Shown here one piece after another: positions 1-64,000 of a DNA stretch of 64,000 nucleotides. The notes under the pieces are model-generated. The model was not told the DNA's origin. It did not search any database and was given only the letters and a program-made list of their open reading frames with translations. Source of the stretch: Methylophilaceae bacterium (GTDB lineage: Bacteria; Pseudomonadota; Gammaproteobacteria; Burkholderiales; Methylophilaceae). The translations under genes were made by a program, and so were the position numbers. The first letter of the stretch is position 1; every line of letters starts with the position of its first letter. The stretch covers positions 100,310 through 164,309 of the forward strand of contig JAPKBG010000002.1 of assembly GCA_028823485.1 (NCBI GenBank). Direction: 5' to 3'.

Positions 1-176
1 TGCGAGAGTGTTGGTTGTTGAATGCCTGTCAGAACAGCTAACTCACCAACAGATTTTTCGCCTTGAGATAACTGGCAGAGCAACAATAGCCTGTCGGGGT
101 TGGCCAGCACCTTCATCAAAGCAGTGGCTAAATCTGCGGACTCACGAAGCACTTCAATATTGTTTGGTTTTGTCAT
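1..176 (-). CDS. ArsR-family repressor, BigR/SqrR-like (partial, C-terminus outside window)
   Basis: The minus strand reads an open frame from ATG at 174-176 to the window edge, giving the first 58 residues. The motif LANPDRLLLLCQL followed by GEKSVGEL and LTGIQQPTLS is the ArsR/SmtB winged-helix core; Cys34 sits where BigR/SqrR regulators have the first of their two persulfide-sensing cysteines. The second cysteine would lie outside the window. It is divergent from an ETHE1-like dioxygenase, with a palindrome between them, which is the usual BigR arrangement. Inference: a repressor of the dioxygenase that is released by reactive sulfur. The family call is firm; the sulfur role is probable. 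Confidence 0.85.
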   Translation of the reverse strand, partial: MTKPNNIEVLRESADLATALMKVLANPDRLLLLCQLSQGEKSVGELAVLTGIQQPTLS

Positions 177-191
177 CAGCGGCACAAATAG

Positions 192-222
192 ATAATGTAT
201 ATTATGTAATAATATACATTAT
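192..222. promoter_or_regulatory. Operator palindrome in the divergent arsR/dioxygenase promoter region
   Basis: Perfect 13-bp inverted repeat, ATAATGTATATTA - 5 bp - TAATATACATTAT, lying between the divergent ArsR-type gene and the dioxygenase gene. AT-rich long palindromes of this kind are the binding sites of ArsR/BigR-type repressors. It starts 16 bp beyond the repressor start codon, so it can control both directions. Confidence 0.75.
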
Positions 223-270
223 TATATAATATAATTATACCAATATTTTAATGAGCAGCGGGAGATGACC

Positions 271-966
271 ATGTTTAAGCAGTTATATGATGAAATTTCT
301 TCCACTTTAACGTATGTGTTAATTGATGATGAGAGTAGGCAAGCGGTCATTATTGACCCTGTTGATCATCACCTCGATGATTACATTGTATTAAGTGAGC
401 AGCTGAATATTCAATTAAAATATGCTCTAGAAACACATTTGCATGCAGACCATATTACTGCGGGTGGGCAATTGAGAAAAGTATTGGGCGTACAAACGGC
501 TGTTAGTGAGCAATGTTGGACTGATAGTGCTGACTGGCAACTAAATGATGGTGATGAGATCACATTTGGGCAAGAGGGTATAAAGGTGATTGCAACGCAT
601 GGGCATACCTCAGGCAGTTTGTCGTATTTATGGCAAGATAAATTATTTACAGGCTACGCCTTGTTAATCAACGGTTGCGGTCGAACCGATTTTCAAGGTG
701 GTGATGCAGGTGTTTTGTTTGACAGTATTACACAGCGTATTTTTACATTGCCTAGTGAAACATTGATTTACCCAGGACATGACTACCAAGGACGGCGGGT
801 GAGTAACGTTGCACAAGAGAAGTTGATTAATTCAAGGTTAGCCAAACAATCACGCGAGGGTTTTATAGCGACGATGGCAGCGTTGAATTTACCTAACCCA
901 AAAATGATTGATGTGGCTGTACCAGCGAATCGTAAATGTGGAGTTGATGAGACAACGGCTTTGTAG
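271..966 (+). CDS. Persulfide dioxygenase-like MBL-fold protein (ETHE1 family), altered metal site
   Basis: 231 residues if translation starts at ATG 271, chosen because GGGAG lies 6 nt upstream; an ATG at 265 overlaps that GGGAG. ETHE1-type persulfide dioxygenases oxidise glutathione persulfide to sulfite with one iron. Visible family motifs: THLHADH (residues 55-61), the second metal histidine in THGHTSG (His112), GCGRTDFQ, and GHDYQGR near the C-terminal third. Oddity: the family's FTGD segment, whose Asp is the third iron ligand in human ETHE1 (Asp154), reads FTGY here (Tyr129, codon TAC). The protein is otherwise full length and well conserved, so activity is uncertain. It is divergent from an ArsR-type repressor and followed by a Crp/Fnr gene. 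Confidence 0.85.
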   Translation: MFKQLYDEISSTLTYVLIDDESRQAVIIDPVDHHLDDYIVLSEQLNIQLKYALETHLHADHITAGGQLRKVLGVQTAVSEQCWTDSADWQLNDGDEITFGQEGIKVIATHGHTSGSLSYLWQDKLFTGYALLINGCGRTDFQGGDAGVLFDSITQRIFTLPSETLIYPGHDYQGRRVSNVAQEKLINSRLAKQSREGFIATMAALNLPNPKMIDVAVPANRKCGVDETTAL

Positions 967-1075
967 GGTTAATGTCGCGTTATAGATTTTAGCGTTACAA
1001 TTGTTTCAAGGCCAAAAACAAACGTATTTAAATGCGTAAAAAAATTGATAAAGCCTAATATTGAGGAGGTCAGAG

Positions 1076-1744
1076 ATGCAAACGAAAGTAAAAGACTTGG
1101 ATTGGCTAAGTGCCTTTCCTGATTTGGCTGGGCTAGAAAGTACTGCTAAGGCATTGCTCTTAAATAACGCACGGATTGTCGAAGCGTCAGTTGGTACGGT
1201 TGGCTATCGAGAGGGCGGCCCTTGTGGCGCTTACGTCATGCGCCTAGCAGGACAGTCGCGCGTATTTAAAATGTCAGCCAGTGGCCGTGAGATTTTACTC
1301 TACCGCGTGAATGCAGGTGAAACCTGTGTGATTACCACGACTTGTTTATTGGGCAATAGTGAATATCCAGCCTCTACGGTGGTAGAGGAGGCAATTAAAG
1401 ATGTGATTGTTCCTTTTGCTGCGTTTAATCAACTGATGATTGATTCGAAAGTGTTCCGTACTTTTGTGATGACGAATTACGGAGTATTAATTAGTGATTT
1501 AATTGTATTGTTAGATGAAGTCGCCTTTCATAGCATTGATGCCAGATTAGCGAAATTATTATTAGAGGCTGGTTCTGATAGTGTGCAACGGACGCATCAA
1601 CAAATTGCTGATGAATTGGGGACAGCACGCGAAGTGATAAGCCGACAAGTGAAGCGTTTTGAACAAAAAAAGTGGGTTGCTCTGGGTCGCGGTCAAGTGG
1701 ACATACTGGACCGCGCCGCTTTAACGCAATTGGCTAAAAGCTAG
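1076..1744 (+). CDS. Crp/Fnr-family transcriptional regulator
   Basis: 222 residues. The start ATG 1076 follows GGAGG; an in-frame TTG at 1061 is less likely because it overlaps that site. It has an N-terminal cyclic-nucleotide-binding-type beta-roll (about residues 25-115), with the segment GETCVITTTC carrying two cysteines, a dimer helix, and a C-terminal winged helix (THQQIADELGTAREVISRQV, residues about 170-190). The FNR N-terminal four-cysteine cluster is absent, so it is not a classical oxygen sensor. Position after the persulfide dioxygenase gene suggests a role in sulfur or redox control, which is inference. An imperfectly placed TTGTTT/AAACAA inverted repeat (1001-1021) lies upstream and could be its own site. 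Confidence 0.85.
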   Translation: MQTKVKDLDWLSAFPDLAGLESTAKALLLNNARIVEASVGTVGYREGGPCGAYVMRLAGQSRVFKMSASGREILLYRVNAGETCVITTTCLLGNSEYPASTVVEEAIKDVIVPFAAFNQLMIDSKVFRTFVMTNYGVLISDLIVLLDEVAFHSIDARLAKLLLEAGSDSVQRTHQQIADELGTAREVISRQVKRFEQKKWVALGRGQVDILDRAALTQLAKS

Positions 1745-1787
1745 CAACTGATATTTGCTTGGATTGCTTTTAGTTACATTGTTTTAG

Positions 1788-2834
1788 TTACATCGTACAG
1801 CCAGGCCCTTTTGGGCCTGTGCCATTGACAGCTTCAGCTTGTTCAGCACTAATAACGCAGTTGTTGCATTGGCCTTTTACGCCGCTAAAGCCTTTGGCTG
1901 AACTTAAGCCTTTTGCCTCTTTAAAGTTGGCATTGTCCACATCGGCATCAGTTAAATCAGAACCTGTTAAATCTGCACCAGTTAAGTCAGCAGAAACCAA
2001 ATCTGCACGGTATAAATTCGTATTTCGTAAGTTTGCACCACGTAGATTACCAAAGGTAAATGCCGCTATATTTAAATCAGCACCTTCAAAATTCGCACCT
2101 TCAAAATTACCGCCAACCGAATCAAACTTCATTTGACCCATCGGCTGGTTGCCAACATCTAAACCAAAGCGACCATTACGTGCATCAATGCCACTCATAT
2201 CAACTTTGCCTAAAGTGCCAATCACACGGGCGTTAACCATTTTTGCGCCCTTAAAAATCGTTTTGTCAAAAATTGGTTGAAAGATAATTGCATTCGTTAG
2301 GTCGGCATTGCTAAAGTTAGCATTTTCAATCCGCGCGAGGTTCAAGTAAGCACTACGCAGATTCGCGCCAATCAATTTTGCACCTTTCAGCTCGGCACCA
2401 AAGAAACTTACGTTTTGCATATTACAATGGCTTAAATCCATGCCATTAAAAATCAAATAACCCGCATCGCGGTTGCTTAAATCACAAGCCTTACTATTGA
2501 TTTGCGCTAGTGCATCTTTTTGGCTAATTTTGGTGCGGGCCACTTCTGATGTATTTTCATAAAACTTCTTCGCCTTGCTGATCATCTCATCTTGCTCAAA
2601 TAAGAACGCATCTTTAGATGAGTTCAATGCAAAGCAATACTTTTGTCCTTTATACACTTCGTTAATAGAACAATCGGTTTTCTTATATACGCCTTTGGAT
2701 AGCGCATAAGTACAGTAGTTATCAAAAGCGCCACGCGTTAATTTTACAGACTTTACGCTTCCAGTCTCGGCAGTATAAGAAGTCATGCTAAATAACAACA
2801 CAACGATTGTCGCTAGAATCTTAAAAGTATGCAT
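1788..2834 (-). CDS. Secreted pentapeptide-repeat protein
   Basis: 348 residues beginning with a Sec signal peptide (MHTFKILATIVVLLFSMTSYTA). GGAGAA precedes the ATG. From about residue 115 the sequence consists of A(D/N)LXX-type pentapeptide repeats (for example GANLRSAYLNLARIENANF, ADLTGADLTGSDLTDADV), which fold as a right-handed quadrilateral beta-helix. The N-terminal third and the C-terminal tail contain several cysteines (CNNC near the end), consistent with disulfides in the periplasm. No enzymatic motif is visible and the function is unknown. It is divergent from the glycine-zipper gene, with an inverted repeat in between. Confidence 0.85.
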   Translation of the reverse strand: MHTFKILATIVVLLFSMTSYTAETGSVKSVKLTRGAFDNYCTYALSKGVYKKTDCSINEVYKGQKYCFALNSSKDAFLFEQDEMISKAKKFYENTSEVARTKISQKDALAQINSKACDLSNRDAGYLIFNGMDLSHCNMQNVSFFGAELKGAKLIGANLRSAYLNLARIENANFSNADLTNAIIFQPIFDKTIFKGAKMVNARVIGTLGKVDMSGIDARNGRFGLDVGNQPMGQMKFDSVGGNFEGANFEGADLNIAAFTFGNLRGANLRNTNLYRADLVSADLTGADLTGSDLTDADVDNANFKEAKGLSSAKGFSGVKGQCNNCVISAEQAEAVNGTGPKGPGCTM

Positions 2835-2933
2835 GCTAGTTCTCCAGTCAGTCCTATTGATGAAACTTATAACTAAGTATAGGCTTAAAAGGGCGGAATA
2901 CTATAACCATAGTCACAAAGAGGATTGACTGAA

Positions 2934-2954
2934 ATGATTGTTAATGACAATCAT
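2934..2954. promoter_or_regulatory. Inverted repeat between divergent genes (possible operator)
   Basis: ATGATTGT - TAATG - ACAATCAT, a perfect 8-bp inverted repeat in the space between the pentapeptide gene (minus) and the glycine-zipper gene (plus). The layout and AT-rich TGAT/ATCA ends are loosely reminiscent of Fur-type boxes, but it does not match that consensus well. The regulator is unknown. Confidence 0.4.
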
Positions 2955-3058
2955 GAATCTAGCTTAATTCATGCAATGCAAGTCAGCTGACGATTAGTTC
3001 GAGCGTTAAACCTGTACCTGCAAATGATTAGCAGAAAGAGTCTAAAAAGGAGAAGTAA

Positions 3059-3675
3059 ATGTTTAGTAAAAAATCAAGTCAAACGCTATTAGTTGGTTTA
3101 GTGTTCGCAGGTGTTTCAATGGCTGCTTCGGCAGGACATGACGCCAATGAAGACCGCGGGCGCGTGATTTCAGTAACACCACAAGTAGAGCGTGTCAATG
3201 TCCCTGTGCAAGAGTGCCGCACTGAATATGTACGCGAGAGCTATTATGAAAATAATCAGCGCTCAAGTGGTGGTGGTATTATCGGCGCGATTGCTGGCGG
3301 TGTGATTGGTAGTCGTTTCGGCGGCGGCAATGGTCGCTTAATCGCAACCGCGTTTGGTACTGGCTTAGGTGCGGTCATTGGTGATAGGCATAGCAATACA
3401 ACAATAAACTACGGCAAAGGATAGAGACACGGCCTGTCGAACGATGTGTTAGTGTTGACCGTTGGGAAACGGCCGATCGTGGCTACTTGGTTGACTACGA
3501 ATACAATGGCCGTCGTTACACCACAAAAACGCTAGACCGTCCGGGTAAATTCATCACGGTTGATGTGTCAGTACAGCCTCGTGGTTACATCGATGATATT
3601 GATTATCAATATAACAATCGCGGTAAAAAACATTACCGTAAACATGAGAGTGGGTCATATCGCCGCCACTTATAA
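3059..3675 (+). pseudogene. Glycine-zipper 2TM-domain envelope protein, frameshifted
   Basis: The first frame (3059-3424) gives a signal peptide ending ASAG, then a glycine zipper (GGIIGAIAGGVIG...GTGLGAVIG), and stops at TAG 3422. The second frame continues without a gap as IETRPVERCVSVDRWE, then LVDYEYNGRRY and ITVDVSVQPRG to the stop at 3675, the normal C-terminal half of this family. The frames join by a -1 shift around GGC AAA GGA (3413-3421). AAGGAGAAG precedes the start. The intact protein would be about 205 residues, probably anchored in or near the outer membrane. A single-base deletion, a sequencing error or a -1 ribosomal slip cannot be told apart here. Confidence 0.7.
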
Positions 3676-3693
3676 TTAGTTAATGTTGTATTT

Positions 3694-3720
3694 AAAAAAG
3701 CCTCTTTTAGCGGCTTTTTT
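3694..3720 (+). terminator. Rho-independent terminator
   Basis: AAAAAAGCC - loop - GGCTTTTTT shortly after the glycine-zipper gene's stop at 3675; GC-containing stem followed by a T run on the plus strand. Confidence 0.75.
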
Positions 3721-3757
3721 ATCTTGTACGATAAATGTAAGTTGGTTGTGTGTATAT

Positions 3758-4134
3758 TTAGCGAAGCAGTTTTTCGTCAACCCACTCAATTGTGTTGGTT
3801 TCTATGTTTATATGTAACAAAATTAGGTTGCCTGGAGGCTTTGTGGTTGAGGTGTCCCGGTGTCTTATAAAGACCTTGTTCCTGAATGGAAGTCATTAAG
3901 AAAATCTAAAAATACATCAATAATCAAAGAATAAGCTTCTGTTTCGCGCGCCTTAAGAATTAATAGTTTAAAGCGGCTGCCAGCATATGCTTCTTCACTA
4001 TGAAATGTGAAGTTAAGATTAATCATATGGGGCGCTAATAATGAAGTCAATAGTACTGTTGGTATCAATACCTGATCTATAATCCCAGTCTGTGTAATTA
4101 ATAGGAAACACCATTGTTTAAAGCGATCTATCAA
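3758..4134 (-). pseudogene. Hypothetical protein, frameshifted
   Basis: Two minus-strand frames join into one protein-like sequence. The upstream frame (to 3865) includes MINLNFTFHSEEAYAG, FKLLILKARETEAYS and FLDFLNDFHSG. The continuation in the neighbouring frame reads KVFIRHRDTSTTKPPGNL and LHINIETNTIEWVDEKLLR to a stop at 3758-3760. The frames meet near 3878. The true start may be ATG at 4026 (about 90 residues overall) or a TTG at 4134; neither has a clear ribosome site. No family is recognised. It lies head-to-head with the truncated gene that follows and may have arrived by an insertion that removed that gene's 5' end. Confidence 0.45.
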
Positions 4135-4632
4135 AGACTAAGTGCAGTACTTTCCAAACCTGAAATCAATGCCGCACAAGCTTGGCAGACTGAAGGCGGT
4201 GATGCTAAGCATGCCTTTTGGTTGTTTGCAGCGCCAGTAACGATGCTGCCGAGTCAGGATAGTTTTTATATGGGCGACCCAGCGCCTGCAGAGATTTTGC
4301 AGGAAGAAAGTGTGGCGCTGATGGCTGGTTTGAATCAGCTTTTTACTGACGATGGCTATCATTTTTATTTGGTGAATCATATCTGGTTTTTGGGTTTGGA
4401 TGCTGACCCTCAAATCACAACTACGCCTATTGCAGACGTGGTCAATAAAAATGTTGCGCTCTATTTACCACAAGGTGAGGGCGCTTCTACTTGGAATAAG
4501 GCGCAAACTGAAATTCAAATGCTGTTGTTTGCGCACCCTGTGAATCAAGCGCGCGAGGCGGAGGGGCAGCCAATGATTAATAGTTTGTGGTGTTATGGCC
4601 TAGGCGCTTCTGAATTAGGAACTTCTGAATAA
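4114..4632 (+). CDS. RpfE-type / phosphoglycerate-mutase-like protein, N-terminally truncated
   Basis: 172 residues from a TTG codon with AGGA 7 nt upstream; an in-frame TAG (4102) lies just before. The body (GGDAKHAFWLFAAPVTMLP, then ESVALMAGLNQLF and DGYHFYL...HIWFL) resembles the C-terminal part of the RpfE-type proteins encoded directly upstream of recJ in beta- and xanthomonad proteobacteria, which are normally about 300 residues or more. Roughly the first 100 residues are missing. The C-terminus is intact, and the stop overlaps the recJ start (TAATG), so translational coupling to recJ may have preserved it. The family call is moderate; function is unknown. Confidence 0.55.
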   Translation: MFKAIYQRLSAVLSKPEINAAQAWQTEGGDAKHAFWLFAAPVTMLPSQDSFYMGDPAPAEILQEESVALMAGLNQLFTDDGYHFYLVNHIWFLGLDADPQITTTPIADVVNKNVALYLPQGEGASTWNKAQTEIQMLLFAHPVNQAREAEGQPMINSLWCYGLGASELGTSE

Positions 4633-6317
4633 TGCAAAAAAAAATCATACAAAGACAAGTCGATGATGCGGTAGTGACTCGCTTGGTGGCATCAGGTGTA
4701 TCACCTTTGTTAGCGCGACTCTATTCAGCGCGAGGTGTAGAAGATGAGGCGGGATTATCCGTTTCATTGAATCAAATTATTCCACCGAGTCAGTTAACCA
4801 ATAGCACGACCATGGCGAAGTTGCTAGCTGATGCGATTGCAGAACAAAAGAAAATACTAATCGTCGGGGATTATGATGCCGATGGCGCTACGGCGACGGC
4901 AGTAGCAGTTAAAGGCTTGCTGAGCATGGGTGCTCAAGTGGATTTTTTGGTGCCGAATCGCTTTGAATATGGATATGGCTTAACGCCTAAAATTGTGCAA
5001 CTGGCAGCAACGATGACGCCTGACGTTATCGTGACAGTCGATAATGGTATTGCTAGTGTTGCTGGTGTTGCTGAAGCGAATAAGTTAGGTATGCAAGTCT
5101 TCATCACCGATCACCATTTGCCGGGTGATGAAACGCCACAAGCCGCTTGCATTGTGAATCCGAATCAAAGAGGCTGTGATTTTGAGAGCAAGAATTTAGC
5201 GGGTGTTGGGGTGATGTTTTATGTGTTGCTCGCTTTGCGCGCAGAGTTGCGAGAGCGAGGTGCATTTTCTGAAAAGCAGGAACCGAATTTGACTGAATTA
5301 TTAGATTTGGTCGCATTAGGTACGGTCGCAGATCTGGTGAAACTCGATGCAAATAATCGCATTTTGGTTGAGCAAGGTTTACGCCGTATTCGCGCAGGGG
5401 CATGTTGTGCAGGCATTAGTGCCTTATTAAAAGTGGCTGGGCGCGACCAGTCGCAAGTCAACGCACAAGATTTAGGCTTTTATGTTGGACCTAGACTGAA
5501 TGCAGCAGGACGTTTAGATGATATGCGGTTAGGCATTCAATGTTTATTAGCAGGCGAAGCAGAGGCGATGACCATTGCGCAATCGCTACATGATTTAAAC
5601 ACCGAGCGCCGTAGCATTGAGTCCAGTATGCAGGATGAAGCCTTGGCGAGTTTAGACAATATTACGGTTGGCAATCAGTATAGTATTAGCCTATTTGAAC
5701 CCAGCTGGCATCAAGGTGTGGTCGGTATTTTAGCGTCGCGCATCAAAGAGCAATATAACCGCCCTGTGATTGCATTTGCGGAAGTGGATGATGGCTTACT
5801 CAAAGGCTCTGGCCGTTCGATTTCAGGCTTACATTTGCGCGATGCGCTAGACATGGTGACAAAACGCGACCCTAGCTTAATAGTGACGTTTGGCGGCCAT
5901 GCTATGGCCGCCGGTTTGAGTATTCCACAAGATCGGCTTTTAGCTTTCCAGAAAGCTTTTGAGGAGGTGGTGCGTGAATTGTTAACGCCTGCTGATTTGC
6001 AGGCAGTGATTCAAACTGACGGGGGCTTTGAAGCGGAAGAGATGTCTCTACTTAATGCGCAAGCTTTGGCTAAGCAAGTGTGGGGGCAGGGTTTTGCACC
6101 ACCCTTGTTTAGTGATGAATTCTCTGTGGTTAATCAGCGTATTGTCGGCAATAAGCATTTGAAAATTCTGTTAGAAAAACAAAGCAAACGCTTTGATGCG
6201 ATTTATTTTGGACAAACGGAATCGCTGCCAGAAAAAGTGGAAGTCGCTTACCAGTTGCAAGTGAATACTTATAAGGGTGTGCAATCGGTTCAATTGCAAC
6301 TAGTGCATGCTAGTTAG
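4632..6317 (+). CDS. recJ: Single-stranded-DNA-specific exonuclease RecJ
   Basis: 561 residues, close to the usual length. RecJ degrades single-stranded DNA 5' to 3' in recombination and mismatch repair, in the cytoplasm. Visible motifs: DYDADGATATAVAVKGL (residues 79-95, motif I), VDNGIASVAG (motif II), TDHHLPGD (the DHH motif), NAAGRLDDM, and the DHHA1 segment FGGHAMAAGLSI, which is followed by the OB-type C-terminal domain. The ATG overlaps the stop of the upstream gene (TAATG), so the two are probably coupled. Confidence 0.97.
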   Translation: MQKKIIQRQVDDAVVTRLVASGVSPLLARLYSARGVEDEAGLSVSLNQIIPPSQLTNSTTMAKLLADAIAEQKKILIVGDYDADGATATAVAVKGLLSMGAQVDFLVPNRFEYGYGLTPKIVQLAATMTPDVIVTVDNGIASVAGVAEANKLGMQVFITDHHLPGDETPQAACIVNPNQRGCDFESKNLAGVGVMFYVLLALRAELRERGAFSEKQEPNLTELLDLVALGTVADLVKLDANNRILVEQGLRRIRAGACCAGISALLKVAGRDQSQVNAQDLGFYVGPRLNAAGRLDDMRLGIQCLLAGEAEAMTIAQSLHDLNTERRSIESSMQDEALASLDNITVGNQYSISLFEPSWHQGVVGILASRIKEQYNRPVIAFAEVDDGLLKGSGRSISGLHLRDALDMVTKRDPSLIVTFGGHAMAAGLSIPQDRLLAFQKAFEEVVRELLTPADLQAVIQTDGGFEAEEMSLLNAQALAKQVWGQGFAPPLFSDEFSVVNQRIVGNKHLKILLEKQSKRFDAIYFGQTESLPEKVEVAYQLQVNTYKGVQSVQLQLVHAS

Positions 6318-6354
6318 CGCACCAATCTTGGCGCATAAATGTTAACGACTGCTA

Positions 6355-6360
6355 TATAAT
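6355..6360 (+). promoter_or_regulatory. Candidate -10 element upstream of tpiA
   Basis: TATAAT sits 9 bp before the tpiA ATG. No good -35 element is found at 16-18 bp. If used, the transcript would start almost at the start codon and be nearly leaderless; no Shine-Dalgarno sequence precedes that ATG. Confidence 0.4.
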
Positions 6361-6369
6361 GTCGTTTCT

Positions 6370-7155
6370 ATGAATGAAGCCATAAAAAAAACCGCTAAAA
6401 AATTCGTGATTGCCAATTGGAAGATGCATGGTAGCCTCGAACAAAACCATGCTTTGTTAGAATCGTATGTCAGCACACTAGATAACCTGAAAGATACTCA
6501 GGTCGTAGTTTGTGTGCCCTACCCCTATTTGGCGCAGGTGCAAAGCTTGTTACAAGGCTCGGGTATTGCTTGGGGTGCGCAGAATTTGGCTAAGAATGAA
6601 AATGGACCATTCACGGGTGAAGTCAGTGCACAAATGTTGCGAGATTTTGGTTGTGAGTATGTGATTTTGGGTCACTCCGAGCGTGCGACTGCCTATTGTG
6701 AATCCGATGGGAATATTGCTGAAAAGTTCATGGTGGCAATGCAGCATGGGATTACGCCGATTTTATGTGTTGGTGAAACCTTGATTGAGCGTGAGGCCGG
6801 TGTGATGGAATTAAAGGTTGGTAAGCAGCTGGATACGATCATTGATTTGTATGGCGCAGATGTTTTTGATGGTGTGGTTGTGTCGTATGAGCCAATATGG
6901 GCGATTGGTACTGGTCTGGCAGCGACGCCAGAGCAGGCTGGAGCCATGCACAAGTTTATTTTTGACAAGTTATCACAACCCAACGAAGCGCAAAAAAAAC
7001 CAGTAAAAATCCTCTACGGAGGAAGCGTAAATCCGCAAAATGCGGTACAATTATTCGAAGTTGAAAATATTGATGGTGGGTTGATTGGAAAGTGTTCGCT
7101 TAACCCTCAAGAATTTGAAGGTATCTGTCAAGCAGCGGAGTCATCTGTTGGTTGA
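6370..7155 (+). CDS. tpiA: Triosephosphate isomerase
   Basis: 261 residues, a complete TIM barrel. It interconverts dihydroxyacetone phosphate and glyceraldehyde 3-phosphate in glycolysis and gluconeogenesis. Catalytic residues are visible: the ANWKMHG strand (Asn and Lys), the general acid His in VILGHSERA, the base Glu in SYEPIWAIGTG, and phosphate-binding YGGSVNPQNA and DGGLIGKCSL. The N-terminus MNEAIKKTAKKF is about nine residues longer than in most homologues. secG and tRNA-Leu follow closely, the common betaproteobacterial order ahead of nuoA. Confidence 0.97.
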   Translation: MNEAIKKTAKKFVIANWKMHGSLEQNHALLESYVSTLDNLKDTQVVVCVPYPYLAQVQSLLQGSGIAWGAQNLAKNENGPFTGEVSAQMLRDFGCEYVILGHSERATAYCESDGNIAEKFMVAMQHGITPILCVGETLIEREAGVMELKVGKQLDTIIDLYGADVFDGVVVSYEPIWAIGTGLAATPEQAGAMHKFIFDKLSQPNEAQKKPVKILYGGSVNPQNAVQLFEVENIDGGLIGKCSLNPQEFEGICQAAESSVG

Positions 7156-7192
7156 TTTTTTTATGTTCGGCAGAAAATTTTATAGGTAGAAT

Positions 7193-7567
7193 ATGGAAAA
7201 TATAATTACAGTCGTGCATGTATTAGCTGCGGCAAGTTTGATTGGTTTGATTTTAATACAGCACGGTAAAGGTGCCGATATGGGCGCTGCTTTTGGTAGT
7301 GGTGCATCAGGTAGTTTGTTTGGCGTAAGCGGATCATCGAATTTTTTAAGTCGTGCGACATCGCTGAGTGTTATCGTGTTCTTTGCAACGAGTTTAACGT
7401 TGGCTTACATTGCTAGCCACCGGTCGGGTGCTAGTAGCGTTATTCAGCTGCCGACAACAGCAGCTGAAACAAGTACAGAAACGCCTGCTTCTGCAGCATT
7501 GGGCGCAGAATCTGTGCCAACTGAAACATTACCAGTTGCCGGCACTGCGGAAGATGTTCCTAACTAG
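7193..7567 (+). CDS. secG: Preprotein translocase subunit SecG
   Basis: 124 residues. SecG joins SecYE in the inner membrane and helps SecA-driven export. Two transmembrane helices are visible (about residues 2-22 and 55-73), separated by the conserved cytoplasmic loop QHGKGADMGAAFGSGASGS. The C-terminal 45 residues are a Thr/Ala/Glu-rich, low-complexity tail, variable in the family. It lies 37 bp after tpiA and 26 bp before the tRNA-Leu gene, so all three are probably transcribed together. Confidence 0.96.
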   Translation: MENIITVVHVLAAASLIGLILIQHGKGADMGAAFGSGASGSLFGVSGSSNFLSRATSLSVIVFFATSLTLAYIASHRSGASSVIQLPTTAAETSTETPASAALGAESVPTETLPVAGTAEDVPN

Positions 7568-7593
7568 ATTTAGGTAATTGCCTAAACAAACAT

Positions 7594-7678
7594 GCCGTCG
7601 TGGTGGAATTGGTAGACACGCTATCTTGAGGGGGTAGTGACGCAAGTCGTGAGAGTTCGAGTCTCTCCGTCGGCACCA
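7594..7678 (+). tRNA. tRNA-Leu(GAG), integration site of the island
   Basis: 85 nt including an encoded CCA. The anticodon stem-loop CTATC-TTGAGGG-GGTAG gives anticodon GAG (codons CUC/CUU). The T-arm is GAGAG-TTCGAGT-CTCTC and a long variable arm fits a class II leucine tRNA. The acceptor arms GCCGTCG and CGTCGGC pair at six of seven positions, with a U:U mismatch at 5:68. The 3' end from 7656 is repeated at the far end of the island, so the element inserted here and restored the gene. Confidence 0.95.
7656..7672 (+). repeat. attL core (17-bp direct repeat, tRNA 3' end)
   Basis: TTCGAGTCTCTCCGTCG, from the T-loop into the acceptor stem of tRNA-Leu. Identical to 16128-16144. It is followed here by GCACCA, completing the tRNA. 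Confidence 0.9.
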
Positions 7679-7791
7679 GCTAGTAGTTTCAAACAGTATC
7701 ATATCGTATCAAACTCCAATAAATACAATGATTTAGCTCAATTACACACCTCATAGCGTGTTTTGTCGTTTCATAATGTCTCTTTGCATTT

Positions 7792-7837
7792 GGTATAAAA
7801 AAAGGTATAAAGGCTTACCCTTATAAATTTTTATACC
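7792..7837 (+). repeat. GGTATAAA repeats at the left end (candidate recombinase/excisionase arm sites)
   Basis: GGTATAAA at 7792-7799 and 7804-7811, offset by 12 bp, plus an inverted copy TTTATACC at 7830-7837 just before the integrase start codon. The same direct pair with the same 12-bp offset is found inside the right end (16056-16075). Paired sites at both ends fit arm-type binding sites. The inverted copy over the integrase start could also give autoregulation. Confidence 0.6.
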
Positions 7838-7842
7838 TTTTT

Positions 7843-9084
7843 ATGGCAAAGCTAAATGCTGATTTACTAGACGACCTTACAATCAAAGCGGCTAAGTATG
7901 GTGATAAGCCAAACCCTCTTAGAGACGGTAGAGGGTTGTTTCTTCTTCTTCATGAAAATGGTAGTAAATACTTTCAGCTAAGAACTACACTACACGGCAA
8001 ACGTAAACTTATGCAATTAGGTGTTTATCCTCAATTGACATTAAGTGAGGCGCGAGAACTAGCACGCCAAAAGTTAAAGCAAGTAAAGGTTGAGCATAAA
8101 GACCCTGTGCTTGAGGCAAAGCTAGTAAAACAGCAAAAAGCTAAAGATGCTGGTAATACCTTTCAGAAAGTTGCAGAGGATTGGCTGGCAATAAAAGAGC
8201 GCACGTTAGCACCAACAACACACTTAAAAATCAAACAGACTTTTAGCGCTAATGTTTATGGCGTGATTGGTAAACACCCCATTAGTGAAATTGATAACCA
8301 GCTAGTGCGTAAATGTTTATTGATAATGCAAAAACGCGGTGCCTTAGAGTTTATGGAAAAAACACGAGGTTGGATTAAAAACGTGTTTGATTTTGCATTG
8401 AGTGACAAGCTCATATCAGAAAACCCAATACCACTAAAAGACGAACGCCTCATTAAACACGTTGGCGGTAAGTTTCCTTACTTAGAGTCAATGGCAGATG
8501 CTGGCAAACTATTACGCAACCTAGTTGAATATGCTGGCAGTTTTGAGGTGGCTTCATGCGTTTATTTACAATTAAGTTTAGCACAACGACCAAGTGAGCT
8601 AAGGTGTGCTAAATGGGTAGAGTTTGATTTAGATAATGCAATATGGACATTACCATTAGATCGATCTAAAACACGTAAGCACATGACCAAGCCTCACACC
8701 ATCATGCTCTCAAAACAAGCCATAGGCACGTTAAAACAGTTAAAGCTATATACAGGTCACAGTGAGTATTTATTTACAGGTAGGCTAGCCAGCAAGCCTG
8801 TTTCTGATAAAGCAATTAGCAATGCTTACGATGCTGTATTTGATGATTACCATATCGTGCCACATGGTTGCCGTCACTTTTTCAGTACGCAAGCCAATGA
8901 AAGCGGATTGTTTAGAAAAGAAGCCATTGACTCATTTTTGCAGCATAAAGATAAAAATGCCATTAGTGCCATTTATAACCAAGCCACTTATGACAGCGAG
9001 CGTAAGCAATTAGCACAATGGTGGAGTGACCAATTAGATATTGCTAGAGATAGTGCAAAGGTATTGCCATTCAAGCAAGCCTAA
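7843..9084 (+). CDS. P4-type tyrosine site-specific integrase
   Basis: 413 residues. N-terminal DUF4102/arm-binding domain (GRGLFLLLHENGSKYFQLR, about residues 30-50), a SAM-like core-binding domain (about 100-190), and the C-terminal catalytic domain. Active-site features are present: Arg in AQRPSELRCAKW, the HGCRH box, a late His in FLQHKDKNA, and the tyrosine region AIYNQATY. It catalyses integration at and excision from the adjacent tRNA-Leu. The short leader contains GGTATAAA repeats and no strong Shine-Dalgarno sequence. Length and motifs look intact, so the element may still excise. Confidence 0.95.
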   Translation: MAKLNADLLDDLTIKAAKYGDKPNPLRDGRGLFLLLHENGSKYFQLRTTLHGKRKLMQLGVYPQLTLSEARELARQKLKQVKVEHKDPVLEAKLVKQQKAKDAGNTFQKVAEDWLAIKERTLAPTTHLKIKQTFSANVYGVIGKHPISEIDNQLVRKCLLIMQKRGALEFMEKTRGWIKNVFDFALSDKLISENPIPLKDERLIKHVGGKFPYLESMADAGKLLRNLVEYAGSFEVASCVYLQLSLAQRPSELRCAKWVEFDLDNAIWTLPLDRSKTRKHMTKPHTIMLSKQAIGTLKQLKLYTGHSEYLFTGRLASKPVSDKAISNAYDAVFDDYHIVPHGCRHFFSTQANESGLFRKEAIDSFLQHKDKNAISAIYNQATYDSERKQLAQWWSDQLDIARDSAKVLPFKQA

Positions 9085-9256
9085 AGCCCATTTAACGCGA
9101 TTTAAGCCATCATTTAATGCTGGTTATGGAAAGCAAAAGATTTAGATTAAACCAGTTTAACCACACCTAGCACGGGCTTAATTACCTCATGCGAAAACTA
9201 AGCAATCCTAACTTAGCTGGTGTGATTTCTTATTTAGGGGGCGTAAAGGGGTGTGT

Positions 9257-10015
9257 ATGGCGATAGAGCAATATAATAACAAGAGTTGCAATGCGTTAGA
9301 AAAGCCTTATTACAAGCCAATCGAGGTTGCATTACGCTGGTGTAATCTAATTGAATATGAAGTGGAGATATTACAAAAGTGTGGCACGTCTATTATCCCT
9401 GATATTGTTGCTTTTCAACAGTGGCCATGTCTTCGTGTAAATGTCGAAAAAGTCTATCATGCTGCCTTGAATGGCGAATTGCCCCATGGACGCGATGGGC
9501 GAACCATAGGTGATGGTGATCATGTTGCGCCACATAGAATAACAGTTAGACACACCGACTTGAAGACGTGGATGGCAACGTATTACCCTGACCAAAAGCC
9601 GAAGTTTCTCTTTGATGAAATTGAGCGTACTACCCACGCGGCAATCAATATCGAAACTTTTCAGGCTTTGCAAGCAGAACGTAATGGTCTAAAGGCAAAA
9701 CTTGATAAAGCACTAATTGCTCACAATGATTTACAGCGAGAAAATAAAATAATTGAAACAAACAACGATGCTAGAGACCCTGATATAAATACAAGTAGGC
9801 GCGCGCAACAACATGAAATTATTTTAGCGGTTATAGCTGCGCTAGAATTTATTCCATTAGAAATACCCGATGGCGGAAAAGCTAGAATTAAAGCAGTATG
9901 TTTAACTCGCAAGAGCCTTTTTACTGATGATGGCTTCAAAAAAGCATGGCAAGAAGGACTTGATAAAGGCTTATTCAAACTTATCAATTCTGATAAATTC
10001 TCACAAAATCAATAG
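9257..10015 (+). CDS. Hypothetical island protein with coiled coil
   Basis: 252 residues from ATG 9257, preceded by AAAGGGG at 5 nt (a GTG at 9251 overlaps that site). The N-terminal region (YYKPIEVALRWCNLIEYEV) resembles uncharacterised proteins encoded beside integrases in proteobacterial islands. A charged helical stretch (about 135-170, ALQAERNGLKAKLDKAL) predicts a coiled coil, and the C-terminal region ends in an amphipathic helical segment. There is no signal peptide and no catalytic motif. Its position between integrase and AlpA suggests a role in island maintenance, but no function can be assigned. A hairpin of GTGGG/CCCAC type follows the stop. Confidence 0.65.
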   Translation: MAIEQYNNKSCNALEKPYYKPIEVALRWCNLIEYEVEILQKCGTSIIPDIVAFQQWPCLRVNVEKVYHAALNGELPHGRDGRTIGDGDHVAPHRITVRHTDLKTWMATYYPDQKPKFLFDEIERTTHAAINIETFQALQAERNGLKAKLDKALIAHNDLQRENKIIETNNDARDPDINTSRRAQQHEIILAVIAALEFIPLEIPDGGKARIKAVCLTRKSLFTDDGFKKAWQEGLDKGLFKLINSDKFSQNQ

Positions 10016-10131
10016 GTAAAATGTGGGTAGTGAAAAATGCCCACCTGCCCACATAGACAGCCCACTAGGGGTCAGGCATAAAGTTCATATCCAGCAACGT
10101 AATAACGCGTTGTTTTATGGAGTGAATTATT

Positions 10132-10359
10132 ATGCAACAATCAACCAGTATCGACCCAGTATTACGCGACTTTGACCAATTAGCAGATAGTGTGCAAGTC
10201 CGTTTGCCAGTAGTGAAAGCATTATTAGGCGTAAGTGGTGCAACCGTTTGGCGACTTGTAAAAAGTAAGAAGCTATCGACTTATAAACTCACAGAGCGCA
10301 CAACCACATTTAACGTGGGTGAGTTAAAAAAGTTTCTAGCATTGAAAGCGAGCGTTTAA
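10132..10359 (+). CDS. AlpA-like small DNA-binding regulator
   Basis: 75 residues with one helix-turn-helix: VKALLGVSGATVWRLVKSKK, then the beta-wing segment ending FNVGELKKFL. This is the MerR/AlpA-type winged helix of phage and island regulators that activate excision or act as recombination directionality factors. GGAGTGA precedes the ATG. Its tight spacing to the next two genes (2 bp, then a 4-bp overlap) suggests one operon. Confidence 0.8.
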   Translation: MQQSTSIDPVLRDFDQLADSVQVRLPVVKALLGVSGATVWRLVKSKKLSTYKLTERTTTFNVGELKKFLALKASV

Positions 10360-10361
10360 CC

Positions 10362-10697
10362 ATGATACTCGCACATCACCCAGTCTTAACACCCACTTAC
10401 ACCAAGCCCGAACATTGCCCCAAGTATCAATCGTGCAATGCACCAATATGCCCTTTGGATGCAAAACGGCATAAGCGAGTTAATACAAGCGATGATGCAA
10501 CTTGTTTTTATCTGCTTGAATCAGTAAAACATGGCGCTAAAGCGCATTTCCAAGTAGCCCTGCTGGGGGAATTGTATGGAGTCATAGTGCGAGCTAAGGC
10601 AGACATAGCAACAAGCCATAAACGCATAGCTGCAAAGCTAGAATCTGCCAAAAAGACAGGTTCTAGAATGGCGAGAAAGTTTAGAGGCGAAGAATGA
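10362..10697 (+). CDS. Hypothetical cysteine-cluster protein
   Basis: 111 residues. The N-terminal half holds CPKYQSCNAPICPL and a further Cys (ATCFYLLES), a spacing suggestive of a small zinc- or metal-binding site. The C-terminal half is basic and helical. No family with known function is recognised. It starts 2 bp after the AlpA-like gene and ends in an ATGA overlap with the next gene, so it is probably cotranscribed and translationally coupled. Confidence 0.65.
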   Translation: MILAHHPVLTPTYTKPEHCPKYQSCNAPICPLDAKRHKRVNTSDDATCFYLLESVKHGAKAHFQVALLGELYGVIVRAKADIATSHKRIAAKLESAKKTGSRMARKFRGEE

Positions 10698-11191
10698 CAC
10701 AGAATCGCAATCCCCCTGCCTATCAGGAATATGCTGCAAGCATGTTAGCCAGCAAGGAATTCAGGCTAATGACGCTTGAACAAAGAGGCTTCTTGTACAC
10801 ACTTAAACTAGAGTGTTGGGAAAACCAGCAAGTCCCTAGCGAACATGAAGAGTTGGCTAAGTATCTTGGGGTACAGGTAGATGAAATTAATAGAGCCTTC
10901 ACCCCATCACAATATAAGTTCTTCTCACAGTATGCTGATTTCATTTTATGTCCAGAGCTTGAGGACTATAGACAGCACTTGAATGGAATTAGAGAAGCCA
11001 AAAGCAAAGGTGGTAAGAAAAGCGCATCAAATCGTGCAAGCAAGCTAAAGGTTGAAGAGTCAACTAACTTGCAAGTATCTTCCAACTCCTTAGTAAAGTT
11101 AAATTCAGTAAAGACAAGTCAAGCCCAGTCTTTAGAGAGCGGTAATACTACTGAATGGGTAAATGCTTATGATCGCGCTTCTGATGGCTAG
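10694..11191 (+). CDS. DUF1376/YdaU-like replication-associated protein
   Basis: 165 residues overlapping the previous gene by ATGA. The segment AYQEYAASMLASKEFRLMTL, with LEQRGFLYTLKLECWENQQ and LAKYLGVQVDEINRAF, matches the fold of DUF1376-type proteins, whose members sit next to phage and island replication genes. After that comes a low-complexity basic/Ser-rich tail (KSKGGKKSASNRASKL) that could bind nucleic acid. No replicative helicase or primase gene follows, so a once larger replication module may be lost. The assignment rests on sequence pattern alone. Confidence 0.6.
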   Translation: MTQNRNPPAYQEYAASMLASKEFRLMTLEQRGFLYTLKLECWENQQVPSEHEELAKYLGVQVDEINRAFTPSQYKFFSQYADFILCPELEDYRQHLNGIREAKSKGGKKSASNRASKLKVEESTNLQVSSNSLVKLNSVKTSQAQSLESGNTTEWVNAYDRASDG

Positions 11192-11584
11192 TTAGTCCAA
11201 TTTGAAGATAGATGAGGTGGTTTAGTATTATGAAGTTGCAAACACTGGCAGATTTAATCAGGAAGCATAAACAGAGTTAATCAAGATATTATTAAAAAGC
11301 GAGATTATCAATGGAGACTAAAGACAATCTGCCTGTAGCCATTGACGGTATAACGAGGAAGCTTGACCCTACCGATGGAAATCCACTTAAAGACGGTTGA
11401 TAACGTGCGCTTAGAGAGGGCTTATTAAATTACGCAAAGCCGAATTAATTAAAATGGTTTAACTAACCAAGAACCCCTTTCGCTAGGGTTTTTTCAGTCA
11501 TTAGAAGCCACATTAGCGCAAGCTTATAAAAGTTTAATCGACAGCCTTGATGATTTTATTGCATGCAAGCGTAGTGTTGCCTCC
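11192..11584. other. Gene-poor island stretch
   Basis: Only very short frames are seen, for example 11230-11280 (16 residues) and 11311-11400 (29 residues, starting METKDNLPVAIDG). Neither can be assigned; they look like fragments. A terminator-like hairpin lies at 11472-11494. Confidence 0.5.
11472..11494 (+). terminator. Intrinsic terminator
   Basis: AACCC - 9-nt loop - GGGTT followed directly by TTTT. It probably ends the AlpA-operon transcript. Confidence 0.6.
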
Positions 11585-11966
11585 CTAATAGTAGTAGGGA
11601 AATCCAAATGAAGAAACCTCATTTATAGAACCATCAATTATATTGAAAGAGATATATCGCCATTCTTTATCCTTCAATCCATTACTGCAATAGACAGTAT
11701 CTAACCATAACAAGTGACTCCGCTTATCAAAAGAACACTGCGAAAGCTTGTACTCATTCAGAGTATATCTAACGCCACCAAAGTATTTGTTAACTGTCAC
11801 ATAAACTTTAGTATAACGGCCGCTAGTATTTATAAACGGACAATCAAAGTATGTTTTAGATGGGAAAAAATAGATAGACAAAGCATACCAAAACTAAAGT
11901 TGAGATCACTAATATAAGTTTATATTTGTATGATTTGAAATTGAAGTAACTGAGTAGCTTTTGCAT
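11585..11966 (-). pseudogene. Small membrane-anchored hypothetical protein, frameshifted in a T6 run
   Basis: Minus-strand ATG at 11964-11966 follows GGAAAG and reads MQKLLSYFNFKSYKYK, then the hydrophobic anchor LILVISTLVLVCFVYLFFP before stopping. The next frame carries on as SKTYFDCPFINTSGRYTKVY to the stop at 11585 and contains GGVRYTLNEYKLSQC and WRYISFNIIDGS. The join is at TTTTTTCCC (minus strand, 11862-11870); removing one T restores a single frame of about 126 residues. The product would be anchored with its C-terminal domain in the periplasm. It is unrelated to any family I recognise. Mutation, sequencing error and +1 slippage are all possible. Confidence 0.55.
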
Positions 11967-12696
11967 AAACTTTCCAATACAGAAAATATTAAACAATCAT
12001 ATAATTTGATTGTAACTAAATCGTCCCCCACTCTAGTCTAATAGATGCCTAGCATCCACAGAATGATTGTGTAGCGCTATTGCTCACACCATGATGACGG
12101 ATGCCACTATTTAAGACAAAACATATGATGAGTTAACCCCTATAAGGTTGCCAATACACTTTAAAGAAAAAAGATGATTGAGCTAGTATCAATCAAAGAT
12201 ACACGGCTCACTACTGAGGATGCTTTACTAGATGGAAGTGGCTTCATTATCTACGCAGTAATCACTGGGCTTGTTATTTACACCTTGCCTATACCATCTC
12301 AACCCAACTATTTAAACTAACCGTAGAGTAGCATTATTTGCGAGTAATTCGACTCTAAGCCTCGGCATGGGTGTACCTGGCTAGTAATAATAGTTGATGC
12401 CAGTGTGCGGAGATTAGTGATTGACCTGGTGCGTGGTAGGAAACGACCTTTATCCCCTCCGCCCCTCACCCCACCGATAGGGGGGTCTGTCTAAACTTTT
12501 CGCTGATATTTCAGTTTGATTAGTTAGGCTTTCTACAAATACACTGATAATACCCATCACATATGAACCTAGTTAGCCCAACAAAACTTTATCAAAAAAA
12601 CACCTAGTATTGATACAATTAACTATTAAAATCAACACGCACCCGCGCACGCAGGGGAAGCTATAAATCAACCAACCGAACTATTAGAGGCTAATA
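11967..12696. other. Gene-poor island stretch
   Basis: No convincing gene apart from one possible 48-residue frame (listed separately). A strongly strand-biased C-rich tract (12450-12480) ends in GGGGGG and may form structure. Confidence 0.5.
12174..12320 (+). CDS. Possible small hydrophobic protein
   Basis: 48 residues starting MIELVSIKDTRLTTEDAL, with one predicted membrane segment (SGFIIYAVITGLVIYTL) and a short polar tail. A purine-rich AAAGAAAAAAG precedes the ATG. No homologue is recognised; it could be chance. Confidence 0.3.
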   Translation: MIELVSIKDTRLTTEDALLDGSGFIIYAVITGLVIYTLPIPSQPNYLN

Positions 12697-12825
12697 ATGG
12701 CAGCAAGAAAATGGACACCAGCACAGCGGAAAGTACAAAGCGAAAAGATAAGGCAATGGCAACCGTGGGAAAGTAGCACAGGTGCTAAAACAGTAGAGGG
12801 TAAGGCAAAGTCGTCTCGAAGATAG
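12697..12825 (+). CDS. Small conserved island/prophage protein
   Basis: 42 residues: ARKWTPAQRKVQSEKIRQW, then QPWESSTGAKTVEGKAKSSR. This matches the recurring short proteins of the pattern RKWTPEQR..Q...I..W.PW..STGP.T.EGKA.SS found in proteobacterial islands and prophages. It is basic, with no signal peptide. Function is unknown; nucleic-acid binding is a guess from its charge. GAGG lies 5' of the ATG. Confidence 0.65.
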   Translation: MAARKWTPAQRKVQSEKIRQWQPWESSTGAKTVEGKAKSSRR

Positions 12826-12996
12826 ATTATGTCAGCCAGATAAACTATGAAAAACGATTATTAAGAATTAAGAAAGCCGCTTAACTGGGTTGTATGAAAT
12901 TAGTTGACTAGATTGCAGTTGTCTGCACGAAATATCAATGCTAATATCAATTTCAACAGAGGGGAACTTATGTATTTCGAATGTCCCTCCTTATTT

Positions 12997-13012
12997 TATA
13001 TATATATATATA
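12997..13012 (+). repeat. (TA)8 simple sequence repeat upstream of or within the autotransporter 5' end
   Basis: Eight TA units lie between a strong ribosome site with ATG (12958-12972) and the autotransporter's signal-peptide ATG (13027). If translation starts at 12970, the repeat is in the reading frame, so a one-unit change would shift the frame. Confidence 0.8.
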
Positions 13013-13026
13013 GGAATTTAGTAGTT

Positions 13027-15027
13027 ATGAGAAACGCTAATATTAAAATATTAAAAAAAGCAGTGTACACAGCTTGCCTAACACTTGCATCCTCGAACAT
13101 TTATGCAACGGATTTAAATATAACTTCACCCAGGACTACTGTGGCAATCTTCAGTGGAACTGAAAGTCATACCCTGGATATGGACGCCAACTGGACTGTG
13201 GGCGCGAGTATTATGCTTTATATATCCGGAACAGCAATTAATTTTACAGGGGATATTGCCGCAGGGACCACAATGCAAAATACCAGTGGATATGGGATTT
13301 ATGCACCCTCTATGACAGGTGATTTTATTTTAATCAACAATGGAACTACAACTTCAAACAAAAGCAATGTTTATATCCCAAGTTCTGATGTGGGTGATAT
13401 TACAATTATCAATAACGCTGGGGCTACAATGGCCAACACAGGCGCCAGCTCTGAAGTATTGTATTTCCCCATGAGTGGTGCTCACAATGTATCAATAACC
13501 AATGCAGGTACAATGACTGCGGTAGATGAAGTGCTTTACTTACCAGCTTATACGACTGATCTCGTTATAAATAATTCCGGAACCATGCAAGTCACAGGCA
13601 CGGATGACCAAATTATGTACTTACTTCCCAATACATACAACATAACTAACTCAGGAGCCATGCAAGTCACTGGTGGTAGTGGTGATGGGCTTGATATTAG
13701 GCGTGGTTCAGGGACTCTAACCAATACCGGGCTGATAAAAGCCCTTGGTTCAGGCAAATACGATATTTTTAATACTTCGACTATGACACTGAATAATGAT
13801 CAGGGGGGGTCTGATGCCCTTACTTTTAGTGGAGTACTGCCGACTAACTACAACATCATTATTAACAGTATGAGTGACTACGGTAAACTTGCTGTAACTT
13901 CTGGGACAGGAGCCACAACTTTTGGCATACATCCATCCTCCACGGCAACTTATGGACATACCTATAGCTCGGTATTGACTGGTGTTTCAGCAAGTAAACT
14001 AACAGCCACATCTGGAACGTATTCTCAAGGTGGTATAACATCTGGATTCACATTATCCTCCAGCGATGACAGTGCATGGGACTTGGTTTGGGGCGCCAAT
14101 GTTACAGATACAAAATTGGCATTAAGAAAATACGCAAGATCTATTGGTGCGATATTCAGTCAATCAATTATTGCCTCAAATTATGCGCACATGAATACTT
14201 ATGACTGTAATGTATATGGGGAGGATGGGGCTTGCTTTTCTGTTGGATCAAGAACAACGCGTGTAGATGACCCCGACACGAATAGTACATCAGGTGTTTT
14301 AAATTTTGGACACAAGCTATCTTCAAGTTGGAGGTTGGGTGCCTTCATGGACCAAACTATCAATAACAGTGCTGCTTCGGGTATTAAAGTCGATAACAAA
14401 GGGCCGATGGTTGGATTAATGGCAGTTTGGAATCAAAATCCTGATACTAATGGGTTGCAATTGAGGCTTGGAAATACCTATCAAAGCAAAGATGTAGGAA
14501 TTACAAGAGAAATTATAGGTTCTGCAGAGCCTGGTAAAGGTAAAACAACCATTGAAACACAAAGTTACCTTGCTGAATTACAGTACAGATTTATGGTCAA
14601 TGATAAAACGATGATTCAGCCTTATGCAGCAATAAGAAGAACTACCGTTGAACAAGATGGTTATACTGAAGAAGCTACTGTTGGAACGCCATTAACTTTT
14701 GCAAAACTTGAGGATAAAACTTCGACAGTAATTGCTGGAATAAAGACTAGGCATAGATTAAAAAATATGACATATCTTAAAGGAGCCTTGGGTATAGAGC
14801 ATGATGTAAGTCACACCAAACATAACATACGAGCTTCAGGTTTGGCTGGCTTAACAGACGAAAGTTTTAATAATGCTGAGGACAAAAATAGGGTCGTAGC
14901 TACTGTTGGCGTAGATCATTACTTATCAAAGAATAAAGTGATTTCTGCAAACCTTCACTATCAACAGTTAGGTTTTAAATCGACTGACTCGACAAGCCTT
15001 TACCTTAATTACAATATCGGGTTCTAA
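13027..15027 (+). CDS. Autotransporter (type Va) with beta-solenoid-like passenger
   Basis: 666 residues from ATG 13027. Signal peptide MRNANIKILKKAVYTACL ending SSNIYA; passenger of short Asn/Thr/Ser/Gly repeats (VINNSGTMQVTG, ITNSGAMQVTGGSG) to about residue 360; then a C-terminal autotransporter beta-barrel of about 280 residues from WGANVTDTKLALRKYA, ending in the aromatic NYNIGF signature. It exports its passenger to the cell surface. The start is uncertain: an in-frame ATG at 12970 with AGAGGGG would add 19 residues containing the TA-repeat product YIYIY. A pair of cysteines (CNVYGEDGAC) lies at the passenger/barrel junction. It is probably cargo of the island, for adhesion or biofilm formation. 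Confidence 0.85.
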   Translation: MRNANIKILKKAVYTACLTLASSNIYATDLNITSPRTTVAIFSGTESHTLDMDANWTVGASIMLYISGTAINFTGDIAAGTTMQNTSGYGIYAPSMTGDFILINNGTTTSNKSNVYIPSSDVGDITIINNAGATMANTGASSEVLYFPMSGAHNVSITNAGTMTAVDEVLYLPAYTTDLVINNSGTMQVTGTDDQIMYLLPNTYNITNSGAMQVTGGSGDGLDIRRGSGTLTNTGLIKALGSGKYDIFNTSTMTLNNDQGGSDALTFSGVLPTNYNIIINSMSDYGKLAVTSGTGATTFGIHPSSTATYGHTYSSVLTGVSASKLTATSGTYSQGGITSGFTLSSSDDSAWDLVWGANVTDTKLALRKYARSIGAIFSQSIIASNYAHMNTYDCNVYGEDGACFSVGSRTTRVDDPDTNSTSGVLNFGHKLSSSWRLGAFMDQTINNSAASGIKVDNKGPMVGLMAVWNQNPDTNGLQLRLGNTYQSKDVGITREIIGSAEPGKGKTTIETQSYLAELQYRFMVNDKTMIQPYAAIRRTTVEQDGYTEEATVGTPLTFAKLEDKTSTVIAGIKTRHRLKNMTYLKGALGIEHDVSHTKHNIRASGLAGLTDESFNNAEDKNRVVATVGVDHYLSKNKVISANLHYQQLGFKSTDSTSLYLNYNIGF

Positions 15028-15446
15028 TTATATAGCTTAGGGATGGGGCTGCTTACCTTGAAACAACTAACTATCTATGCTGACGGAGCGGGCTGTACCT
15101 CACTACATGCCCGTGTATGCCTCTAGGAAGCTCTTAACGGCATTTTAATTGAAATACATAGATACCCACCAATTTATTAAAACGTCCCATACAGCCTTAA
15201 ATAGATGCTGGTGGCGGTATACAATACCTTTAGTAACATACACTCCGTGAGTTAAAGAAAGTCTTTCCCATATAAATTGAGTTGATATATATTGGTAATA
15301 ACTGATGTCTAATTAGAATAACAAATCAAATGAGAGCACTACAAACGATAGGCTTGCGATGTAAGCTGGTATGTCTAGGTCTACTACAAGCATAGATAAA
15401 TGTCAGGAAATTACTAGATGAATCTCATTCTAAAGATTAAAAATAA
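15028..15446. other. Gene-poor island stretch
   Basis: Stops in all frames; nothing assignable is seen. Confidence 0.5.
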
Positions 15447-15695
15447 CAAGCTAATAAGCCTTACGTGGCTTACTCTGTATTCAAATTCATTACCGATTGT
15501 CTTAACTGGATAAAGAGAACCTTTGCTGGTGAGTTGCTATAGTTTGATGTACACCTGGACGAAAGGGAACCACATGCCCACGCGGTTATATTGCCATTGA
15601 TTGACGGCAAAATGCAGAGGCGCGACATGGTGGGCAGTACAGGCAATTTAATGCGACTGATAAGCAAGTTTCATCACGAGTTAAACAATAATTGA
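15447..15695 (+). pseudogene. MobV/Pre-type relaxase remnant
   Basis: One plus-strand frame with an internal TAG: KPYVAYSVFKFITDCLNW, RTFAGELL, stop, FDVHLDEREPHAHAVILPLI, DGKMQRRDMVG, GNLMRLISKFHHEL, stop at 15695. HxDE followed by PHxHAVI is the metal-binding/catalytic signature of MobV/Pre plasmid mobilisation relaxases. Only about 80 codons remain of a protein normally several hundred residues long; the N-terminus and C-terminal part are missing. It shows that the element, or an ancestor, could be mobilised. Confidence 0.7.
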
Positions 15696-16055
15696 GTTTT
15701 CGGAGCCCCTAAAGAAGCTAATTTTTTTTGTAAAAAAGGTAGTTTCTTTGGAACCTAAAGAGATTAATTTTGTCAATAATACACACGGACACGCGAGCTA
15801 GTCACATCACATAAGTAAGAGCCAATAAAAGCATGAATTAGCAAAAATAATCAACGTCTCAACCGCCACATTGTGTTAAAATTTATGCCTAGTTAAACTT
15901 TATTTTAGCTAGCGCTGTAAGGGTTTGTGGGTGTATGGCGGTGCAAAAATACAGGTTTTTTTTCGCCTTACTACTGTTCTCTACCAACCGCCCTCATAAA
16001 TTGCCTAAAAAAATGTATTTATTGACCCAATAAAAATGGTAAGCCAACAATAATA
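15696..16055. other. Gene-poor right end of the island
   Basis: No gene is seen. It holds T-rich tracts and two imperfect copies of CCTAAAGA(A)G..TAATTTT near 15705 and 15754. Confidence 0.5.
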
Positions 16056-16075
16056 GGTATAAAAATAGGTATAAA
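16056..16075 (+). repeat. GGTATAAA pair at the right end (candidate arm sites)
   Basis: GGTATAAA at 16056-16063 and 16068-16075, offset 12 bp, repeating the pair found next to the integrase gene at the opposite end of the island. Confidence 0.6.
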
Positions 16076-16127
16076 CGCAATATTAGAATTTATAGAACTT
16101 AGTAAATACGAGGCTTACAAGGCGATA

Positions 16128-16144
16128 TTCGAGTCTCTCCGTCG
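16128..16144 (+). repeat. attR core (17-bp direct repeat)
   Basis: Second copy of TTCGAGTCTCTCCGTCG. It is followed by CACCAT, one G shorter than the left end (GCACCA), so this copy has drifted since it no longer needs to encode a tRNA. Confidence 0.9.
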
Positions 16145-16310
16145 CACCATTAATGATTGTTGGTGTAAAGCTTGGTTTTAAGCTGAGTGATTAAGTAATG
16201 AATTGAAGTGTAAAGTTAAAGCAGTTCAAAAGACTGCAAACTGATTAATGTGTAAAACTATTCACGTGTCAGGTTTTTATTTGATGTAAGACAGCTAAGG
16301 GTTAGGACTT

Positions 16311-16667
16311 TTGCTAGAAAATTATTTTCCAATATTGATGTTCATTTTAGTGGGCTTAGGGGTCGGTATAGGGCCTCTCATTCTCGGTAAGCTTGTCTCT
16401 CCTCATAAGCCAGACGCTGAAAAAAACTCTCCTTACGAATGTGGCTTTGAAGCCTTTGAAGACGCGCGGATGAAATTTGATGTGCGCTACTACCTTGTCG
16501 CCATTCTGTTTATCCTCTTTGATTTAGAAATCGCATTTTTATTCCCTTGGGCAGTTGTCTTGCCAGATATTGGCCTGTTTGGCTTTCTTGCCATGATGGT
16601 GTTCTTGTTTATTCTGGTTGTTGGCTTTATCTATGAGTGGAAAAAAGGCGCGCTAGAATGGGATTAA
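16311..16667 (+). CDS. nuoA: NADH-quinone oxidoreductase subunit A
   Basis: 118 residues with a TTG start (16311), supported by the normal NuoA N-terminus [16 protein letters not shown]; no ATG is available at this position. Three transmembrane helices, and the conserved loop [20 protein letters not shown] with the Cys of the quinone-site region. It is the first gene of the complex I operon. The island lies directly upstream, so the operon must now use a promoter in the 160 bp after the island or in its right end. Confidence 0.96.
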
Positions 16668-16723
16668 CAGCAAGCTGCGATTTCGGAATGAATGAATTTA
16701 ATTTTTTATTGGAACTCGTTTAA

Positions 16724-17200
16724 GTGAGTATCGAAGGCGTTTTAGAAAAAGGGTTTGTCACCACGTCACTGGATACGGTGATTAATTACACGCGTACAGG
16801 TTCTATGTGGCCGATGACATTTGGCTTGGCTTGTTGTGCTGTTGAAATGATGCATGCAGGTGCAGCGCGATATGACCTTGACCGTTTTGGTATTGTGTTT
16901 CGTCCCAGCCCACGTCAATCCGATGTGATGATTGTGGCAGGTACGCTGGTGAATAAAATGGCGCCTGCCTTGCGTAAAGTTTACGATCAGATGGCAGAAC
17001 CGCGTTGGGTGATTTCCATGGGGAGTTGCGCCAATGGTGGTGGTTATTACCATTACTCTTATGCGGTTGTACGAGGTTGTGATCGCATTGTACCAGTCGA
17101 TGTTTATGTGCCCGGTTGTCCGCCGACAGCAGAAGCCTTGTTGTTTGGCATTATTCAATTGCAGAAAAAAATCAAACGTACTAATACGATAGCGCGTTAA
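16724..17200 (+). CDS. nuoB: NADH-quinone oxidoreductase subunit B
   Basis: 158 residues from a GTG start (16724). It carries the terminal 4Fe-4S cluster N2 next to the quinone site in the peripheral arm. The cluster cysteines are visible: the adjacent pair in [10 protein letters not shown], then GSCANGGG and [11 protein letters not shown]. The family-typical N-terminus ([17 protein letters not shown]) supports the start. It lies 56 bp after nuoA. Confidence 0.97.
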
Positions 17201-17225
17201 AAAAAGACCGTTAAATATAGATTAT

Positions 17226-17819
17226 ATGACACCTAGAATAGAAGCATTATCAGCACAATTAAAGTTGGCCTTAAATGCAGGGTTGGTTAAGTTAACTGAA
17301 GATTTGAATGAGCTGACCATTGAGTGTAAAGCCGAAGACTTTATTGAAGTTTGTATTAAGTTGCGCGATCACGGTGAGTTGAAGTTTGAGCAGTTAATTG
17401 ACTTGTGCGGTGTTGACTACAGTGAATATAACGACGGCTTGTGGGAAGGTCCGCGCTATGCTGTGGTATTACACTTGTTATCGGTTTCTTTAAATCAGCG
17501 TGTGCGCTTACGTGTGTTTGCGACCGATGATCATTTTCCAGTATTGCCTACTTTGATCGATGTATGGCCGGTGGCGAATTGGTTTGAACGTGAAGCGTTT
17601 GATTTGTTTGGCATTATGTTCGAAAACCATCCTGACTTACGTCGCATTCTGACTGACTATGGCTTTGTTGGGCATCCGTTCCGTAAAGACTTCCCGATGA
17701 TTGGTAATGTAGAAATGCGTTATGACCCTGAACAACGGCGTGTTGTGTATCAGCCTGTTTCGATTGAGCTGCGCAACAATGTGCCGCGTGTGATTCGTGA
17801 TGAAGGGCGGCACTCCTAA
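17226..17819 (+). CDS. nuoC: NADH-quinone oxidoreductase subunit C
   Basis: 197 residues; the 30-kDa subunit of the peripheral arm. Signature ERE(A)[16 protein letters not shown] (about residues 122-141) followed by [17 protein letters not shown]. It is a separate gene, not fused to nuoD as in enterobacteria. Its stop overlaps the nuoD start as TAATG. Confidence 0.97.
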
Positions 17820-19072
17820 TGGCAGAGATTCATAATTACACGATGAACTTTGGTCCGCAGCATCCTGCGGCGCATGGTGTGCTACGCTTGGTTCTTGAGC
17901 TGGATGGTGAAGTCATTCAGCGCGCAGATCCGCATATTGGTTTGTTGCATCGTGGAACAGAAAAGTTAGCCGAGAATCGTACTTACCTACAATCTATACC
18001 TTATATGGATAGACTCGATTATGTATCGATGATGTCGAATGAGCACGCGTATGTGATGACGATTGAGAAGATGCTCGGATTAGAAGTGCCAATTCGTGCG
18101 CAATATATCCGTGTCATGTTTGATGAGATTACCCGCATTCTGAATCACTTGCTTTGGATTGGTGCGCATGGAATTGATTTGGGTGCGATGACGATGTTTA
18201 TCTACGCCTTCCGTGAGCGTGAAGATTTGTTCGATATTTATGAGGCAGTATCTGGTGCGCGTATGCATGCGGCTTACTACCGTCCAGGAGGTGTCTATCG
18301 TGATTTGCCGGATAAAATGCCGCAACACGAAACAACCAAATTCCGTAGTAAAGCACAAATTAATAAACTCAATGAAAACCGCCAAGGTTCGCTATTAGAC
18401 TTTATTGAAGACTTTACTAATCGCTTTCCTAGGCATGTGGATGAGTATGAAACACTGTTAACAGATAACCGTATTTGGAAACAGCGCACGGTTGGCATTG
18501 GTGTGGTTTCGCCAGAGCGTGCATTAGCGCTAGGCTTTACTGGCCCGATGTTGCGTGGTTCAGGTGTTGAGTGGGATCTACGCCGTAAACAACCTTATGA
18601 AGTTTACGATAAGCTTGATTTTGATATTCCAGTCGGTGTGAACGGCGATAGCTATGACCGTTATTTGGTACGGATGGAAGAGTTCCGCCAATCGAACCGC
18701 ATTATTAAGCAATGTGTAGATTGGTTGCGCAAGAACCCAGGCCCAGTGATTACGAGTGATAACAAAATCGCACCACCAAACCGTGAAGGCATGAAAACCA
18801 ACATGGAAGACATGATCCATCACTTTAAACTGTTTACAGAAGGTTTTCATGTGCCAGTAGGCGAGGCTTATGCGGCCGTGGAACACCCTAAAGGTGAGTT
18901 TGGTATTTACATGATTTCAGATGGGGCGAATAAGCCTTATCGTTTAAAGATTAGAGCGCCAGGTTTTGCACATATTTCTGCGATGGATGAAATGGTGCGC
19001 GGTCATATGTTGGCTGATTTGGTCGCGGTGATTGGTACACAAGATATTGTTTTCGGTGAAATTGATCGCTAA
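17819..19072 (+). CDS. nuoD: NADH-quinone oxidoreductase subunit D
   Basis: 417 residues; the 49-kDa subunit that, with NuoB, forms the quinone-reduction site. Visible: the N-terminal [32 protein letters not shown], and the C-terminal [15 protein letters not shown]...DIVFGEIDR. The histidine of HPAAHG and Tyr of [10 protein letters not shown], which line the quinone pocket, are present. Normal length. Confidence 0.97.
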
Positions 19073-19116
19073 ACAGCTTGATTAATATAGATAATTTTAA
19101 AATTGAGATTTAAGGC

Positions 19117-19590
19117 ATGTTAAGCGAAGAAGCCATAAAGAAAATCGATTACGAGCTCACAAAGTATCCTGATGACAAACGTCAGGCGGCGGTGATGTCT
19201 GCATTGCGTATTGCGCAATCGGAGAATGGCTGGTTGTCACCCGAATGCATCAGTGATATTGCAGGTTACTTGGGGATTCCTAAAATTGCAGCGCTCGAAG
19301 TGGCTACTTTTTACAATATGTATGACTTAGAACCTGTCGGCAAACACAAAATTACCGTGTGTACGAATATTTCTTGTATGTTACGTGATAGCGATGCCAT
19401 TGTTGATCATTTGCAAGAGAAGTTGGGTATTGGCTTTAATGAAGTGACTGAAGACGGTAAATTCTGCCTTAAAGAGGGTGAGTGCATGGGCGCCTGTGGT
19501 GGCGCACCGTTGATGAGCGTTAATAATACCAAAATGCATGAGTTTTTAACCCCTGAAAAAGTGGATGCTATTTTGAAGGAGCTGAAATAA
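19117..19590 (+). CDS. nuoE: NADH-quinone oxidoreductase subunit E
   Basis: 157 residues; the 24-kDa thioredoxin-like subunit with the 2Fe-2S cluster N1a. The four ligands are seen in CTNISCM and [11 protein letters not shown]. Helical N-terminal half ([17 protein letters not shown]). Overlaps nuoF by TAATG, and the two form the NADH-dehydrogenase module with NuoG. Confidence 0.97.
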
Positions 19591-20909
19591 TGGCTGCTGC
19601 AAAAGTAGTGAATCCAGTGATGACAGACTTAAAGGGTCAGACCCTAGTCACGCTGCGCACACTAAAAGAAAAAAATCCAGCTTCATTAGCAACATACGAA
19701 AACTTGGGTGGCTATGCGGAATTAAAGCGTATTGTGACGGAAAAAGTAAAAGCGATTGATATTATCAATCAGGTCAAAGTGTCTGGTTTGCGTGGTCGCG
19801 GCGGGGCAGGTTTCCCAACAGGGCTTAAGTGGAGCTTTATGCCACGTTACTTCGATGGTACTAAATATTTGGTCTGTAATAGCGACGAAGGTGAGCCAGG
19901 TACATTTAAAGACAGAGATATTATCCGTTACAACCCGCATCAGTTGATTGAAGGTATGGCGATTGCCGCCTATACTTTAGGTGCAGGCGTTGGGTACAAC
20001 TATATCCATGGTGAAATTTGGGCTGAATACGAGATTTTTGAGGCAGCCTTACAGGAAGCTAGGGATGCAGGCTATATAGGTGAAAATCTATTTGGTACTA
20101 ATTTCAGATTTAACTTGTATGCAGTGCATGGTTATGGCGCGTATATTTGTGGCGAAGAAACAGCATTAATCGAATCGATTGAAGGCAAAAAAGGCCAGCC
20201 AAGATTTAAACCGCCTTTCCCGGCCAGTTATGGCGTGTTTGGCAAGCCAACGAACGTCAATAATACGGAAAGTTTTGCCAGTATTCCTTGGATTTTACAA
20301 CATGGTGGTCAAGCGTTTGCTAATTTAGGCGTTGCAGGTTCAGGCGGCAGTAAATTGTTCTCAGTATCCGGACATGTAGAAAAGCCAGGTAATTATGAAG
20401 TGAATATGGGCATGCCATTTACTGAGCTGTTGGCAATGGCAGGCGGCATCTGGAAAGGCCGGAATCTGAAAGCAGTTATCCCTGGAGGCCCTTCGACTGC
20501 AGTGATGCCAGCGGCAGCAATTTTAGAAGCGACAATGGATTACAACGGTTTAGGAAAAGCAGGCTCTAGCTTGGGCGCTGGCTCCATGATAGTGATGGAT
20601 GAGACCACATGTATGGTGAAAGCGCTTAAGCGTTTGAGCTATTTCTTTTATGAAGAAAGCTGTGGTCAATGTACGCCTTGTCGTGAAGGCACTGGCTGGG
20701 TATACCGCGTGATTAAGCGTATTACTGATGGTGAAGGCAAGATGGAAGATTTGGATTTGCTCACGGATATCAGTAACAATATTTCAGGCCGCACTATTTG
20801 TGCACTTGGCGATGCGGCAGCAACGCCTGTCTTGAGTTTTATTAAGCATTTTCGTCCAGAGTTTGAATACTACATTCAGTATGGCAAAAGTATGATTGAT
20901 GGTAAATAG
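19590..20909 (+). CDS. nuoF: NADH-quinone oxidoreductase subunit F
   Basis: 439 residues; binds FMN and NADH and carries cluster N3. Glycine-rich nucleotide loop [23 protein letters not shown] segment [31 protein letters not shown], and the 4Fe-4S ligands in [15 protein letters not shown] with a later Cys in [10 protein letters not shown]. The N-terminus has about 15 residues ahead of the conserved LRTLKEKNP region. Confidence 0.97.
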
Positions 20910-20912
20910 CAT

Positions 20913-23348
20913 ATGTTAAAAATTGAAATTGATGGCAAGCCGGTAGAAGTCGACCACGGGACGACCATTATCGACGCCGCTGATAAGCTAGGCGTTACAA
21001 TACCGCGTTTCTGCTACCACAAAAAATTATCAGTCGCGGCCAATTGCCGTATGTGTTTGGTGGAAGTTGAAAAGTTTGGCAAACCATTGCCCGCCTGTGC
21101 AACGCCAGTAGCCGAGGGCATGAAAATCTTTACACGCAGTAAGGCTGCAGTTGAAGCCCAGCAAAGTGTAATGGAATTCTTACTCATTAACCATCCTTTG
21201 GATTGCCCAATTTGCGATCAGGGTGGTGAATGTGATTTGCAAGATATTGCTGTTGCTTACGGTACAAGCGGCTCACGCTATACTGAACAAAAGCGTGTCG
21301 TCTTTAATAAAAATATCGGTCCTTTAATTAGCACAGATATGACACGTTGCATTCAATGTACACGCTGTGTACGATTCCTCAAGGAAGTTGGCGGCATGCA
21401 GGAGCTTGGCATGGTTGGTCGTGGTGAGCATGCAGAGATTACGGCTTATGTCGATCAAAGTGTGAACTCGGAACTGTCAGGCAATATCATTGATTTATGT
21501 CCAGTTGGCGCGTTAACCAACAAACCATTTAGATACTCAGCTAGAAGCTGGGAGTTGGTTCGTCGTCCATCGATTGCACCGCATGATAGCTTAGGCTCTC
21601 ATATTGAAGTGCATGTGAAAAACGACAAAGTCATGCGTGTATTACCGCGTGAAAAAGAAAGTATTAATGAGTGCTGGTTGTCAGATCGTGATCGTTATTC
21701 TTATGAAGGTTTAAATAGCCCCGACCGTCTTAAAGTGCCGATGATTAAGCATGGTGATGAGTGGCAAGAAACGGACTGGAAAACAGCGTTAGAGTTCGCT
21801 GCTAGTCAAATCAAAGATATTACCAATGAACATGGTAGTGACGCACTGGGTGCATTGGTTTCGCCGAATAGCACTATGGAAGAAGGCTATTTAATCAAAG
21901 AGTTAGTGCATGGTTTAGGTTGTGGGAATGTTGATTATCGTTTGCGCCAAACAGACTTTAGGTTAGATGGTAAGCGTGTTGGCACCCCATGGATGGGTTG
22001 TAATATTGACGAGTTAGAAAACCTGGATCGCATTTTGGTGATTGGATCTAACTTAAGAAATGAACATCCGTTGCTAGCGCAGCGCTTCCGTAAAGCGGTC
22101 GCCAATGGTGCGGAACTGTCGATTATTAGCCCACTGGATAATAATCCTTTAATGGATATCGCCCATAAAATTATTTGTACGCCAAATGATATTGTGAATG
22201 TGCTGGCTCAGATATTAAAATCAATGTCACAGTTACAACGCTTATCTTTATGTTTGCCAACATCTCTCAGCGAGTTGTTAGAACAGATTCGTGTGCGTCC
22301 TAATACAGAAGCTATGGCTGAAAGCTTGGCTGGCTTAGGCAAGAGCTTTAACTTAATTGCGCCTAGGGTTGGTATTTTCTTAGGCAATATGGCTCTAAGC
22401 GCACCAAGGTTTACTGAAATGTATAGTTTGGCAGAAGCCATTGGAGGCGTTTCTGGTGCAAAAGGCGGTATTTTACCTGCAGCAGCGAACAGCACAGGGA
22501 TGCACTTGGTTGGCGTCATGCCTACTGCGACAGGCATGCATGCGAGAGCGATGTTAGAAGTGCCTCGCAAAGCTTATTTATTGCTCAATATTGAGCCTGA
22601 ATTAGATTGTCAGCATGCTGCTTTAGCAAGCGCAGCGATGAAGCAGGCGGAATGTGTTGTGGCACTCACCGCTTATAAATCCAAAGCTTTAGACAATGCT
22701 AACGTGTTGTTACCGATTGCCCCATTTACTGAGACCTCTGGTACCTTTATGAGCATGGAAGGCCGTATTCAAAGCTTTAAAGCTGTGGTCAAACCATTTG
22801 GTGAGTGCCGCCCAGCCTGGAAAGTATTGCGCGTACTGGCTAATACTTTAGGCTTGCACGGGTTTGATTTTGAAAGCAGTGAAGATGTTAAAAATAAGAT
22901 TTTTAATGGTGAAAAACCTTCTGACTTTGCAAGAAGTCGCTTAAATAACAATATGAAAGAGTTGGTTGATATTGAGGCGAAAATTAAGTCTCATGGATTG
23001 CAGCGTGTTGGCGAAGTGCCACAGTATGAAGCAGACCCTATCGTGCGTCGATCCGAGCCTTTAAGAAAAACCAAGTACAACATTAAACGTCTTGTTCGTT
23101 TACACCCTGATGAGATGCGTGCTTATAGTTTAGTTGAAGGTGACCTTGTATTGGTTAAACAAGATCAAGGCAGCACCATTTTACCTGTGAGGCCTGATAT
23201 TCATGTTGCGCCTGGTTGTGTGCGGGTTGCAGCAGCGCATGAAGATACGCTTGGGTTGGGCGATTTGATGGGCGATATTTCCATTGAAAAAATAACTGCA
23301 GAGCAGGTTGCAGCGATTAAAGCCAAAGAAACGGAAGCGCAAAACTAA
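20913..23348 (+). CDS. nuoG: NADH-quinone oxidoreductase subunit G
   Basis: 811 residues. N-terminal 2Fe-2S ferredoxin domain ([20 protein letters not shown], later Cys in LPACATPV), the His/Cys 4Fe-4S motif [19 protein letters not shown], and two-cluster region [10 protein letters not shown]...[11 protein letters not shown], followed by a molybdopterin-oxidoreductase-like domain that has no cofactor role here. It passes electrons from NuoF toward NuoI/B. Length is within the betaproteobacterial range. Stop and nuoH start overlap (TAATG). Confidence 0.97.
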
Positions 23349-24376
23349 TGGAATGGTTAGCTAAATTATTCGGTAGTTACTGGCTCAATGTTGAGTTGGC
23401 CGGTTGGACGTTAATCAAAATTGTCGCCATCGTCGGCCCATTGATGATTGCTGTTGCTTACCTTACTTATGCAGAACGTAAAGTCATTGGTTATATGCAG
23501 GTGCGTATTGGGCCAAATCGTGTTGGCCTCTTTGGATTGCTTCAACCAATGGCAGATGGTATTAAGCTGCTATTTAAAGAAATTATTCTGCCGACAGCTT
23601 CTAATAAAGCGCTGTTTTTATTAGGCCCAGTACTGACCATTGCACCAGCTTTTGCTGCATGGGCGGTCATTCCGTTTGATGGAACTAAAGTATTAGCGAA
23701 TATTGATGCAGGTTTGCTATATGTCTTGGCGATGACCTCTATAGCCGTTTATGGTGTGATTATCGCCGGTTGGGCATCGAACTCTAAATATGCATTCTTG
23801 GGTAGTTTACGTTCAGCAGCGCAGATTGTTTCTTACGAAATTGCCATGGGATTCTCATTGGTCGGTGTGTTGATGTGTGCGAATAGCTTGAATCTCGGTA
23901 ATATTGTCTTAGGACAAGAGGGCGGCTTCTGGCATTGGTATTTCATCCCGCTATTCCCATTATTTATTGTTTACTTCATTAGTGCTGTTGCTGAAACAAA
24001 CCGTGCGCCATTTGACGTGGCTGAAGGTGAGTCTGAAATTGTCGCTGGTTTCCACGTTGAGTATTCAGGCATGGCATTTGCGGTATTTTTCTTAGCTGAG
24101 TATGCGAATATTTGGTTAGTCTGCACATTGGCAGCATTGATGTTTATGGGCGGTTGGTTATCACCACTTCCGTTCTTGCCAGACAGTATCTTATGGTTGT
24201 TTGCCAAAATGGCATTTTTGGTATTCTTCTTCCTGTGGTTCAGAGCAACATTTCCAAGATACCGTTATGATCAAATCATGCGATTAGGTTGGAAAGTGTT
24301 TATCCCTATTACAATCGTCTGGATCGTGTTTGTTGGTGCGATGATGCAGACTAAATTTGACTACTTGTTTCACTAG
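23348..24376 (+). CDS. nuoH: NADH-quinone oxidoreductase subunit H
   Basis: 342 residues, eight or so transmembrane helices; anchors the peripheral arm and forms the quinone-entry channel. Signatures [19 protein letters not shown] and [21 protein letters not shown], whose acidic loop residues are part of the coupling path, are intact. Confidence 0.97.
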
Positions 24377-24393
24377 GGTATTTGGCAAAGATT

Positions 24394-24885
24394 ATGTTTA
24401 AACAAATTAAAAATATACTCGGTAGTTTGATGTTGATTGAACTGCTAAAAGGGATGGCTGTTACAGGCCGTTACTTTTTCGCACGCAAAATCACCATTCA
24501 ATACCCAGAAGAGCGCACACCGCAGTCGAATCGATTCCGTGGTTTGCATGCGTTACGACGTTATCCAAATGGTGAAGAGCGTTGCATTGCTTGTAAACTC
24601 TGTGAAGCGGTTTGTCCTGCGATGGCGATTACGATTGAATCAGAACAGCGTGAAGACAATACGCGCAGAACAACTCAATATGATATTGATTTAACCAAGT
24701 GTATTTTCTGCGGGTTATGTGAAGAGTCGTGTCCAGTGGATTCGATTGTAGAGACGCGCGTGTTTGATTATCACGGCGAACAACGTGGTGATTTGCTTTA
24801 CACCAAAGACATGTTGCTAGCAGTTGGTGATAAGCATGAAAAACAAATTGCGGCAGACCGTGCGCAAGATAAAAATTATAGATAA
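24394..24885 (+). CDS. nuoI: NADH-quinone oxidoreductase subunit I
   Basis: 163 residues from ATG 24394 ([13 protein letters not shown]); an in-frame TTG at 24382 would add four residues but is less typical of the family. Two 4Fe-4S motifs carry clusters N6a and N6b: [16 protein letters not shown] and [18 protein letters not shown]. The amphipathic N-terminus lies along the membrane. Confidence 0.96.
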
Positions 24886-24900
24886 CGCTTAAAAAAGTTA

Positions 24901-25542
24901 ATGACGAATATGGTATTTACCGATTTTATATTTTATGTGCTAGCCACCATTTTGCTGCTTTCAGCAACGCAGGTTATTACAGCTAAAAACCCTGTGCAAG
25001 CAGCGCTATTCTTGGTGCTTTCATTCTTTACCGCATCTGGTATTTGGTTGTTATTACAGGCTGAGTTTTTAGCGATTGTATTAGTGCTGGTTTATGTCGG
25101 CGCTGTGATGGTGTTGTTCTTATTTGTTGTGATGATGCTAGACATTAACATTGACAAATTACGAGAAGGCTTTTGGAGCTACTTACCGTTAGCAGCTTTG
25201 ATTGGCGTATTGATGGCAGTTGAAATGGTGATGATTTTAAGCAATAAATATTTCATTGCTGCACAAAGTGTCAGCCATCCAGTGGGTTATAGCGACACTG
25301 CAGCATTGGGTCATGTGATGTATACCGAATACCTATTGCCATTCGAATTGGCTGCTATTGTGTTGTTGGTTGCCATTGTTGCGGCCATTGCCTTAACGCT
25401 GAGAGAAAAACGAGAAAGCAAATCAATTAATCCGAGTGAACAGGTGGTTGTGCGTAAAGAAGACCGTCTTCGTATGGTGAATATGAAATCAGAGACAGAG
25501 CCTAAACCCGATGAAAGCAACACCAAAGGAGAAGCCTCATGA
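24901..25542 (+). CDS. nuoJ: NADH-quinone oxidoreductase subunit J
   Basis: 213 residues with five transmembrane helices. The region [19 protein letters not shown] contains the pi-bulge helix characteristic of NuoJ. The C-terminal 50 residues are a charged cytoplasmic tail (EKRESK...[14 protein letters not shown]). An ATG nine bases downstream (24910) is an alternative start. ATGA overlap with nuoK. Confidence 0.95.
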
Positions 25543-25853
25543 CGTTAACGGTAGGGCTTTCTCATTACCTGATATTAGGTGCATTACTATTTGCGATTAG
25601 TATCGTCGGCATCTTTTTAAATCGACGCAATATCATCATTGTGTTGATGGCGATTGAGTTGATGTTGCTAGCAGTTAACTTGAACTTCATTGCATTCTCA
25701 CACTATTTGAATGATATTGCGGGACAAGTGTTCGTGTTCTTTATTTTAACAGTGGCAGCTGCAGAATCTGCGATTGGTTTGGCTATCCTCGTCGTACTCT
25801 TCCGTAACTTACGGTCGATTGATGTGGAGGATTTGGGATCACTTAATGGTTAA
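25539..25853 (+). CDS. nuoK: NADH-quinone oxidoreductase subunit K
   Basis: 104 residues, three transmembrane helices. Conserved membrane glutamates are visible in [17 protein letters not shown] and [14 protein letters not shown], both needed for proton translocation. Overlaps nuoJ by 4 bp. Confidence 0.97.
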
Positions 25854-25893
25854 ATGCCTGCAAGGCTAAAATCTTAAAGACTAAAAGAAAATT

Positions 25894-27909
25894 ATGACAG
25901 AACAGCTTCTCATTTGGATTCCTTTACTACCACTGATTGCCGCAGCAATTGTGGGATTATTTGGTAGCCGTTTGCCACGGTGTGCGGCGCATTGGCTGAC
26001 GATATTAGGTGTTGGTGGCGCATTGGTGTTGTCAGCGATGGTATTTAAAGCAACCTTATCTGGTTTCACCCATAATGCAGACTTATATACTTGGCTCACT
26101 TCAGGTGATATTCACTTTGCGGTTGGTTTCTTGATCGACAATCTCACTGCAATGATGATGGTGGTGGTGACTTTTGTCTCGCTCATGGTACATATTTACA
26201 CCATCGGCTATATGCATGAGGATCCAGGCTATAGCCGTTTCTTCAGCTACATCTCCTTGTTTACCTTCGCCATGCTGATGTTAGTGATGTCTAACAACTT
26301 TATGCAATTGTTCTTCGGTTGGGAAGCGGTTGGTTTGGTTTCATACTTGTTGATAGGCTTTTGGTATACAAGACCAACAGCGATTTATGCTAACTTAAAA
26401 GCTTTCTTGGTCAACCGCGTGGGTGACTTTGGTTTCTTGCTCGGCATCGGCTTGGTGCTTACTTACACTGGCAGCTTAGATTATGCAGAAGTATTTAGTG
26501 CTGCACCTGCACTAGCCGATACAACCATTAGTTTGTTTGCCAATACACCTTGGTCGTTAATGACAGTGACTTGTATCTTGTTATTCGTTGGCGCAATGGG
26601 TAAGTCAGCACAAGTGCCATTACACGTATGGCTACCAGATTCAATGGAAGGCCCAACGCCGATTTCTGCATTGATTCACGCAGCGACCATGGTGACAGCA
26701 GGCATCTTTATGGTGGCACGTATGTCACCGTTATTTGAGATATCGACGACAGCGTTATCCTTTGTGATGACGATTGGTGCGATTACAGCTTTGTTCATGG
26801 GCTTACTCGGCATTATGCAAAACGATATTAAACGTGTGATTGCTTATTCAACACTATCTCAGTTAGGCTATATGACGGTTGCACTAGGTGCTTCAGCATA
26901 TTCAGTCGCTATCTTTCACTTGATGACACATGCTTTCTTTAAAGCCTTGTTATTCTTAGGTGCTGGTTCAGTGATTATGGGTATGCACCATGATCAAGAT
27001 ATTCGCAATATGGGTAACTTGAAGAAGTACTTTCCTGTGACTTGGATTACGTCATTGATTGGCTCACTCGCCTTGATTGGTACGCCGTTCTTTGCCGGCT
27101 TCTATTCAAAAGATAGCATTATTGAAGCGGTTAAATTCTCACAGATTCCTGGCAGTGGCTTTGCCTACTTTGCTGTGGTTGCTGGTGTATTTATTACTGC
27201 ATTCTACTCATTTAGACTTTACTTCATTGTTTTCCACGGCAAAGAAAGGTGGCGTAAAGCAAAACCACATACAGATGACGACCATGAACATCACCATGGC
27301 TTAACACCAGATCAGGACCCACATGAACCAGGTTGGGTAGTGAAGTTGCCATTAATTCTGTTAGCCATTCCTTCAGTCGTGATTGGTTACTTGGCCATCA
27401 AGCCAATGTTATTTGGTGACTTCTTTAAAGGCGTGATTACCGTGAATGCAGAAGCACATCCGGCAATGGAACATTTAACGCATCACTTCCATGAATTCTT
27501 ACACACACCATCAGGCATGGCTTTACATGGCTTCTTCACCTTGCCATTTGCATTGGCCGCTTCAGGTGTGGGCTTGTCTTGGTTCTTCTATATGAAGCGC
27601 CCAGATATTCCAGCAGCGATTCAGAAACGATTTAGTCTGATTAATACCATACTGGAAAATAAATATGGTTTTGACAGCTTTAATGAACGGTTCTTTGCAA
27701 GCGGTTCAAGTTTTATTGGTAACAAGTTGTGGCAGATTGTTGATGTGAAAATCATTGATGGTGCCATTGTGAATGGCACCGCTAATTTGGTTGCTAAGCT
27801 TTCTGGTATTGTGCGCCGATTACAGTCAGGCATGATTTATCACTATGCGTTTGCCATGATTATTGGGGCATTCTTGCTGCTAACCTTTTTTAATAGAATC
27901 GTTTTATAA
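25894..27909 (+). CDS. nuoL: NADH-quinone oxidoreductase subunit L
   Basis: 671 residues; distal antiporter-like proton-pumping subunit. Family segments GWEAVGLVSYLLIGFWY (with the key Glu), GKSAQVPLHVWLPDSMEGPT, SALIHAATMVTAGIF and LTHAFFKALLFLGAGSVI (here MTHAFF). A His-rich cytoplasmic loop (DDDHEHHHG) precedes the last membrane part and the long lateral helix. Normal length. Confidence 0.97.
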   Translation: MTEQLLIWIPLLPLIAAAIVGLFGSRLPRCAAHWLTILGVGGALVLSAMVFKATLSGFTHNADLYTWLTSGDIHFAVGFLIDNLTAMMMVVVTFVSLMVHIYTIGYMHEDPGYSRFFSYISLFTFAMLMLVMSNNFMQLFFGWEAVGLVSYLLIGFWYTRPTAIYANLKAFLVNRVGDFGFLLGIGLVLTYTGSLDYAEVFSAAPALADTTISLFANTPWSLMTVTCILLFVGAMGKSAQVPLHVWLPDSMEGPTPISALIHAATMVTAGIFMVARMSPLFEISTTALSFVMTIGAITALFMGLLGIMQNDIKRVIAYSTLSQLGYMTVALGASAYSVAIFHLMTHAFFKALLFLGAGSVIMGMHHDQDIRNMGNLKKYFPVTWITSLIGSLALIGTPFFAGFYSKDSIIEAVKFSQIPGSGFAYFAVVAGVFITAFYSFRLYFIVFHGKERWRKAKPHTDDDHEHHHGLTPDQDPHEPGWVVKLPLILLAIPSVVIGYLAIKPMLFGDFFKGVITVNAEAHPAMEHLTHHFHEFLHTPSGMALHGFFTLPFALAASGVGLSWFFYMKRPDIPAAIQKRFSLINTILENKYGFDSFNERFFASGSSFIGNKLWQIVDVKIIDGAIVNGTANLVAKLSGIVRRLQSGMIYHYAFAMIIGAFLLLTFFNRIVL

Positions 27910-27915
27910 GATTAT

Positions 27916-29412
27916 TTGATGCTAGCTAATTACACTTTAAGTTTATCTATTTGGGTACCAATTCTTGCGGGGCTTCTCGTATTGGCAGCCGGCAATGATA
28001 GTCGTGCATCAATGACTCGTTGGTTAGCTTTGCTCGGCGGCATCGCTGGGTTCTTGGTCACGTTGCCTTTGTACTTTCAATTCAACATCGCAGAAGGTGG
28101 GTTCCAGTTTCAAGAAGCCACTTATTGGATCCCGGCATTCCAAATTTATTATCACCTAGGTGTTGATGGTATTTCAGTACCGCTAATTTTGCTGACGAGC
28201 TTCACCACGGTCATTTGTATTATTGCATCATGGGAAGTCATTAAAAAAAGCATTGCCCAATACATGGCTTGCTTCTTAATCATGAGTGGTTTGATGATTG
28301 GTGTATTCAGTGCCCTAGATAGCATCTTGTACTATGTGTTTTGGGAATCGATGCTCATTCCAATGTTCTTAGTGATTGGTAAATGGGGCGGCCAAAACCG
28401 CGTGTATGCGACAATCAAATTCTTCTTGTATACCTTGCTTGGCTCATTGCTGATGTTGGTTGCTTTCATCTACTTGTTCCACAAAACGGGTAGCTTTAAT
28501 ATTGTAAAATATCACGATGTTGTATTGCCATTAAATGTGCAAATATTTATTTTTATCGCGTTCTTTATGGCTTTTGCGGTGAAAATCCCAATGTGGCCAT
28601 TGCACACTTGGTTGCCAGATGCTCACGTGGAAGCACCAACTGCGGGTTCTGTTGTGTTGGCGGCTGTGATGCTTAAATTAGGTGGCTATAGTTTCTTACG
28701 CTTTGCAATGCCGATTGCCCCAGACGCCTCGCATTACCTATCAGGCTATATGATTGCTTTGTCACTCATTGCTATTTTGTATATTGCATTAGTGGCCTTA
28801 GTGCAAAAAGACATGAAGAAGCTGATTGCTTACTCATCGATTTCACATATGGGTTTTGTGACTTTAGGCTTTTTCCTCTTCAGCCAATTAGGGCTTGAGG
28901 GTGCAATCGTACAAATGATTTCACATGGCTTTATTTCAGCTGCGATGTTCTTATGCGTTGGCGTGTTATACGACCGTATGCATAGCCGTGAAATTGCCTC
29001 TTACGGTGGTGTAGCCAATACGATGCCAGTCTTTGCAGCGTTTGCCGTATTTTTTGCTATGGCGAATAGTGGTTTACCAGGTACCAGTGGCTTTGTTGGT
29101 GAGTTCATGGTGATATTAGCCAGTGTTGAATATGATTTCTGGGTGGCCTTTATCGCGGCCACAACATTGATTTTTGGCGCATCCTATACATTATGGATGG
29201 TGAAACGTGTGTTTTACGGCGAAGCTGCGAATAAGAAGGTGGCTGCACTAAAAGATTTAACCCGTCGTGAGTTTGCAATGCTAGGTGTGCTGGCAGCGTT
29301 GACACTTGGCATTGGTGTTTACCCGCAAGTGATTACAGGAATGACACAAGCCACATCAGAACGATTCTTGAATCATATGACCACTAGCAAATTACCATCG
29401 GTAGGAATGTAG
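27916..29412 (+). CDS. nuoM: NADH-quinone oxidoreductase subunit M
   Basis: 498 residues, about 14 transmembrane helices; antiporter-like proton-pumping subunit. Visible: FWESMLIPMFLVIGKWGG, AVKIPMWPLHTWLPDAHVEAP, AYSSISHMGFVTLG and SGLPGTSGFVGEF. Follows nuoL after 6 bp. Confidence 0.97.
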   Translation: MMLANYTLSLSIWVPILAGLLVLAAGNDSRASMTRWLALLGGIAGFLVTLPLYFQFNIAEGGFQFQEATYWIPAFQIYYHLGVDGISVPLILLTSFTTVICIIASWEVIKKSIAQYMACFLIMSGLMIGVFSALDSILYYVFWESMLIPMFLVIGKWGGQNRVYATIKFFLYTLLGSLLMLVAFIYLFHKTGSFNIVKYHDVVLPLNVQIFIFIAFFMAFAVKIPMWPLHTWLPDAHVEAPTAGSVVLAAVMLKLGGYSFLRFAMPIAPDASHYLSGYMIALSLIAILYIALVALVQKDMKKLIAYSSISHMGFVTLGFFLFSQLGLEGAIVQMISHGFISAAMFLCVGVLYDRMHSREIASYGGVANTMPVFAAFAVFFAMANSGLPGTSGFVGEFMVILASVEYDFWVAFIAATTLIFGASYTLWMVKRVFYGEAANKKVAALKDLTRREFAMLGVLAALTLGIGVYPQVITGMTQATSERFLNHMTTSKLPSVGM

Positions 29413-29415
29413 AGT

Positions 29416-30882
29416 ATGGATACAATAAAAGCAGACCTCCTAATGTCATTACCTGAAATCACCGTCTTGAGCATGGCGATGGTTGTTTTGATTATCGATT
29501 TATTTTTAAATAAGAAAAACCGTTTGGTTATTTATGGTTTGGCACAAGTGACTTTATTTGTGGCCGCTTATTTAGTATGGGGGTCACATACGACAACAGT
29601 AGATTATGCCTATAGCGGCATGTTCGTTGATGACCCTTTGAGTGAAATCCTCAAACTCGCGACACTCATTGGCGCTGCTATTATGTTGGTTTATACGCGC
29701 CACTATATGATGTTGCGCAATATGTTTTCAGGTGAGTATTACGCCTTATTGCTATTCGCCACAGCAGGCATGATGGTGATGATTTCTGGTCACAATATGC
29801 TGAGCATCTATGTTGGCCTTGAGCTGTTGTCGCTGTGTATATATGCCATGGTGGCATTGGATAGAGATAACCCAAAAGCAACGGAAGCGGCAATGAAGTA
29901 CTTTGTGCTCGGTGCATTAGCTTCTGGTATGCTGCTTTATGGCATGAGTATGATTTACGGTGTGACTGGTAGCTTGGATATTAGCGTCATTGCGCAAAGG
30001 CTACATGACTCAGCATTAATTAATCCTGATTTTGTGAAGAACCCTGTGTTAGTTTTAGGCCTAGTCTTTATCGTCGCAGGTTTGGCGTTTAAATTTGGTG
30101 CTGTCCCATTTCATATGTGGGCACCCGATGTTTACCAAGGTTCCCCAACAGGCATTACGATACTGATTGGCTCTATCCCTAAATTTGCAGGCTTTGCCAT
30201 GGCAATACGCTTATTGACCACGGGCTTAGATGCGCTAGTCTTAGACTGGCAAAATATGCTGCTTATTATGGCGGTGCTTTCTATTGCGATTGGTAATATT
30301 ACAGCGATTGCACAAACGAACCTTAAGCGGATGTTAGCTTATTCAACCATTTCACATATTGGCTTTTTATTGTTAGGCCTTATGAGTGGCACACTCAATG
30401 GCTACGCTTCTAGCATGGTTTATGTAATGGCTTATGTGCTGATGGCTTTAGCTGGTTTTGGTGTCATTCTGATGCTCTCAAGAAAAGGGTTTGAAGCTGA
30501 GCAATTAGATGATTTAAAAGGTTTGAATCAACGCAGTCCTTGGGCTGCATTTTTGATGCTGATTACCATGTTTAGTATGGCTGGTGTGCCGCCAACCTTA
30601 GGCTTTTACGCTAAATTCAGCGTGTTGCAAGCAGCATTACAAGCTGGCTTTGTTTGGATTGTGGTGTTTGCAGTGCTGATGGCAGTTGTAGGCGCATTCT
30701 ACTATTTACGTATTATTAAACTGATGTACTTCGATGAGCCATTGGATGACGCTGTTATTGATGCGCCTTTGGATATGCGGATGGTGTTGAGTTTGAATGC
30801 GCTGGCATTATTAGGTATCGGTTTAATGCCACAAGGTTTGTTAGAGCTCTGTGGAAGAACGATATATGCGAGTTTGCACTAG
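29416..30882 (+). CDS. nuoN: NADH-quinone oxidoreductase subunit N
   Basis: 488 residues; third antiporter-like subunit and last gene of the operon, 3 bp after nuoM. Motifs: GLELLSLCIYAMVALDR, KFGAVPFHMWAPDVYQGSP, AYSTISHIGFLLLG and AGVPPTLGFYAKF. No clear intrinsic terminator is seen in the 176 bp before the next gene. Confidence 0.97.
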   Translation: MDTIKADLLMSLPEITVLSMAMVVLIIDLFLNKKNRLVIYGLAQVTLFVAAYLVWGSHTTTVDYAYSGMFVDDPLSEILKLATLIGAAIMLVYTRHYMMLRNMFSGEYYALLLFATAGMMVMISGHNMLSIYVGLELLSLCIYAMVALDRDNPKATEAAMKYFVLGALASGMLLYGMSMIYGVTGSLDISVIAQRLHDSALINPDFVKNPVLVLGLVFIVAGLAFKFGAVPFHMWAPDVYQGSPTGITILIGSIPKFAGFAMAIRLLTTGLDALVLDWQNMLLIMAVLSIAIGNITAIAQTNLKRMLAYSTISHIGFLLLGLMSGTLNGYASSMVYVMAYVLMALAGFGVILMLSRKGFEAEQLDDLKGLNQRSPWAAFLMLITMFSMAGVPPTLGFYAKFSVLQAALQAGFVWIVVFAVLMAVVGAFYYLRIIKLMYFDEPLDDAVIDAPLDMRMVLSLNALALLGIGLMPQGLLELCGRTIYASLH

Positions 30883-31058
30883 TTAGGTTTATCGGTGACT
30901 TTAATTAATATTCTTTCTAGCTATTATTTAATATCAAGTGGCTTCCTGTACGGCTGATCAAAAAACCTGTAGCCGACGCATTTTTTTACTATAATAACCT
31001 TTCGCATGCTGATACCTAAGGTGTTGTCACCCCCTTCAATAATGCTATAAGGATAGAA

Positions 31059-31916
31059 ATGCGCTTAGATAACCAAAGAGAAAGTAGTAATGTAGAAGAG
31101 CGTCGCCGTATGCGCGTATCAATTAAAGGTGGTGTTGGCATTGGTGCGATTGTCATGGTGTTAGTGGCGATATATTTTGGTTTCGATCCTTCGATATTGC
31201 TGAATATGGGGCAGAGCATAAGCCAAAGTAGCTCGCAAGAGTCCGAAACGGCTTCTGCTAATGACCAGATGGGAAGGTTTGTTTCAAAAGTGTTAGGCAG
31301 TACTGATGACACTTGGCAAAAAGTGTTTAAAAAGTCTGGTTGTGATTATCCAGGACCTAAATTAGTGTTATTCAGAGGACATGCTAATACGCCCTACGGT
31401 ACTGATCAGGCAGCACTCGGGCCTTTTTACTGTCCCTCGGGCAAGAAAGTCTACATTGACTTAGCCTTTTGCGATGAAATGAAAAATTTATTTAATGTAC
31501 CTTGTGATTTTACACAAGCGTATGTGATTGCACATGAGGCTGGCCATCAAGTACAGAACTTAATGGGTACTTCAGACAAAGTGCAGCAAGCACGTAAAAG
31601 TGCTAGAAATGAAGTGCAGGTCAATCAATATTCAGTTCGTCTGGATCTGCAATCTGATTGCTATATGAGTGCAAGGGCGCACCTTGCGGATAGTACTAAA
31701 CGCACCTTAGAACCAGGTGACGTTGAAGAAGCGATGAGAGCTGTTTCTGCGATTGGCGATGATGCCTTCCAAAAGCAAGCACAAGGCTACGCTGTCCTAG
31801 ATAGCTTTACACATGGCACATCTAAACAACGGATGCGTTGGTTTAACCAAGATTTAAAGGTGGGTGTTGTGAATAAGTGCGGTAAGTTCAGCGCTAGCAA
31901 CGTAATAACTGCATGA
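31059..31916 (+). CDS. Neutral zinc metallopeptidase (YpfJ/KPN_00570 type)
   Basis: 285 residues. Short charged N-terminus (MRLDNQRESSNVEERRRM), one transmembrane anchor (about residues 25-44), then a periplasmic domain with the zinc motif HEAGHQVQNLMG and the downstream SDCYMSARAHL segment that holds a further conserved residue set. CxxPGPKLVLF and FYCPSGKKVYIDLAFCDEM are family signatures. Substrate is unknown. AAGGATAG precedes the ATG. ATGA overlap with the next gene suggests an operon. Confidence 0.9.
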   Translation: MRLDNQRESSNVEERRRMRVSIKGGVGIGAIVMVLVAIYFGFDPSILLNMGQSISQSSSQESETASANDQMGRFVSKVLGSTDDTWQKVFKKSGCDYPGPKLVLFRGHANTPYGTDQAALGPFYCPSGKKVYIDLAFCDEMKNLFNVPCDFTQAYVIAHEAGHQVQNLMGTSDKVQQARKSARNEVQVNQYSVRLDLQSDCYMSARAHLADSTKRTLEPGDVEEAMRAVSAIGDDAFQKQAQGYAVLDSFTHGTSKQRMRWFNQDLKVGVVNKCGKFSASNVITA

Positions 31917-32491
31917 AAGAAAAAGTAGATTTAACAGAGCATTGCATTAGTTCAACAACCATTGCGGAAGGTCGCATGCTAACGGTTAAGTATGATGAGG
32001 TTAAACTACCTAATGGGAATTTAAGTCAACGTGAATATGTCATACATCCAGGTGGAGTGGTGGTTATCCCGCTGTTAGCGAATGGCAACGTTGTTTTAGA
32101 AAGACAGTTTCGTTATCCCTTACACCAAGTGTTTATCGAGTTACCGGCAGGGAAAATTGATGTAGGTGAAGCGGCTTTAGTGGCAGGGCAGCGAGAGTTG
32201 TTGGAAGAGACTGGTTATGTCGCTAATAATTGGGTTAGCCTAGGTCATCAGCACCCTTGTATTGGTTATTCTAATGAGGTGATTCATATGGTTTTGGCGA
32301 CAGGATTGACTACAGGCGAACATAACCGTAATGCCGATGAAACGCTTGAGGTATTTGATGTGCCTTTTGAAGAGTGCATGTTGATGGCGCAACGTGGTGA
32401 AATTACGGATGGTAAAACCTTGGTGGCTTTATTTTTTGCTGAAAAGCATTTGAACCAGACATCCTTAAACCAAGCGTCTTTAAGTCAATAG
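31913..32491 (+). CDS. NUDIX hydrolase, ADP-ribose pyrophosphatase-like
   Basis: 192 residues. The Nudix box GKIDVGEAALVAGQRELLEE followed by TGY matches GX5EX7REUXEEXGU. The upstream LERQFRYPLHQVFIELPAG and downstream HQHPCIGYSNEVIHMVLA segments fit the ADP-ribose pyrophosphatase group. Likely clears ADP-ribose or related nucleoside diphosphates; exact substrate inferred. The C-terminus ends in an imperfect repeat (LNQTSLNQASLSQ). Overlaps the peptidase gene. Confidence 0.9.
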   Translation: MKEKVDLTEHCISSTTIAEGRMLTVKYDEVKLPNGNLSQREYVIHPGGVVVIPLLANGNVVLERQFRYPLHQVFIELPAGKIDVGEAALVAGQRELLEETGYVANNWVSLGHQHPCIGYSNEVIHMVLATGLTTGEHNRNADETLEVFDVPFEECMLMAQRGEITDGKTLVALFFAEKHLNQTSLNQASLSQ

Positions 32492-32492
32492 T

Positions 32493-33332
32493 ATGTCTAA
32501 AGTCTTAATTGTTGGTTGTGGCGACCTTGGTGGAAAGGTTGCGCAGCTACTGTCTGATGCAGGTCATGCTGTTACTGGTGTACGAATCAGTAATAAGCCG
32601 ATTGCTAATTCAGTTACGTGTATTCAAGCCGATGTCACTCAAGCGTCTTCTCTCGCAAGCTTGGAACAGCTTTCTCCAACGATTGTTATTTATTGTGTTG
32701 CTGCGAATGCACAAACGGATGATAGCTATCGCATGCATTATGTTGATGGCTTGCGTAATATATTAAACACACAATTAGGTAATGCGAACTTGCAACATGT
32801 TTTCTTTATTTCAAGCACGCGAGTTTATGGTCAAAAAACACAAGATTTACTGGATGAGACAACGCTTGCAACACCAAGCGATTTTGGTGGAGAGCGTTTG
32901 TTAGAAGCTGAGCAGCTATTAAAAGAGCTTTCATGCAGAAGTACAGCCGTCCGGCTTTCAGGCATTTATGGCACAGGGCGGCAATATTTAATGAATTTGG
33001 CCAAAGCACCAGAGCGTTGGCCGCAAAGCAATAAATGGACAAATCGTATTCATCGAGATGATGCGGCGCGGTTCATCACCTTTTTATGCGAGCAAGTGAG
33101 TGCAGGAAAAGTAATTGAAGGCTGCTATATTGGCACAGATGACATGCCAACATTGCAACATGATGTCCTAAGGTGGCTTGCTGTTCAGTTAGGCGTAACC
33201 CAGCCCGATCTCCCGTTAGAGGGTGATTTAGGTGGAAAACGCCTTAGTAATCAACGGTTGCATGATGTTGGCTTTCAGTTAATGTATAAGAATTATCGAG
33301 ATGGTTATAGTGAAATGTTAAATAATGCTTAA
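32493..33332 (+). CDS. NAD(P)-dependent epimerase/reductase (SDR, YeeZ-like)
   Basis: 279 residues with an N-terminal Rossmann motif VLIVGCGDLGGKVAQLL, the extended-SDR segment FFISSTRVYG (Ser-Thr and Tyr-Gly of the active region; the usual YxxxK is not clear) and AVRLSGIYGTGR. Substrate is unknown. One base after the NUDIX stop, and its end overlaps the transglycosylase start by 8 bp, so the run of four genes appears to be one operon. Confidence 0.85.
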   Translation: MSKVLIVGCGDLGGKVAQLLSDAGHAVTGVRISNKPIANSVTCIQADVTQASSLASLEQLSPTIVIYCVAANAQTDDSYRMHYVDGLRNILNTQLGNANLQHVFFISSTRVYGQKTQDLLDETTLATPSDFGGERLLEAEQLLKELSCRSTAVRLSGIYGTGRQYLMNLAKAPERWPQSNKWTNRIHRDDAARFITFLCEQVSAGKVIEGCYIGTDDMPTLQHDVLRWLAVQLGVTQPDLPLEGDLGGKRLSNQRLHDVGFQLMYKNYRDGYSEMLNNA

Positions 33333-34518
33333 GCTTTTATTTTTAGTTGTTATTTTATTTGGGAACGTTATCGCGGTTCCAGGTGAAGGTGATGCTTTTT
33401 CAGTTTGGTTGGAAAGCCTTAAAGCAGAAGCACGCGCAGAAAAAATTTCTGAGCAGACCATTACGAGTGCTTTCAAGGATGCGCAATATTTACCCAGCGT
33501 GATTGAGTTGGATCGGTCTCAACCTGAGTTCATTTCAACCTTCTCAAGCTATATCAGCAAGCGTGTTACAGAAACCCGGATTGATGATGGGCGCTATAAA
33601 CTATACGAAAATAAAGCTTTGCTTGAAAAGGTCGAGCAACAATATGGTGTGCCTAAGAATATCATCGTGGCTTTTTGGGGTTTAGAAACGAATTATGGTG
33701 GGTACAAGGGTAACTATGGTTTGCCATCAGCGTTAATGACACTGGCTTATGAGGGACGAAGGGGAGATTTCTTTCGTAACCAGTTAATGGATATGATGCG
33801 TATTGTCGATGCGAGCCATAACAATATTGAAGGGATGCGTGGGTCATGGGCTGGCGCTATGGGGCATATGCAATTTATGCCATCAACATTCATGGCTTAT
33901 GCGGTTGATGGGAATGATGATGCACGTATTGATATATGGAATTCATTGCCAGATGCTTTTGCATCAGCAGCCAACTACTTGTCCAGTATTGGGTGGAAAC
34001 AAAAGGAACCCGTTGCTTTAGAAGTGAAACTACCAGCCACTTTTGCTTATTCCCAAGCACAATTAAACATTCGCAAAAGCACTAAATTCTGGACTAATTT
34101 AGGCGTTAAGCAGGTTGATGGCATGCCATTGCCCGTATTAGAAAGTAGTGCGATCTTGCTGCCACAGGGTTGGCAGGGGCCAGCTTTCTTGGTTGCAAGC
34201 AATTTTAATGCAGTGATGCATTGGAATCGTTCAATTAACTATGCACTTTCAGTCAGTCATTTAGCGGATCAATTAGCCGCAGGTGAAGACAAGCCACTGG
34301 TGAATAGCTGGGGTGTTGATGAGGAGGTAATGACCTTTAACCAAGCTTGGGCAATGCAAGCTAAGCTGAATATATTGGGCTATGACAGCGGAAAGCCAGA
34401 TGGTTTTCCTGGCACAAAAACACAACAAGCAATTAGAGATTACCAGCTCAAACATGGACTCCCTGCTGATGGCTACCCATCCAGAGAATTGATTGATCGG
34501 GTAATGAGCGAAAACTAA
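33325..34518 (+). CDS. Lytic murein transglycosylase, MltB family
   Basis: 397 residues. Signal peptide MLKLLFLVVILFGNVIAV without a clear lipobox. Catalytic transglycosylase domain with FWGLETNYGGYKG (catalytic Glu), GSWAGAMGHMQFMPSTFMAY and NYLSSIGW, then a C-terminal peptidoglycan-binding domain (LNILGYDSGKPDGFPGTKT, YQLKHGLPADGYPSRELI). It cleaves glycan strands in the periplasm to form 1,6-anhydromuropeptides. Close to the MltB_2 (TIGR02283) group. Confidence 0.93.
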   Translation: MLKLLFLVVILFGNVIAVPGEGDAFSVWLESLKAEARAEKISEQTITSAFKDAQYLPSVIELDRSQPEFISTFSSYISKRVTETRIDDGRYKLYENKALLEKVEQQYGVPKNIIVAFWGLETNYGGYKGNYGLPSALMTLAYEGRRGDFFRNQLMDMMRIVDASHNNIEGMRGSWAGAMGHMQFMPSTFMAYAVDGNDDARIDIWNSLPDAFASAANYLSSIGWKQKEPVALEVKLPATFAYSQAQLNIRKSTKFWTNLGVKQVDGMPLPVLESSAILLPQGWQGPAFLVASNFNAVMHWNRSINYALSVSHLADQLAAGEDKPLVNSWGVDEEVMTFNQAWAMQAKLNILGYDSGKPDGFPGTKTQQAIRDYQLKHGLPADGYPSRELIDRVMSEN

Positions 34519-34624
34519 ACGTGTGTTTGCATGAGCAAGCGTGTTTCTAATGTCATTCTTTGTTTGCGCACAGTCTGGCAATACGCTAAAATCACGCCTT
34601 CGCTAAAACAAGTTTAGCAATTAA

Positions 34625-34701
34625 AGGCGGTTAGCTCAGTTGGTTAGAGCGCTTGGTCGACATCCAAGAGGTCACCAGTTCGAATCTGGTACTGCCTACC
34701 A
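34625..34701 (+). tRNA. tRNA-Val(GAC)
   Basis: 77 nt with encoded CCA. The anticodon arm CTTGG-TCGACAT-CCAAG gives GAC. Acceptor AGGCGGT pairs with ACTGCCT (one G:U), and the T-arm is CCAGT-TCGAATC-TGG. Confidence 0.96.
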
Positions 34702-34777
34702 TTCTCCTCTGTAGCTAAGAGATGCATTGAATAAAAAAGGGATAGAATAGCTTAGTTTTCCAAAATTTTAGTGTGTT

Positions 34778-35521
34778 CTAGATTCGCTGTTTACTGGTTA
34801 ATACGCATTGCGCCTTTGATTCTATTCCTCTGGTTTGATATTGCATCGACCCAGAGATTCGATTGATAGATACTTGACTATCTATGGTTGTAGCAACAAT
34901 AAACGTTTCAGAAAGTGTTTGAATATCAAACTTAGCAACTTGTTTCCCATCATTTTGCTGTAATAATTCCTTCCTTTCTGGGTTAAAAGCAAACAGCAGT
35001 TCATTGTTTTTTGATTGGCAGCTAATATATTTAAAGCCGGCTTCATCAACAGCCTTGGTTGCTACTGGCGTTACTGTGGGTAATGCTTTTACTTTTCTTT
35101 CTGAGGCTAGCATGACTGTATTGCAGAATTTGTCCGAAAGTGAAATCATCCCTGAATCATAGGCATGCTTAATTACTTTACCATTCTTAATTAAAAAAAA
35201 GTGTGATCGGATGCCGTCCATATTTTCATTAGGGATAAGCGCGCATACACGATAACCAAATTGCTCCTGGGTAAATCGTTCATAAATGTATTTGTTAGGT
35301 TCGTTTAGAAAGTCTATATTTTCCAAACCAATAGGGGAGCCATTTCGTTTTTTATCAAGGTAAGTTTTGACTATTTTTTTATAGTCAGCAGGTTGCTTGC
35401 CAAAACTAACGCTCTCTACTGCTAATGGCGACTTAGGCTGAGTAGCACAGGAGGATAACAAGCTTAGACAAGTAAGTAGGTAGGTAATCCGTCGTATCTT
35501 AAATAATGAATGAGTTGTCAA
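34778..35521 (-). CDS. Hypothetical lipoprotein
   Basis: 247 residues. N-terminus MTTHSLFKIRRITYLLTCLS followed by lipobox LLSSC (Cys acylated), so an envelope lipoprotein. The mature part has a region around YRVCALIPNENMDGIRSHFF and beta-rich C-terminal half; the cysteines outside the lipobox may pair. No family with known function recognised. Stands alone on the minus strand between tRNA-Val and thrS. Confidence 0.7.
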   Translation of the reverse strand: MTTHSLFKIRRITYLLTCLSLLSSCATQPKSPLAVESVSFGKQPADYKKIVKTYLDKKRNGSPIGLENIDFLNEPNKYIYERFTQEQFGYRVCALIPNENMDGIRSHFFLIKNGKVIKHAYDSGMISLSDKFCNTVMLASERKVKALPTVTPVATKAVDEAGFKYISCQSKNNELLFAFNPERKELLQQNDGKQVAKFDIQTLSETFIVATTIDSQVSINRISGSMQYQTRGIESKAQCVLTSKQRI

Positions 35522-35782
35522 AATAAGCCCTAAATTTTAAATCATAATTAATTAGTATAATTAACCTAGTACAGCTAATAAAATAATATATAGGAATAAA
35601 CTAAGTACTACAATCGATAGAAACAATAAAGTTCAGATCGTATAGGGTAGTGTGGATCACGCCATATGCCGTGCAACTTCAGAAGTGTAACAATAAATAG
35701 CTTTAATAGCGCTTGTTCAACAATTCGTCGAATATTCTTTCTGAGAAGGAAATGGCAGCACACTATTTAGAGTGTTGATAAA
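35522..35782. other. Intergenic region without a visible gene
   Basis: AT-rich stretch upstream of the lipoprotein gene and of the thrS promoter. Short frames only; no tRNA or clear hairpin found. Confidence 0.5.
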
Positions 35783-35812
35783 TTGCGATGATAAGCTAGG
35801 GTGTGAGATAAT
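35783..35812 (+). promoter_or_regulatory. Candidate sigma-70 promoter for thrS-infC
   Basis: TTGCGA - 18 bp - GATAAT, 64 bp upstream of the thrS start codon. Best match in the intergenic region. Confidence 0.5.
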
Positions 35813-35838
35813 TATACGTTTAAATTATTCGTTAAATT

Positions 35839-35854
35839 AAGCCGCTTGCGGCTT
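35839..35854 (+). promoter_or_regulatory. Leader hairpin before thrS
   Basis: AAGCCG-CTTG-CGGCTT followed by TTATTATTTT, 21 bp before the thrS ATG and downstream of the predicted promoter. It looks like a weak terminator or leader structure, so attenuation or translational control of thrS is possible; ThrRS autocontrol through leader hairpins is known in E. coli. Confidence 0.45.
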
Positions 35855-35875
35855 TTATTATTTTGTAGAGATTTT

Positions 35876-37783
35876 ATGCCTAATATTCGCTTGCCTGATG
35901 GTTCTGAACGTAAATTTGACGCTCCTGTAACCGTGGCTGATGTTGCTATGGGTATTGGGGCAGGGCTCGCTAAAGCTGCTCTTGCCGGCAAAGTTAATGG
36001 CAAGGTTGTTGATACTAGTTACCTGATCAAGTCAGATAGCGATTTAGCCATTATTACCGATAAGAGTGATGAAGGGCTAGAAATTATCCGCCACTCGACA
36101 GCGCACCTGTTGGCTTATGCGGTTAAAGAACTGTTTCCTGATGCACAAGTGACCATTGGCCCTGTGATTGAAAACGGCTTCTATTATGACTTTAGTTATA
36201 AGCGAGCATTCACGCTAGAAGACTTAACTAAAATTGAACAAAAAATGAAACAGCTTGCTAAAAAGGATGAGCAGGTAACGCGCCAGGTCATGCCGCGTGA
36301 TGAAGCTATTGCGTACTTTGAAAGCATTAACGAAAAGTATAAAGCAGAGCTGATTGGTAGTATTCCGGCAGGTGAGGATGTTTCACTCTACACCGAAGGC
36401 AGTTTTACTGATTTATGCCGGGGGCCACACGTGCCGAGTACTGGCAAAATTAAAGCCTTTAAATTAATGAAGGTGGCTGGCGCTTACTGGCGTGGTGATA
36501 GCAATAACGAAATGCTGCAACGTATTTACGGTACCGCATGGGTGAATAAAGACGATTTAAAAGCGTACCTATTTCAATTAGAGGAAGCTGAAAAGCGTGA
36601 TCACCGTAAGTTAGGCAAATTCTTAGATTTCTTCCATATGCAAGAAGATGCACCTGGTATGGTGTTTTGGCATCCAAAAGGCTGGGCGTTATGGCAACAG
36701 ATTGAGCAATACATGCGCCAAATGTTTATTGACTATAACTACGAAGAGGTGCGCACCCCTGCGGTGTTGGATAAAGCGCTTTGGGAGAAGTCAGGCCATT
36801 GGCAGAATTACCAAGATAATATGTTTGTCACAGCTTCAGAGAATCGTGACTATGCCGTGAAGCCGATGAACTGTCCGGGCCATGTGCAAATTTATAACAG
36901 CCATTTACATAGCTACCGTGACTTACCATTGAGATTGGCCGAGTTTGGTTCATGCCACCGTAATGAACCATCAGGTGCGCTACACGGATTAATGCGTGTG
37001 CGTGGCTTTACACAAGATGATGCCCATATCTTCTGTACAGAAGCGCAAGTGGAATCTGAAGTCGCTGACTTTATTAAAATGCTCTATAAAGCGTACGATG
37101 ACTTTGGTTTTAAGGAAGTATTAGTTAAATTATCAACACGTCCAGAAAAGCGTATTGGCTCTGACGAAGAGTGGGAAAAAGCGGAAACGTCATTAGCGAA
37201 TGCGCTAAAAGTCAACGATTTAGACTTTGAGTATTTACCAGGTGAGGGTGCTTTTTACGGACCTAAGATTGAATTCACACTTAAAGATAGTCTCGGTCGT
37301 TTATGGCAGTGCGGCACTGTGCAGCTAGATGCTAACTTACCAGAGCGCTTGGGTGCTGAGTATGTAGATGAAGATAATTCACGCAAACGCCCAGTGATAT
37401 TACACCGCGCCATTGTTGGTTCGATGGAACGGTTTATGGGTATTCTCATTGAGAATTACGCAGGTGCAATGCCAACTTGGTTGTCACCTGTGCAGGCCAT
37501 GGTATTGAATATTTCGGACGGTCAAGCCGATTATGTGGCGCAAGTAGTTGAAAAGTTGAAGAAAAGTGGCATTAGATGCAATTTTGACTTGAGAAATGAG
37601 AAGATTACCTATAAAATACGCGAACATAGCTTGCAGAAGCTGCCATATTTACTTGTGGTAGGGGATAAAGAGGTACAAGCTGGATGTGTCGCTGTGCGAA
37701 CCAGAGCTGGGGAAGACTTAGGGTCTATGCCAATTGAAGCGTTCATTGAGCGTATCAAGTCGGATATAGCATCAAAGGTCTAA
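35876..37783 (+). CDS. thrS: Threonyl-tRNA synthetase
   Basis: 635 residues from ATG 35876 ([14 protein letters not shown]), the normal start; an upstream in-frame codon at 35846 lies inside the leader hairpin. TGS domain, the editing domain with [20 protein letters not shown] and [10 protein letters not shown], the class II core ([39 protein letters not shown]) and the C-terminal anticodon-binding domain. First gene of the thrS-infC-rpmI-rplT block. Confidence 0.97.
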
Positions 37784-37869
37784 CCACCTAAATGTTGATT
37801 TAGGGTCTGATCTGAGCAAGCACGGTTTTGATTTTTAAAGCTTACAGGTAGTAACACAAGGGGATTGAC

Positions 37870-38511
37870 ATAGCTCAAGACAGAGGTAGAGGTAGTAATA
37901 AAGGACCAACCACAAGAATTAATGGTGACATTACAGCGAGAGAAGTGCGCTTGGTGGGTGTTGATAGCGAACCGTTAGGCATTGTGACTTTAGCAGAAGC
38001 GTTTGCTCAAGCTGAAGAAATTGATATTGACCTTGTAGAAATTGCACCTAATGCTAGTCCTCCCGTTTGTCGGTTGATGGATTACGGTAAGTTTAAGTAC
38101 GCTGAAAGCAAGCGCTTGCATGACCAAAAGCTTAAGCAAAAGAATGTGCAAATTAAAGAAGTTAAATTTCGCCCAGCAACAGATACGGGTGATTACGCAA
38201 TTAAAGTCCGTAACATCACGCGCTTCTTAGAAGACGGTGATAAAGTGAAATGTACATTACGCTTTAGAGGCCGCGAGATTACGCACCAGGAGTTTGGTCT
38301 GGCTTTGTTAAGACGTGTACAGGCTGATTTGATTGAAATTGCGGTTGTTGAGCAATTCCCAAAAATGGAAGGTCGCCAAATGGTGATGGTGCTTGCAGGG
38401 GTTAAAAAAGAACCAGTTAAAAAAGAACCAGTTAAAAAAGCACCAGTTAAAAAAGCGGGAAAAGCTGAAAAGCCAAAGACAGATAAGCTTGCTGAAAAAG
38501 AAGAAGACTAG
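37870..38511 (+). CDS. infC: Translation initiation factor IF-3, ATA start, repeat-built Lys-rich tail
   Basis: 213 residues from an ATA codon at 37870, 6 nt after AAGGGG. The frame has no ATG upstream of the conserved region, and the family's N-terminus ([17 protein letters not shown]) begins right there; GTG 37945 would delete it. Rare starts let IF-3 repress its own synthesis. Core motifs: [47 protein letters not shown]-3 normally ends near residue 175-180; here a tail ([18 protein letters not shown], then [18 protein letters not shown]) adds about 35 residues built from a 15-nt tandem repeat. Confidence 0.95.
38401..38457 (+). repeat. 15-nt tandem repeat in the infC 3' end
   Basis: Almost four units of GTTAAAAAAGAACCA (two exact, one with a single change, one partial). 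They encode VKKEP-type repeats. In-frame copy-number change would lengthen or shorten the tail without breaking the protein. Confidence 0.9.
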
Positions 38512-38607
38512 ATTTAGTACTAATCAATTAGCAACATCAGTATTTCATGAGTGAACTGGCCAAAACGGCATGCCTAAGCACTCTTAATTACTCTTAAGGA
38601 GAAAAAA

Positions 38608-38805
38608 ATGCCAAAAATGAAAACAAAGAGCAGCGCCAAAAAGCGCTTTAAGTTCTTGGGTAGCGGTAAAATTAAGCGCACCCACTCACATCTTCGTCAT
38701 ATTTTGACTAAGAAGACAACGAAGCAAAAACGTAAACTACGTGGCACTTCTATCATTTCACCAACTGACGTCAAGCGTGTACGCGCAATGATGCCAACAC
38801 GATAA
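38608..38805 (+). CDS. rpmI: 50S ribosomal protein L35
   Basis: 65 residues, highly basic; [20 protein letters not shown] is the L35 N-terminus, and [20 protein letters not shown] is typical. AAGGAG precedes the ATG. Follows infC and precedes rplT by 9 bp, the conserved order. Confidence 0.98.
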
Positions 38806-38814
38806 GGAGCAACA

Positions 38815-39174
38815 ATGCCTAGAGTAAAACGTGGTGTCGTAGCTCGCGCAAGACACAAGAAAATTATTAAAGCTGCTAAAGGCTTCCGTGGACGTCGTAA
38901 AAACGTTTATCGCGTAGCTAAACAAGCGGTAATGAAAGCTGGTCAATATGCTTACCGTGACCGTCGTCAGAAAAAACGTCAATTCCGCACATTATGGATT
39001 GCACGTATTAATGCTGGTGCACGTGAATGCGGCCTAACATATAGCCGTTTCATGAATGGTTTGAAAAAATCAGCTGTTGAAGTAGATCGTAAAGTATTAG
39101 CAGATTTAGCTGTGTTTGATAAAGAAGCGTTTGCCAAGTTCGTAGAAGTGGCAAAAGCAGGTTTAGCAGCATAG
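38815..39174 (+). CDS. rplT: 50S ribosomal protein L20
   Basis: 119 residues. [19 protein letters not shown] and the long basic helix [20 protein letters not shown], followed by [17 protein letters not shown]. Needed for early 50S assembly; in E. coli it also represses this operon. A terminator follows the stop. Confidence 0.98.
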
Positions 39175-39186
39175 TTTTTTCGAATT

Positions 39187-39217
39187 AAAAAAAGAGGCTG
39201 CGGCCTCTTTTTTTTTC
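39187..39217 (+). terminator. Rho-independent terminator after rplT
   Basis: AAAAAGAGGC-TGCG-GCCTCTTTTT with a long T tract. Strong; it separates the rplT transcript from pheST. Confidence 0.9.
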
Positions 39218-39319
39218 TTAAACCATCTGTTTTTGCATCATAATACTTTCAATCGTATGATTTTAAATTTTACGACCATCAATCATACGGCCTTAAACAG
39301 ACCTTAAAACATAAGATAA

Positions 39320-40333
<1,014 letters not shown>

Positions 40334-40349
40334 CGCGAAGTACAATACT

Positions 40350-42728
40350 ATGCAATTTTCAGAACATTGGTTACACCAATTTGTAAATCCTAAGCTAGAT
40401 GCAGATGAACTCGGCCATGCTTTAACCATGGCAGGCCTTGAAGTTGAAGATCAAAAGCTAGCCGCACTATTATTTAATAATGTGGTTGTAGGCGAAATTA
40501 TTTCAGCAGAGAAGCATCCTGATGCGGATCGTTTGCAGCTTTGTAAAGTGGACGTAGGGCAAGATAAGCCACTACAAATTGTGTGTGGTGCACCAAATGC
40601 ACGCGTCGGCCTTAAAGCACCATGTGCCATGGTTGGAGCTAAGCTAGCGGACTTTAAAATCAAACGTGCCAAAGTGCGTGGTATTGAGTCTTTAGGCATG
40701 ATGTGTTCTGCCAAAGAGCTAGGCTTGGCAGAAGAAGCTGATGGCTTGCTGGAGTTTCCAGCGTCAGCAACAATAGGACAAGATGTCCGTGAATATCTGG
40801 ATTTAGACGATACCTTATACACGATTAAGCTAACGCCAAACCGTGCCGATTGCCTGAGTATTTTAGGGGTTGCACGAGATGTTGTTGCTATTACTGGCGC
40901 ACCACTGACATTGCCTGCGATTAATGAAGCTAGTGTTACGACAGATAAAACACAAATCGTTAAAGTCAATCAGTCAGCGGCTTGCCCGAGTTACTTTGGC
41001 CGTGTGGTTGAAGGCGTGAATGCAAAAGTAGCCACCCCCGATTGGATGGTACGTAGGCTAGAACGTAGTGGCTTACGTAGCATCACCGTGATTGTTGATA
41101 TTACGAACTATGTTTTATTAGAGCTTGGTCAGCCAATGCATGCATTTGACTTGGCTAAAATCAGCGGTGATATCAATGTGCGTTTCGCACAAAAAGACGA
41201 ACAAATTAAATTACTAAACGACACGGAAGCTAAATTAGTAGCTGATGATTTAGTGATAGCAGATGATTCTGGCCCAATTGCATTGGCTGGTATTATGGGT
41301 GATAAACCTACTTCGGTGACGGATGAGTCAAACAGCATCTTTCTAGAAGCGGCATTTTTCACGCGAGACGTGATGGCGGGTAAAGCACGTCGTCATGGAT
41401 TGAGTACAGACTCCTCTTACCGATTTGAACGTGGTGTTGATTATGGTAATACTAAACAAGCATTAGAACGGGCAACAGGTTTGGTGTTAGATATTTGCGG
41501 CGGTCAAGCAGGCGCTATTACTGAAGCGGTAGCAACGTTACCAGAACGTAAAGCAGTCACTCTACGCTATGCGCGCGTCCTTTCTGTATTAGGGATTGAT
41601 ATCTCAAAAGTAGAAACTGGCACGTTACTGACACAACTCGGCTTCTCATTCACTGAGTCAGATGACAGCTTTGTTGTGCAAGCACCAACCTACCGTTTTG
41701 ATATTGAGCGCGAAGCTGACTTAATTGAAGAAGTTGCACGCCTACATGGCTATGACAAAATCCCAGCGATTGCACCTGTTGCCAATCTAAATATGTTGCC
41801 ACTCCCTGCGGCGACACTCAGCATGAGTTGGTTAAAAGACAGCATGCAGTCACAAGGCTATCAAGAGGTTGTGACGTATAGCTTTGTTGAAGGAAGCTGG
41901 GAGCGTGATTTATTAGCTAATGCGAACCCTATTACTCTCAAAAATCCAATCGCCAGTAACTTAAGCACTATGCGGTCTGGCTTGTGGGGAGGCTTATTAG
42001 ATGTGCTGACTTACAACCTGAATCGCAAGCAAGAACGTGCTATGGTGTTTGAAGTCGGTAGTACCTTTCACCATGCTGACAAAGCACAAGTTAAAAGTGG
42101 TGATAATGCTTACCGTGAAGAAACGCATGTGGCAGGCTTGTGCTATGGCGCATCGTTACCAGAGCAGTGGAGTGAAAACGAGAGGGATTTTGATTTTTAT
42201 GATGTGAAAGCCTTAGTTGAAATGCTGACGCATGGTCAAGCGGAATACCGCCAAGAAACACACTCAGCTTTACACCCAGGTCAATCAGCACGTGTGTATC
42301 TACAGGGTGAAGCTATCGGTTGGATTGGTAAGCTACATCCGAAGTGGCAACAAAAGTATGACTTACCTAAAAGTGCGACTCTATTTGAACTAGAAGTAAG
42401 GCTATTGTTAAGTACTGCACTTCCAGTCTATGAGGAAGTGTCGAAGTTTATTGCTGTACGACGTGATATTGCAGTTGTGGTCGATGATAGTGTCGAAGCT
42501 GGTGCAATAATCGATGCTGTTGTTGCTGCAAAGATATCATTGTTACAAAAGATACAATTATTTGATATTTACCAAGGAAAAGGTATCGAAGGTGGCAAAA
42601 AAAGCCTTGCATTTCTTATACTTATACAAGATACTCATAAAACAATAGTTGATTCAGAAGCAGAGGCTGCATTGGCTGAATTGCTCAAACTACTAGAAGA
42701 TAAATTTTGCGCGCAGTTAAGAAATTAA
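40350..42728 (+). CDS. pheT: Phenylalanyl-tRNA synthetase beta subunit
   Basis: 792 residues. N-terminal tRNA-binding domain (VVVGEIISAEKHPDADRLQL), the B3/B4 editing region (LTPNRADCLSILGVARDV), B5, class II-like core (YSFVEGSWERDLL) and the C-terminal ferredoxin-fold anticodon domain ending KLEDKFCAQLRN-like (LLEDKFCAQLRN). Normal length. Confidence 0.97.
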   Translation: MQFSEHWLHQFVNPKLDADELGHALTMAGLEVEDQKLAALLFNNVVVGEIISAEKHPDADRLQLCKVDVGQDKPLQIVCGAPNARVGLKAPCAMVGAKLADFKIKRAKVRGIESLGMMCSAKELGLAEEADGLLEFPASATIGQDVREYLDLDDTLYTIKLTPNRADCLSILGVARDVVAITGAPLTLPAINEASVTTDKTQIVKVNQSAACPSYFGRVVEGVNAKVATPDWMVRRLERSGLRSITVIVDITNYVLLELGQPMHAFDLAKISGDINVRFAQKDEQIKLLNDTEAKLVADDLVIADDSGPIALAGIMGDKPTSVTDESNSIFLEAAFFTRDVMAGKARRHGLSTDSSYRFERGVDYGNTKQALERATGLVLDICGGQAGAITEAVATLPERKAVTLRYARVLSVLGIDISKVETGTLLTQLGFSFTESDDSFVVQAPTYRFDIEREADLIEEVARLHGYDKIPAIAPVANLNMLPLPAATLSMSWLKDSMQSQGYQEVVTYSFVEGSWERDLLANANPITLKNPIASNLSTMRSGLWGGLLDVLTYNLNRKQERAMVFEVGSTFHHADKAQVKSGDNAYREETHVAGLCYGASLPEQWSENERDFDFYDVKALVEMLTHGQAEYRQETHSALHPGQSARVYLQGEAIGWIGKLHPKWQQKYDLPKSATLFELEVRLLLSTALPVYEEVSKFIAVRRDIAVVVDDSVEAGAIIDAVVAAKISLLQKIQLFDIYQGKGIEGGKKSLAFLILIQDTHKTIVDSEAEAALAELLKLLEDKFCAQLRN

Positions 42729-42774
42729 CTGAAAAAATTAATATGTAAGAAAAGCAAGACAGGGGGGAGTATTT

Positions 42775-43080
42775 ATGACGTTAACGAAGGCGGATTTGGC
42801 AGACCTTCTTTTTGAGCAAGTTGGGCTCAATAAGAGAGAAGCTAAAGACATGGTAGAAGCATTCTTTGAAGAGTTGAGGGTTGCATTAGAAAGCGGTGAT
42901 AGCGTTAAGTTGTCAGGGTTTGGTAATTTTGAGCTACGTAAAAAAGCTGAAAGACCAGGCCGTAATCCAAAAACAGGCGAAGAGATCCCTATTTCTGCCC
43001 GTCGTGTTGTTACCTTTCATGCGAGTCAAAAATTAAAAAACAAGGTTGAAGCGCACTATTCAGCAACATCAGCAACATAA
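42775..43080 (+). CDS. ihfA: Integration host factor alpha subunit
   Basis: 101 residues. [20 protein letters not shown], then the DNA-contact arm [21 protein letters not shown] (Arg-Pro-Gly-Arg-Asn-Pro loop that inserts Pro into DNA) and [22 protein letters not shown] precedes the ATG. Bends DNA for recombination and sigma-54 promoter activation. Location after pheT is conserved. Confidence 0.97.
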
Positions 43081-43083
43081 CTT

Positions 43084-43479
43084 ATGCCTGAAACTATCAA
43101 AAACGTACAGTTGCCACCAATTCCCGCCAAACGTTATTTTACGATTGGAGAAGTGAGTGAGCTATGTGGTGTGAAACCACATGTGCTACGTTATTGGGAG
43201 CAAGAGTTTACACAGCTAAAACCCGTCAAAAGACGCGGTAATCGCCGCTATTACCAACATCATGAAGTCCTGCTAATCCGCAAAATTAGAGAGTTACTTT
43301 ATAAACAAGGTTTTACCATAAGTGGTGCACGTAATCGTTTAGACGGTGCCGAAGGTGAGGCACCTACAGGGGAAGCTTCGAAAGAAGCTGAATCTCCAAA
43401 TAATACAGCCGCACCAAATGTAGATTTAGGTTCAATTAAATCTCAAATCCAAGTAGTTATTCAACTACTTCAAGCTTAG
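43084..43479 (+). CDS. MerR-family transcriptional regulator
   Basis: 131 residues, 3 bp after ihfA. N-terminal MerR winged helix: KRYFTIGEVSELCGVKPHVL, RYWEQEFTQLKPVKRRGNRR and YYQHHEVLLIRKIRELLY. The C-terminal part is short and Ala/Glu-rich with a terminal helix, without an effector domain or metal-binding cysteines. This gene is a standard neighbour of ihfA in betaproteobacteria; its target is unknown. Confidence 0.9.
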   Translation: MPETIKNVQLPPIPAKRYFTIGEVSELCGVKPHVLRYWEQEFTQLKPVKRRGNRRYYQHHEVLLIRKIRELLYKQGFTISGARNRLDGAEGEAPTGEASKEAESPNNTAAPNVDLGSIKSQIQVVIQLLQA

Positions 43480-43584
43480 TGTATTTATATCAAAAAGTGC
43501 TGTTTGTGGTTGTTTAAGCTATAGCTTAAACAAAGCGCCTCTAGTTTTTGATTTATAATATAGTCAACACTCAGTGAGTGCATT

Positions 43585-43661
43585 CGGGGCGTAGCGCAGT
43601 CTGGTAGCGTACTTGTCTGGGGGACAAGGGGTCGCAAGTTCAAATCTTGCCGTTCCGACCA
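43585..43661 (+). tRNA. tRNA-Pro(GGG)
   Basis: 77 nt with encoded CCA. The anticodon arm CTTGT-CTGGGGG-ACAAG gives GGG; acceptor CGGGGCG pairs with CGTTCCG (two G:U); T-arm GCAAG-TTCAAAT-CTTGC. Confidence 0.96.
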
Positions 43662-43848
43662 ATTTACTTTCAAAGCGAGTTGTAGGTGCCTGCAATGCAA
43701 ATCAAGACAATACAAACGCATGCTTTTTCCGATCAAAAACCGGAGACTTCTGGTTTGCGAAAAAAAAGTAAAAGTCTTTCAACGGGAACATTATTTAGAG
43801 AGTTTTATACAAAGTATTTTTGATCCATTAACATTGACAGAATAAGCT

Positions 43849-44325
43849 TCAATCAATCACTGGTTTGATGGTCATTTCACCCTTATACAATCGCACATCC
43901 ATACGCCCCAAAAAGCTCATGCCTAATAGCACATCACCTTGCAGGCCTGGTGCTATTGAGGCGGAAACATTATTCGCCTCTAGCCCACCGAGTTTAACGG
44001 ATTCCAGCCTGACTAAATAACCGATTGCATCACCATTGGCGGTAGCCGTACGGATAGCTGAGACGCTTTTGAGTTGGAGTCTATCGGCAACGGCTTGAGA
44101 AATGGCAACGCCTGTTGCACCAGTATCAACCAGTACATTCACTTTCTGTCCGTTAATCAATGCCTCTGCACGATAGTGACCATCTAAGCCGCGTTTGAGT
44201 ACGACCTCTGCTTCTGTACCTAATGCATGCATTTTATTAGGGTTTTGAATATTATCTGCGAGGTAATAAATAACCGCGCCAAGACAGAGCCAAATGATGC
44301 TGAGGAAAAGACCGTTTTTTGACAT
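43849..44325 (-). CDS. Retropepsin-like aspartic protease, membrane-anchored (TIGR02281 type)
   Basis: 158 residues. N-terminal membrane segment (GLFLSIIWLCLGAVIYYL), then a single retroviral-type aspartic domain: NVLVDTGATGVAISQAVADR holds the catalytic DTGAT, and VLLGMSFLGRMDVR is the second signature. Such proteins act as dimers; substrates are unknown. Third gene of a minus-strand set with the phosphohexomutase (3 bp upstream) and iscX. Confidence 0.88.
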   Translation of the reverse strand: MSKNGLFLSIIWLCLGAVIYYLADNIQNPNKMHALGTEAEVVLKRGLDGHYRAEALINGQKVNVLVDTGATGVAISQAVADRLQLKSVSAIRTATANGDAIGYLVRLESVKLGGLEANNVSASIAPGLQGDVLLGMSFLGRMDVRLYKGEMTIKPVID

Positions 44326-44328
44326 GCG

Positions 44329-45711
44329 TTAGAAAGGCAGTGCAACACTTGGCGCTGCTGTCAAAATAACGGCTCTAAAAATTTCTTGAATGCGTTTCAA
44401 TGCCACTTCATTATCAGCTTCAAAGCGTAACACAATCACGGGTGTTGTATTGGAAGGCCGCATTAAACCAAAGCCATCTGTATATTCAACGCGTAAGCCA
44501 TCAATAGTTAACACTTCTGCATCTTCAAATGTGGCGGTATCTTGCAGGTGAGCAATTAATGCATGCGGCTCACCTTCTTGCATTTTTATATGTTGTTCAG
44601 GTGTGCTGACACTGTCAGGCAGTGCATTGAGTACAGCAGAAGGGTCATCAAAATGGCTCAGGATTTCTAATAAGCGCGCACCTGCATATAAACCATCATC
44701 AAAACCAAACCAGCGTTCTTTAAAGAATGTGTGGCCGCTCATTTCACCAGCTAGCGCTGCACCAGTTTCTTTCATTTTCGCTTTGACGAGCGAATGACCT
44801 GTTTTCCACATCAGCGGCTTACCGCCTCGTGCTTCAATCCATGGTGATAAATTACGTGTTGATTTAACGTCATAAATAATCGTAGCACCAGGCTCGCGTT
44901 TCAATACATCCTCAGCAAACAGTAATAATTGGCGATCAGGGTAAATGATATTGCCACCTTTAGTGACCACACCTAAGCGGTCACCATCACCGTCAAACGC
45001 AAGCCCGATTTCTGAGTCGCCAGTCCTAAGTGCATTAATTAAGTCCGTGAGATTATCTGGAACAGAAGGGTCGGGATGGTGGTTAGGGAAGTTGCCATCT
45101 ACTTCGCAAAACAACTCTTCAACCTCACAGCCTAATGCTTCGTAAAGCTTTTTAGCAAATGCACCAGCCACGCCATTCCCAGCATCCGCCGCAATTTTCA
45201 TTGGACGTGCAAGTTTGATGTGGTTGCTTATTATAGCGATATATTCATCATCAATATGATGGCTACTTTCTTGTCCTGCACCAGAAGCTAAATCATTATT
45301 TTCAATGCGTTGGCGTAAACCTTGTATGGCTTCTCCAGACAAGGCATCACCACCCAGTACCATTTTCAACCCATTGTAATCGGGTGGGTTATGGCTGCCT
45401 GTTACCATTACGCCACAGCTGGTTTTAAGTTGGTAGGCTGCGAAATAAACCACGGGTGTTGCCACTAAGCCTAAGTGGATGACATCGATACCTGCCTTAC
45501 GAATGCCACGAGAGAGTGCGGCGGCTAACTCAGGCCCTGATAGGCGTCCATCATAGCCAATGCAAATGGTTTTCTGTGCGCGGGCTAGGGCTTCACTGCC
45601 TAGTGCGTGTCCAATGGACTCAACAATATCTGGCGTCAGTGTTTTTCCAACAATGCCTCGAATATCGTAGGCTTTGAAAATTTCTTTAAAAAGGGATGTG
45701 TTGGTAGACAT
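44329..45711 (-). CDS. Phosphomannomutase/phosphoglucomutase (AlgC/ManB type)
   Basis: 460 residues, the usual length of the alpha-D-phosphohexomutase superfamily. Phosphoserine loop VMVTGSHNPPDYNGLKMV, metal-binding FDGDGDRLGVV, sugar-binding GEMSGHTFF and the C-terminal phosphate-binding region RPSNTTPVIVLRFEA. Converts mannose or glucose 6-phosphate to the 1-phosphate for surface polysaccharides. Begins 2 bp after iscX. Confidence 0.93.
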   Translation of the reverse strand: MSTNTSLFKEIFKAYDIRGIVGKTLTPDIVESIGHALGSEALARAQKTICIGYDGRLSGPELAAALSRGIRKAGIDVIHLGLVATPVVYFAAYQLKTSCGVMVTGSHNPPDYNGLKMVLGGDALSGEAIQGLRQRIENNDLASGAGQESSHHIDDEYIAIISNHIKLARPMKIAADAGNGVAGAFAKKLYEALGCEVEELFCEVDGNFPNHHPDPSVPDNLTDLINALRTGDSEIGLAFDGDGDRLGVVTKGGNIIYPDRQLLLFAEDVLKREPGATIIYDVKSTRNLSPWIEARGGKPLMWKTGHSLVKAKMKETGAALAGEMSGHTFFKERWFGFDDGLYAGARLLEILSHFDDPSAVLNALPDSVSTPEQHIKMQEGEPHALIAHLQDTATFEDAEVLTIDGLRVEYTDGFGLMRPSNTTPVIVLRFEADNEVALKRIQEIFRAVILTAAPSVALPF

Positions 45712-45713
45712 GT

Positions 45714-45908
45714 CTACTCAGACTCTTCAATCCAAGCCAATTGAATCGCTTCTAATATTTTTTCACCACAGTGTTCTTCGGTGTCATCAAAGCCATCTAA
45801 ATGCATCACCCATTCCATTAAGTCGGTAAAGCGAATGGTTTTAGGGTCGACATCTTCATGTTTGTCGTAAAGGTCTTCGGCGATTCGTTGTGTGTCTGTC
45901 CACTTCAT
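45714..45908 (-). CDS. iscX: Fe-S assembly accessory protein IscX
   Basis: 64 residues, acidic: MKWTDTQRIAEDLYDKHEDV, then KTIRFTDLMEWV and CGEKILEAIQLAWIEE match IscX/YfhJ, which binds IscS and iron and adjusts Fe-S cluster assembly. Here it is not in an isc cluster but heads the set iscX-phosphohexomutase-protease. A good sigma-70 promoter lies just upstream. Confidence 0.93.
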   Translation of the reverse strand: MKWTDTQRIAEDLYDKHEDVDPKTIRFTDLMEWVMHLDGFDDTEEHCGEKILEAIQLAWIEESE

Positions 45909-45940
45909 TACTAGTAATCTCTATTAATACTTAAAGATTG

Positions 45941-45969
45941 ATTATAGCCTGCTTGGAAATCATTTGAAA
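45941..45969 (-). promoter_or_regulatory. Sigma-70 promoter for iscX
   Basis: On the minus strand TTTCAA - 17 bp - TATAAT, about 33 bp before the iscX start codon. The -10 is perfect, the -35 weak. It sits immediately downstream of the terminator of the predicted small RNA, so iscX has its own start. Confidence 0.65.
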
Positions 45970-45973
45970 CGGC

Positions 45974-46002
45974 AAAAAAATCCCCAACCACACGGGCTGG
46001 GG
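45974..46002 (-). terminator. Strong intrinsic terminator (minus strand)
   Basis: 8-bp stem (one G:U), 5-nt loop and T7 tail on the minus strand. No protein-coding gene lies upstream of it on that strand within the gap. Confidence 0.85.
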
Positions 46003-46038
46003 AAAAGGGAGGAGCGAAACTTTGGAGAATTAAGCCTA
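45974..46038 (-). ncRNA. Predicted sigma-54/NtrC-dependent small RNA (about 64 nt)
   Basis: Bounded upstream by a sigma-54 promoter at 46049-46064 (start predicted near 46037) and downstream by an intrinsic terminator: CCCCAGCC (46002-45995), 5-nt loop, GGTTGGGG, then seven T (45980-45974). No open frame fits between them. The unpaired part contains GCUCCUCCC, complementary to Shine-Dalgarno sequences. Such layout (NtrC enhancer, -24/-12 promoter, pyrimidine-rich seed, U-tailed terminator) resembles nitrogen-regulated sRNAs of other proteobacteria in design, not in sequence. Expression is unproven. Confidence 0.6.
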
Positions 46039-46048
46039 GTTAATACTG

Positions 46049-46064
46049 AGCAAATGTTATGCCA
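46049..46064 (-). promoter_or_regulatory. Sigma-54 (-24/-12) promoter
   Basis: Minus strand TGGCATAACATTTGCT: GG and GC separated by exactly 10 bp, matching TGGCAY-N5-TTGCW. It points toward the terminator at 45974-46002, not toward glyA. Confidence 0.7.
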
Positions 46065-46133
46065 GTTATATTATTCAATTAAATCAATGTCTTGAAATAT
46101 CAGGGTGACCAGTTCTGCATTAACTGCAGGCGT

Positions 46134-46163
46134 TGCATTGTAATGGTGCATAGTTTTAGTGCA
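46134..46163. promoter_or_regulatory. Two overlapping NtrC-type binding sites
   Basis: TGCATTGTAATGGTGCA (46134-46150) and TGCATAGTTTTAGTGCA (46147-46163) both fit the NtrC pattern TGCAYYA-N3-TGGTGCA closely and share four bases. They lie about 90-105 bp upstream of the sigma-54 promoter's -12 box on the minus strand, a normal enhancer distance. Confidence 0.6.
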
Positions 46164-46273
46164 TTGTTTGCATGGCTGCTAATGCTTTATATTGAAATCA
46201 TCAGTATTAGTAACTAAGCTAGCATGATAAAATACTAAATTATTCTACTAGTCATTTGGAACCATTTAATCAT

Positions 46274-47521
46274 ATGTTTAGCCATTCAAAAAAACTTAAT
46301 ATGACTGACCCAGCAATTGCAAAATTGATTGATGCTGAAGTAGAGCGTCAAGAGCAGCATATCGAACTGATTGCTTCTGAAAATTACACCAGCCCTGCGG
46401 TGATGGATGCGCAAGGCTCGCAGCTCACTAATAAATATGCAGAAGGCTATCCAGGTAAGCGTTTTTATGGTGGTTGTGAGTTTGTTGATGAAGTTGAACA
46501 ATTAGGCATTGATCGTTTAAAAGCTTTATATGGTGCTGAGTATGCCAACGTACAACCACACTCAGGTTCGCAAGCGAATCAGGCGGTGTATTTTGCGATT
46601 CTAAAACCTGGCGACACGATTATGGGTATGAATCTAGGTGACGGTGGTCATTTAACGCACGGCTCACCGGCTAATATTTCAGGTAAGTTGTTCAATATCG
46701 TGGCTTATGGTTTAAATGAAAATGAAGAAATTGATTACGATGAAATGGAACGCGTAGCAATGGAAACCAAACCAAAATTATTGGTGGGCGGCGCTTCTGC
46801 TTATTCACTACGTTTTGATTGGGCGCGTATGGCTGAAATTGCCAAAAAAACAGGTGCTTATTTCATGGTTGATATGGCGCATTACTCTGGTTTGATTGCA
46901 GGGGGTGTTTATCCTAACCCAGTGCCACATGCTGATTTTGTGACATCGACAACGCATAAAACATTGCGCGGCCCACGTGGCGGCATCATCATGGCAAAAG
47001 AAGAGTATGCTAAAAAGCTAAACTCAAGCGTATTCCCAAGTTTGCAAGGGGGTCCGTTAATGCATGTGATGGCAGCTAAGGCAACCGCTTTCTTAGAAGC
47101 GGCAACACCTGATTTTAAAGCCTATCAAGAGCAAGTGCTTAAGAATGCAGTCGTGATGGCGGAAACCTTAACAGCGCGTGGCTTACGTATCATCTCTGGC
47201 CGTACAGAATCGCATGTATTCTTAGTCGATTTGCGTGCTAAAGGCTTAACAGGTAAAGCTGCTGATGCGGCACTTGGCTTGGCACATATCACCGTCAATA
47301 AAAATGCAATTCCAAACGATCCAGAAAGCCCGTTTGTGACTTCTGGTATTCGTCTTGGCTCACCAGCAATAACGACACGTGGCTTCAAGGAAGAGGAAGC
47401 TAAGCTGGTCGCTAACCTAGTGGCTGATGTCTTAGATAATCCAGAGGATGAGGCAACGATTAATGCAGTGAAAGCAAAAGTACATGCATTGACTTCACGC
47501 TTTCCTGTTTACGGCGCTTAA
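46274..47521 (+). CDS. glyA: Serine hydroxymethyltransferase
   Basis: 415 residues from ATG 46274 ([20 protein letters not shown]); a TTG at 46256 would add six residues. Neither has a strong ribosome site. PLP enzyme converting serine and tetrahydrofolate to glycine and methylene-THF; in serine-cycle-free methylotrophs it serves C1 and amino-acid metabolism. Motifs: [32 protein letters not shown], and the PLP-lysine segment [15 protein letters not shown]. Followed by nrdR, ribD and tatD in one direction. Confidence 0.96.
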
Positions 47522-47535
47522 GGCAGTAAACACTC

Positions 47536-47982
47536 ATGATATGTCCTTTTTGCAGTGCAGATGATACGCAGGTTGTCGATTCGCGTGTGAATGACGAAGG
47601 CGATTCGGTTCGCCGCCGCCGTCGCTGTGGTAGTTGTGATAAACGATTCACGACTTATGAAACAGCCGACTTACGCTTGCCACAAGTGATTAAAGGTAAT
47701 GGCAACCGCGAAGACTTTAAAGACGAAAAGTTAAGAGAAGGCTTTTTCTTAGCGTTACATAAACGACCTGTATCAGCTGAGTTGATGGAAGAATCGCTAC
47801 AACATATCCGCAGTAAGTTGTTAATGCTGGGTGAGCGTGAAGTGCCATCACGTCAAATTGGCGAACTAGTGATGGCCGAACTACGTAAGCTGGATAAAGT
47901 GGCTTATATTCGGTTTGCCTCGGTTTATCGCAGCTTCCAAGATGTAGATGATTTCCGTGACGTGCTTAAAGACTTAAAATAA
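47536..47982 (+). CDS. nrdR: Transcriptional repressor NrdR
   Basis: 148 residues. N-terminal zinc ribbon ([15 protein letters not shown] and [17 protein letters not shown]) and an ATP-cone (about residues 49-139, [13 protein letters not shown]). It represses ribonucleotide reductase genes when dATP is bound. It lies 15 bp after glyA and before ribD, a conserved order. Confidence 0.97.
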
Positions 47983-48000
47983 GGCCTTTCAAACAACATC

Positions 48001-49098
48001 ATGACAGACTTCACGCCTGACGATCATCGTTTTATGACACAGGCTTTGCGGTTAGCTGAGCAAGGCTTGTACACTACCATGCCCAATCCACGCGTTGGCT
48101 GTGTCGTCGTTAAGGATGGCAAAGTGGTTGGAGAGAGCGCACACCTCAAAGCAGGTATGCCACATGCTGAAGTGCATGCTTTAAATCAAGCTGGCGACCT
48201 AGCCAAGGGTGCAGTTGCTTATGTCACATTAGAACCTTGTGGTCATCACGGCCGCACACCACCTTGTGCCGAAGCGCTGATTAAAGCCGGTGTTGCAAAA
48301 GTTATCGTTGCCATGCAAGACCCCAACCCTTTAGTTTCGGGCCAAGGTGTTGCTGCTTTATACGCGGCAGGTATTCAAGTCTCTACAGGCCTTATGCAAC
48401 AGCAAGCGCATGACCTCAATGCTGGCTTTGTTGCGCGCATGGCACAGCAGAAACCATTTGTCCGTAGCAAAATTGCCGCCAGCCTCGATGGTAAAACGGC
48501 TTTAAGTAATGGCGTGAGTCAATGGATTACTGGCCCAGCTGCGCGTGCAGATGTGCAACATTGGCGCGCTAGATCGTGCGCTATTCTCACGGGTATTGGC
48601 ACTGTATTACAAGATAATCCAAGCTTAACCGTACGTGAAATCGACATTGACCGTCAGCCATTGTGCGTTATTGTGGATAGCCGCTTACGCATGCCACTGA
48701 ATGCAAAACTGCTCAAGAATCAACACGTATTAATTGCCTATGCGACAGATGAAGCACAAAAGGCCGAACAATTAACTGCAATGGGAATTTCTTTGCTTTG
48801 TATCCCGAATGCGGATGGTAAAGTCTGCCTTCAGAGCCTATTGAAACACCTTGCCAGCACGGAAGTGAATGAGGTGATGGTTGAGGGCGGTGAAGGGCTG
48901 AATGGCGCACTAATGGCGCTTAAATTAATTGATGAACTGGTGATCTTTTATGCGCCCAAGCTGATGGGTGGTGATGGTAAAGGGATGTTTGCTTTACCTG
49001 CATTGCAAAACATGGAAGAAGTCATTTCGATTGATGTCTATGATGTACGTCAATTTGGAAATGATATAAGGGTGTTAGCTAAGTGTGTGTCAGCGTGA
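48001..49098 (+). CDS. ribD: Riboflavin biosynthesis deaminase/reductase RibD
   Basis: 365 residues. N-terminal deaminase with zinc motif HAEVHAL and CGHHGRTPPCAEALIKAG; C-terminal reductase with RSKIAASLDGKTAL and MVEGGEGLNGALM. It carries out the second and third steps of riboflavin synthesis from GTP. The stop overlaps the tatD start codon (GTGA). Confidence 0.97.
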   Translation: MTDFTPDDHRFMTQALRLAEQGLYTTMPNPRVGCVVVKDGKVVGESAHLKAGMPHAEVHALNQAGDLAKGAVAYVTLEPCGHHGRTPPCAEALIKAGVAKVIVAMQDPNPLVSGQGVAALYAAGIQVSTGLMQQQAHDLNAGFVARMAQQKPFVRSKIAASLDGKTALSNGVSQWITGPAARADVQHWRARSCAILTGIGTVLQDNPSLTVREIDIDRQPLCVIVDSRLRMPLNAKLLKNQHVLIAYATDEAQKAEQLTAMGISLLCIPNADGKVCLQSLLKHLASTEVNEVMVEGGEGLNGALMALKLIDELVIFYAPKLMGGDGKGMFALPALQNMEEVISIDVYDVRQFGNDIRVLAKCVSA

Positions 49099-49910
49099 CA
49101 CTGATTGATACGCATTGCCACTTAGATGCGGATGTCTTTGATGCGGACCGTGAGCAGGTGTTACAACAATCACAAGCAGCTGGCGTCGGCATGATTGTTA
49201 TTCCTGCTGTAATTCCAAGCAACTTCACAAAAGTCGCTGCATTATCAAAACAATATGCACAATGCTGTTATGCCTTGGGCATACACCCGATGTTTATTGA
49301 TGATGTGAGCCCTAGTGATATTGCTCGTTTAAATGCATCGGTAACCGAAGCTTTAACAACTGACAATCAATTAGTCGCCATTGGCGAAATTGGATTAGAT
49401 TTTTTTACCACCAAACAAAACCGAGAGACACAAGAGTATTTTTTTTGTGAACAACTCAAAGTTGCTCAAACGCACGACTTACCCGTTATCTTGCATGTGC
49501 GTAATGCCATTGATGATGTGTTGAAGCATTTAAGGCAGGTTAAAGTGAAGGGTGGCATCGCTCATGCCTTTAATGGCAGTTTGCAGCAAGCAGAGACTTT
49601 TATTAAATTAGGATTCAAGCTTGGCTTTGGTGGTGCCATGACTTATCCACGTGCTTTAAAGATTAGAGCACTAGTTAAAAGCTTACCCTTGGACGCGATT
49701 GTGTTGGAAACCGACGCGCCAGATATGCCGCCAGCATGGCTAGAGAAAAAAGAACGGAACACTCCAGAATCAATATTAAAAATTGCAGAAACTTTAGCGG
49801 CGTTGAGGCGCATTCCAGTGTCGCAAATCATTGAAATAACTCAGAAAAATGCTGAGGAAGTTTTGCCAAAAATAGCCAACTTATACACACCAGTTCAAGC
49901 TTTACATTAG
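49095..49910 (+). CDS. TatD-family metal-dependent hydrolase
   Basis: 271 residues from GTG 49095, which overlaps the ribD stop as GTGA and is followed at once by the metal motif TLIDTHCHLD; a GTG at 49083 adds four residues. Other signatures: AIGEIGLDF, VILHVRNAID, GGIAHAFNGS and VLETDAPDMPPAW. TatD-type enzymes are metal-dependent DNases/hydrolases; the exact paralogue (TatD, YcfH, YjjV) cannot be settled here. Confidence 0.92.
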   Translation: MTLIDTHCHLDADVFDADREQVLQQSQAAGVGMIVIPAVIPSNFTKVAALSKQYAQCCYALGIHPMFIDDVSPSDIARLNASVTEALTTDNQLVAIGEIGLDFFTTKQNRETQEYFFCEQLKVAQTHDLPVILHVRNAIDDVLKHLRQVKVKGGIAHAFNGSLQQAETFIKLGFKLGFGGAMTYPRALKIRALVKSLPLDAIVLETDAPDMPPAWLEKKERNTPESILKIAETLAALRRIPVSQIIEITQKNAEEVLPKIANLYTPVQALH

Positions 49911-50043
49911 GTATTGTCAAAAAAACGTATAAAACCAATGACATGCTGTAAAGCATTGATTTTATTGATATAAATAATAGATTAAAAAATGAACGATTTA
50001 AAAAAACCCTTTAAACTTCGTAAGTTACGTTTTTGTTTCACAT

Positions 50044-50078
50044 TAATCCACAAAGTTGTCCACAGATTATGTGGATGG
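50044..50078. promoter_or_regulatory. Cluster of DnaA-box-like sequences next to AT-rich DNA
   Basis: TAATCCACA (50044-50052) and TTGTCCACA (50056-50064) each differ from TTATCCACA by one base; TGTGGATGG (50070-50078) is an inverted copy with two changes. Boxes 2 and 3 also form a TCCACA/TGTGGA hairpin. About 100 bp of very AT-rich DNA follows up to mtnA. No gene lies in 49911-50176. Confidence 0.45.
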
Positions 50079-50176
50079 AAAATGGCAATAAATACTTATT
50101 AATAAATAGCAAGAAATTTATTTAAATTTTTTTAAACTAGCGTTACATTTTTAAGGTTGCTTTAAGCGTTAATTTT

Positions 50177-51238
50177 ATGTTTGTAAATAATATACACTAT
50201 CGCACTATTTGGCCAAGTTCGACTTGTCGCAACGTTTCCATCATCGATCAGACCAAGCTACCTTTCCACTTTAAAGTTGTGGAGGTTGGCTCTGTTGACA
50301 AGATGGTTCATGCCATCAGTACAATGCAAGTGCGAGGCGCACCATTAATTGGTGTCTCGGCAGCTTATGGTGTTGCGCTGGCAATGTTGCAAGACACGAG
50401 TGATGCGCGCTTGAGTATCGTGGCTAAGCAATTAATTCAGTCAAGACCAACGGCCGTTAATTTGGCTTGGGCCGTTAATCGGATAATTGTACATTTGACA
50501 GCAACTTTGCCAGCTGTACGTGTCAGTGCAGCATGGGAAGAAGCTGCACGCATTGCGGATGAAGATGTTAAACAGAATCAAATGATAGGCCAACATGGTC
50601 TTGCGCTCATCCAGCAGACACAACAATCAGGCTTAAACGAAACGTTTAATATCCTGACACACTGCAATGCAGGCTGGCTAGCAACCGTTGATTATGGTAC
50701 GGCTTTGTCGCCTATCTATGCAGCGCATGACGCAGGCTTAGATGTTCACGTATGGGTGGATGAAACACGCCCGCGTAATCAAGGCGCTAGTTTAACCGCG
50801 TGGGAATTAGCGCAACACGGTGTGCCGCATACCGTCATCTCTGATAATGCAGGTGGTCACTTAATGCAACAAGGGCAAGTTGATATGGTGATGGTCGGTG
50901 CAGACCGCGTGGCAGCCAATGGAGATGTGTGTAATAAAATTGGCACTTACTTAAAAGCATTGGCCGCTCATGATAATCAGATTCCTTTTTATGCTGCCGT
51001 GCCTAGCCCTACGATTGATGGTGGTTTAGCGCATGGTGGTGATATTGTGATTGAAGAACGGCATCATGATGAAGTGGCTTACATGCAAGGCCATGCAGAA
51101 GATGGCAGTTTGCAAAGAGTGCGCGTAATGCCAAAAGAAAGCAAAGCGGCTAACCCTGCTTTTGATGTAACGCCAGCAAAGTTGGTCACTGGTATCATCA
51201 CAGAAAAAGGTGTGTTTGCACCAAATAAGCTAACGTAA
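50177..51238 (+). CDS. mtnA: S-methyl-5-thioribose-1-phosphate isomerase
   Basis: 353 residues. Family signatures MQVRGAPLIGVSAAYGVALA, TRPTAVNLAW-like (RPTAVNLAWAVNR), the catalytic Cys in ILTHCNAGWLATVDYGTAL, DETRPRNQGASLTAWEL, and the catalytic Asp in MVGADRVAANGDVCNKIGTY. It converts methylthioribose 1-phosphate (or 5-deoxyribose 1-phosphate) to the ribulose form. Followed 11 bp later by a class II aldolase rather than mtnB-type dehydratase genes. Confidence 0.95.
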   Translation: MFVNNIHYRTIWPSSTCRNVSIIDQTKLPFHFKVVEVGSVDKMVHAISTMQVRGAPLIGVSAAYGVALAMLQDTSDARLSIVAKQLIQSRPTAVNLAWAVNRIIVHLTATLPAVRVSAAWEEAARIADEDVKQNQMIGQHGLALIQQTQQSGLNETFNILTHCNAGWLATVDYGTALSPIYAAHDAGLDVHVWVDETRPRNQGASLTAWELAQHGVPHTVISDNAGGHLMQQGQVDMVMVGADRVAANGDVCNKIGTYLKALAAHDNQIPFYAAVPSPTIDGGLAHGGDIVIEERHHDEVAYMQGHAEDGSLQRVRVMPKESKAANPAFDVTPAKLVTGIITEKGVFAPNKLT

Positions 51239-51249
51239 GGATAGTGGCG

Positions 51250-51870
51250 ATGAACGCTAAACTAGTTTATACCGCACAAAAGCTAGCAAGACTGGGTTTA
51301 AATAAAGGGGCTTCTGGTAATTGTAGTGTTCGAAATACAGGTGGCTTTCTAATCACGCCGAGTGGCATCGATACGGAAGTCATGACTGCAGAGAGTGTAG
51401 TGGCGATGCAAATGAATGGCGATGCTGAAGCGAACAAAAAGCCATCCTCAGAGTGGCGATTTCATCGCGATATTTATCAACACCATCCAGAAGTGAATGC
51501 GGTCATTCATACACACAGTATGTTTGCGACAACCATTGCCTGCTTACATCAAGATGTGCCGCCATTTCACTATATGATTGCCATGGCAGGCGGTGATAGC
51601 ATTCGCTGCGCACCTTATGCTTTATTCGGTACGCAAGCTTTATCGAATGCTGCACTCACGGCATTAAAAAATCGCAAAGCTTGTTTATTAGCCAATCACG
51701 GTATGATTGCCATGGGTACAACTTTAGAAGCGGCTTCAGCCCTGGCAGTTGAAGTGGAAAATCTTTGTGAGCAATATTGGCGTTTACTACAAATGACAGC
51801 TGTACCGCCTTTATTAAGTGATACTGAAATGCAAGCCGTGTTTGAGCAGTTTAAGGGGTATCAGGACTAA
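51250..51870 (+). CDS. Class II aldolase, FucA-like (possible 5-deoxyribulose/methylthioribulose-1-P aldolase, Ald2 type)
   Basis: 206 residues from ATG 51250, 8 nt after AAGGA; a GTG at 51244 is too close to that site. Motifs: NKGASGNCSVRNTGGFLITP, PSSEWRFHRDIYQ, VIHTHSMFATTIAC (zinc His pair), HYMIAMAGGDSIRCAPYALF and LLANHGMIAMG. These match L-fuculose-phosphate aldolase more than MtnB dehydratase. Adjacent to mtnA, it fits the mtnA-ald2 pair that cleaves the ribulose 1-phosphate to dihydroxyacetone phosphate and an aldehyde. The substrate is inferred from context. Confidence 0.82.
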   Translation: MNAKLVYTAQKLARLGLNKGASGNCSVRNTGGFLITPSGIDTEVMTAESVVAMQMNGDAEANKKPSSEWRFHRDIYQHHPEVNAVIHTHSMFATTIACLHQDVPPFHYMIAMAGGDSIRCAPYALFGTQALSNAALTALKNRKACLLANHGMIAMGTTLEAASALAVEVENLCEQYWRLLQMTAVPPLLSDTEMQAVFEQFKGYQD

Positions 51871-52048
51871 TGGGTGGCGGGGCTAGAGCGATTATTGAAG
51901 GCTTGTGGGAGTATTAGCCAGTTCATTTTTTTAACGCGTAGACGCGTTAAGCCAATTTAATATTTTAATTGCAAACTCACGCACCGATTCATTGTGGTTG
52001 CCACACCTTTCACGTAAAATAGTTCCCCGTCTGCAACAATTCTTATAA

Positions 52049-53689
<1,641 letters not shown>

Positions 53690-54529
53690 ATGAAATTATG
53701 TGGTTTTGAAGTCGGTTTGCACCAACCTTTATTTTTAATTGCAGGTCCTTGTGTGATTGAGTCACGCGAGTTTGCCATTGAAACAGCAGGGCAGTTGAAG
53801 GAAATGGCTGAGCGTATTGGTGTGCCTTTTATTTATAAGTCCTCTTACGATAAGGCCAATCGTAGTTCGACTAAGACCTTCCGTGGTTTTGGGATGGAAG
53901 AGGGCTTGCGGATTTTAGATGAAGTAAAAAGGCAAATTGGTGTGCCAGTATTAACAGACGTTCATACTACAGAGCAAGTGCCGCATGTGGCAGCCGTTGT
54001 TGATGTGCTGCAAACGCCCGCTTTCTTATGCCGACAAACGGATTTTATTGTGGCTTGTGCACAATCTGGCAAACCAGTGAACATTAAAAAAGGTCAGTTT
54101 TTAGCCCCACATGACATGATGCAAGTGGTGAATAAAGCCAAAGAAGCCAACGGCGGTGTAGATAATATTATGGTCTGCGAACGTGGCGCTTCATTTGGAT
54201 ATAACACCTTGGTTTCTGATATGCGGGCTCTTGCTACGATGCGTGAAACCAATTGTCCAGTGGTATTTGATGCAACGCATTCTGTGCAACAGCCAGGTGG
54301 GCAGGGTGATAAAAGTGGCGGTCAACGTGAGCATGTGCCTGTGTTAGCCCGTGCTGCAGTAGCCAGTGGTGTTGCTGGAGTGTTTATGGAAACGCATCCA
54401 AATCCAGCTGTCGCATTATCAGACGGCCCTAATGCATGGCCACTGAACAAAATGGAAGACTTAATGCATGTATTAGTTGATATCGATAACCTTGTGAAAA
54501 AAGCTGGGTTTGCTGAACTATCGTTATAA
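53690..54529 (+). CDS. kdsA: 3-deoxy-8-phosphooctulonate synthase (KDO8P synthase)
   Basis: 279 residues. [68 protein letters not shown] and [14 protein letters not shown] are KdsA signatures. It condenses PEP with arabinose 5-phosphate to make the LPS inner-core sugar KDO. It abuts pyrG. Confidence 0.97.
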
Positions 54530-54596
54530 CATCGGCTATAACAAATTTAGAACATGCAGTATTTAGAATATAGCATTTAAAGCATATAGAATTTAA

Positions 54597-55910
<1,314 letters not shown>

Positions 55911-55966
55911 TTAAGCAGACGATCTAAGTCTTCATTAGCCTTGATTAAAACAGCAAAAAAATTAAT

Positions 55967-56275
55967 ATGAAAATATTACGCTATGCTTTTGTGCTGTTAA
56001 TCGTTTTGTTGCTGTATCCACTATTATTCGGAAAAGGTAGTTGGTTGCGTGTTTGGAATGTGAATCAACAAGTCAAACAACAAGAAGTACAGAATATGCT
56101 GGATAAGCAGCGTAATGACGCGCTGAAGGCTGATGTAAGAGATTTAAAGCAAGGCAATGACGCGGTAGAAGAGCGAGCGCGTAGCGAGTTGGGCATGATT
56201 AAACCAGATGAGGAGTTCTATCAAGTGATTGACTCTTCAATCTTTAATCAACCAGCTAAGCCATCATCTGATTAA
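55967..56275 (+). CDS. ftsB: Cell division protein FtsB
   Basis: 102 residues: N-terminal membrane helix (LRYAFVLLIVLLLYPLLFG), then a coiled coil (QQVKQQEVQNMLDKQRNDAL) and the conserved EERARSELGMIKPDEEFYQV. Part of the FtsQBL divisome complex. Position after eno is the standard one. Confidence 0.95.
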   Translation: MKILRYAFVLLIVLLLYPLLFGKGSWLRVWNVNQQVKQQEVQNMLDKQRNDALKADVRDLKQGNDAVEERARSELGMIKPDEEFYQVIDSSIFNQPAKPSSD

Positions 56276-56278
56276 GGG

Positions 56279-57241
56279 TTAACTTTCAGTTTGATCATCC
56301 GCAACTGAATAAGGTAAGTCCTTAAAAGTAACGGGTGTTGATTGCCAAGTAATGCCACCAGCTTGTTTAGCTTCCACTCTCACCTCAATTAATACATCAA
56401 AACCACTGGTTAAATTAGGTGCGGCCTTAACAATTTGGCCGACTTCACTCTCAGCATCGTTAAAGACTTTATCACCTGCCATCGGTTGTTCTGTTGCCGC
56501 AATGCTGGCTAAGTAAGTACGACGTTTCACTTTGCCTAAGTAATGTGTACGCGCCACAATCTCCTGCCCCGTATAACAACCTTTTTTGAAGTTAATGCCA
56601 TTGAGCTTATCTAAGTTAAGCATTTGCGGCACAAAATGCTCTTGTGTCTCTTTTAGCACATCAGGGCAACCAGTTTGAATATCCAACCAGTCCCAGCAAG
56701 CTTGCTCAACACTGATGCAGTTTTCGGCTAATGTAGCGCGCGTGGCTTCTGCGTGAGCGGCATCGACTAACACTTCGTAGCGTTGATGACCTGTAATGCT
56801 CGGAAGTTGAATGATGAGGCTATTCTCTGCCTGGACTAACGCATAATCTTGCTTAGGCACTTTACCTAAGGCTTCTGTCACCAGTTTACTTGCATCAGGC
56901 CCATTAACACCAAAGCGGACCATATCGTCGCTTACATCAGTAATATCGACTTTTGAGCGCATGACATACATCTTAAGACGCTTCATGGTGGCCGCAAGTA
57001 TCGGCTGGCTAAATTGTAGGTAAATCGTGCCTTGATGCGCAAATGCTAAGAACAAGGCCAACAGGCGACCCTTAGGCGAGCAGTAGCCACTGTAGTGCGT
57101 ATTGCTGCCGTCCAATGCATTAACATCGTTAGTGACTTGTCCTTGCAAGAATGTGACGGCATCTTCGCCGCTCAGTGTCAGTAAGCCAAGGTGTGATAAA
57201 TCACAAAGTGTATTGTCTGTTTGCCAATTTGTATCTGTCAT
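56279..57241 (-). CDS. ygfZ: Folate-binding tRNA-modification/Fe-S protein YgfZ
   Basis: 320 residues, GcvT-like fold. The diagnostic KGCYTGQEIVARTHYLGKVK is present, with VTFLQGQVTNDVNAL near the N-terminus and GDKVFNDAESEVGQI near the C-terminus. YgfZ is a folate-dependent factor supporting certain Fe-S enzymes. Convergent with ftsB (3 bp apart) and divergent from a decayed ygfX-like gene. Confidence 0.94.
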   Translation of the reverse strand: MTDTNWQTDNTLCDLSHLGLLTLSGEDAVTFLQGQVTNDVNALDGSNTHYSGYCSPKGRLLALFLAFAHQGTIYLQFSQPILAATMKRLKMYVMRSKVDITDVSDDMVRFGVNGPDASKLVTEALGKVPKQDYALVQAENSLIIQLPSITGHQRYEVLVDAAHAEATRATLAENCISVEQACWDWLDIQTGCPDVLKETQEHFVPQMLNLDKLNGINFKKGCYTGQEIVARTHYLGKVKRRTYLASIAATEQPMAGDKVFNDAESEVGQIVKAAPNLTSGFDVLIEVRVEAKQAGGITWQSTPVTFKDLPYSVADDQTES

Positions 57242-57257
57242 ACCAATATTGCCTTAT

Positions 57258-57687
57258 ATGAAAAAGCTTTTTAATAAAAATAAGTTAAACCAAGCCATTA
57301 AAATCACACTCAAACCATTACTATTGTTATTGGGCTTACTCAGTAGTATTTCGATCTTGAGTGTTGCAGCGACCGTCGTTTTGCCAATCTCATTTTTGCT
57401 TAAGTGCTTAATGGTTGTGACCATCGTGTGTCCAACATTCTACTATATTCTACGGGATGCTTTGCTACTATTGCTCGTTGGAGGTGAATGGCGGGGGTGA
57501 ACTTAGACTGATGAATAGCAGCGGGTAGCAGTTTGTGCCAATGTTAAACGCAACTACTTTTATACATCCGTGGTTGGTTGTTATTAATTTGAAAAATCCG
57601 ATAGAGTGTCCAGGATTACTTAAAATGCGGTTGCCATCGGTTGTTTTATTTTTAGATACTTTATATACAGAGTCAACTAGTGACTAA
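57258..57687 (+). pseudogene. YgfX/CptA-like membrane protein, frameshift plus nonsense codon
   Basis: From ATG 57258: a basic N-terminus, then two hydrophobic helices (ITLKPLLLLLGLLSSISIL, MVVTIVCPTFYYILRDALLL), ending at TGA in the run GCGGGGGTGA. Dropping one G continues as GELRLMNSSG, TAG, QFVPMLNATTFIHPWLVVIN and LLKMRLPSVVLFLDTL to the stop at 57685-57687. The RDALLL segment and the P-x-x-HPWLVV and LP..VLFLD pattern are those of YgfX-like proteins, which neighbour ygfZ in many proteobacteria. Both a single-base insertion and an in-frame stop are present, so real decay is more likely than sequencing error. Confidence 0.6.
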
Positions 57688-57813
57688 CATAGGCAGCTGA
57701 GAGTATGGTTGCGCTGGTGGAGGCATGACAGCCCTGATGAAAATAGTGATGCAATCATTCAGCACTAAGTGTTAATCGGTAAGTTTGGTTAAAGCCAGAC
57801 TAGCTAATCTAGG

Positions 57814-58842
57814 TTAGCTAATATAGTTATCGTGCGCGATAGCAGCTTCTTTTCCAGATGAGCGCTTAAATGACTTTTTATATAAACCAATTGTTTCAGC
57901 CATCCGCCTAAACGGACTTTTGCTAAAGTAGGCTGCAAGTAAAAGTAACCCAGCTAAAGAAGCTAATATCCAGTCAATGCTAAATGGTGCCACTGCACGG
58001 CTGGCTGGTTTTTGATTTTTCATCGCTGCCAGTACGCTATGTACGGTATCACCATGTACATATAAGGCACCGACTTCTTTGCCAATTTCTTTTAGGTAAC
58101 TTTCATCTAATTTCGAAATATAACGATCGTACTCTCCAAAGGCGACGCTATCATTACGTGTGCCGAGATTTGACTCTGAAATTTGCGCAATTCCGGGTTG
58201 TAACGCAAAGCTTTCATTCGACCAGAAGCCAATGACTTGATTATCTTGACTGAGTTTAGGAATAGCCGCACCTTCTAAGCTACCAATACCGACAAATAGC
58301 CAGTCTTTTGCATCCTGGACACCAGCTAAATCTTTTGTATTAAAAACGTGTAATCGTGGTGCTTCTTCACCATCAGTAAATAAGACGACTTGCGCTGTTT
58401 CAGGAAAAGCGCGAATGGTTCTAGAGATGCTGTATAAGTTTTCACGAATACGACTATTGCCAGACCATGCGGTACGCCAATCTAAATGGTCGATGGTGTC
58501 TTGTATCGCATGAAAGTTTTCACACACTTCAATCGGGTAATAAAGCGCGGCAGTACTGACGCCAGCAAATAATGAGATGCCGACTTTCGTGCCACAAGGC
58601 AAGGATGAAACCACTTCGTGCATCAGATGCTGTGTATGCACCATTCGGGATATTTTTTTGCTGCCCACGGGTACATCAGGTGTGTTCATGCTTTGTGAAA
58701 TATCTGCAACCAGCATATAGGTGAATATATCATGCTTAACGGGCACGGTAGGACGAAACATGGCAATAACCAATAGCAGTAAAGCACCGCCCAGTAAGGC
58801 GGAATCTTTATTCTGTTTCAAAAATTGAATAATTTTTTTCAT
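57814..58842 (-). CDS. mxaL: Methanol dehydrogenase maturation protein MxaL (vWA domain)
   Basis: 342 residues. N-terminal membrane helix (SALLGGALLLLVIAMF), periplasmic von Willebrand A domain with the MIDAS DISQSMNTPD and VVLFTDGEEAPRL, and a C-terminal membrane helix (ILASLAGLLLLAAYF) with a short basic tail. Last gene of mxaRSACKL; in methylotrophs these proteins are needed for calcium insertion into PQQ methanol dehydrogenase. No mxaD follows. A short TAGCTAA/TTAGCTA hairpin overlaps its stop. Confidence 0.88.
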   Translation of the reverse strand: MKKIIQFLKQNKDSALLGGALLLLVIAMFRPTVPVKHDIFTYMLVADISQSMNTPDVPVGSKKISRMVHTQHLMHEVVSSLPCGTKVGISLFAGVSTAALYYPIEVCENFHAIQDTIDHLDWRTAWSGNSRIRENLYSISRTIRAFPETAQVVLFTDGEEAPRLHVFNTKDLAGVQDAKDWLFVGIGSLEGAAIPKLSQDNQVIGFWSNESFALQPGIAQISESNLGTRNDSVAFGEYDRYISKLDESYLKEIGKEVGALYVHGDTVHSVLAAMKNQKPASRAVAPFSIDWILASLAGLLLLAAYFSKSPFRRMAETIGLYKKSFKRSSGKEAAIAHDNYIS

Positions 58843-58878
58843 GTTATTGCTCTATTTCAATCGTACTATTTAATCACA

Positions 58879-59433
58879 TTAAGGCAAGCCAACTGGGATG
58901 TTACTCATGATCATACCAGGCGAGTCAGAGTCACTCATGCCTGGTGTCGGCACTTCTGGTAACAAGCTCAGGACACGGTCCAAATTACGACGTGTACCCC
59001 AATTGCTGTTATCGAGCTTAACTGCTTTTTTATAAGCCGTTTTTGCTTCTGATAGTAAGTACTCGACTTCATCTCGTGCTCTCAGATCATTTCCGCTATC
59101 CACACGTAGCGCTTTCAGGAAGAACATATTGCCAATGTTATGAAATACTGCAGCACGATTGCTCGCGGTACTGGTTTGCGTTAAGCCTGTGAATAGCTTA
59201 GTAGACTCTTTGTAATACTCTTTTTTTGCCAACCAGTAAGCCTGCGCATATTTGGCCTCGTAACTCAGCTTGTCTGTTTTAGGTGGATCACTCGTCATGA
59301 CCGCTTCATTGAAGCTGTTAATTTGATCAAGCCGGTTCACTTGCTGTGCAATGCCAGCGCCAGAAAGCACAACAACGATGCCTAGCCCCCAGGTGAGTTT
59401 GCTGACCGTTAAAAATGTTAAGCCGAGCGCCAT
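58879..59433 (-). CDS. mxaK: Methanol dehydrogenase maturation protein MxaK
   Basis: 184 residues. One N-terminal membrane helix (TWGLGIVVVLSGAGIAQ), then a helical, TPR-like periplasmic part (AQAYWLAKKEYYKESTKLF, AVFHNIGNMFFLKALRV, AKTAYKKAVKLDNSNWGTRR). GGAGAA precedes the ATG, and it overlaps the end of mxaC by 16 bp. Assigned from position, size and helical repeat character. Confidence 0.85.
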   Translation of the reverse strand: MALGLTFLTVSKLTWGLGIVVVLSGAGIAQQVNRLDQINSFNEAVMTSDPPKTDKLSYEAKYAQAYWLAKKEYYKESTKLFTGLTQTSTASNRAAVFHNIGNMFFLKALRVDSGNDLRARDEVEYLLSEAKTAYKKAVKLDNSNWGTRRNLDRVLSLLPEVPTPGMSDSDSPGMIMSNIPVGLP

Positions 59434-60407
59434 GTTCTGTTCTCCAAATATTTCACACCAAGTAATAATGCAATCATCAATACTGCTAAAAAATAAAATA
59501 ATTGTGTAAAGTTTTTACCTGGAATTTTTTCTAGATAAGTAATCGGTTTCTTCTCTTTTTTATTAATATCAAAAATAGCCGCTTCCAATGATTTTGGGTC
59601 TTCCGCTTCATATGCTTGAAAGGGTGTATCTAATGTTTGGAAGAACTTATGCAGCTCAATTTTCACAGGTGGCAATTCGATTTCATTCCAATCTTCATAT
59701 TTAGGGTCAAAAATGCTAGTGCCCCCCGGTTCCCTCAATACAATCCAGTACAGGGTAATATTATGTTCACTCAGCCATGCTTTGAGTTTTTGTTGCACAA
59801 CGCCATCCACACGGCCAGCACCATCGGAAATCAAAATAATGGCGCGAGAGCCGGAATCAGGCACATCTTTGAACTGTGCAACGGCACCAGTGAGGCCAGC
59901 ACCAATATTGGTTTGGAATAGCGCATTGCCAGCAGTGGCTTTAATCGCAGCTAGGATCGCTTCTCGACTATCGGTGAACGGTAACACATACATGGCTGAG
60001 TTACTAAATGTAGTAATGCCAATCATGTCGTTTTTACGCGCATTCACAAACTCGGTCATTAATCGACTGGCTGCCGCAGATTTGGTTTCACCGACATTGC
60101 CAGAAGCAACACCGCCAGCAAATGCATCATCCATACTGGCGCTTCTATCTAATACCAAAGCGATTTGTGCACCAATGCCTAGCTTTTCTACTTTTTGCTC
60201 TAAAGTGTGTGGGTCAGCTAAGCCAACGATGATGCAGGCAATGCTAACAGTGGCTAATATTTTAAGTAGTAATCCAATCAATTCGGATAGCGGATCAGGC
60301 GGTAGCATCTCTACCCATGAATAGCTGCGCGTATGTGACCGCTCAAGCAATATCGGTAACAACGCAAGCGGTAACAACCACAGTATTAATGGATGGGTGA
60401 AAGCCAT
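59418..60407 (-). CDS. mxaC: Methanol dehydrogenase maturation protein MxaC (vWA domain)
   Basis: 329 residues; BatA-like layout with two N-terminal membrane helices (LILWLLPLALLPIL; LLLKILATVSIACIIVGLA), a vWA domain with MIDAS LVLDRSASMDDA and AIILISDGAGRVDG, and a C-terminal helix (LFYFLAVLMIALLLGV). It starts directly after the mxaA stop and overlaps mxaK. Confidence 0.87.
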   Translation of the reverse strand: MAFTHPLILWLLPLALLPILLERSHTRSYSWVEMLPPDPLSELIGLLLKILATVSIACIIVGLADPHTLEQKVEKLGIGAQIALVLDRSASMDDAFAGGVASGNVGETKSAAASRLMTEFVNARKNDMIGITTFSNSAMYVLPFTDSREAILAAIKATAGNALFQTNIGAGLTGAVAQFKDVPDSGSRAIILISDGAGRVDGVVQQKLKAWLSEHNITLYWIVLREPGGTSIFDPKYEDWNEIELPPVKIELHKFFQTLDTPFQAYEAEDPKSLEAAIFDINKKEKKPITYLEKIPGKNFTQLFYFLAVLMIALLLGVKYLENRTWRSA

Positions 60408-61421
60408 TTAAGCTTTAGCTCCATCTGCTGCCATATCAGGCACGAGACCACGTTCGCAGTCGCGTAGAGTACGACACAATTTAAGCAACCACGCTTTAGG
60501 ATCATTATTTTTTAAGGCCTGTGACGCATCGGCAAAAAAGACTTGATTCGATAAACCAAGAAACTGTTCTATAGCTGGTTTGGCTAGTGCAAAGGCAGGC
60601 TTTTCAGCAACGAATGCAGCCAAGTTGTTGTTAAACAAACTCGCGCCAGCAGTTTTATTCAGTGCGGTATGCACACGAGTGACCGCTTGTTTAATGCCTG
60701 CTGGCGAGTCGTCCATTTTTTTAATATCACGGAAGGCTTTAGCAAATGGTGCGCCCATTCTTGGCAACCAAGCGCGGCTGCCTAAGATATACAGCAGCCC
60801 TAGTAACGCGAGTGCTAATACAACAGCCAATGCTTTTAGCTTAAAAATGACAGGGCTGCTATCAAGTGTTAGTGGCGGTGTGAAAGGGTACATCTCTCTA
60901 TCTAAGCGCACTTGACCAATCACAGATAGCGGTGAAATTCTAAATTTGAATAGTGGTAATGCATACTGTACGGTTTGCTTTTTCTTTGCGGTATTCCGCA
61001 TTTTTAAGACTTCTGGATTCAATGCAGCAGGTTTTACAGCACGACCTGTTTTAAACACCTGATAACTTAAATCTAAGACATAGGTTTCGCCTGCATCATT
61101 TTTAGTTGAGGGTGATTTAATGCTAATCAGCTCTACACCTGAAACCTGCCCTTTATAGCGATGCTCATAACCGACGATAGGCAATGATTCTTTAATAAGT
61201 TGGTATGGCTTTTTAACCGTAATCGTGACTTTTCTATTAAGAATGTCGCCAACGACATAACCTGCATCACGTTTTGGATCTTCCACCTTTATATCGACAT
61301 ACTGCTCATCAATGGTTGGTAATTTAACGTCAGCCAATAGCTGTTGTGAAAAGCACAGCGCGCAAACGATTAAGAGCATGTGTATAACGTCATTGAATCT
61401 AGGTAACATAGTTTTACTCAT
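60408..61421 (-). CDS. mxaA: Methanol dehydrogenase maturation protein MxaA
   Basis: 337 residues. Signal peptide (IHMLLIVCALCFSQQLLA), a beta-rich periplasmic region containing RDAGYVVGDILNRKVTITV and YVLDLSYQVFKTGR, one central membrane helix (LKALAVVLALALLGLLYIL) and a cytoplasmic helical domain (IKQAVTRVHTALNKTAGASL). This topology and position between mxaS and mxaC identify MxaA. Confidence 0.87.
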   Translation of the reverse strand: MSKTMLPRFNDVIHMLLIVCALCFSQQLLADVKLPTIDEQYVDIKVEDPKRDAGYVVGDILNRKVTITVKKPYQLIKESLPIVGYEHRYKGQVSGVELISIKSPSTKNDAGETYVLDLSYQVFKTGRAVKPAALNPEVLKMRNTAKKKQTVQYALPLFKFRISPLSVIGQVRLDREMYPFTPPLTLDSSPVIFKLKALAVVLALALLGLLYILGSRAWLPRMGAPFAKAFRDIKKMDDSPAGIKQAVTRVHTALNKTAGASLFNNNLAAFVAEKPAFALAKPAIEQFLGLSNQVFFADASQALKNNDPKAWLLKLCRTLRDCERGLVPDMAADGAKA

Positions 61422-61427
61422 TATAAT

Positions 61428-62291
61428 TTAAGCGGCTACATACTGATGGAAGTAGTCGCTCAGTAAGTCTGCGTCATATTGGTTGCTGACAAAAAATGGT
61501 TGCATATCAAAGCGTAAGAATAGGTCTTCAATGGCTTTACGGCGTTGTTTGAAGCTTTCTAAAATGCGTTTCCGATACTCTTTACGTAGAAACAAAGTAC
61601 GTTTAGCACCCGTTTCTGGGTCAGTGACATTGGCAATGCCAAACTCAGGTAAATCGATGTATTCAGCAGTGTCCCACAACACAACAGGGATGATATGGTG
61701 ACGCAACATTAGCACCAATGCGGCTTCTAAATCACTCATTGGCATATGAAAGTCGGAGACTAAGAAAATTAATGAGCGCTCACGTGGCAATATGCGCACG
61801 GTATCAATTAACGCAGTGCTACCAACTTTACCAGGCTCGTATTTTTTTAAGCGTTCAGCCATTTCGATGGCGATATGCGACCTTGCTGAAAGGGTGGAAA
61901 GCCAATCTTCACGGATGATGTCATCAAAACCAATAAAGCCAAATGGATCACCATTACGTGTGACTGATTGGGCAACAGATTGCGCGATATCCCCAGCAAT
62001 CGCTATCTTACGTTGATGGCTGCCATACTGCATAGAGCCAGACATATCGCAGAGGGTGAAAACAGGCGTTGCGCTTTTTTGATTAAAAATACGAACGTGA
62101 ATCTGCTCCATCGGGTCACGAATGGTCTGACGGACATCAATCCGTCTAGGGTCAGGATAAGAGAGCAGGGTGGCATGACCACGAAACTCCATCCCCATGC
62201 CGCGCTGATTGCTACGGTGAGTACCAGGCCGACGAGAATTAGAGTGCCAATTAATATGGTAGCTAAACTCTTTTATATGATCAGGACGCAT
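61428..62291 (-). CDS. mxaS: Methanol dehydrogenase-associated DUF58 protein MxaS
   Basis: 287 residues. DUF58/vWA-like fold with the motif FTLCDMSGSMQYG (DxSxS) and LIFLVSDFHMPMSDLEAALV; N-terminus EFSYHINWHSNSRRPGTHRS and RGMGMEFRGHATLLSYPDPR are typical of the MxaS branch. No membrane segment, so cytoplasmic. It partners the MoxR-type ATPase encoded 24 bp upstream. Confidence 0.9.
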   Translation of the reverse strand: MRPDHIKEFSYHINWHSNSRRPGTHRSNQRGMGMEFRGHATLLSYPDPRRIDVRQTIRDPMEQIHVRIFNQKSATPVFTLCDMSGSMQYGSHQRKIAIAGDIAQSVAQSVTRNGDPFGFIGFDDIIREDWLSTLSARSHIAIEMAERLKKYEPGKVGSTALIDTVRILPRERSLIFLVSDFHMPMSDLEAALVLMLRHHIIPVVLWDTAEYIDLPEFGIANVTDPETGAKRTLFLRKEYRKRILESFKQRRKAIEDLFLRFDMQPFFVSNQYDADLLSDYFHQYVAA

Positions 62292-62315
62292 AGGAACAGT
62301 CGTTATCGATTGGCT

Positions 62316-63332
62316 TTAAGGCGCAGCCACAGAATTCACAATGCCATCCAACATTTCACGTGCTATTTCACCACGGCGCATTTCGTAGACTGGGCTGAAG
62401 ACCAGGCGATGGGCAATCGTTTCATGGAATACAGCATGAATGTCATCTGGTAACACAGTATCTCTTTCATTGAGCCATGCATTCACACGAGCCGCCGCTA
62501 ACAACATACTCATACCACGCGGACTAGCGCCAGATAGTACAAGACGATTCATATCGACGCCTGATACTTTCACACCATAATCCATCGGTGCTTTAGTGGC
62601 ACGCCATAAATCTAATGCATACTTACGCAAAGTTGGGCTAGCAGTCACGCTGTCTTGTACCATTGCTGCAAAACCGTTTAAATCTTTGTATTGCAGGATG
62701 CTTTCTGCCACACCGCCCACTAATTGATCCACATTATGGAAGCGAGTATCAAATACCAATGACTCCATAATATCTTTATCCTGAGGAACGACAATCGGAA
62801 TCTCCATCATAAAGCGATCACGTGCCGCGGATGGAATGTCGAATGTTTCTTCTTTTTCTACTTGGTTACGATCGGCAAACACCAACATATGCGGGAAGTT
62901 ATGCTCTTTATTAAACGCAGTTAGCGTACGCTCAGCCATCACGCGTAACAACAGTGAATGCACCTGTGGGCGCGCACGGTTAATCTCATTAAAGAAGAAA
63001 ATAGACAAATCTTCACCAGCCTCTAGAATCGGGCCTGGGCTTACATGTGGCTTACCATCTTCACCTAGATAAGTGTGATAAACCAAATCATTTGGCATTA
63101 AATCAATCGTACCTTCAATACGCTGATAAGCACCACCAACACCACGGGCAATCGCACGGAGTAAGGTCGTTTTACCCACACCAACATCACCTTCTAGTAA
63201 TACATGACCTCTCGCAAAAATAGAGGTGGTGATTAATCGAATGGGGTTACTTTGACCCACAACAACTTTGTTAACTTCAGATTCTAACTTTAGTGCCAGT
63301 TGGCGCCAGTCTGCTAATTGACGATCGCTCAT
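62316..63332 (-). CDS. mxaR: MoxR-family AAA+ ATPase MxaR
   Basis: 338 residues. Walker A GDVGVGKTTLLRAI; Walker B region FFFNEINRARPQVHSLL, in which Asn stands where many MoxR proteins have Asp (the catalytic Glu is kept); sensor 1 LVFADRNQVE; and the C-terminal lid (SGASPRGMSMLLAAARVNA, DIHAVFHETIAHRL). Chaperone-like ATPase for methanol dehydrogenase maturation. First gene of the cluster. mxaFJGI, which precede mxaR in many methylotrophs, are absent; azurin lies upstream instead. Confidence 0.92.
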   Translation of the reverse strand: MSDRQLADWRQLALKLESEVNKVVVGQSNPIRLITTSIFARGHVLLEGDVGVGKTTLLRAIARGVGGAYQRIEGTIDLMPNDLVYHTYLGEDGKPHVSPGPILEAGEDLSIFFFNEINRARPQVHSLLLRVMAERTLTAFNKEHNFPHMLVFADRNQVEKEETFDIPSAARDRFMMEIPIVVPQDKDIMESLVFDTRFHNVDQLVGGVAESILQYKDLNGFAAMVQDSVTASPTLRKYALDLWRATKAPMDYGVKVSGVDMNRLVLSGASPRGMSMLLAAARVNAWLNERDTVLPDDIHAVFHETIAHRLVFSPVYEMRRGEIAREMLDGIVNSVAAP

Positions 63333-63663
63333 CGAGTATCCCTATAGTGTAGTGAAGGTGGAAGTTCATTTTGTAACATAATGTAATAATATTAAACCAA
63401 TTTTGGAGGGTGTGTACAGATTTGTATACTTTTGGTTTTTTGGGGAATTGCAACCCCACTGATGCAGGGTTTCGCTGAACGCTAGATATTTTCTTCTTTG
63501 GACGAGCGCCAGCTATGCTGACATCGACGACTGCCCTTGTTTCCCTGGGACGGACCTTAAGAGGTAAAATAATCCAGCATAGTCAATTTATCCTTCCTGA
63601 GAAGGATAAATTATTTAGGATTATATTAATCTCAATATTTGCAGTTTATTCTTAACAAATGGA
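63333..63663. other. Intergenic region upstream of mxaR
   Basis: It should hold the mxaR promoter (AGGGATA ribosome site visible), but no confident -10/-35 or activator site was found. It also contains the azurin-side hairpin listed separately. No gene is seen. Confidence 0.5.
63585..63612 (-). terminator. Long hairpin downstream of azurin
   Basis: AATTTATCCTTC-CTGA-GAAGGATAAATT, a perfect 12-bp stem with a 4-nt loop, 52 bp after the azurin stop. There is no clear T run, so it may be a terminator or an mRNA-stabilising hairpin. Confidence 0.55.
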
Positions 63664-64000
63664 TTAAATGAGTTTAAAAACACCTTTCATGATTGCGCCA
63701 TGGCCAGGAAAGCTACAGAAAAATGAATAGCTTTCTGATGGCTTTAAATTCAGCAATTTTATTTTGACACTTGTTGATTCGCCACCGCCAATAACTGCTG
63801 TGTGGCCGATAACCTTTGCATCATTTTTCTTTACATAATTATTTGCTAGGCCCGCTGCCATACCATTTTTATTCACTGCTTCCATGTCAGATTTTTTTGA
63901 AATGACAATATTGTGACCCATTACAGCTTTTGCCATAGTGCCAGTATTTTTTAGATTCAGCGTGATTTCCTTGCATGTTTTTGGCACTGTGATTTCTTTT
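63664..64000 (-). CDS. Azurin-like type I copper protein (partial, N-terminus outside window)
   Basis: The frame is open to the window end, giving 112 residues. The copper site is complete: His in VMGHNIV, Cys in [10 protein letters not shown] with the following His, and the axial Met in [25 protein letters not shown] and [20 protein letters not shown] match azurin throughout. A periplasmic one-electron carrier; next to mxa genes it may accept electrons on the route from methanol dehydrogenase or cytochrome cL, or serve another oxidase, which is inference. The signal peptide must lie outside the window. Confidence 0.93.

Follow-up and report, generated by a model that had tools for sequence, protein, structure and literature searches.

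The segment between iscX and glyA in the window, the whole 64,000-nucleotide (64 kb) stretch of Methylophilaceae DNA analysed here, is probably the gene of a trans-acting small RNA (sRNA) of about 65 nt, controlled by NtrC, IHF and sigma54, with a loop that would block ribosome sites. The predicted promoter, its spacing, the loop and the terminator are conserved beside glyA in several genera. To our knowledge, little is understood of how methylotrophs adjust their carbon intake to the nitrogen available, and a nitrogen-regulated RNA that matches the ribosome site of methanol dehydrogenase would, if true, be a direct carbon/nitrogen mechanism. It would also join two known ideas in one family, namely sRNAs driven by NtrC and RpoN and anti-Shine-Dalgarno sRNAs.

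Layout of the iscX-glyA segment

The features of the segment are listed below. Genera are given as codes, with g1 being the genus of the window, and G000 denotes the genome of the window.

45714-45908, minus strand: iscX, a TIGR03412 match
45941-45968, minus strand: TTCAAA-16-TATAAT, a sigma70-like promoter for iscX that follows the sRNA terminator
45974-46003, minus strand: intrinsic terminator, 9-bp stem (46003-45981) and T7 ending at 45974
45974-46038, minus strand: predicted sRNA of about 65 nt, its start placed according to the promoter position (+/-2)
46007-46014, minus strand: CUCCUCCC, the anti-Shine-Dalgarno stretch of the sequence-only reading, kept in g1, partly in g24, and in the glgA-orn sister RNA
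46022-46028, minus strand: UCUCCAA, the conserved loop and anti-Shine-Dalgarno core of the short 5' hairpin, with CUCCAA as the loop within AAUUCUCCAAAGUU
46049-46064, minus strand: putative sigma54 (-24/-12) promoter TGGCATAACATTTGCT, a pattern match conserved at the glyA junction
46082-46094, minus strand: IHF-type site CAAGACATTGATT, 9/9 positions, 30 bp upstream of the -24 element, between palindromes and promoter
46134-46150, minus strand: NtrC-like palindrome TGCACCATTACAATGCA, the best site, 10/12 consensus positions, 86 bp upstream of the -24 element
46147-46163, minus strand: TGCACTAAAACTATGCA, a second NtrC-like palindrome that overlaps the first and lies 99 bp upstream of the -24 element
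46274-47521, plus strand: glyA (serine hydroxymethyltransferase, SHMT), divergent

An earlier sequence-only reading of this segment had proposed most of the arrangement. The minus-strand -24/-12 element is present as claimed and fits the sigma54 pattern, GG-N10-GC with TGGCAY...TTGC. The two overlapping palindromes lie where they were described (46134-46163 together), and the RNA of about 64 nt agrees with the predicted length. Likewise, the statement that no reading frame fits is borne out, as no ORF of at least 50 aa was found between iscX and glyA. The terminator is there with its T7, and its stem has nine pairs rather than the claimed eight. The IHF-type site, the UCUCCAA loop and the sigma70-like iscX promoter had been missed. 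The predicted RNA has a folding z of -2.1 to -2.2.

RpoN, NtrC (above its curated cut-off), Hfq and IhfA are all encoded in the window's genome, with ihfA located inside the window itself. ntrC is found in 6/6 genomes of the genus (over the TIGR01818 cut-off), the window genome's copy lying on another contig (G000:C3), and hfq in 5/6, the sixth genome being 48% complete. In the family as a whole, rpoN is present in 176 of 187 genomes. In the proposed mechanism, phosphorylated NtrC would activate the sigma54-type promoter under nitrogen limitation, and IHF would bend the DNA between the NtrC-type sites and the promoter. Transcription would start at about 46038 and end at the 45974 terminator. 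The UCUCCAA hairpin loop would then pair with Shine-Dalgarno regions and repress the mRNAs, possibly with the help of Hfq.

Within the window alone, the counts of promoter, palindromes and terminator are not beyond chance. The promoter pattern is expected 0.41 times in 64 kb and was seen in 35/100 shuffles, the palindrome pattern is expected 1.62 times and occurred at least twice in 47/100 shuffles, and the region 44000-48500 has four terminator-like sites versus 4.9 in shuffles. As the promoter and palindrome counts are unsurprising in the window, the claim depends on comparison, and the locus stands beyond chance because its arrangement is conserved in relatives. This conservation at the junction supports the proposal that the sRNA has a gene of its own, served by NtrC-type sites and a sigma54 promoter.

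Conservation beside glyA and the upstream sites

A DNA search of 187 family genomes returned seven genomes at E <= 0.001, namely that of the window, two more from g1 and four in which the match is short. IscX, which was found in 173/187 genomes, was used as the anchor. The loci examined were 67 chosen by iscX alone (30 + 37), 23 chosen by the promoter/loop pattern (the pattern-positive G066 and G069 being already counted among the 30), and three from g24. From 86 junction loci, five without an anchor were dropped, and matches that fell within glyA or genes downstream were not counted. In 28 of the 67 iscX-chosen loci, a -24/-12 element is followed by UCUCC within 30-60 nt. These elements (22 TGG, six AGG or GGG) lie between iscX and glyA and point away from glyA. 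Among 32 promoter-like elements in the iscX-chosen loci, 28 carry UCUCC and the other four look like chance. These four, TGG-type matches near iscX, were set aside for having no UCUCC downstream; two of them (L198 and L218) fall within the 3'-terminal part of a coding frame, the match at L189 is weak, and L147 comes from a g14 genome whose copy sits elsewhere.

In all, 54 genomes from six genera (g1, g14, g18, g19, g22, and g24) have the promoter and the UCUCC loop next to glyA/iscX; these genomes are related and hence not independent, and some of them were selected using the UCUCC motif itself. The set was assembled as 48 + 6 loci, and the contig of L181 stops before glyA. Outside g24, both ends were found in 19 loci that bear the promoter, and in these the glyA motif is 429-543 bp from iscX. 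Where the glyA-iscX gap is short, at 194-287 bp (12 loci), no promoter was found; the combination of promoter and loop is also missing from seven loci whose gap is long, at 353-521 bp. In G040, which belongs to the window's genus, glyA-iscX is retained and the RNA element is absent.

In g24, a gene that we take to be OYE-like from its protein separates the RNA from iscX, and many of the g14 genomes have an ORF of about 1.3 kb in that position, while the RNA still adjoins glyA in both genera. Because these genes intervene on the iscX side, the RNA is tied to glyA and not to iscX. Its place directly upstream of iscX on the common strand could otherwise make it an iscX leader or attenuator instead of a free sRNA. 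However, the RNA is set off from iscX by a terminator and by a sigma70-like promoter that gives iscX a promoter-like element of its own, and together with the intervening genes these features make the leader reading barely credible. The company that the element keeps with glyA could instead mean that the NtrC sites serve glyA, and thereby serine/glycine metabolism, with the minus-strand promoter being incidental. Against this, the NtrC-like sites keep a set distance from the minus-strand promoter, in most cases 97-103 bp, and conservation extends to the loop and terminator, which renders service to glyA highly improbable.

For scoring, the NtrC consensus TGCACC-N5-GGTGCA, given as TGCACCAAAATGGTGCA, and the IHF consensus YAAN4TTGATW were used. 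In the 250 bp upstream of 48 loci, the mean best NtrC-like score against this consensus is 9.4/12 versus 7.5 in dinucleotide shuffles. A site with p <= 0.05 is present in 29/48 loci, and in 30/48 the start of the best site is 95-113 bp ahead of the -24 element. Scores of at least 9/12 at 95-113 bp occur in 31/54 loci, whereas 300 mononucleotide shuffles gave a mean of 0.21 and a maximum of three. It is the second palindrome of the window, TGCACTAAAACTATGCA, that occupies the position where relatives retain the site, with counterparts at 97-100 bp in L130-L132.

The sites at this fixed place are distributed by genus. They are present in g1 (4/4), g14 (20/20), and part of g19 (6/11), where they match the NtrC consensus at up to 12/12 scored positions, and in g18 (1/15), g24 (0/3) and g22 (0/1) they are rare or missing. 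The sequence-only reading had expected promoter and NtrC sites to persist in relatives that keep the junction; the promoter does so in many of them, whereas the sites do so in g1, g14, and part of g19, mostly fail in g18 and are missing from all four g22 and g24 loci. On this count the reading withstands the refutation test that it had set itself. Because NtrC-type sites are weak or absent in g18, g22, g24, and 5/11 of g19, another activator may act there in place of NtrC.

An activator other than NtrC could also serve the sRNA throughout, the TGCAC palindromes belonging to another enhancer-binding protein and the signal not being nitrogen. The sister RNAs described below have the same promoter type, and in this control the best NtrC-like site falls at that place in 0/44 promoters. 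The glyA-type promoters of g18, g22, and g24 mostly go without the site, and the window's genome encodes at least one other full-length NtrC-type regulator (G000:C22), which scores below the NtrC cut-off. On the other hand, the consensus-like sites of g1, g14, and part of g19 keep a fixed spacing, and a general role for a different activator is considered unlikely. In 41/48 homologues the best IHF-type match lies 29-32 bp ahead of the -24 element, and all four g1 loci have 9/9 positions; single-locus p-values are mostly >0.05, and the evidence is the constant position, not the score.

As a separate observation, three glyA-type promoters of g24 (L035, L036, and L037) have a large inverted repeat, GGTGGTTA...TAACCACC, upstream and no NtrC-type sites.

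The RNA and its sister between glgA and orn

UCUCC lies in the hairpin loop of 54/54 glyA-type members. The conserved core of the RNA, as judged from the members compared, is the loop UCUCCAA and not GCUCCUCCC, which the sequence-only reading had taken for the functional motif and which is lost in members from g14, g18, and g19. CUCCUCCC was not found in the g14, g18, and g19 members compared, and one g18 member has CUUCCUCC. A conserved seed in a loop and a rho-independent terminator are the marks of a base-pairing trans sRNA, and the window RNA has both. An RNA that titrates a protein instead of pairing with mRNAs could also be short, C/U-rich and sigma54-driven, like CrcZ, a sigma54-driven RNA that titrates Hfq. 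By eye, however, no repeated protein-binding motif was noticed, and the conserved part is one loop sequence complementary to Shine-Dalgarno sites; titration is thus very unlikely, and base pairing is the preferred function.

The glyA-type stem varies in step (AGCG/CGCU, AGUG/CACU, AGCA/UGCU, GCGU/ACGC, and GAGC/GCUC), and its mean score is 10.0 versus 7.6 when shuffled. On the other hand, p <= 0.05 is reached in only 7/28 segments and in none of the three from g1. The covariance model R3, whose training set included two close homologues of the window RNA, matches that RNA at G000:C27:146283-146341 with 35.6 bits. At E <= 0.05, R3 finds 8/45 glyA-type loci, a count that includes four g1 loci, two of which had been used for training; as so few are found, R3 undercounts the glyA type. 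Model R1 was dropped, as it was built on an alignment with a wrong RNAalifold structure, and the searches were made without it. No Rfam family reached its gathering score at 20 representative loci. Elsewhere in the window, at 9160-9240, the int-alpA RNA (RF02996) matches over its gathering score.

A sister RNA with a sigma54-type promoter recurs across Methylophilaceae, mostly between glgA and orn, as indicated by pattern and model matches. The pattern of promoter plus CUCCUCC was found in 31/187 genomes (35 places), versus one match for a reversed control pattern. Of these places, 18 were aligned and 17 were set aside by eye as chance or other RNAs, with L040 among the latter matching R3 later. 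The covariance model R2, built of the RNA alone from four g4 sequences, matches 145/187 genomes and 24/24 genera at the loose limit of E <= 0.5. By protein motifs, 44 sister loci comprise 42 with glgA upstream on the same strand, 39 with orn (oligoribonuclease) converging downstream, and 38 with both, the names glgA and orn resting on NCBIfam for one locus. The sister in the window's genome is at G000:C9:98890-98958 (L075 891-959).

The sister promoter is present in 47/49 aligned R2 matches as TGGY-N8-HGC, mostly 26 nt before the RNA (shuffle rate 0.5%), and in 34 of the 36 matches that were not chosen by the promoter pattern. In an alignment made to fit the structure and composed mostly of sister-type sequences, 12/13 pairs have changes on both sides that keep the pairing, and 0/500 shuffles were as high. 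The glyA and sister types have in common the promoter, the UCUCC(AA) loop, and the terminator, with the glyA-type stem being the shorter.

An order-wide search with R3 at E <= 0.01 matched 62/399 genomes, seven of them Methylophilaceae. Among 23 loci fetched outside the family, three (family f36; L104, L105, and L122) have a sigma54-type promoter 26-28 nt before an CCUCCUCC RNA. Further anti-Shine-Dalgarno RNAs with a sigma54-type promoter and longer 5' parts were seen at other places (L086, L087, L091, and L094), the promoter being 49-75 nt ahead of the model match. In other families, R3 matches at L101, L106, L110, L111, and L112 lie directly behind a gene whose C-terminus we liken to that of amtB. 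These 3'UTR matches have a UCUCC- or UCUCUCCC-type stretch and a terminator, no sigma54 promoter was found at them, and they are possibly an sRNA released from a nitrogen-regulated mRNA.

Candidate targets and known systems

The conserved loop is complementary to the Shine-Dalgarno core with its 5' extension (UUUGGAGA). xoxF (methanol dehydrogenase) is a possible though rather doubtful target. Taking the best xoxF match in each of 35 genomes, with one further g24 genome left out, the ribosome site is CUUUGGAG, which matches the loop, in 16/16 loci of g1, g14, g18, and g19. It is CUAUGGAG or CUACGGAG in 19/19 loci of g2, g7, g12, g13, g15, g20, g22, and g24, where the loop match is 0/19. In G043, a g1 relative, the xoxF ribosome site would form 12 consecutive pairs with the window-type loop, and UUUGGAGA is present in 4/15 further xoxF-type paralogue loci. 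g22 combines the loop UCUCCG with xoxF CGGAG, which is one matching change, and g24 has the different loop UCUCCCA and the xoxF site CUAUGGAG. In two g18 genomes (G141 and G158), the glyA-type RNA is absent and xoxF CUUUGGAG is kept. The xoxF leader upstream of the ribosome site is likewise conserved, and the site difference follows genus groups and may go back to a single change at clade level. A search of the window's assembly, which is 86% complete, found no xoxF.

In the window's genome, UUUGGAGA precedes the ATG in transaldolase and other genes, of which two more are presumably rpmH and rpmB. One candidate site lies in the window.

59431-59448, minus strand: predicted target site TTTGGAGAACAGAACATG, before ORF 58879-59433

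This ORF is flanked by two VWA-domain genes (57814-60407), a cluster which we take to be mxa. Such predictions rest on 8-12 nt of complementarity, and a strong Shine-Dalgarno site contains GGAG in any case. Per-genome counts of TTTGGAGA-N-ATG were discarded as target evidence because the pattern used as control contains no Shine-Dalgarno core, and duplex energies, having no shuffled control, were kept out of the evidence.

The proposed targets are xoxF in relatives, and transaldolase and the mxa-like gene in the window's genome. Plausibly, the logic would be one of carbon/nitrogen balance, in which short nitrogen leads to less C1 oxidation and sugar-phosphate flux. A wider and still more tentative proposal is a Methylophilaceae network of sigma54-controlled anti-Shine-Dalgarno RNAs, the glyA-side RNA under NtrC and the glgA-orn RNA under another activator, whose common UCUCCAA loop would throttle xoxF and other C1 genes and couple methanol oxidation to nitrogen status in translation.

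The published systems compared here are taken from excerpts of the papers cited. RF02278, the Betaproteobacteria toxic small RNA (bdhR1, ncS03/05/27/62), is related to Bordetella S17S (PMC11722255; PMC5688073). Like the window RNA, it is short and has an intrinsic terminator and C/U-rich unpaired stretches, which in S17S match ribosome sites (PMC11722255; PMC5688073). The RF02278 model gives the window RNA 21.9 bits versus a gathering score of 50, which does not make it a member, and in contrast to RF02278 the window RNA has a -24/-12 promoter at its predicted start.

The Sinorhizobium cuckoo RNAs (alpha-r14, NfeR1) resemble the window RNA in their unpaired anti-Shine-Dalgarno motif and their link to NtrC (PMC10746234). 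Each of their three hairpins carries CCUCCUCCC, and they are transcribed from a sigma70 promoter that NtrC represses (PMC10746234). In contrast, the window RNA has one weak hairpin with UCUCCAA followed by the terminator, and a sigma54-type promoter with predicted activation. It is filed in neither class, because the RF02278 score failed and the three-hairpin cuckoo layout is absent.

Pseudomonas NrsZ is similar in the predicted control, being made by NtrB/C and RpoN under nitrogen limitation, and is about 226 nt long, processed, located beside ntrC and an activator of rhlA (PMC8395346). The window RNA, on the contrary, is about 65 nt long, lies between iscX and glyA with no ntrC adjoining, and is a predicted repressor. 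GlnZ is the name of the sRNA from the 3'UTR of glutamine synthetase mRNA. In Enterobacteriaceae, this sRNA is nitrogen-linked and balances carbon and nitrogen (PMC9731577). It is released from the mRNA, whereas the window RNA has a predicted promoter of its own. Burkholderia NcS25 was rejected as a sigma54 sRNA, as no promoter of this type ahead of ncS25 is reported in the excerpted text of its paper.

A description of such an RNA family beside glyA was not found in searches of the open-licence PMC literature. Anti-Shine-Dalgarno sRNAs and NtrC/RpoN-driven sRNAs are already known, and their combination at a conserved place beside glyA did not turn up in these searches. By analogy, we infer that the window RNA would work like the known anti-Shine-Dalgarno sRNAs.
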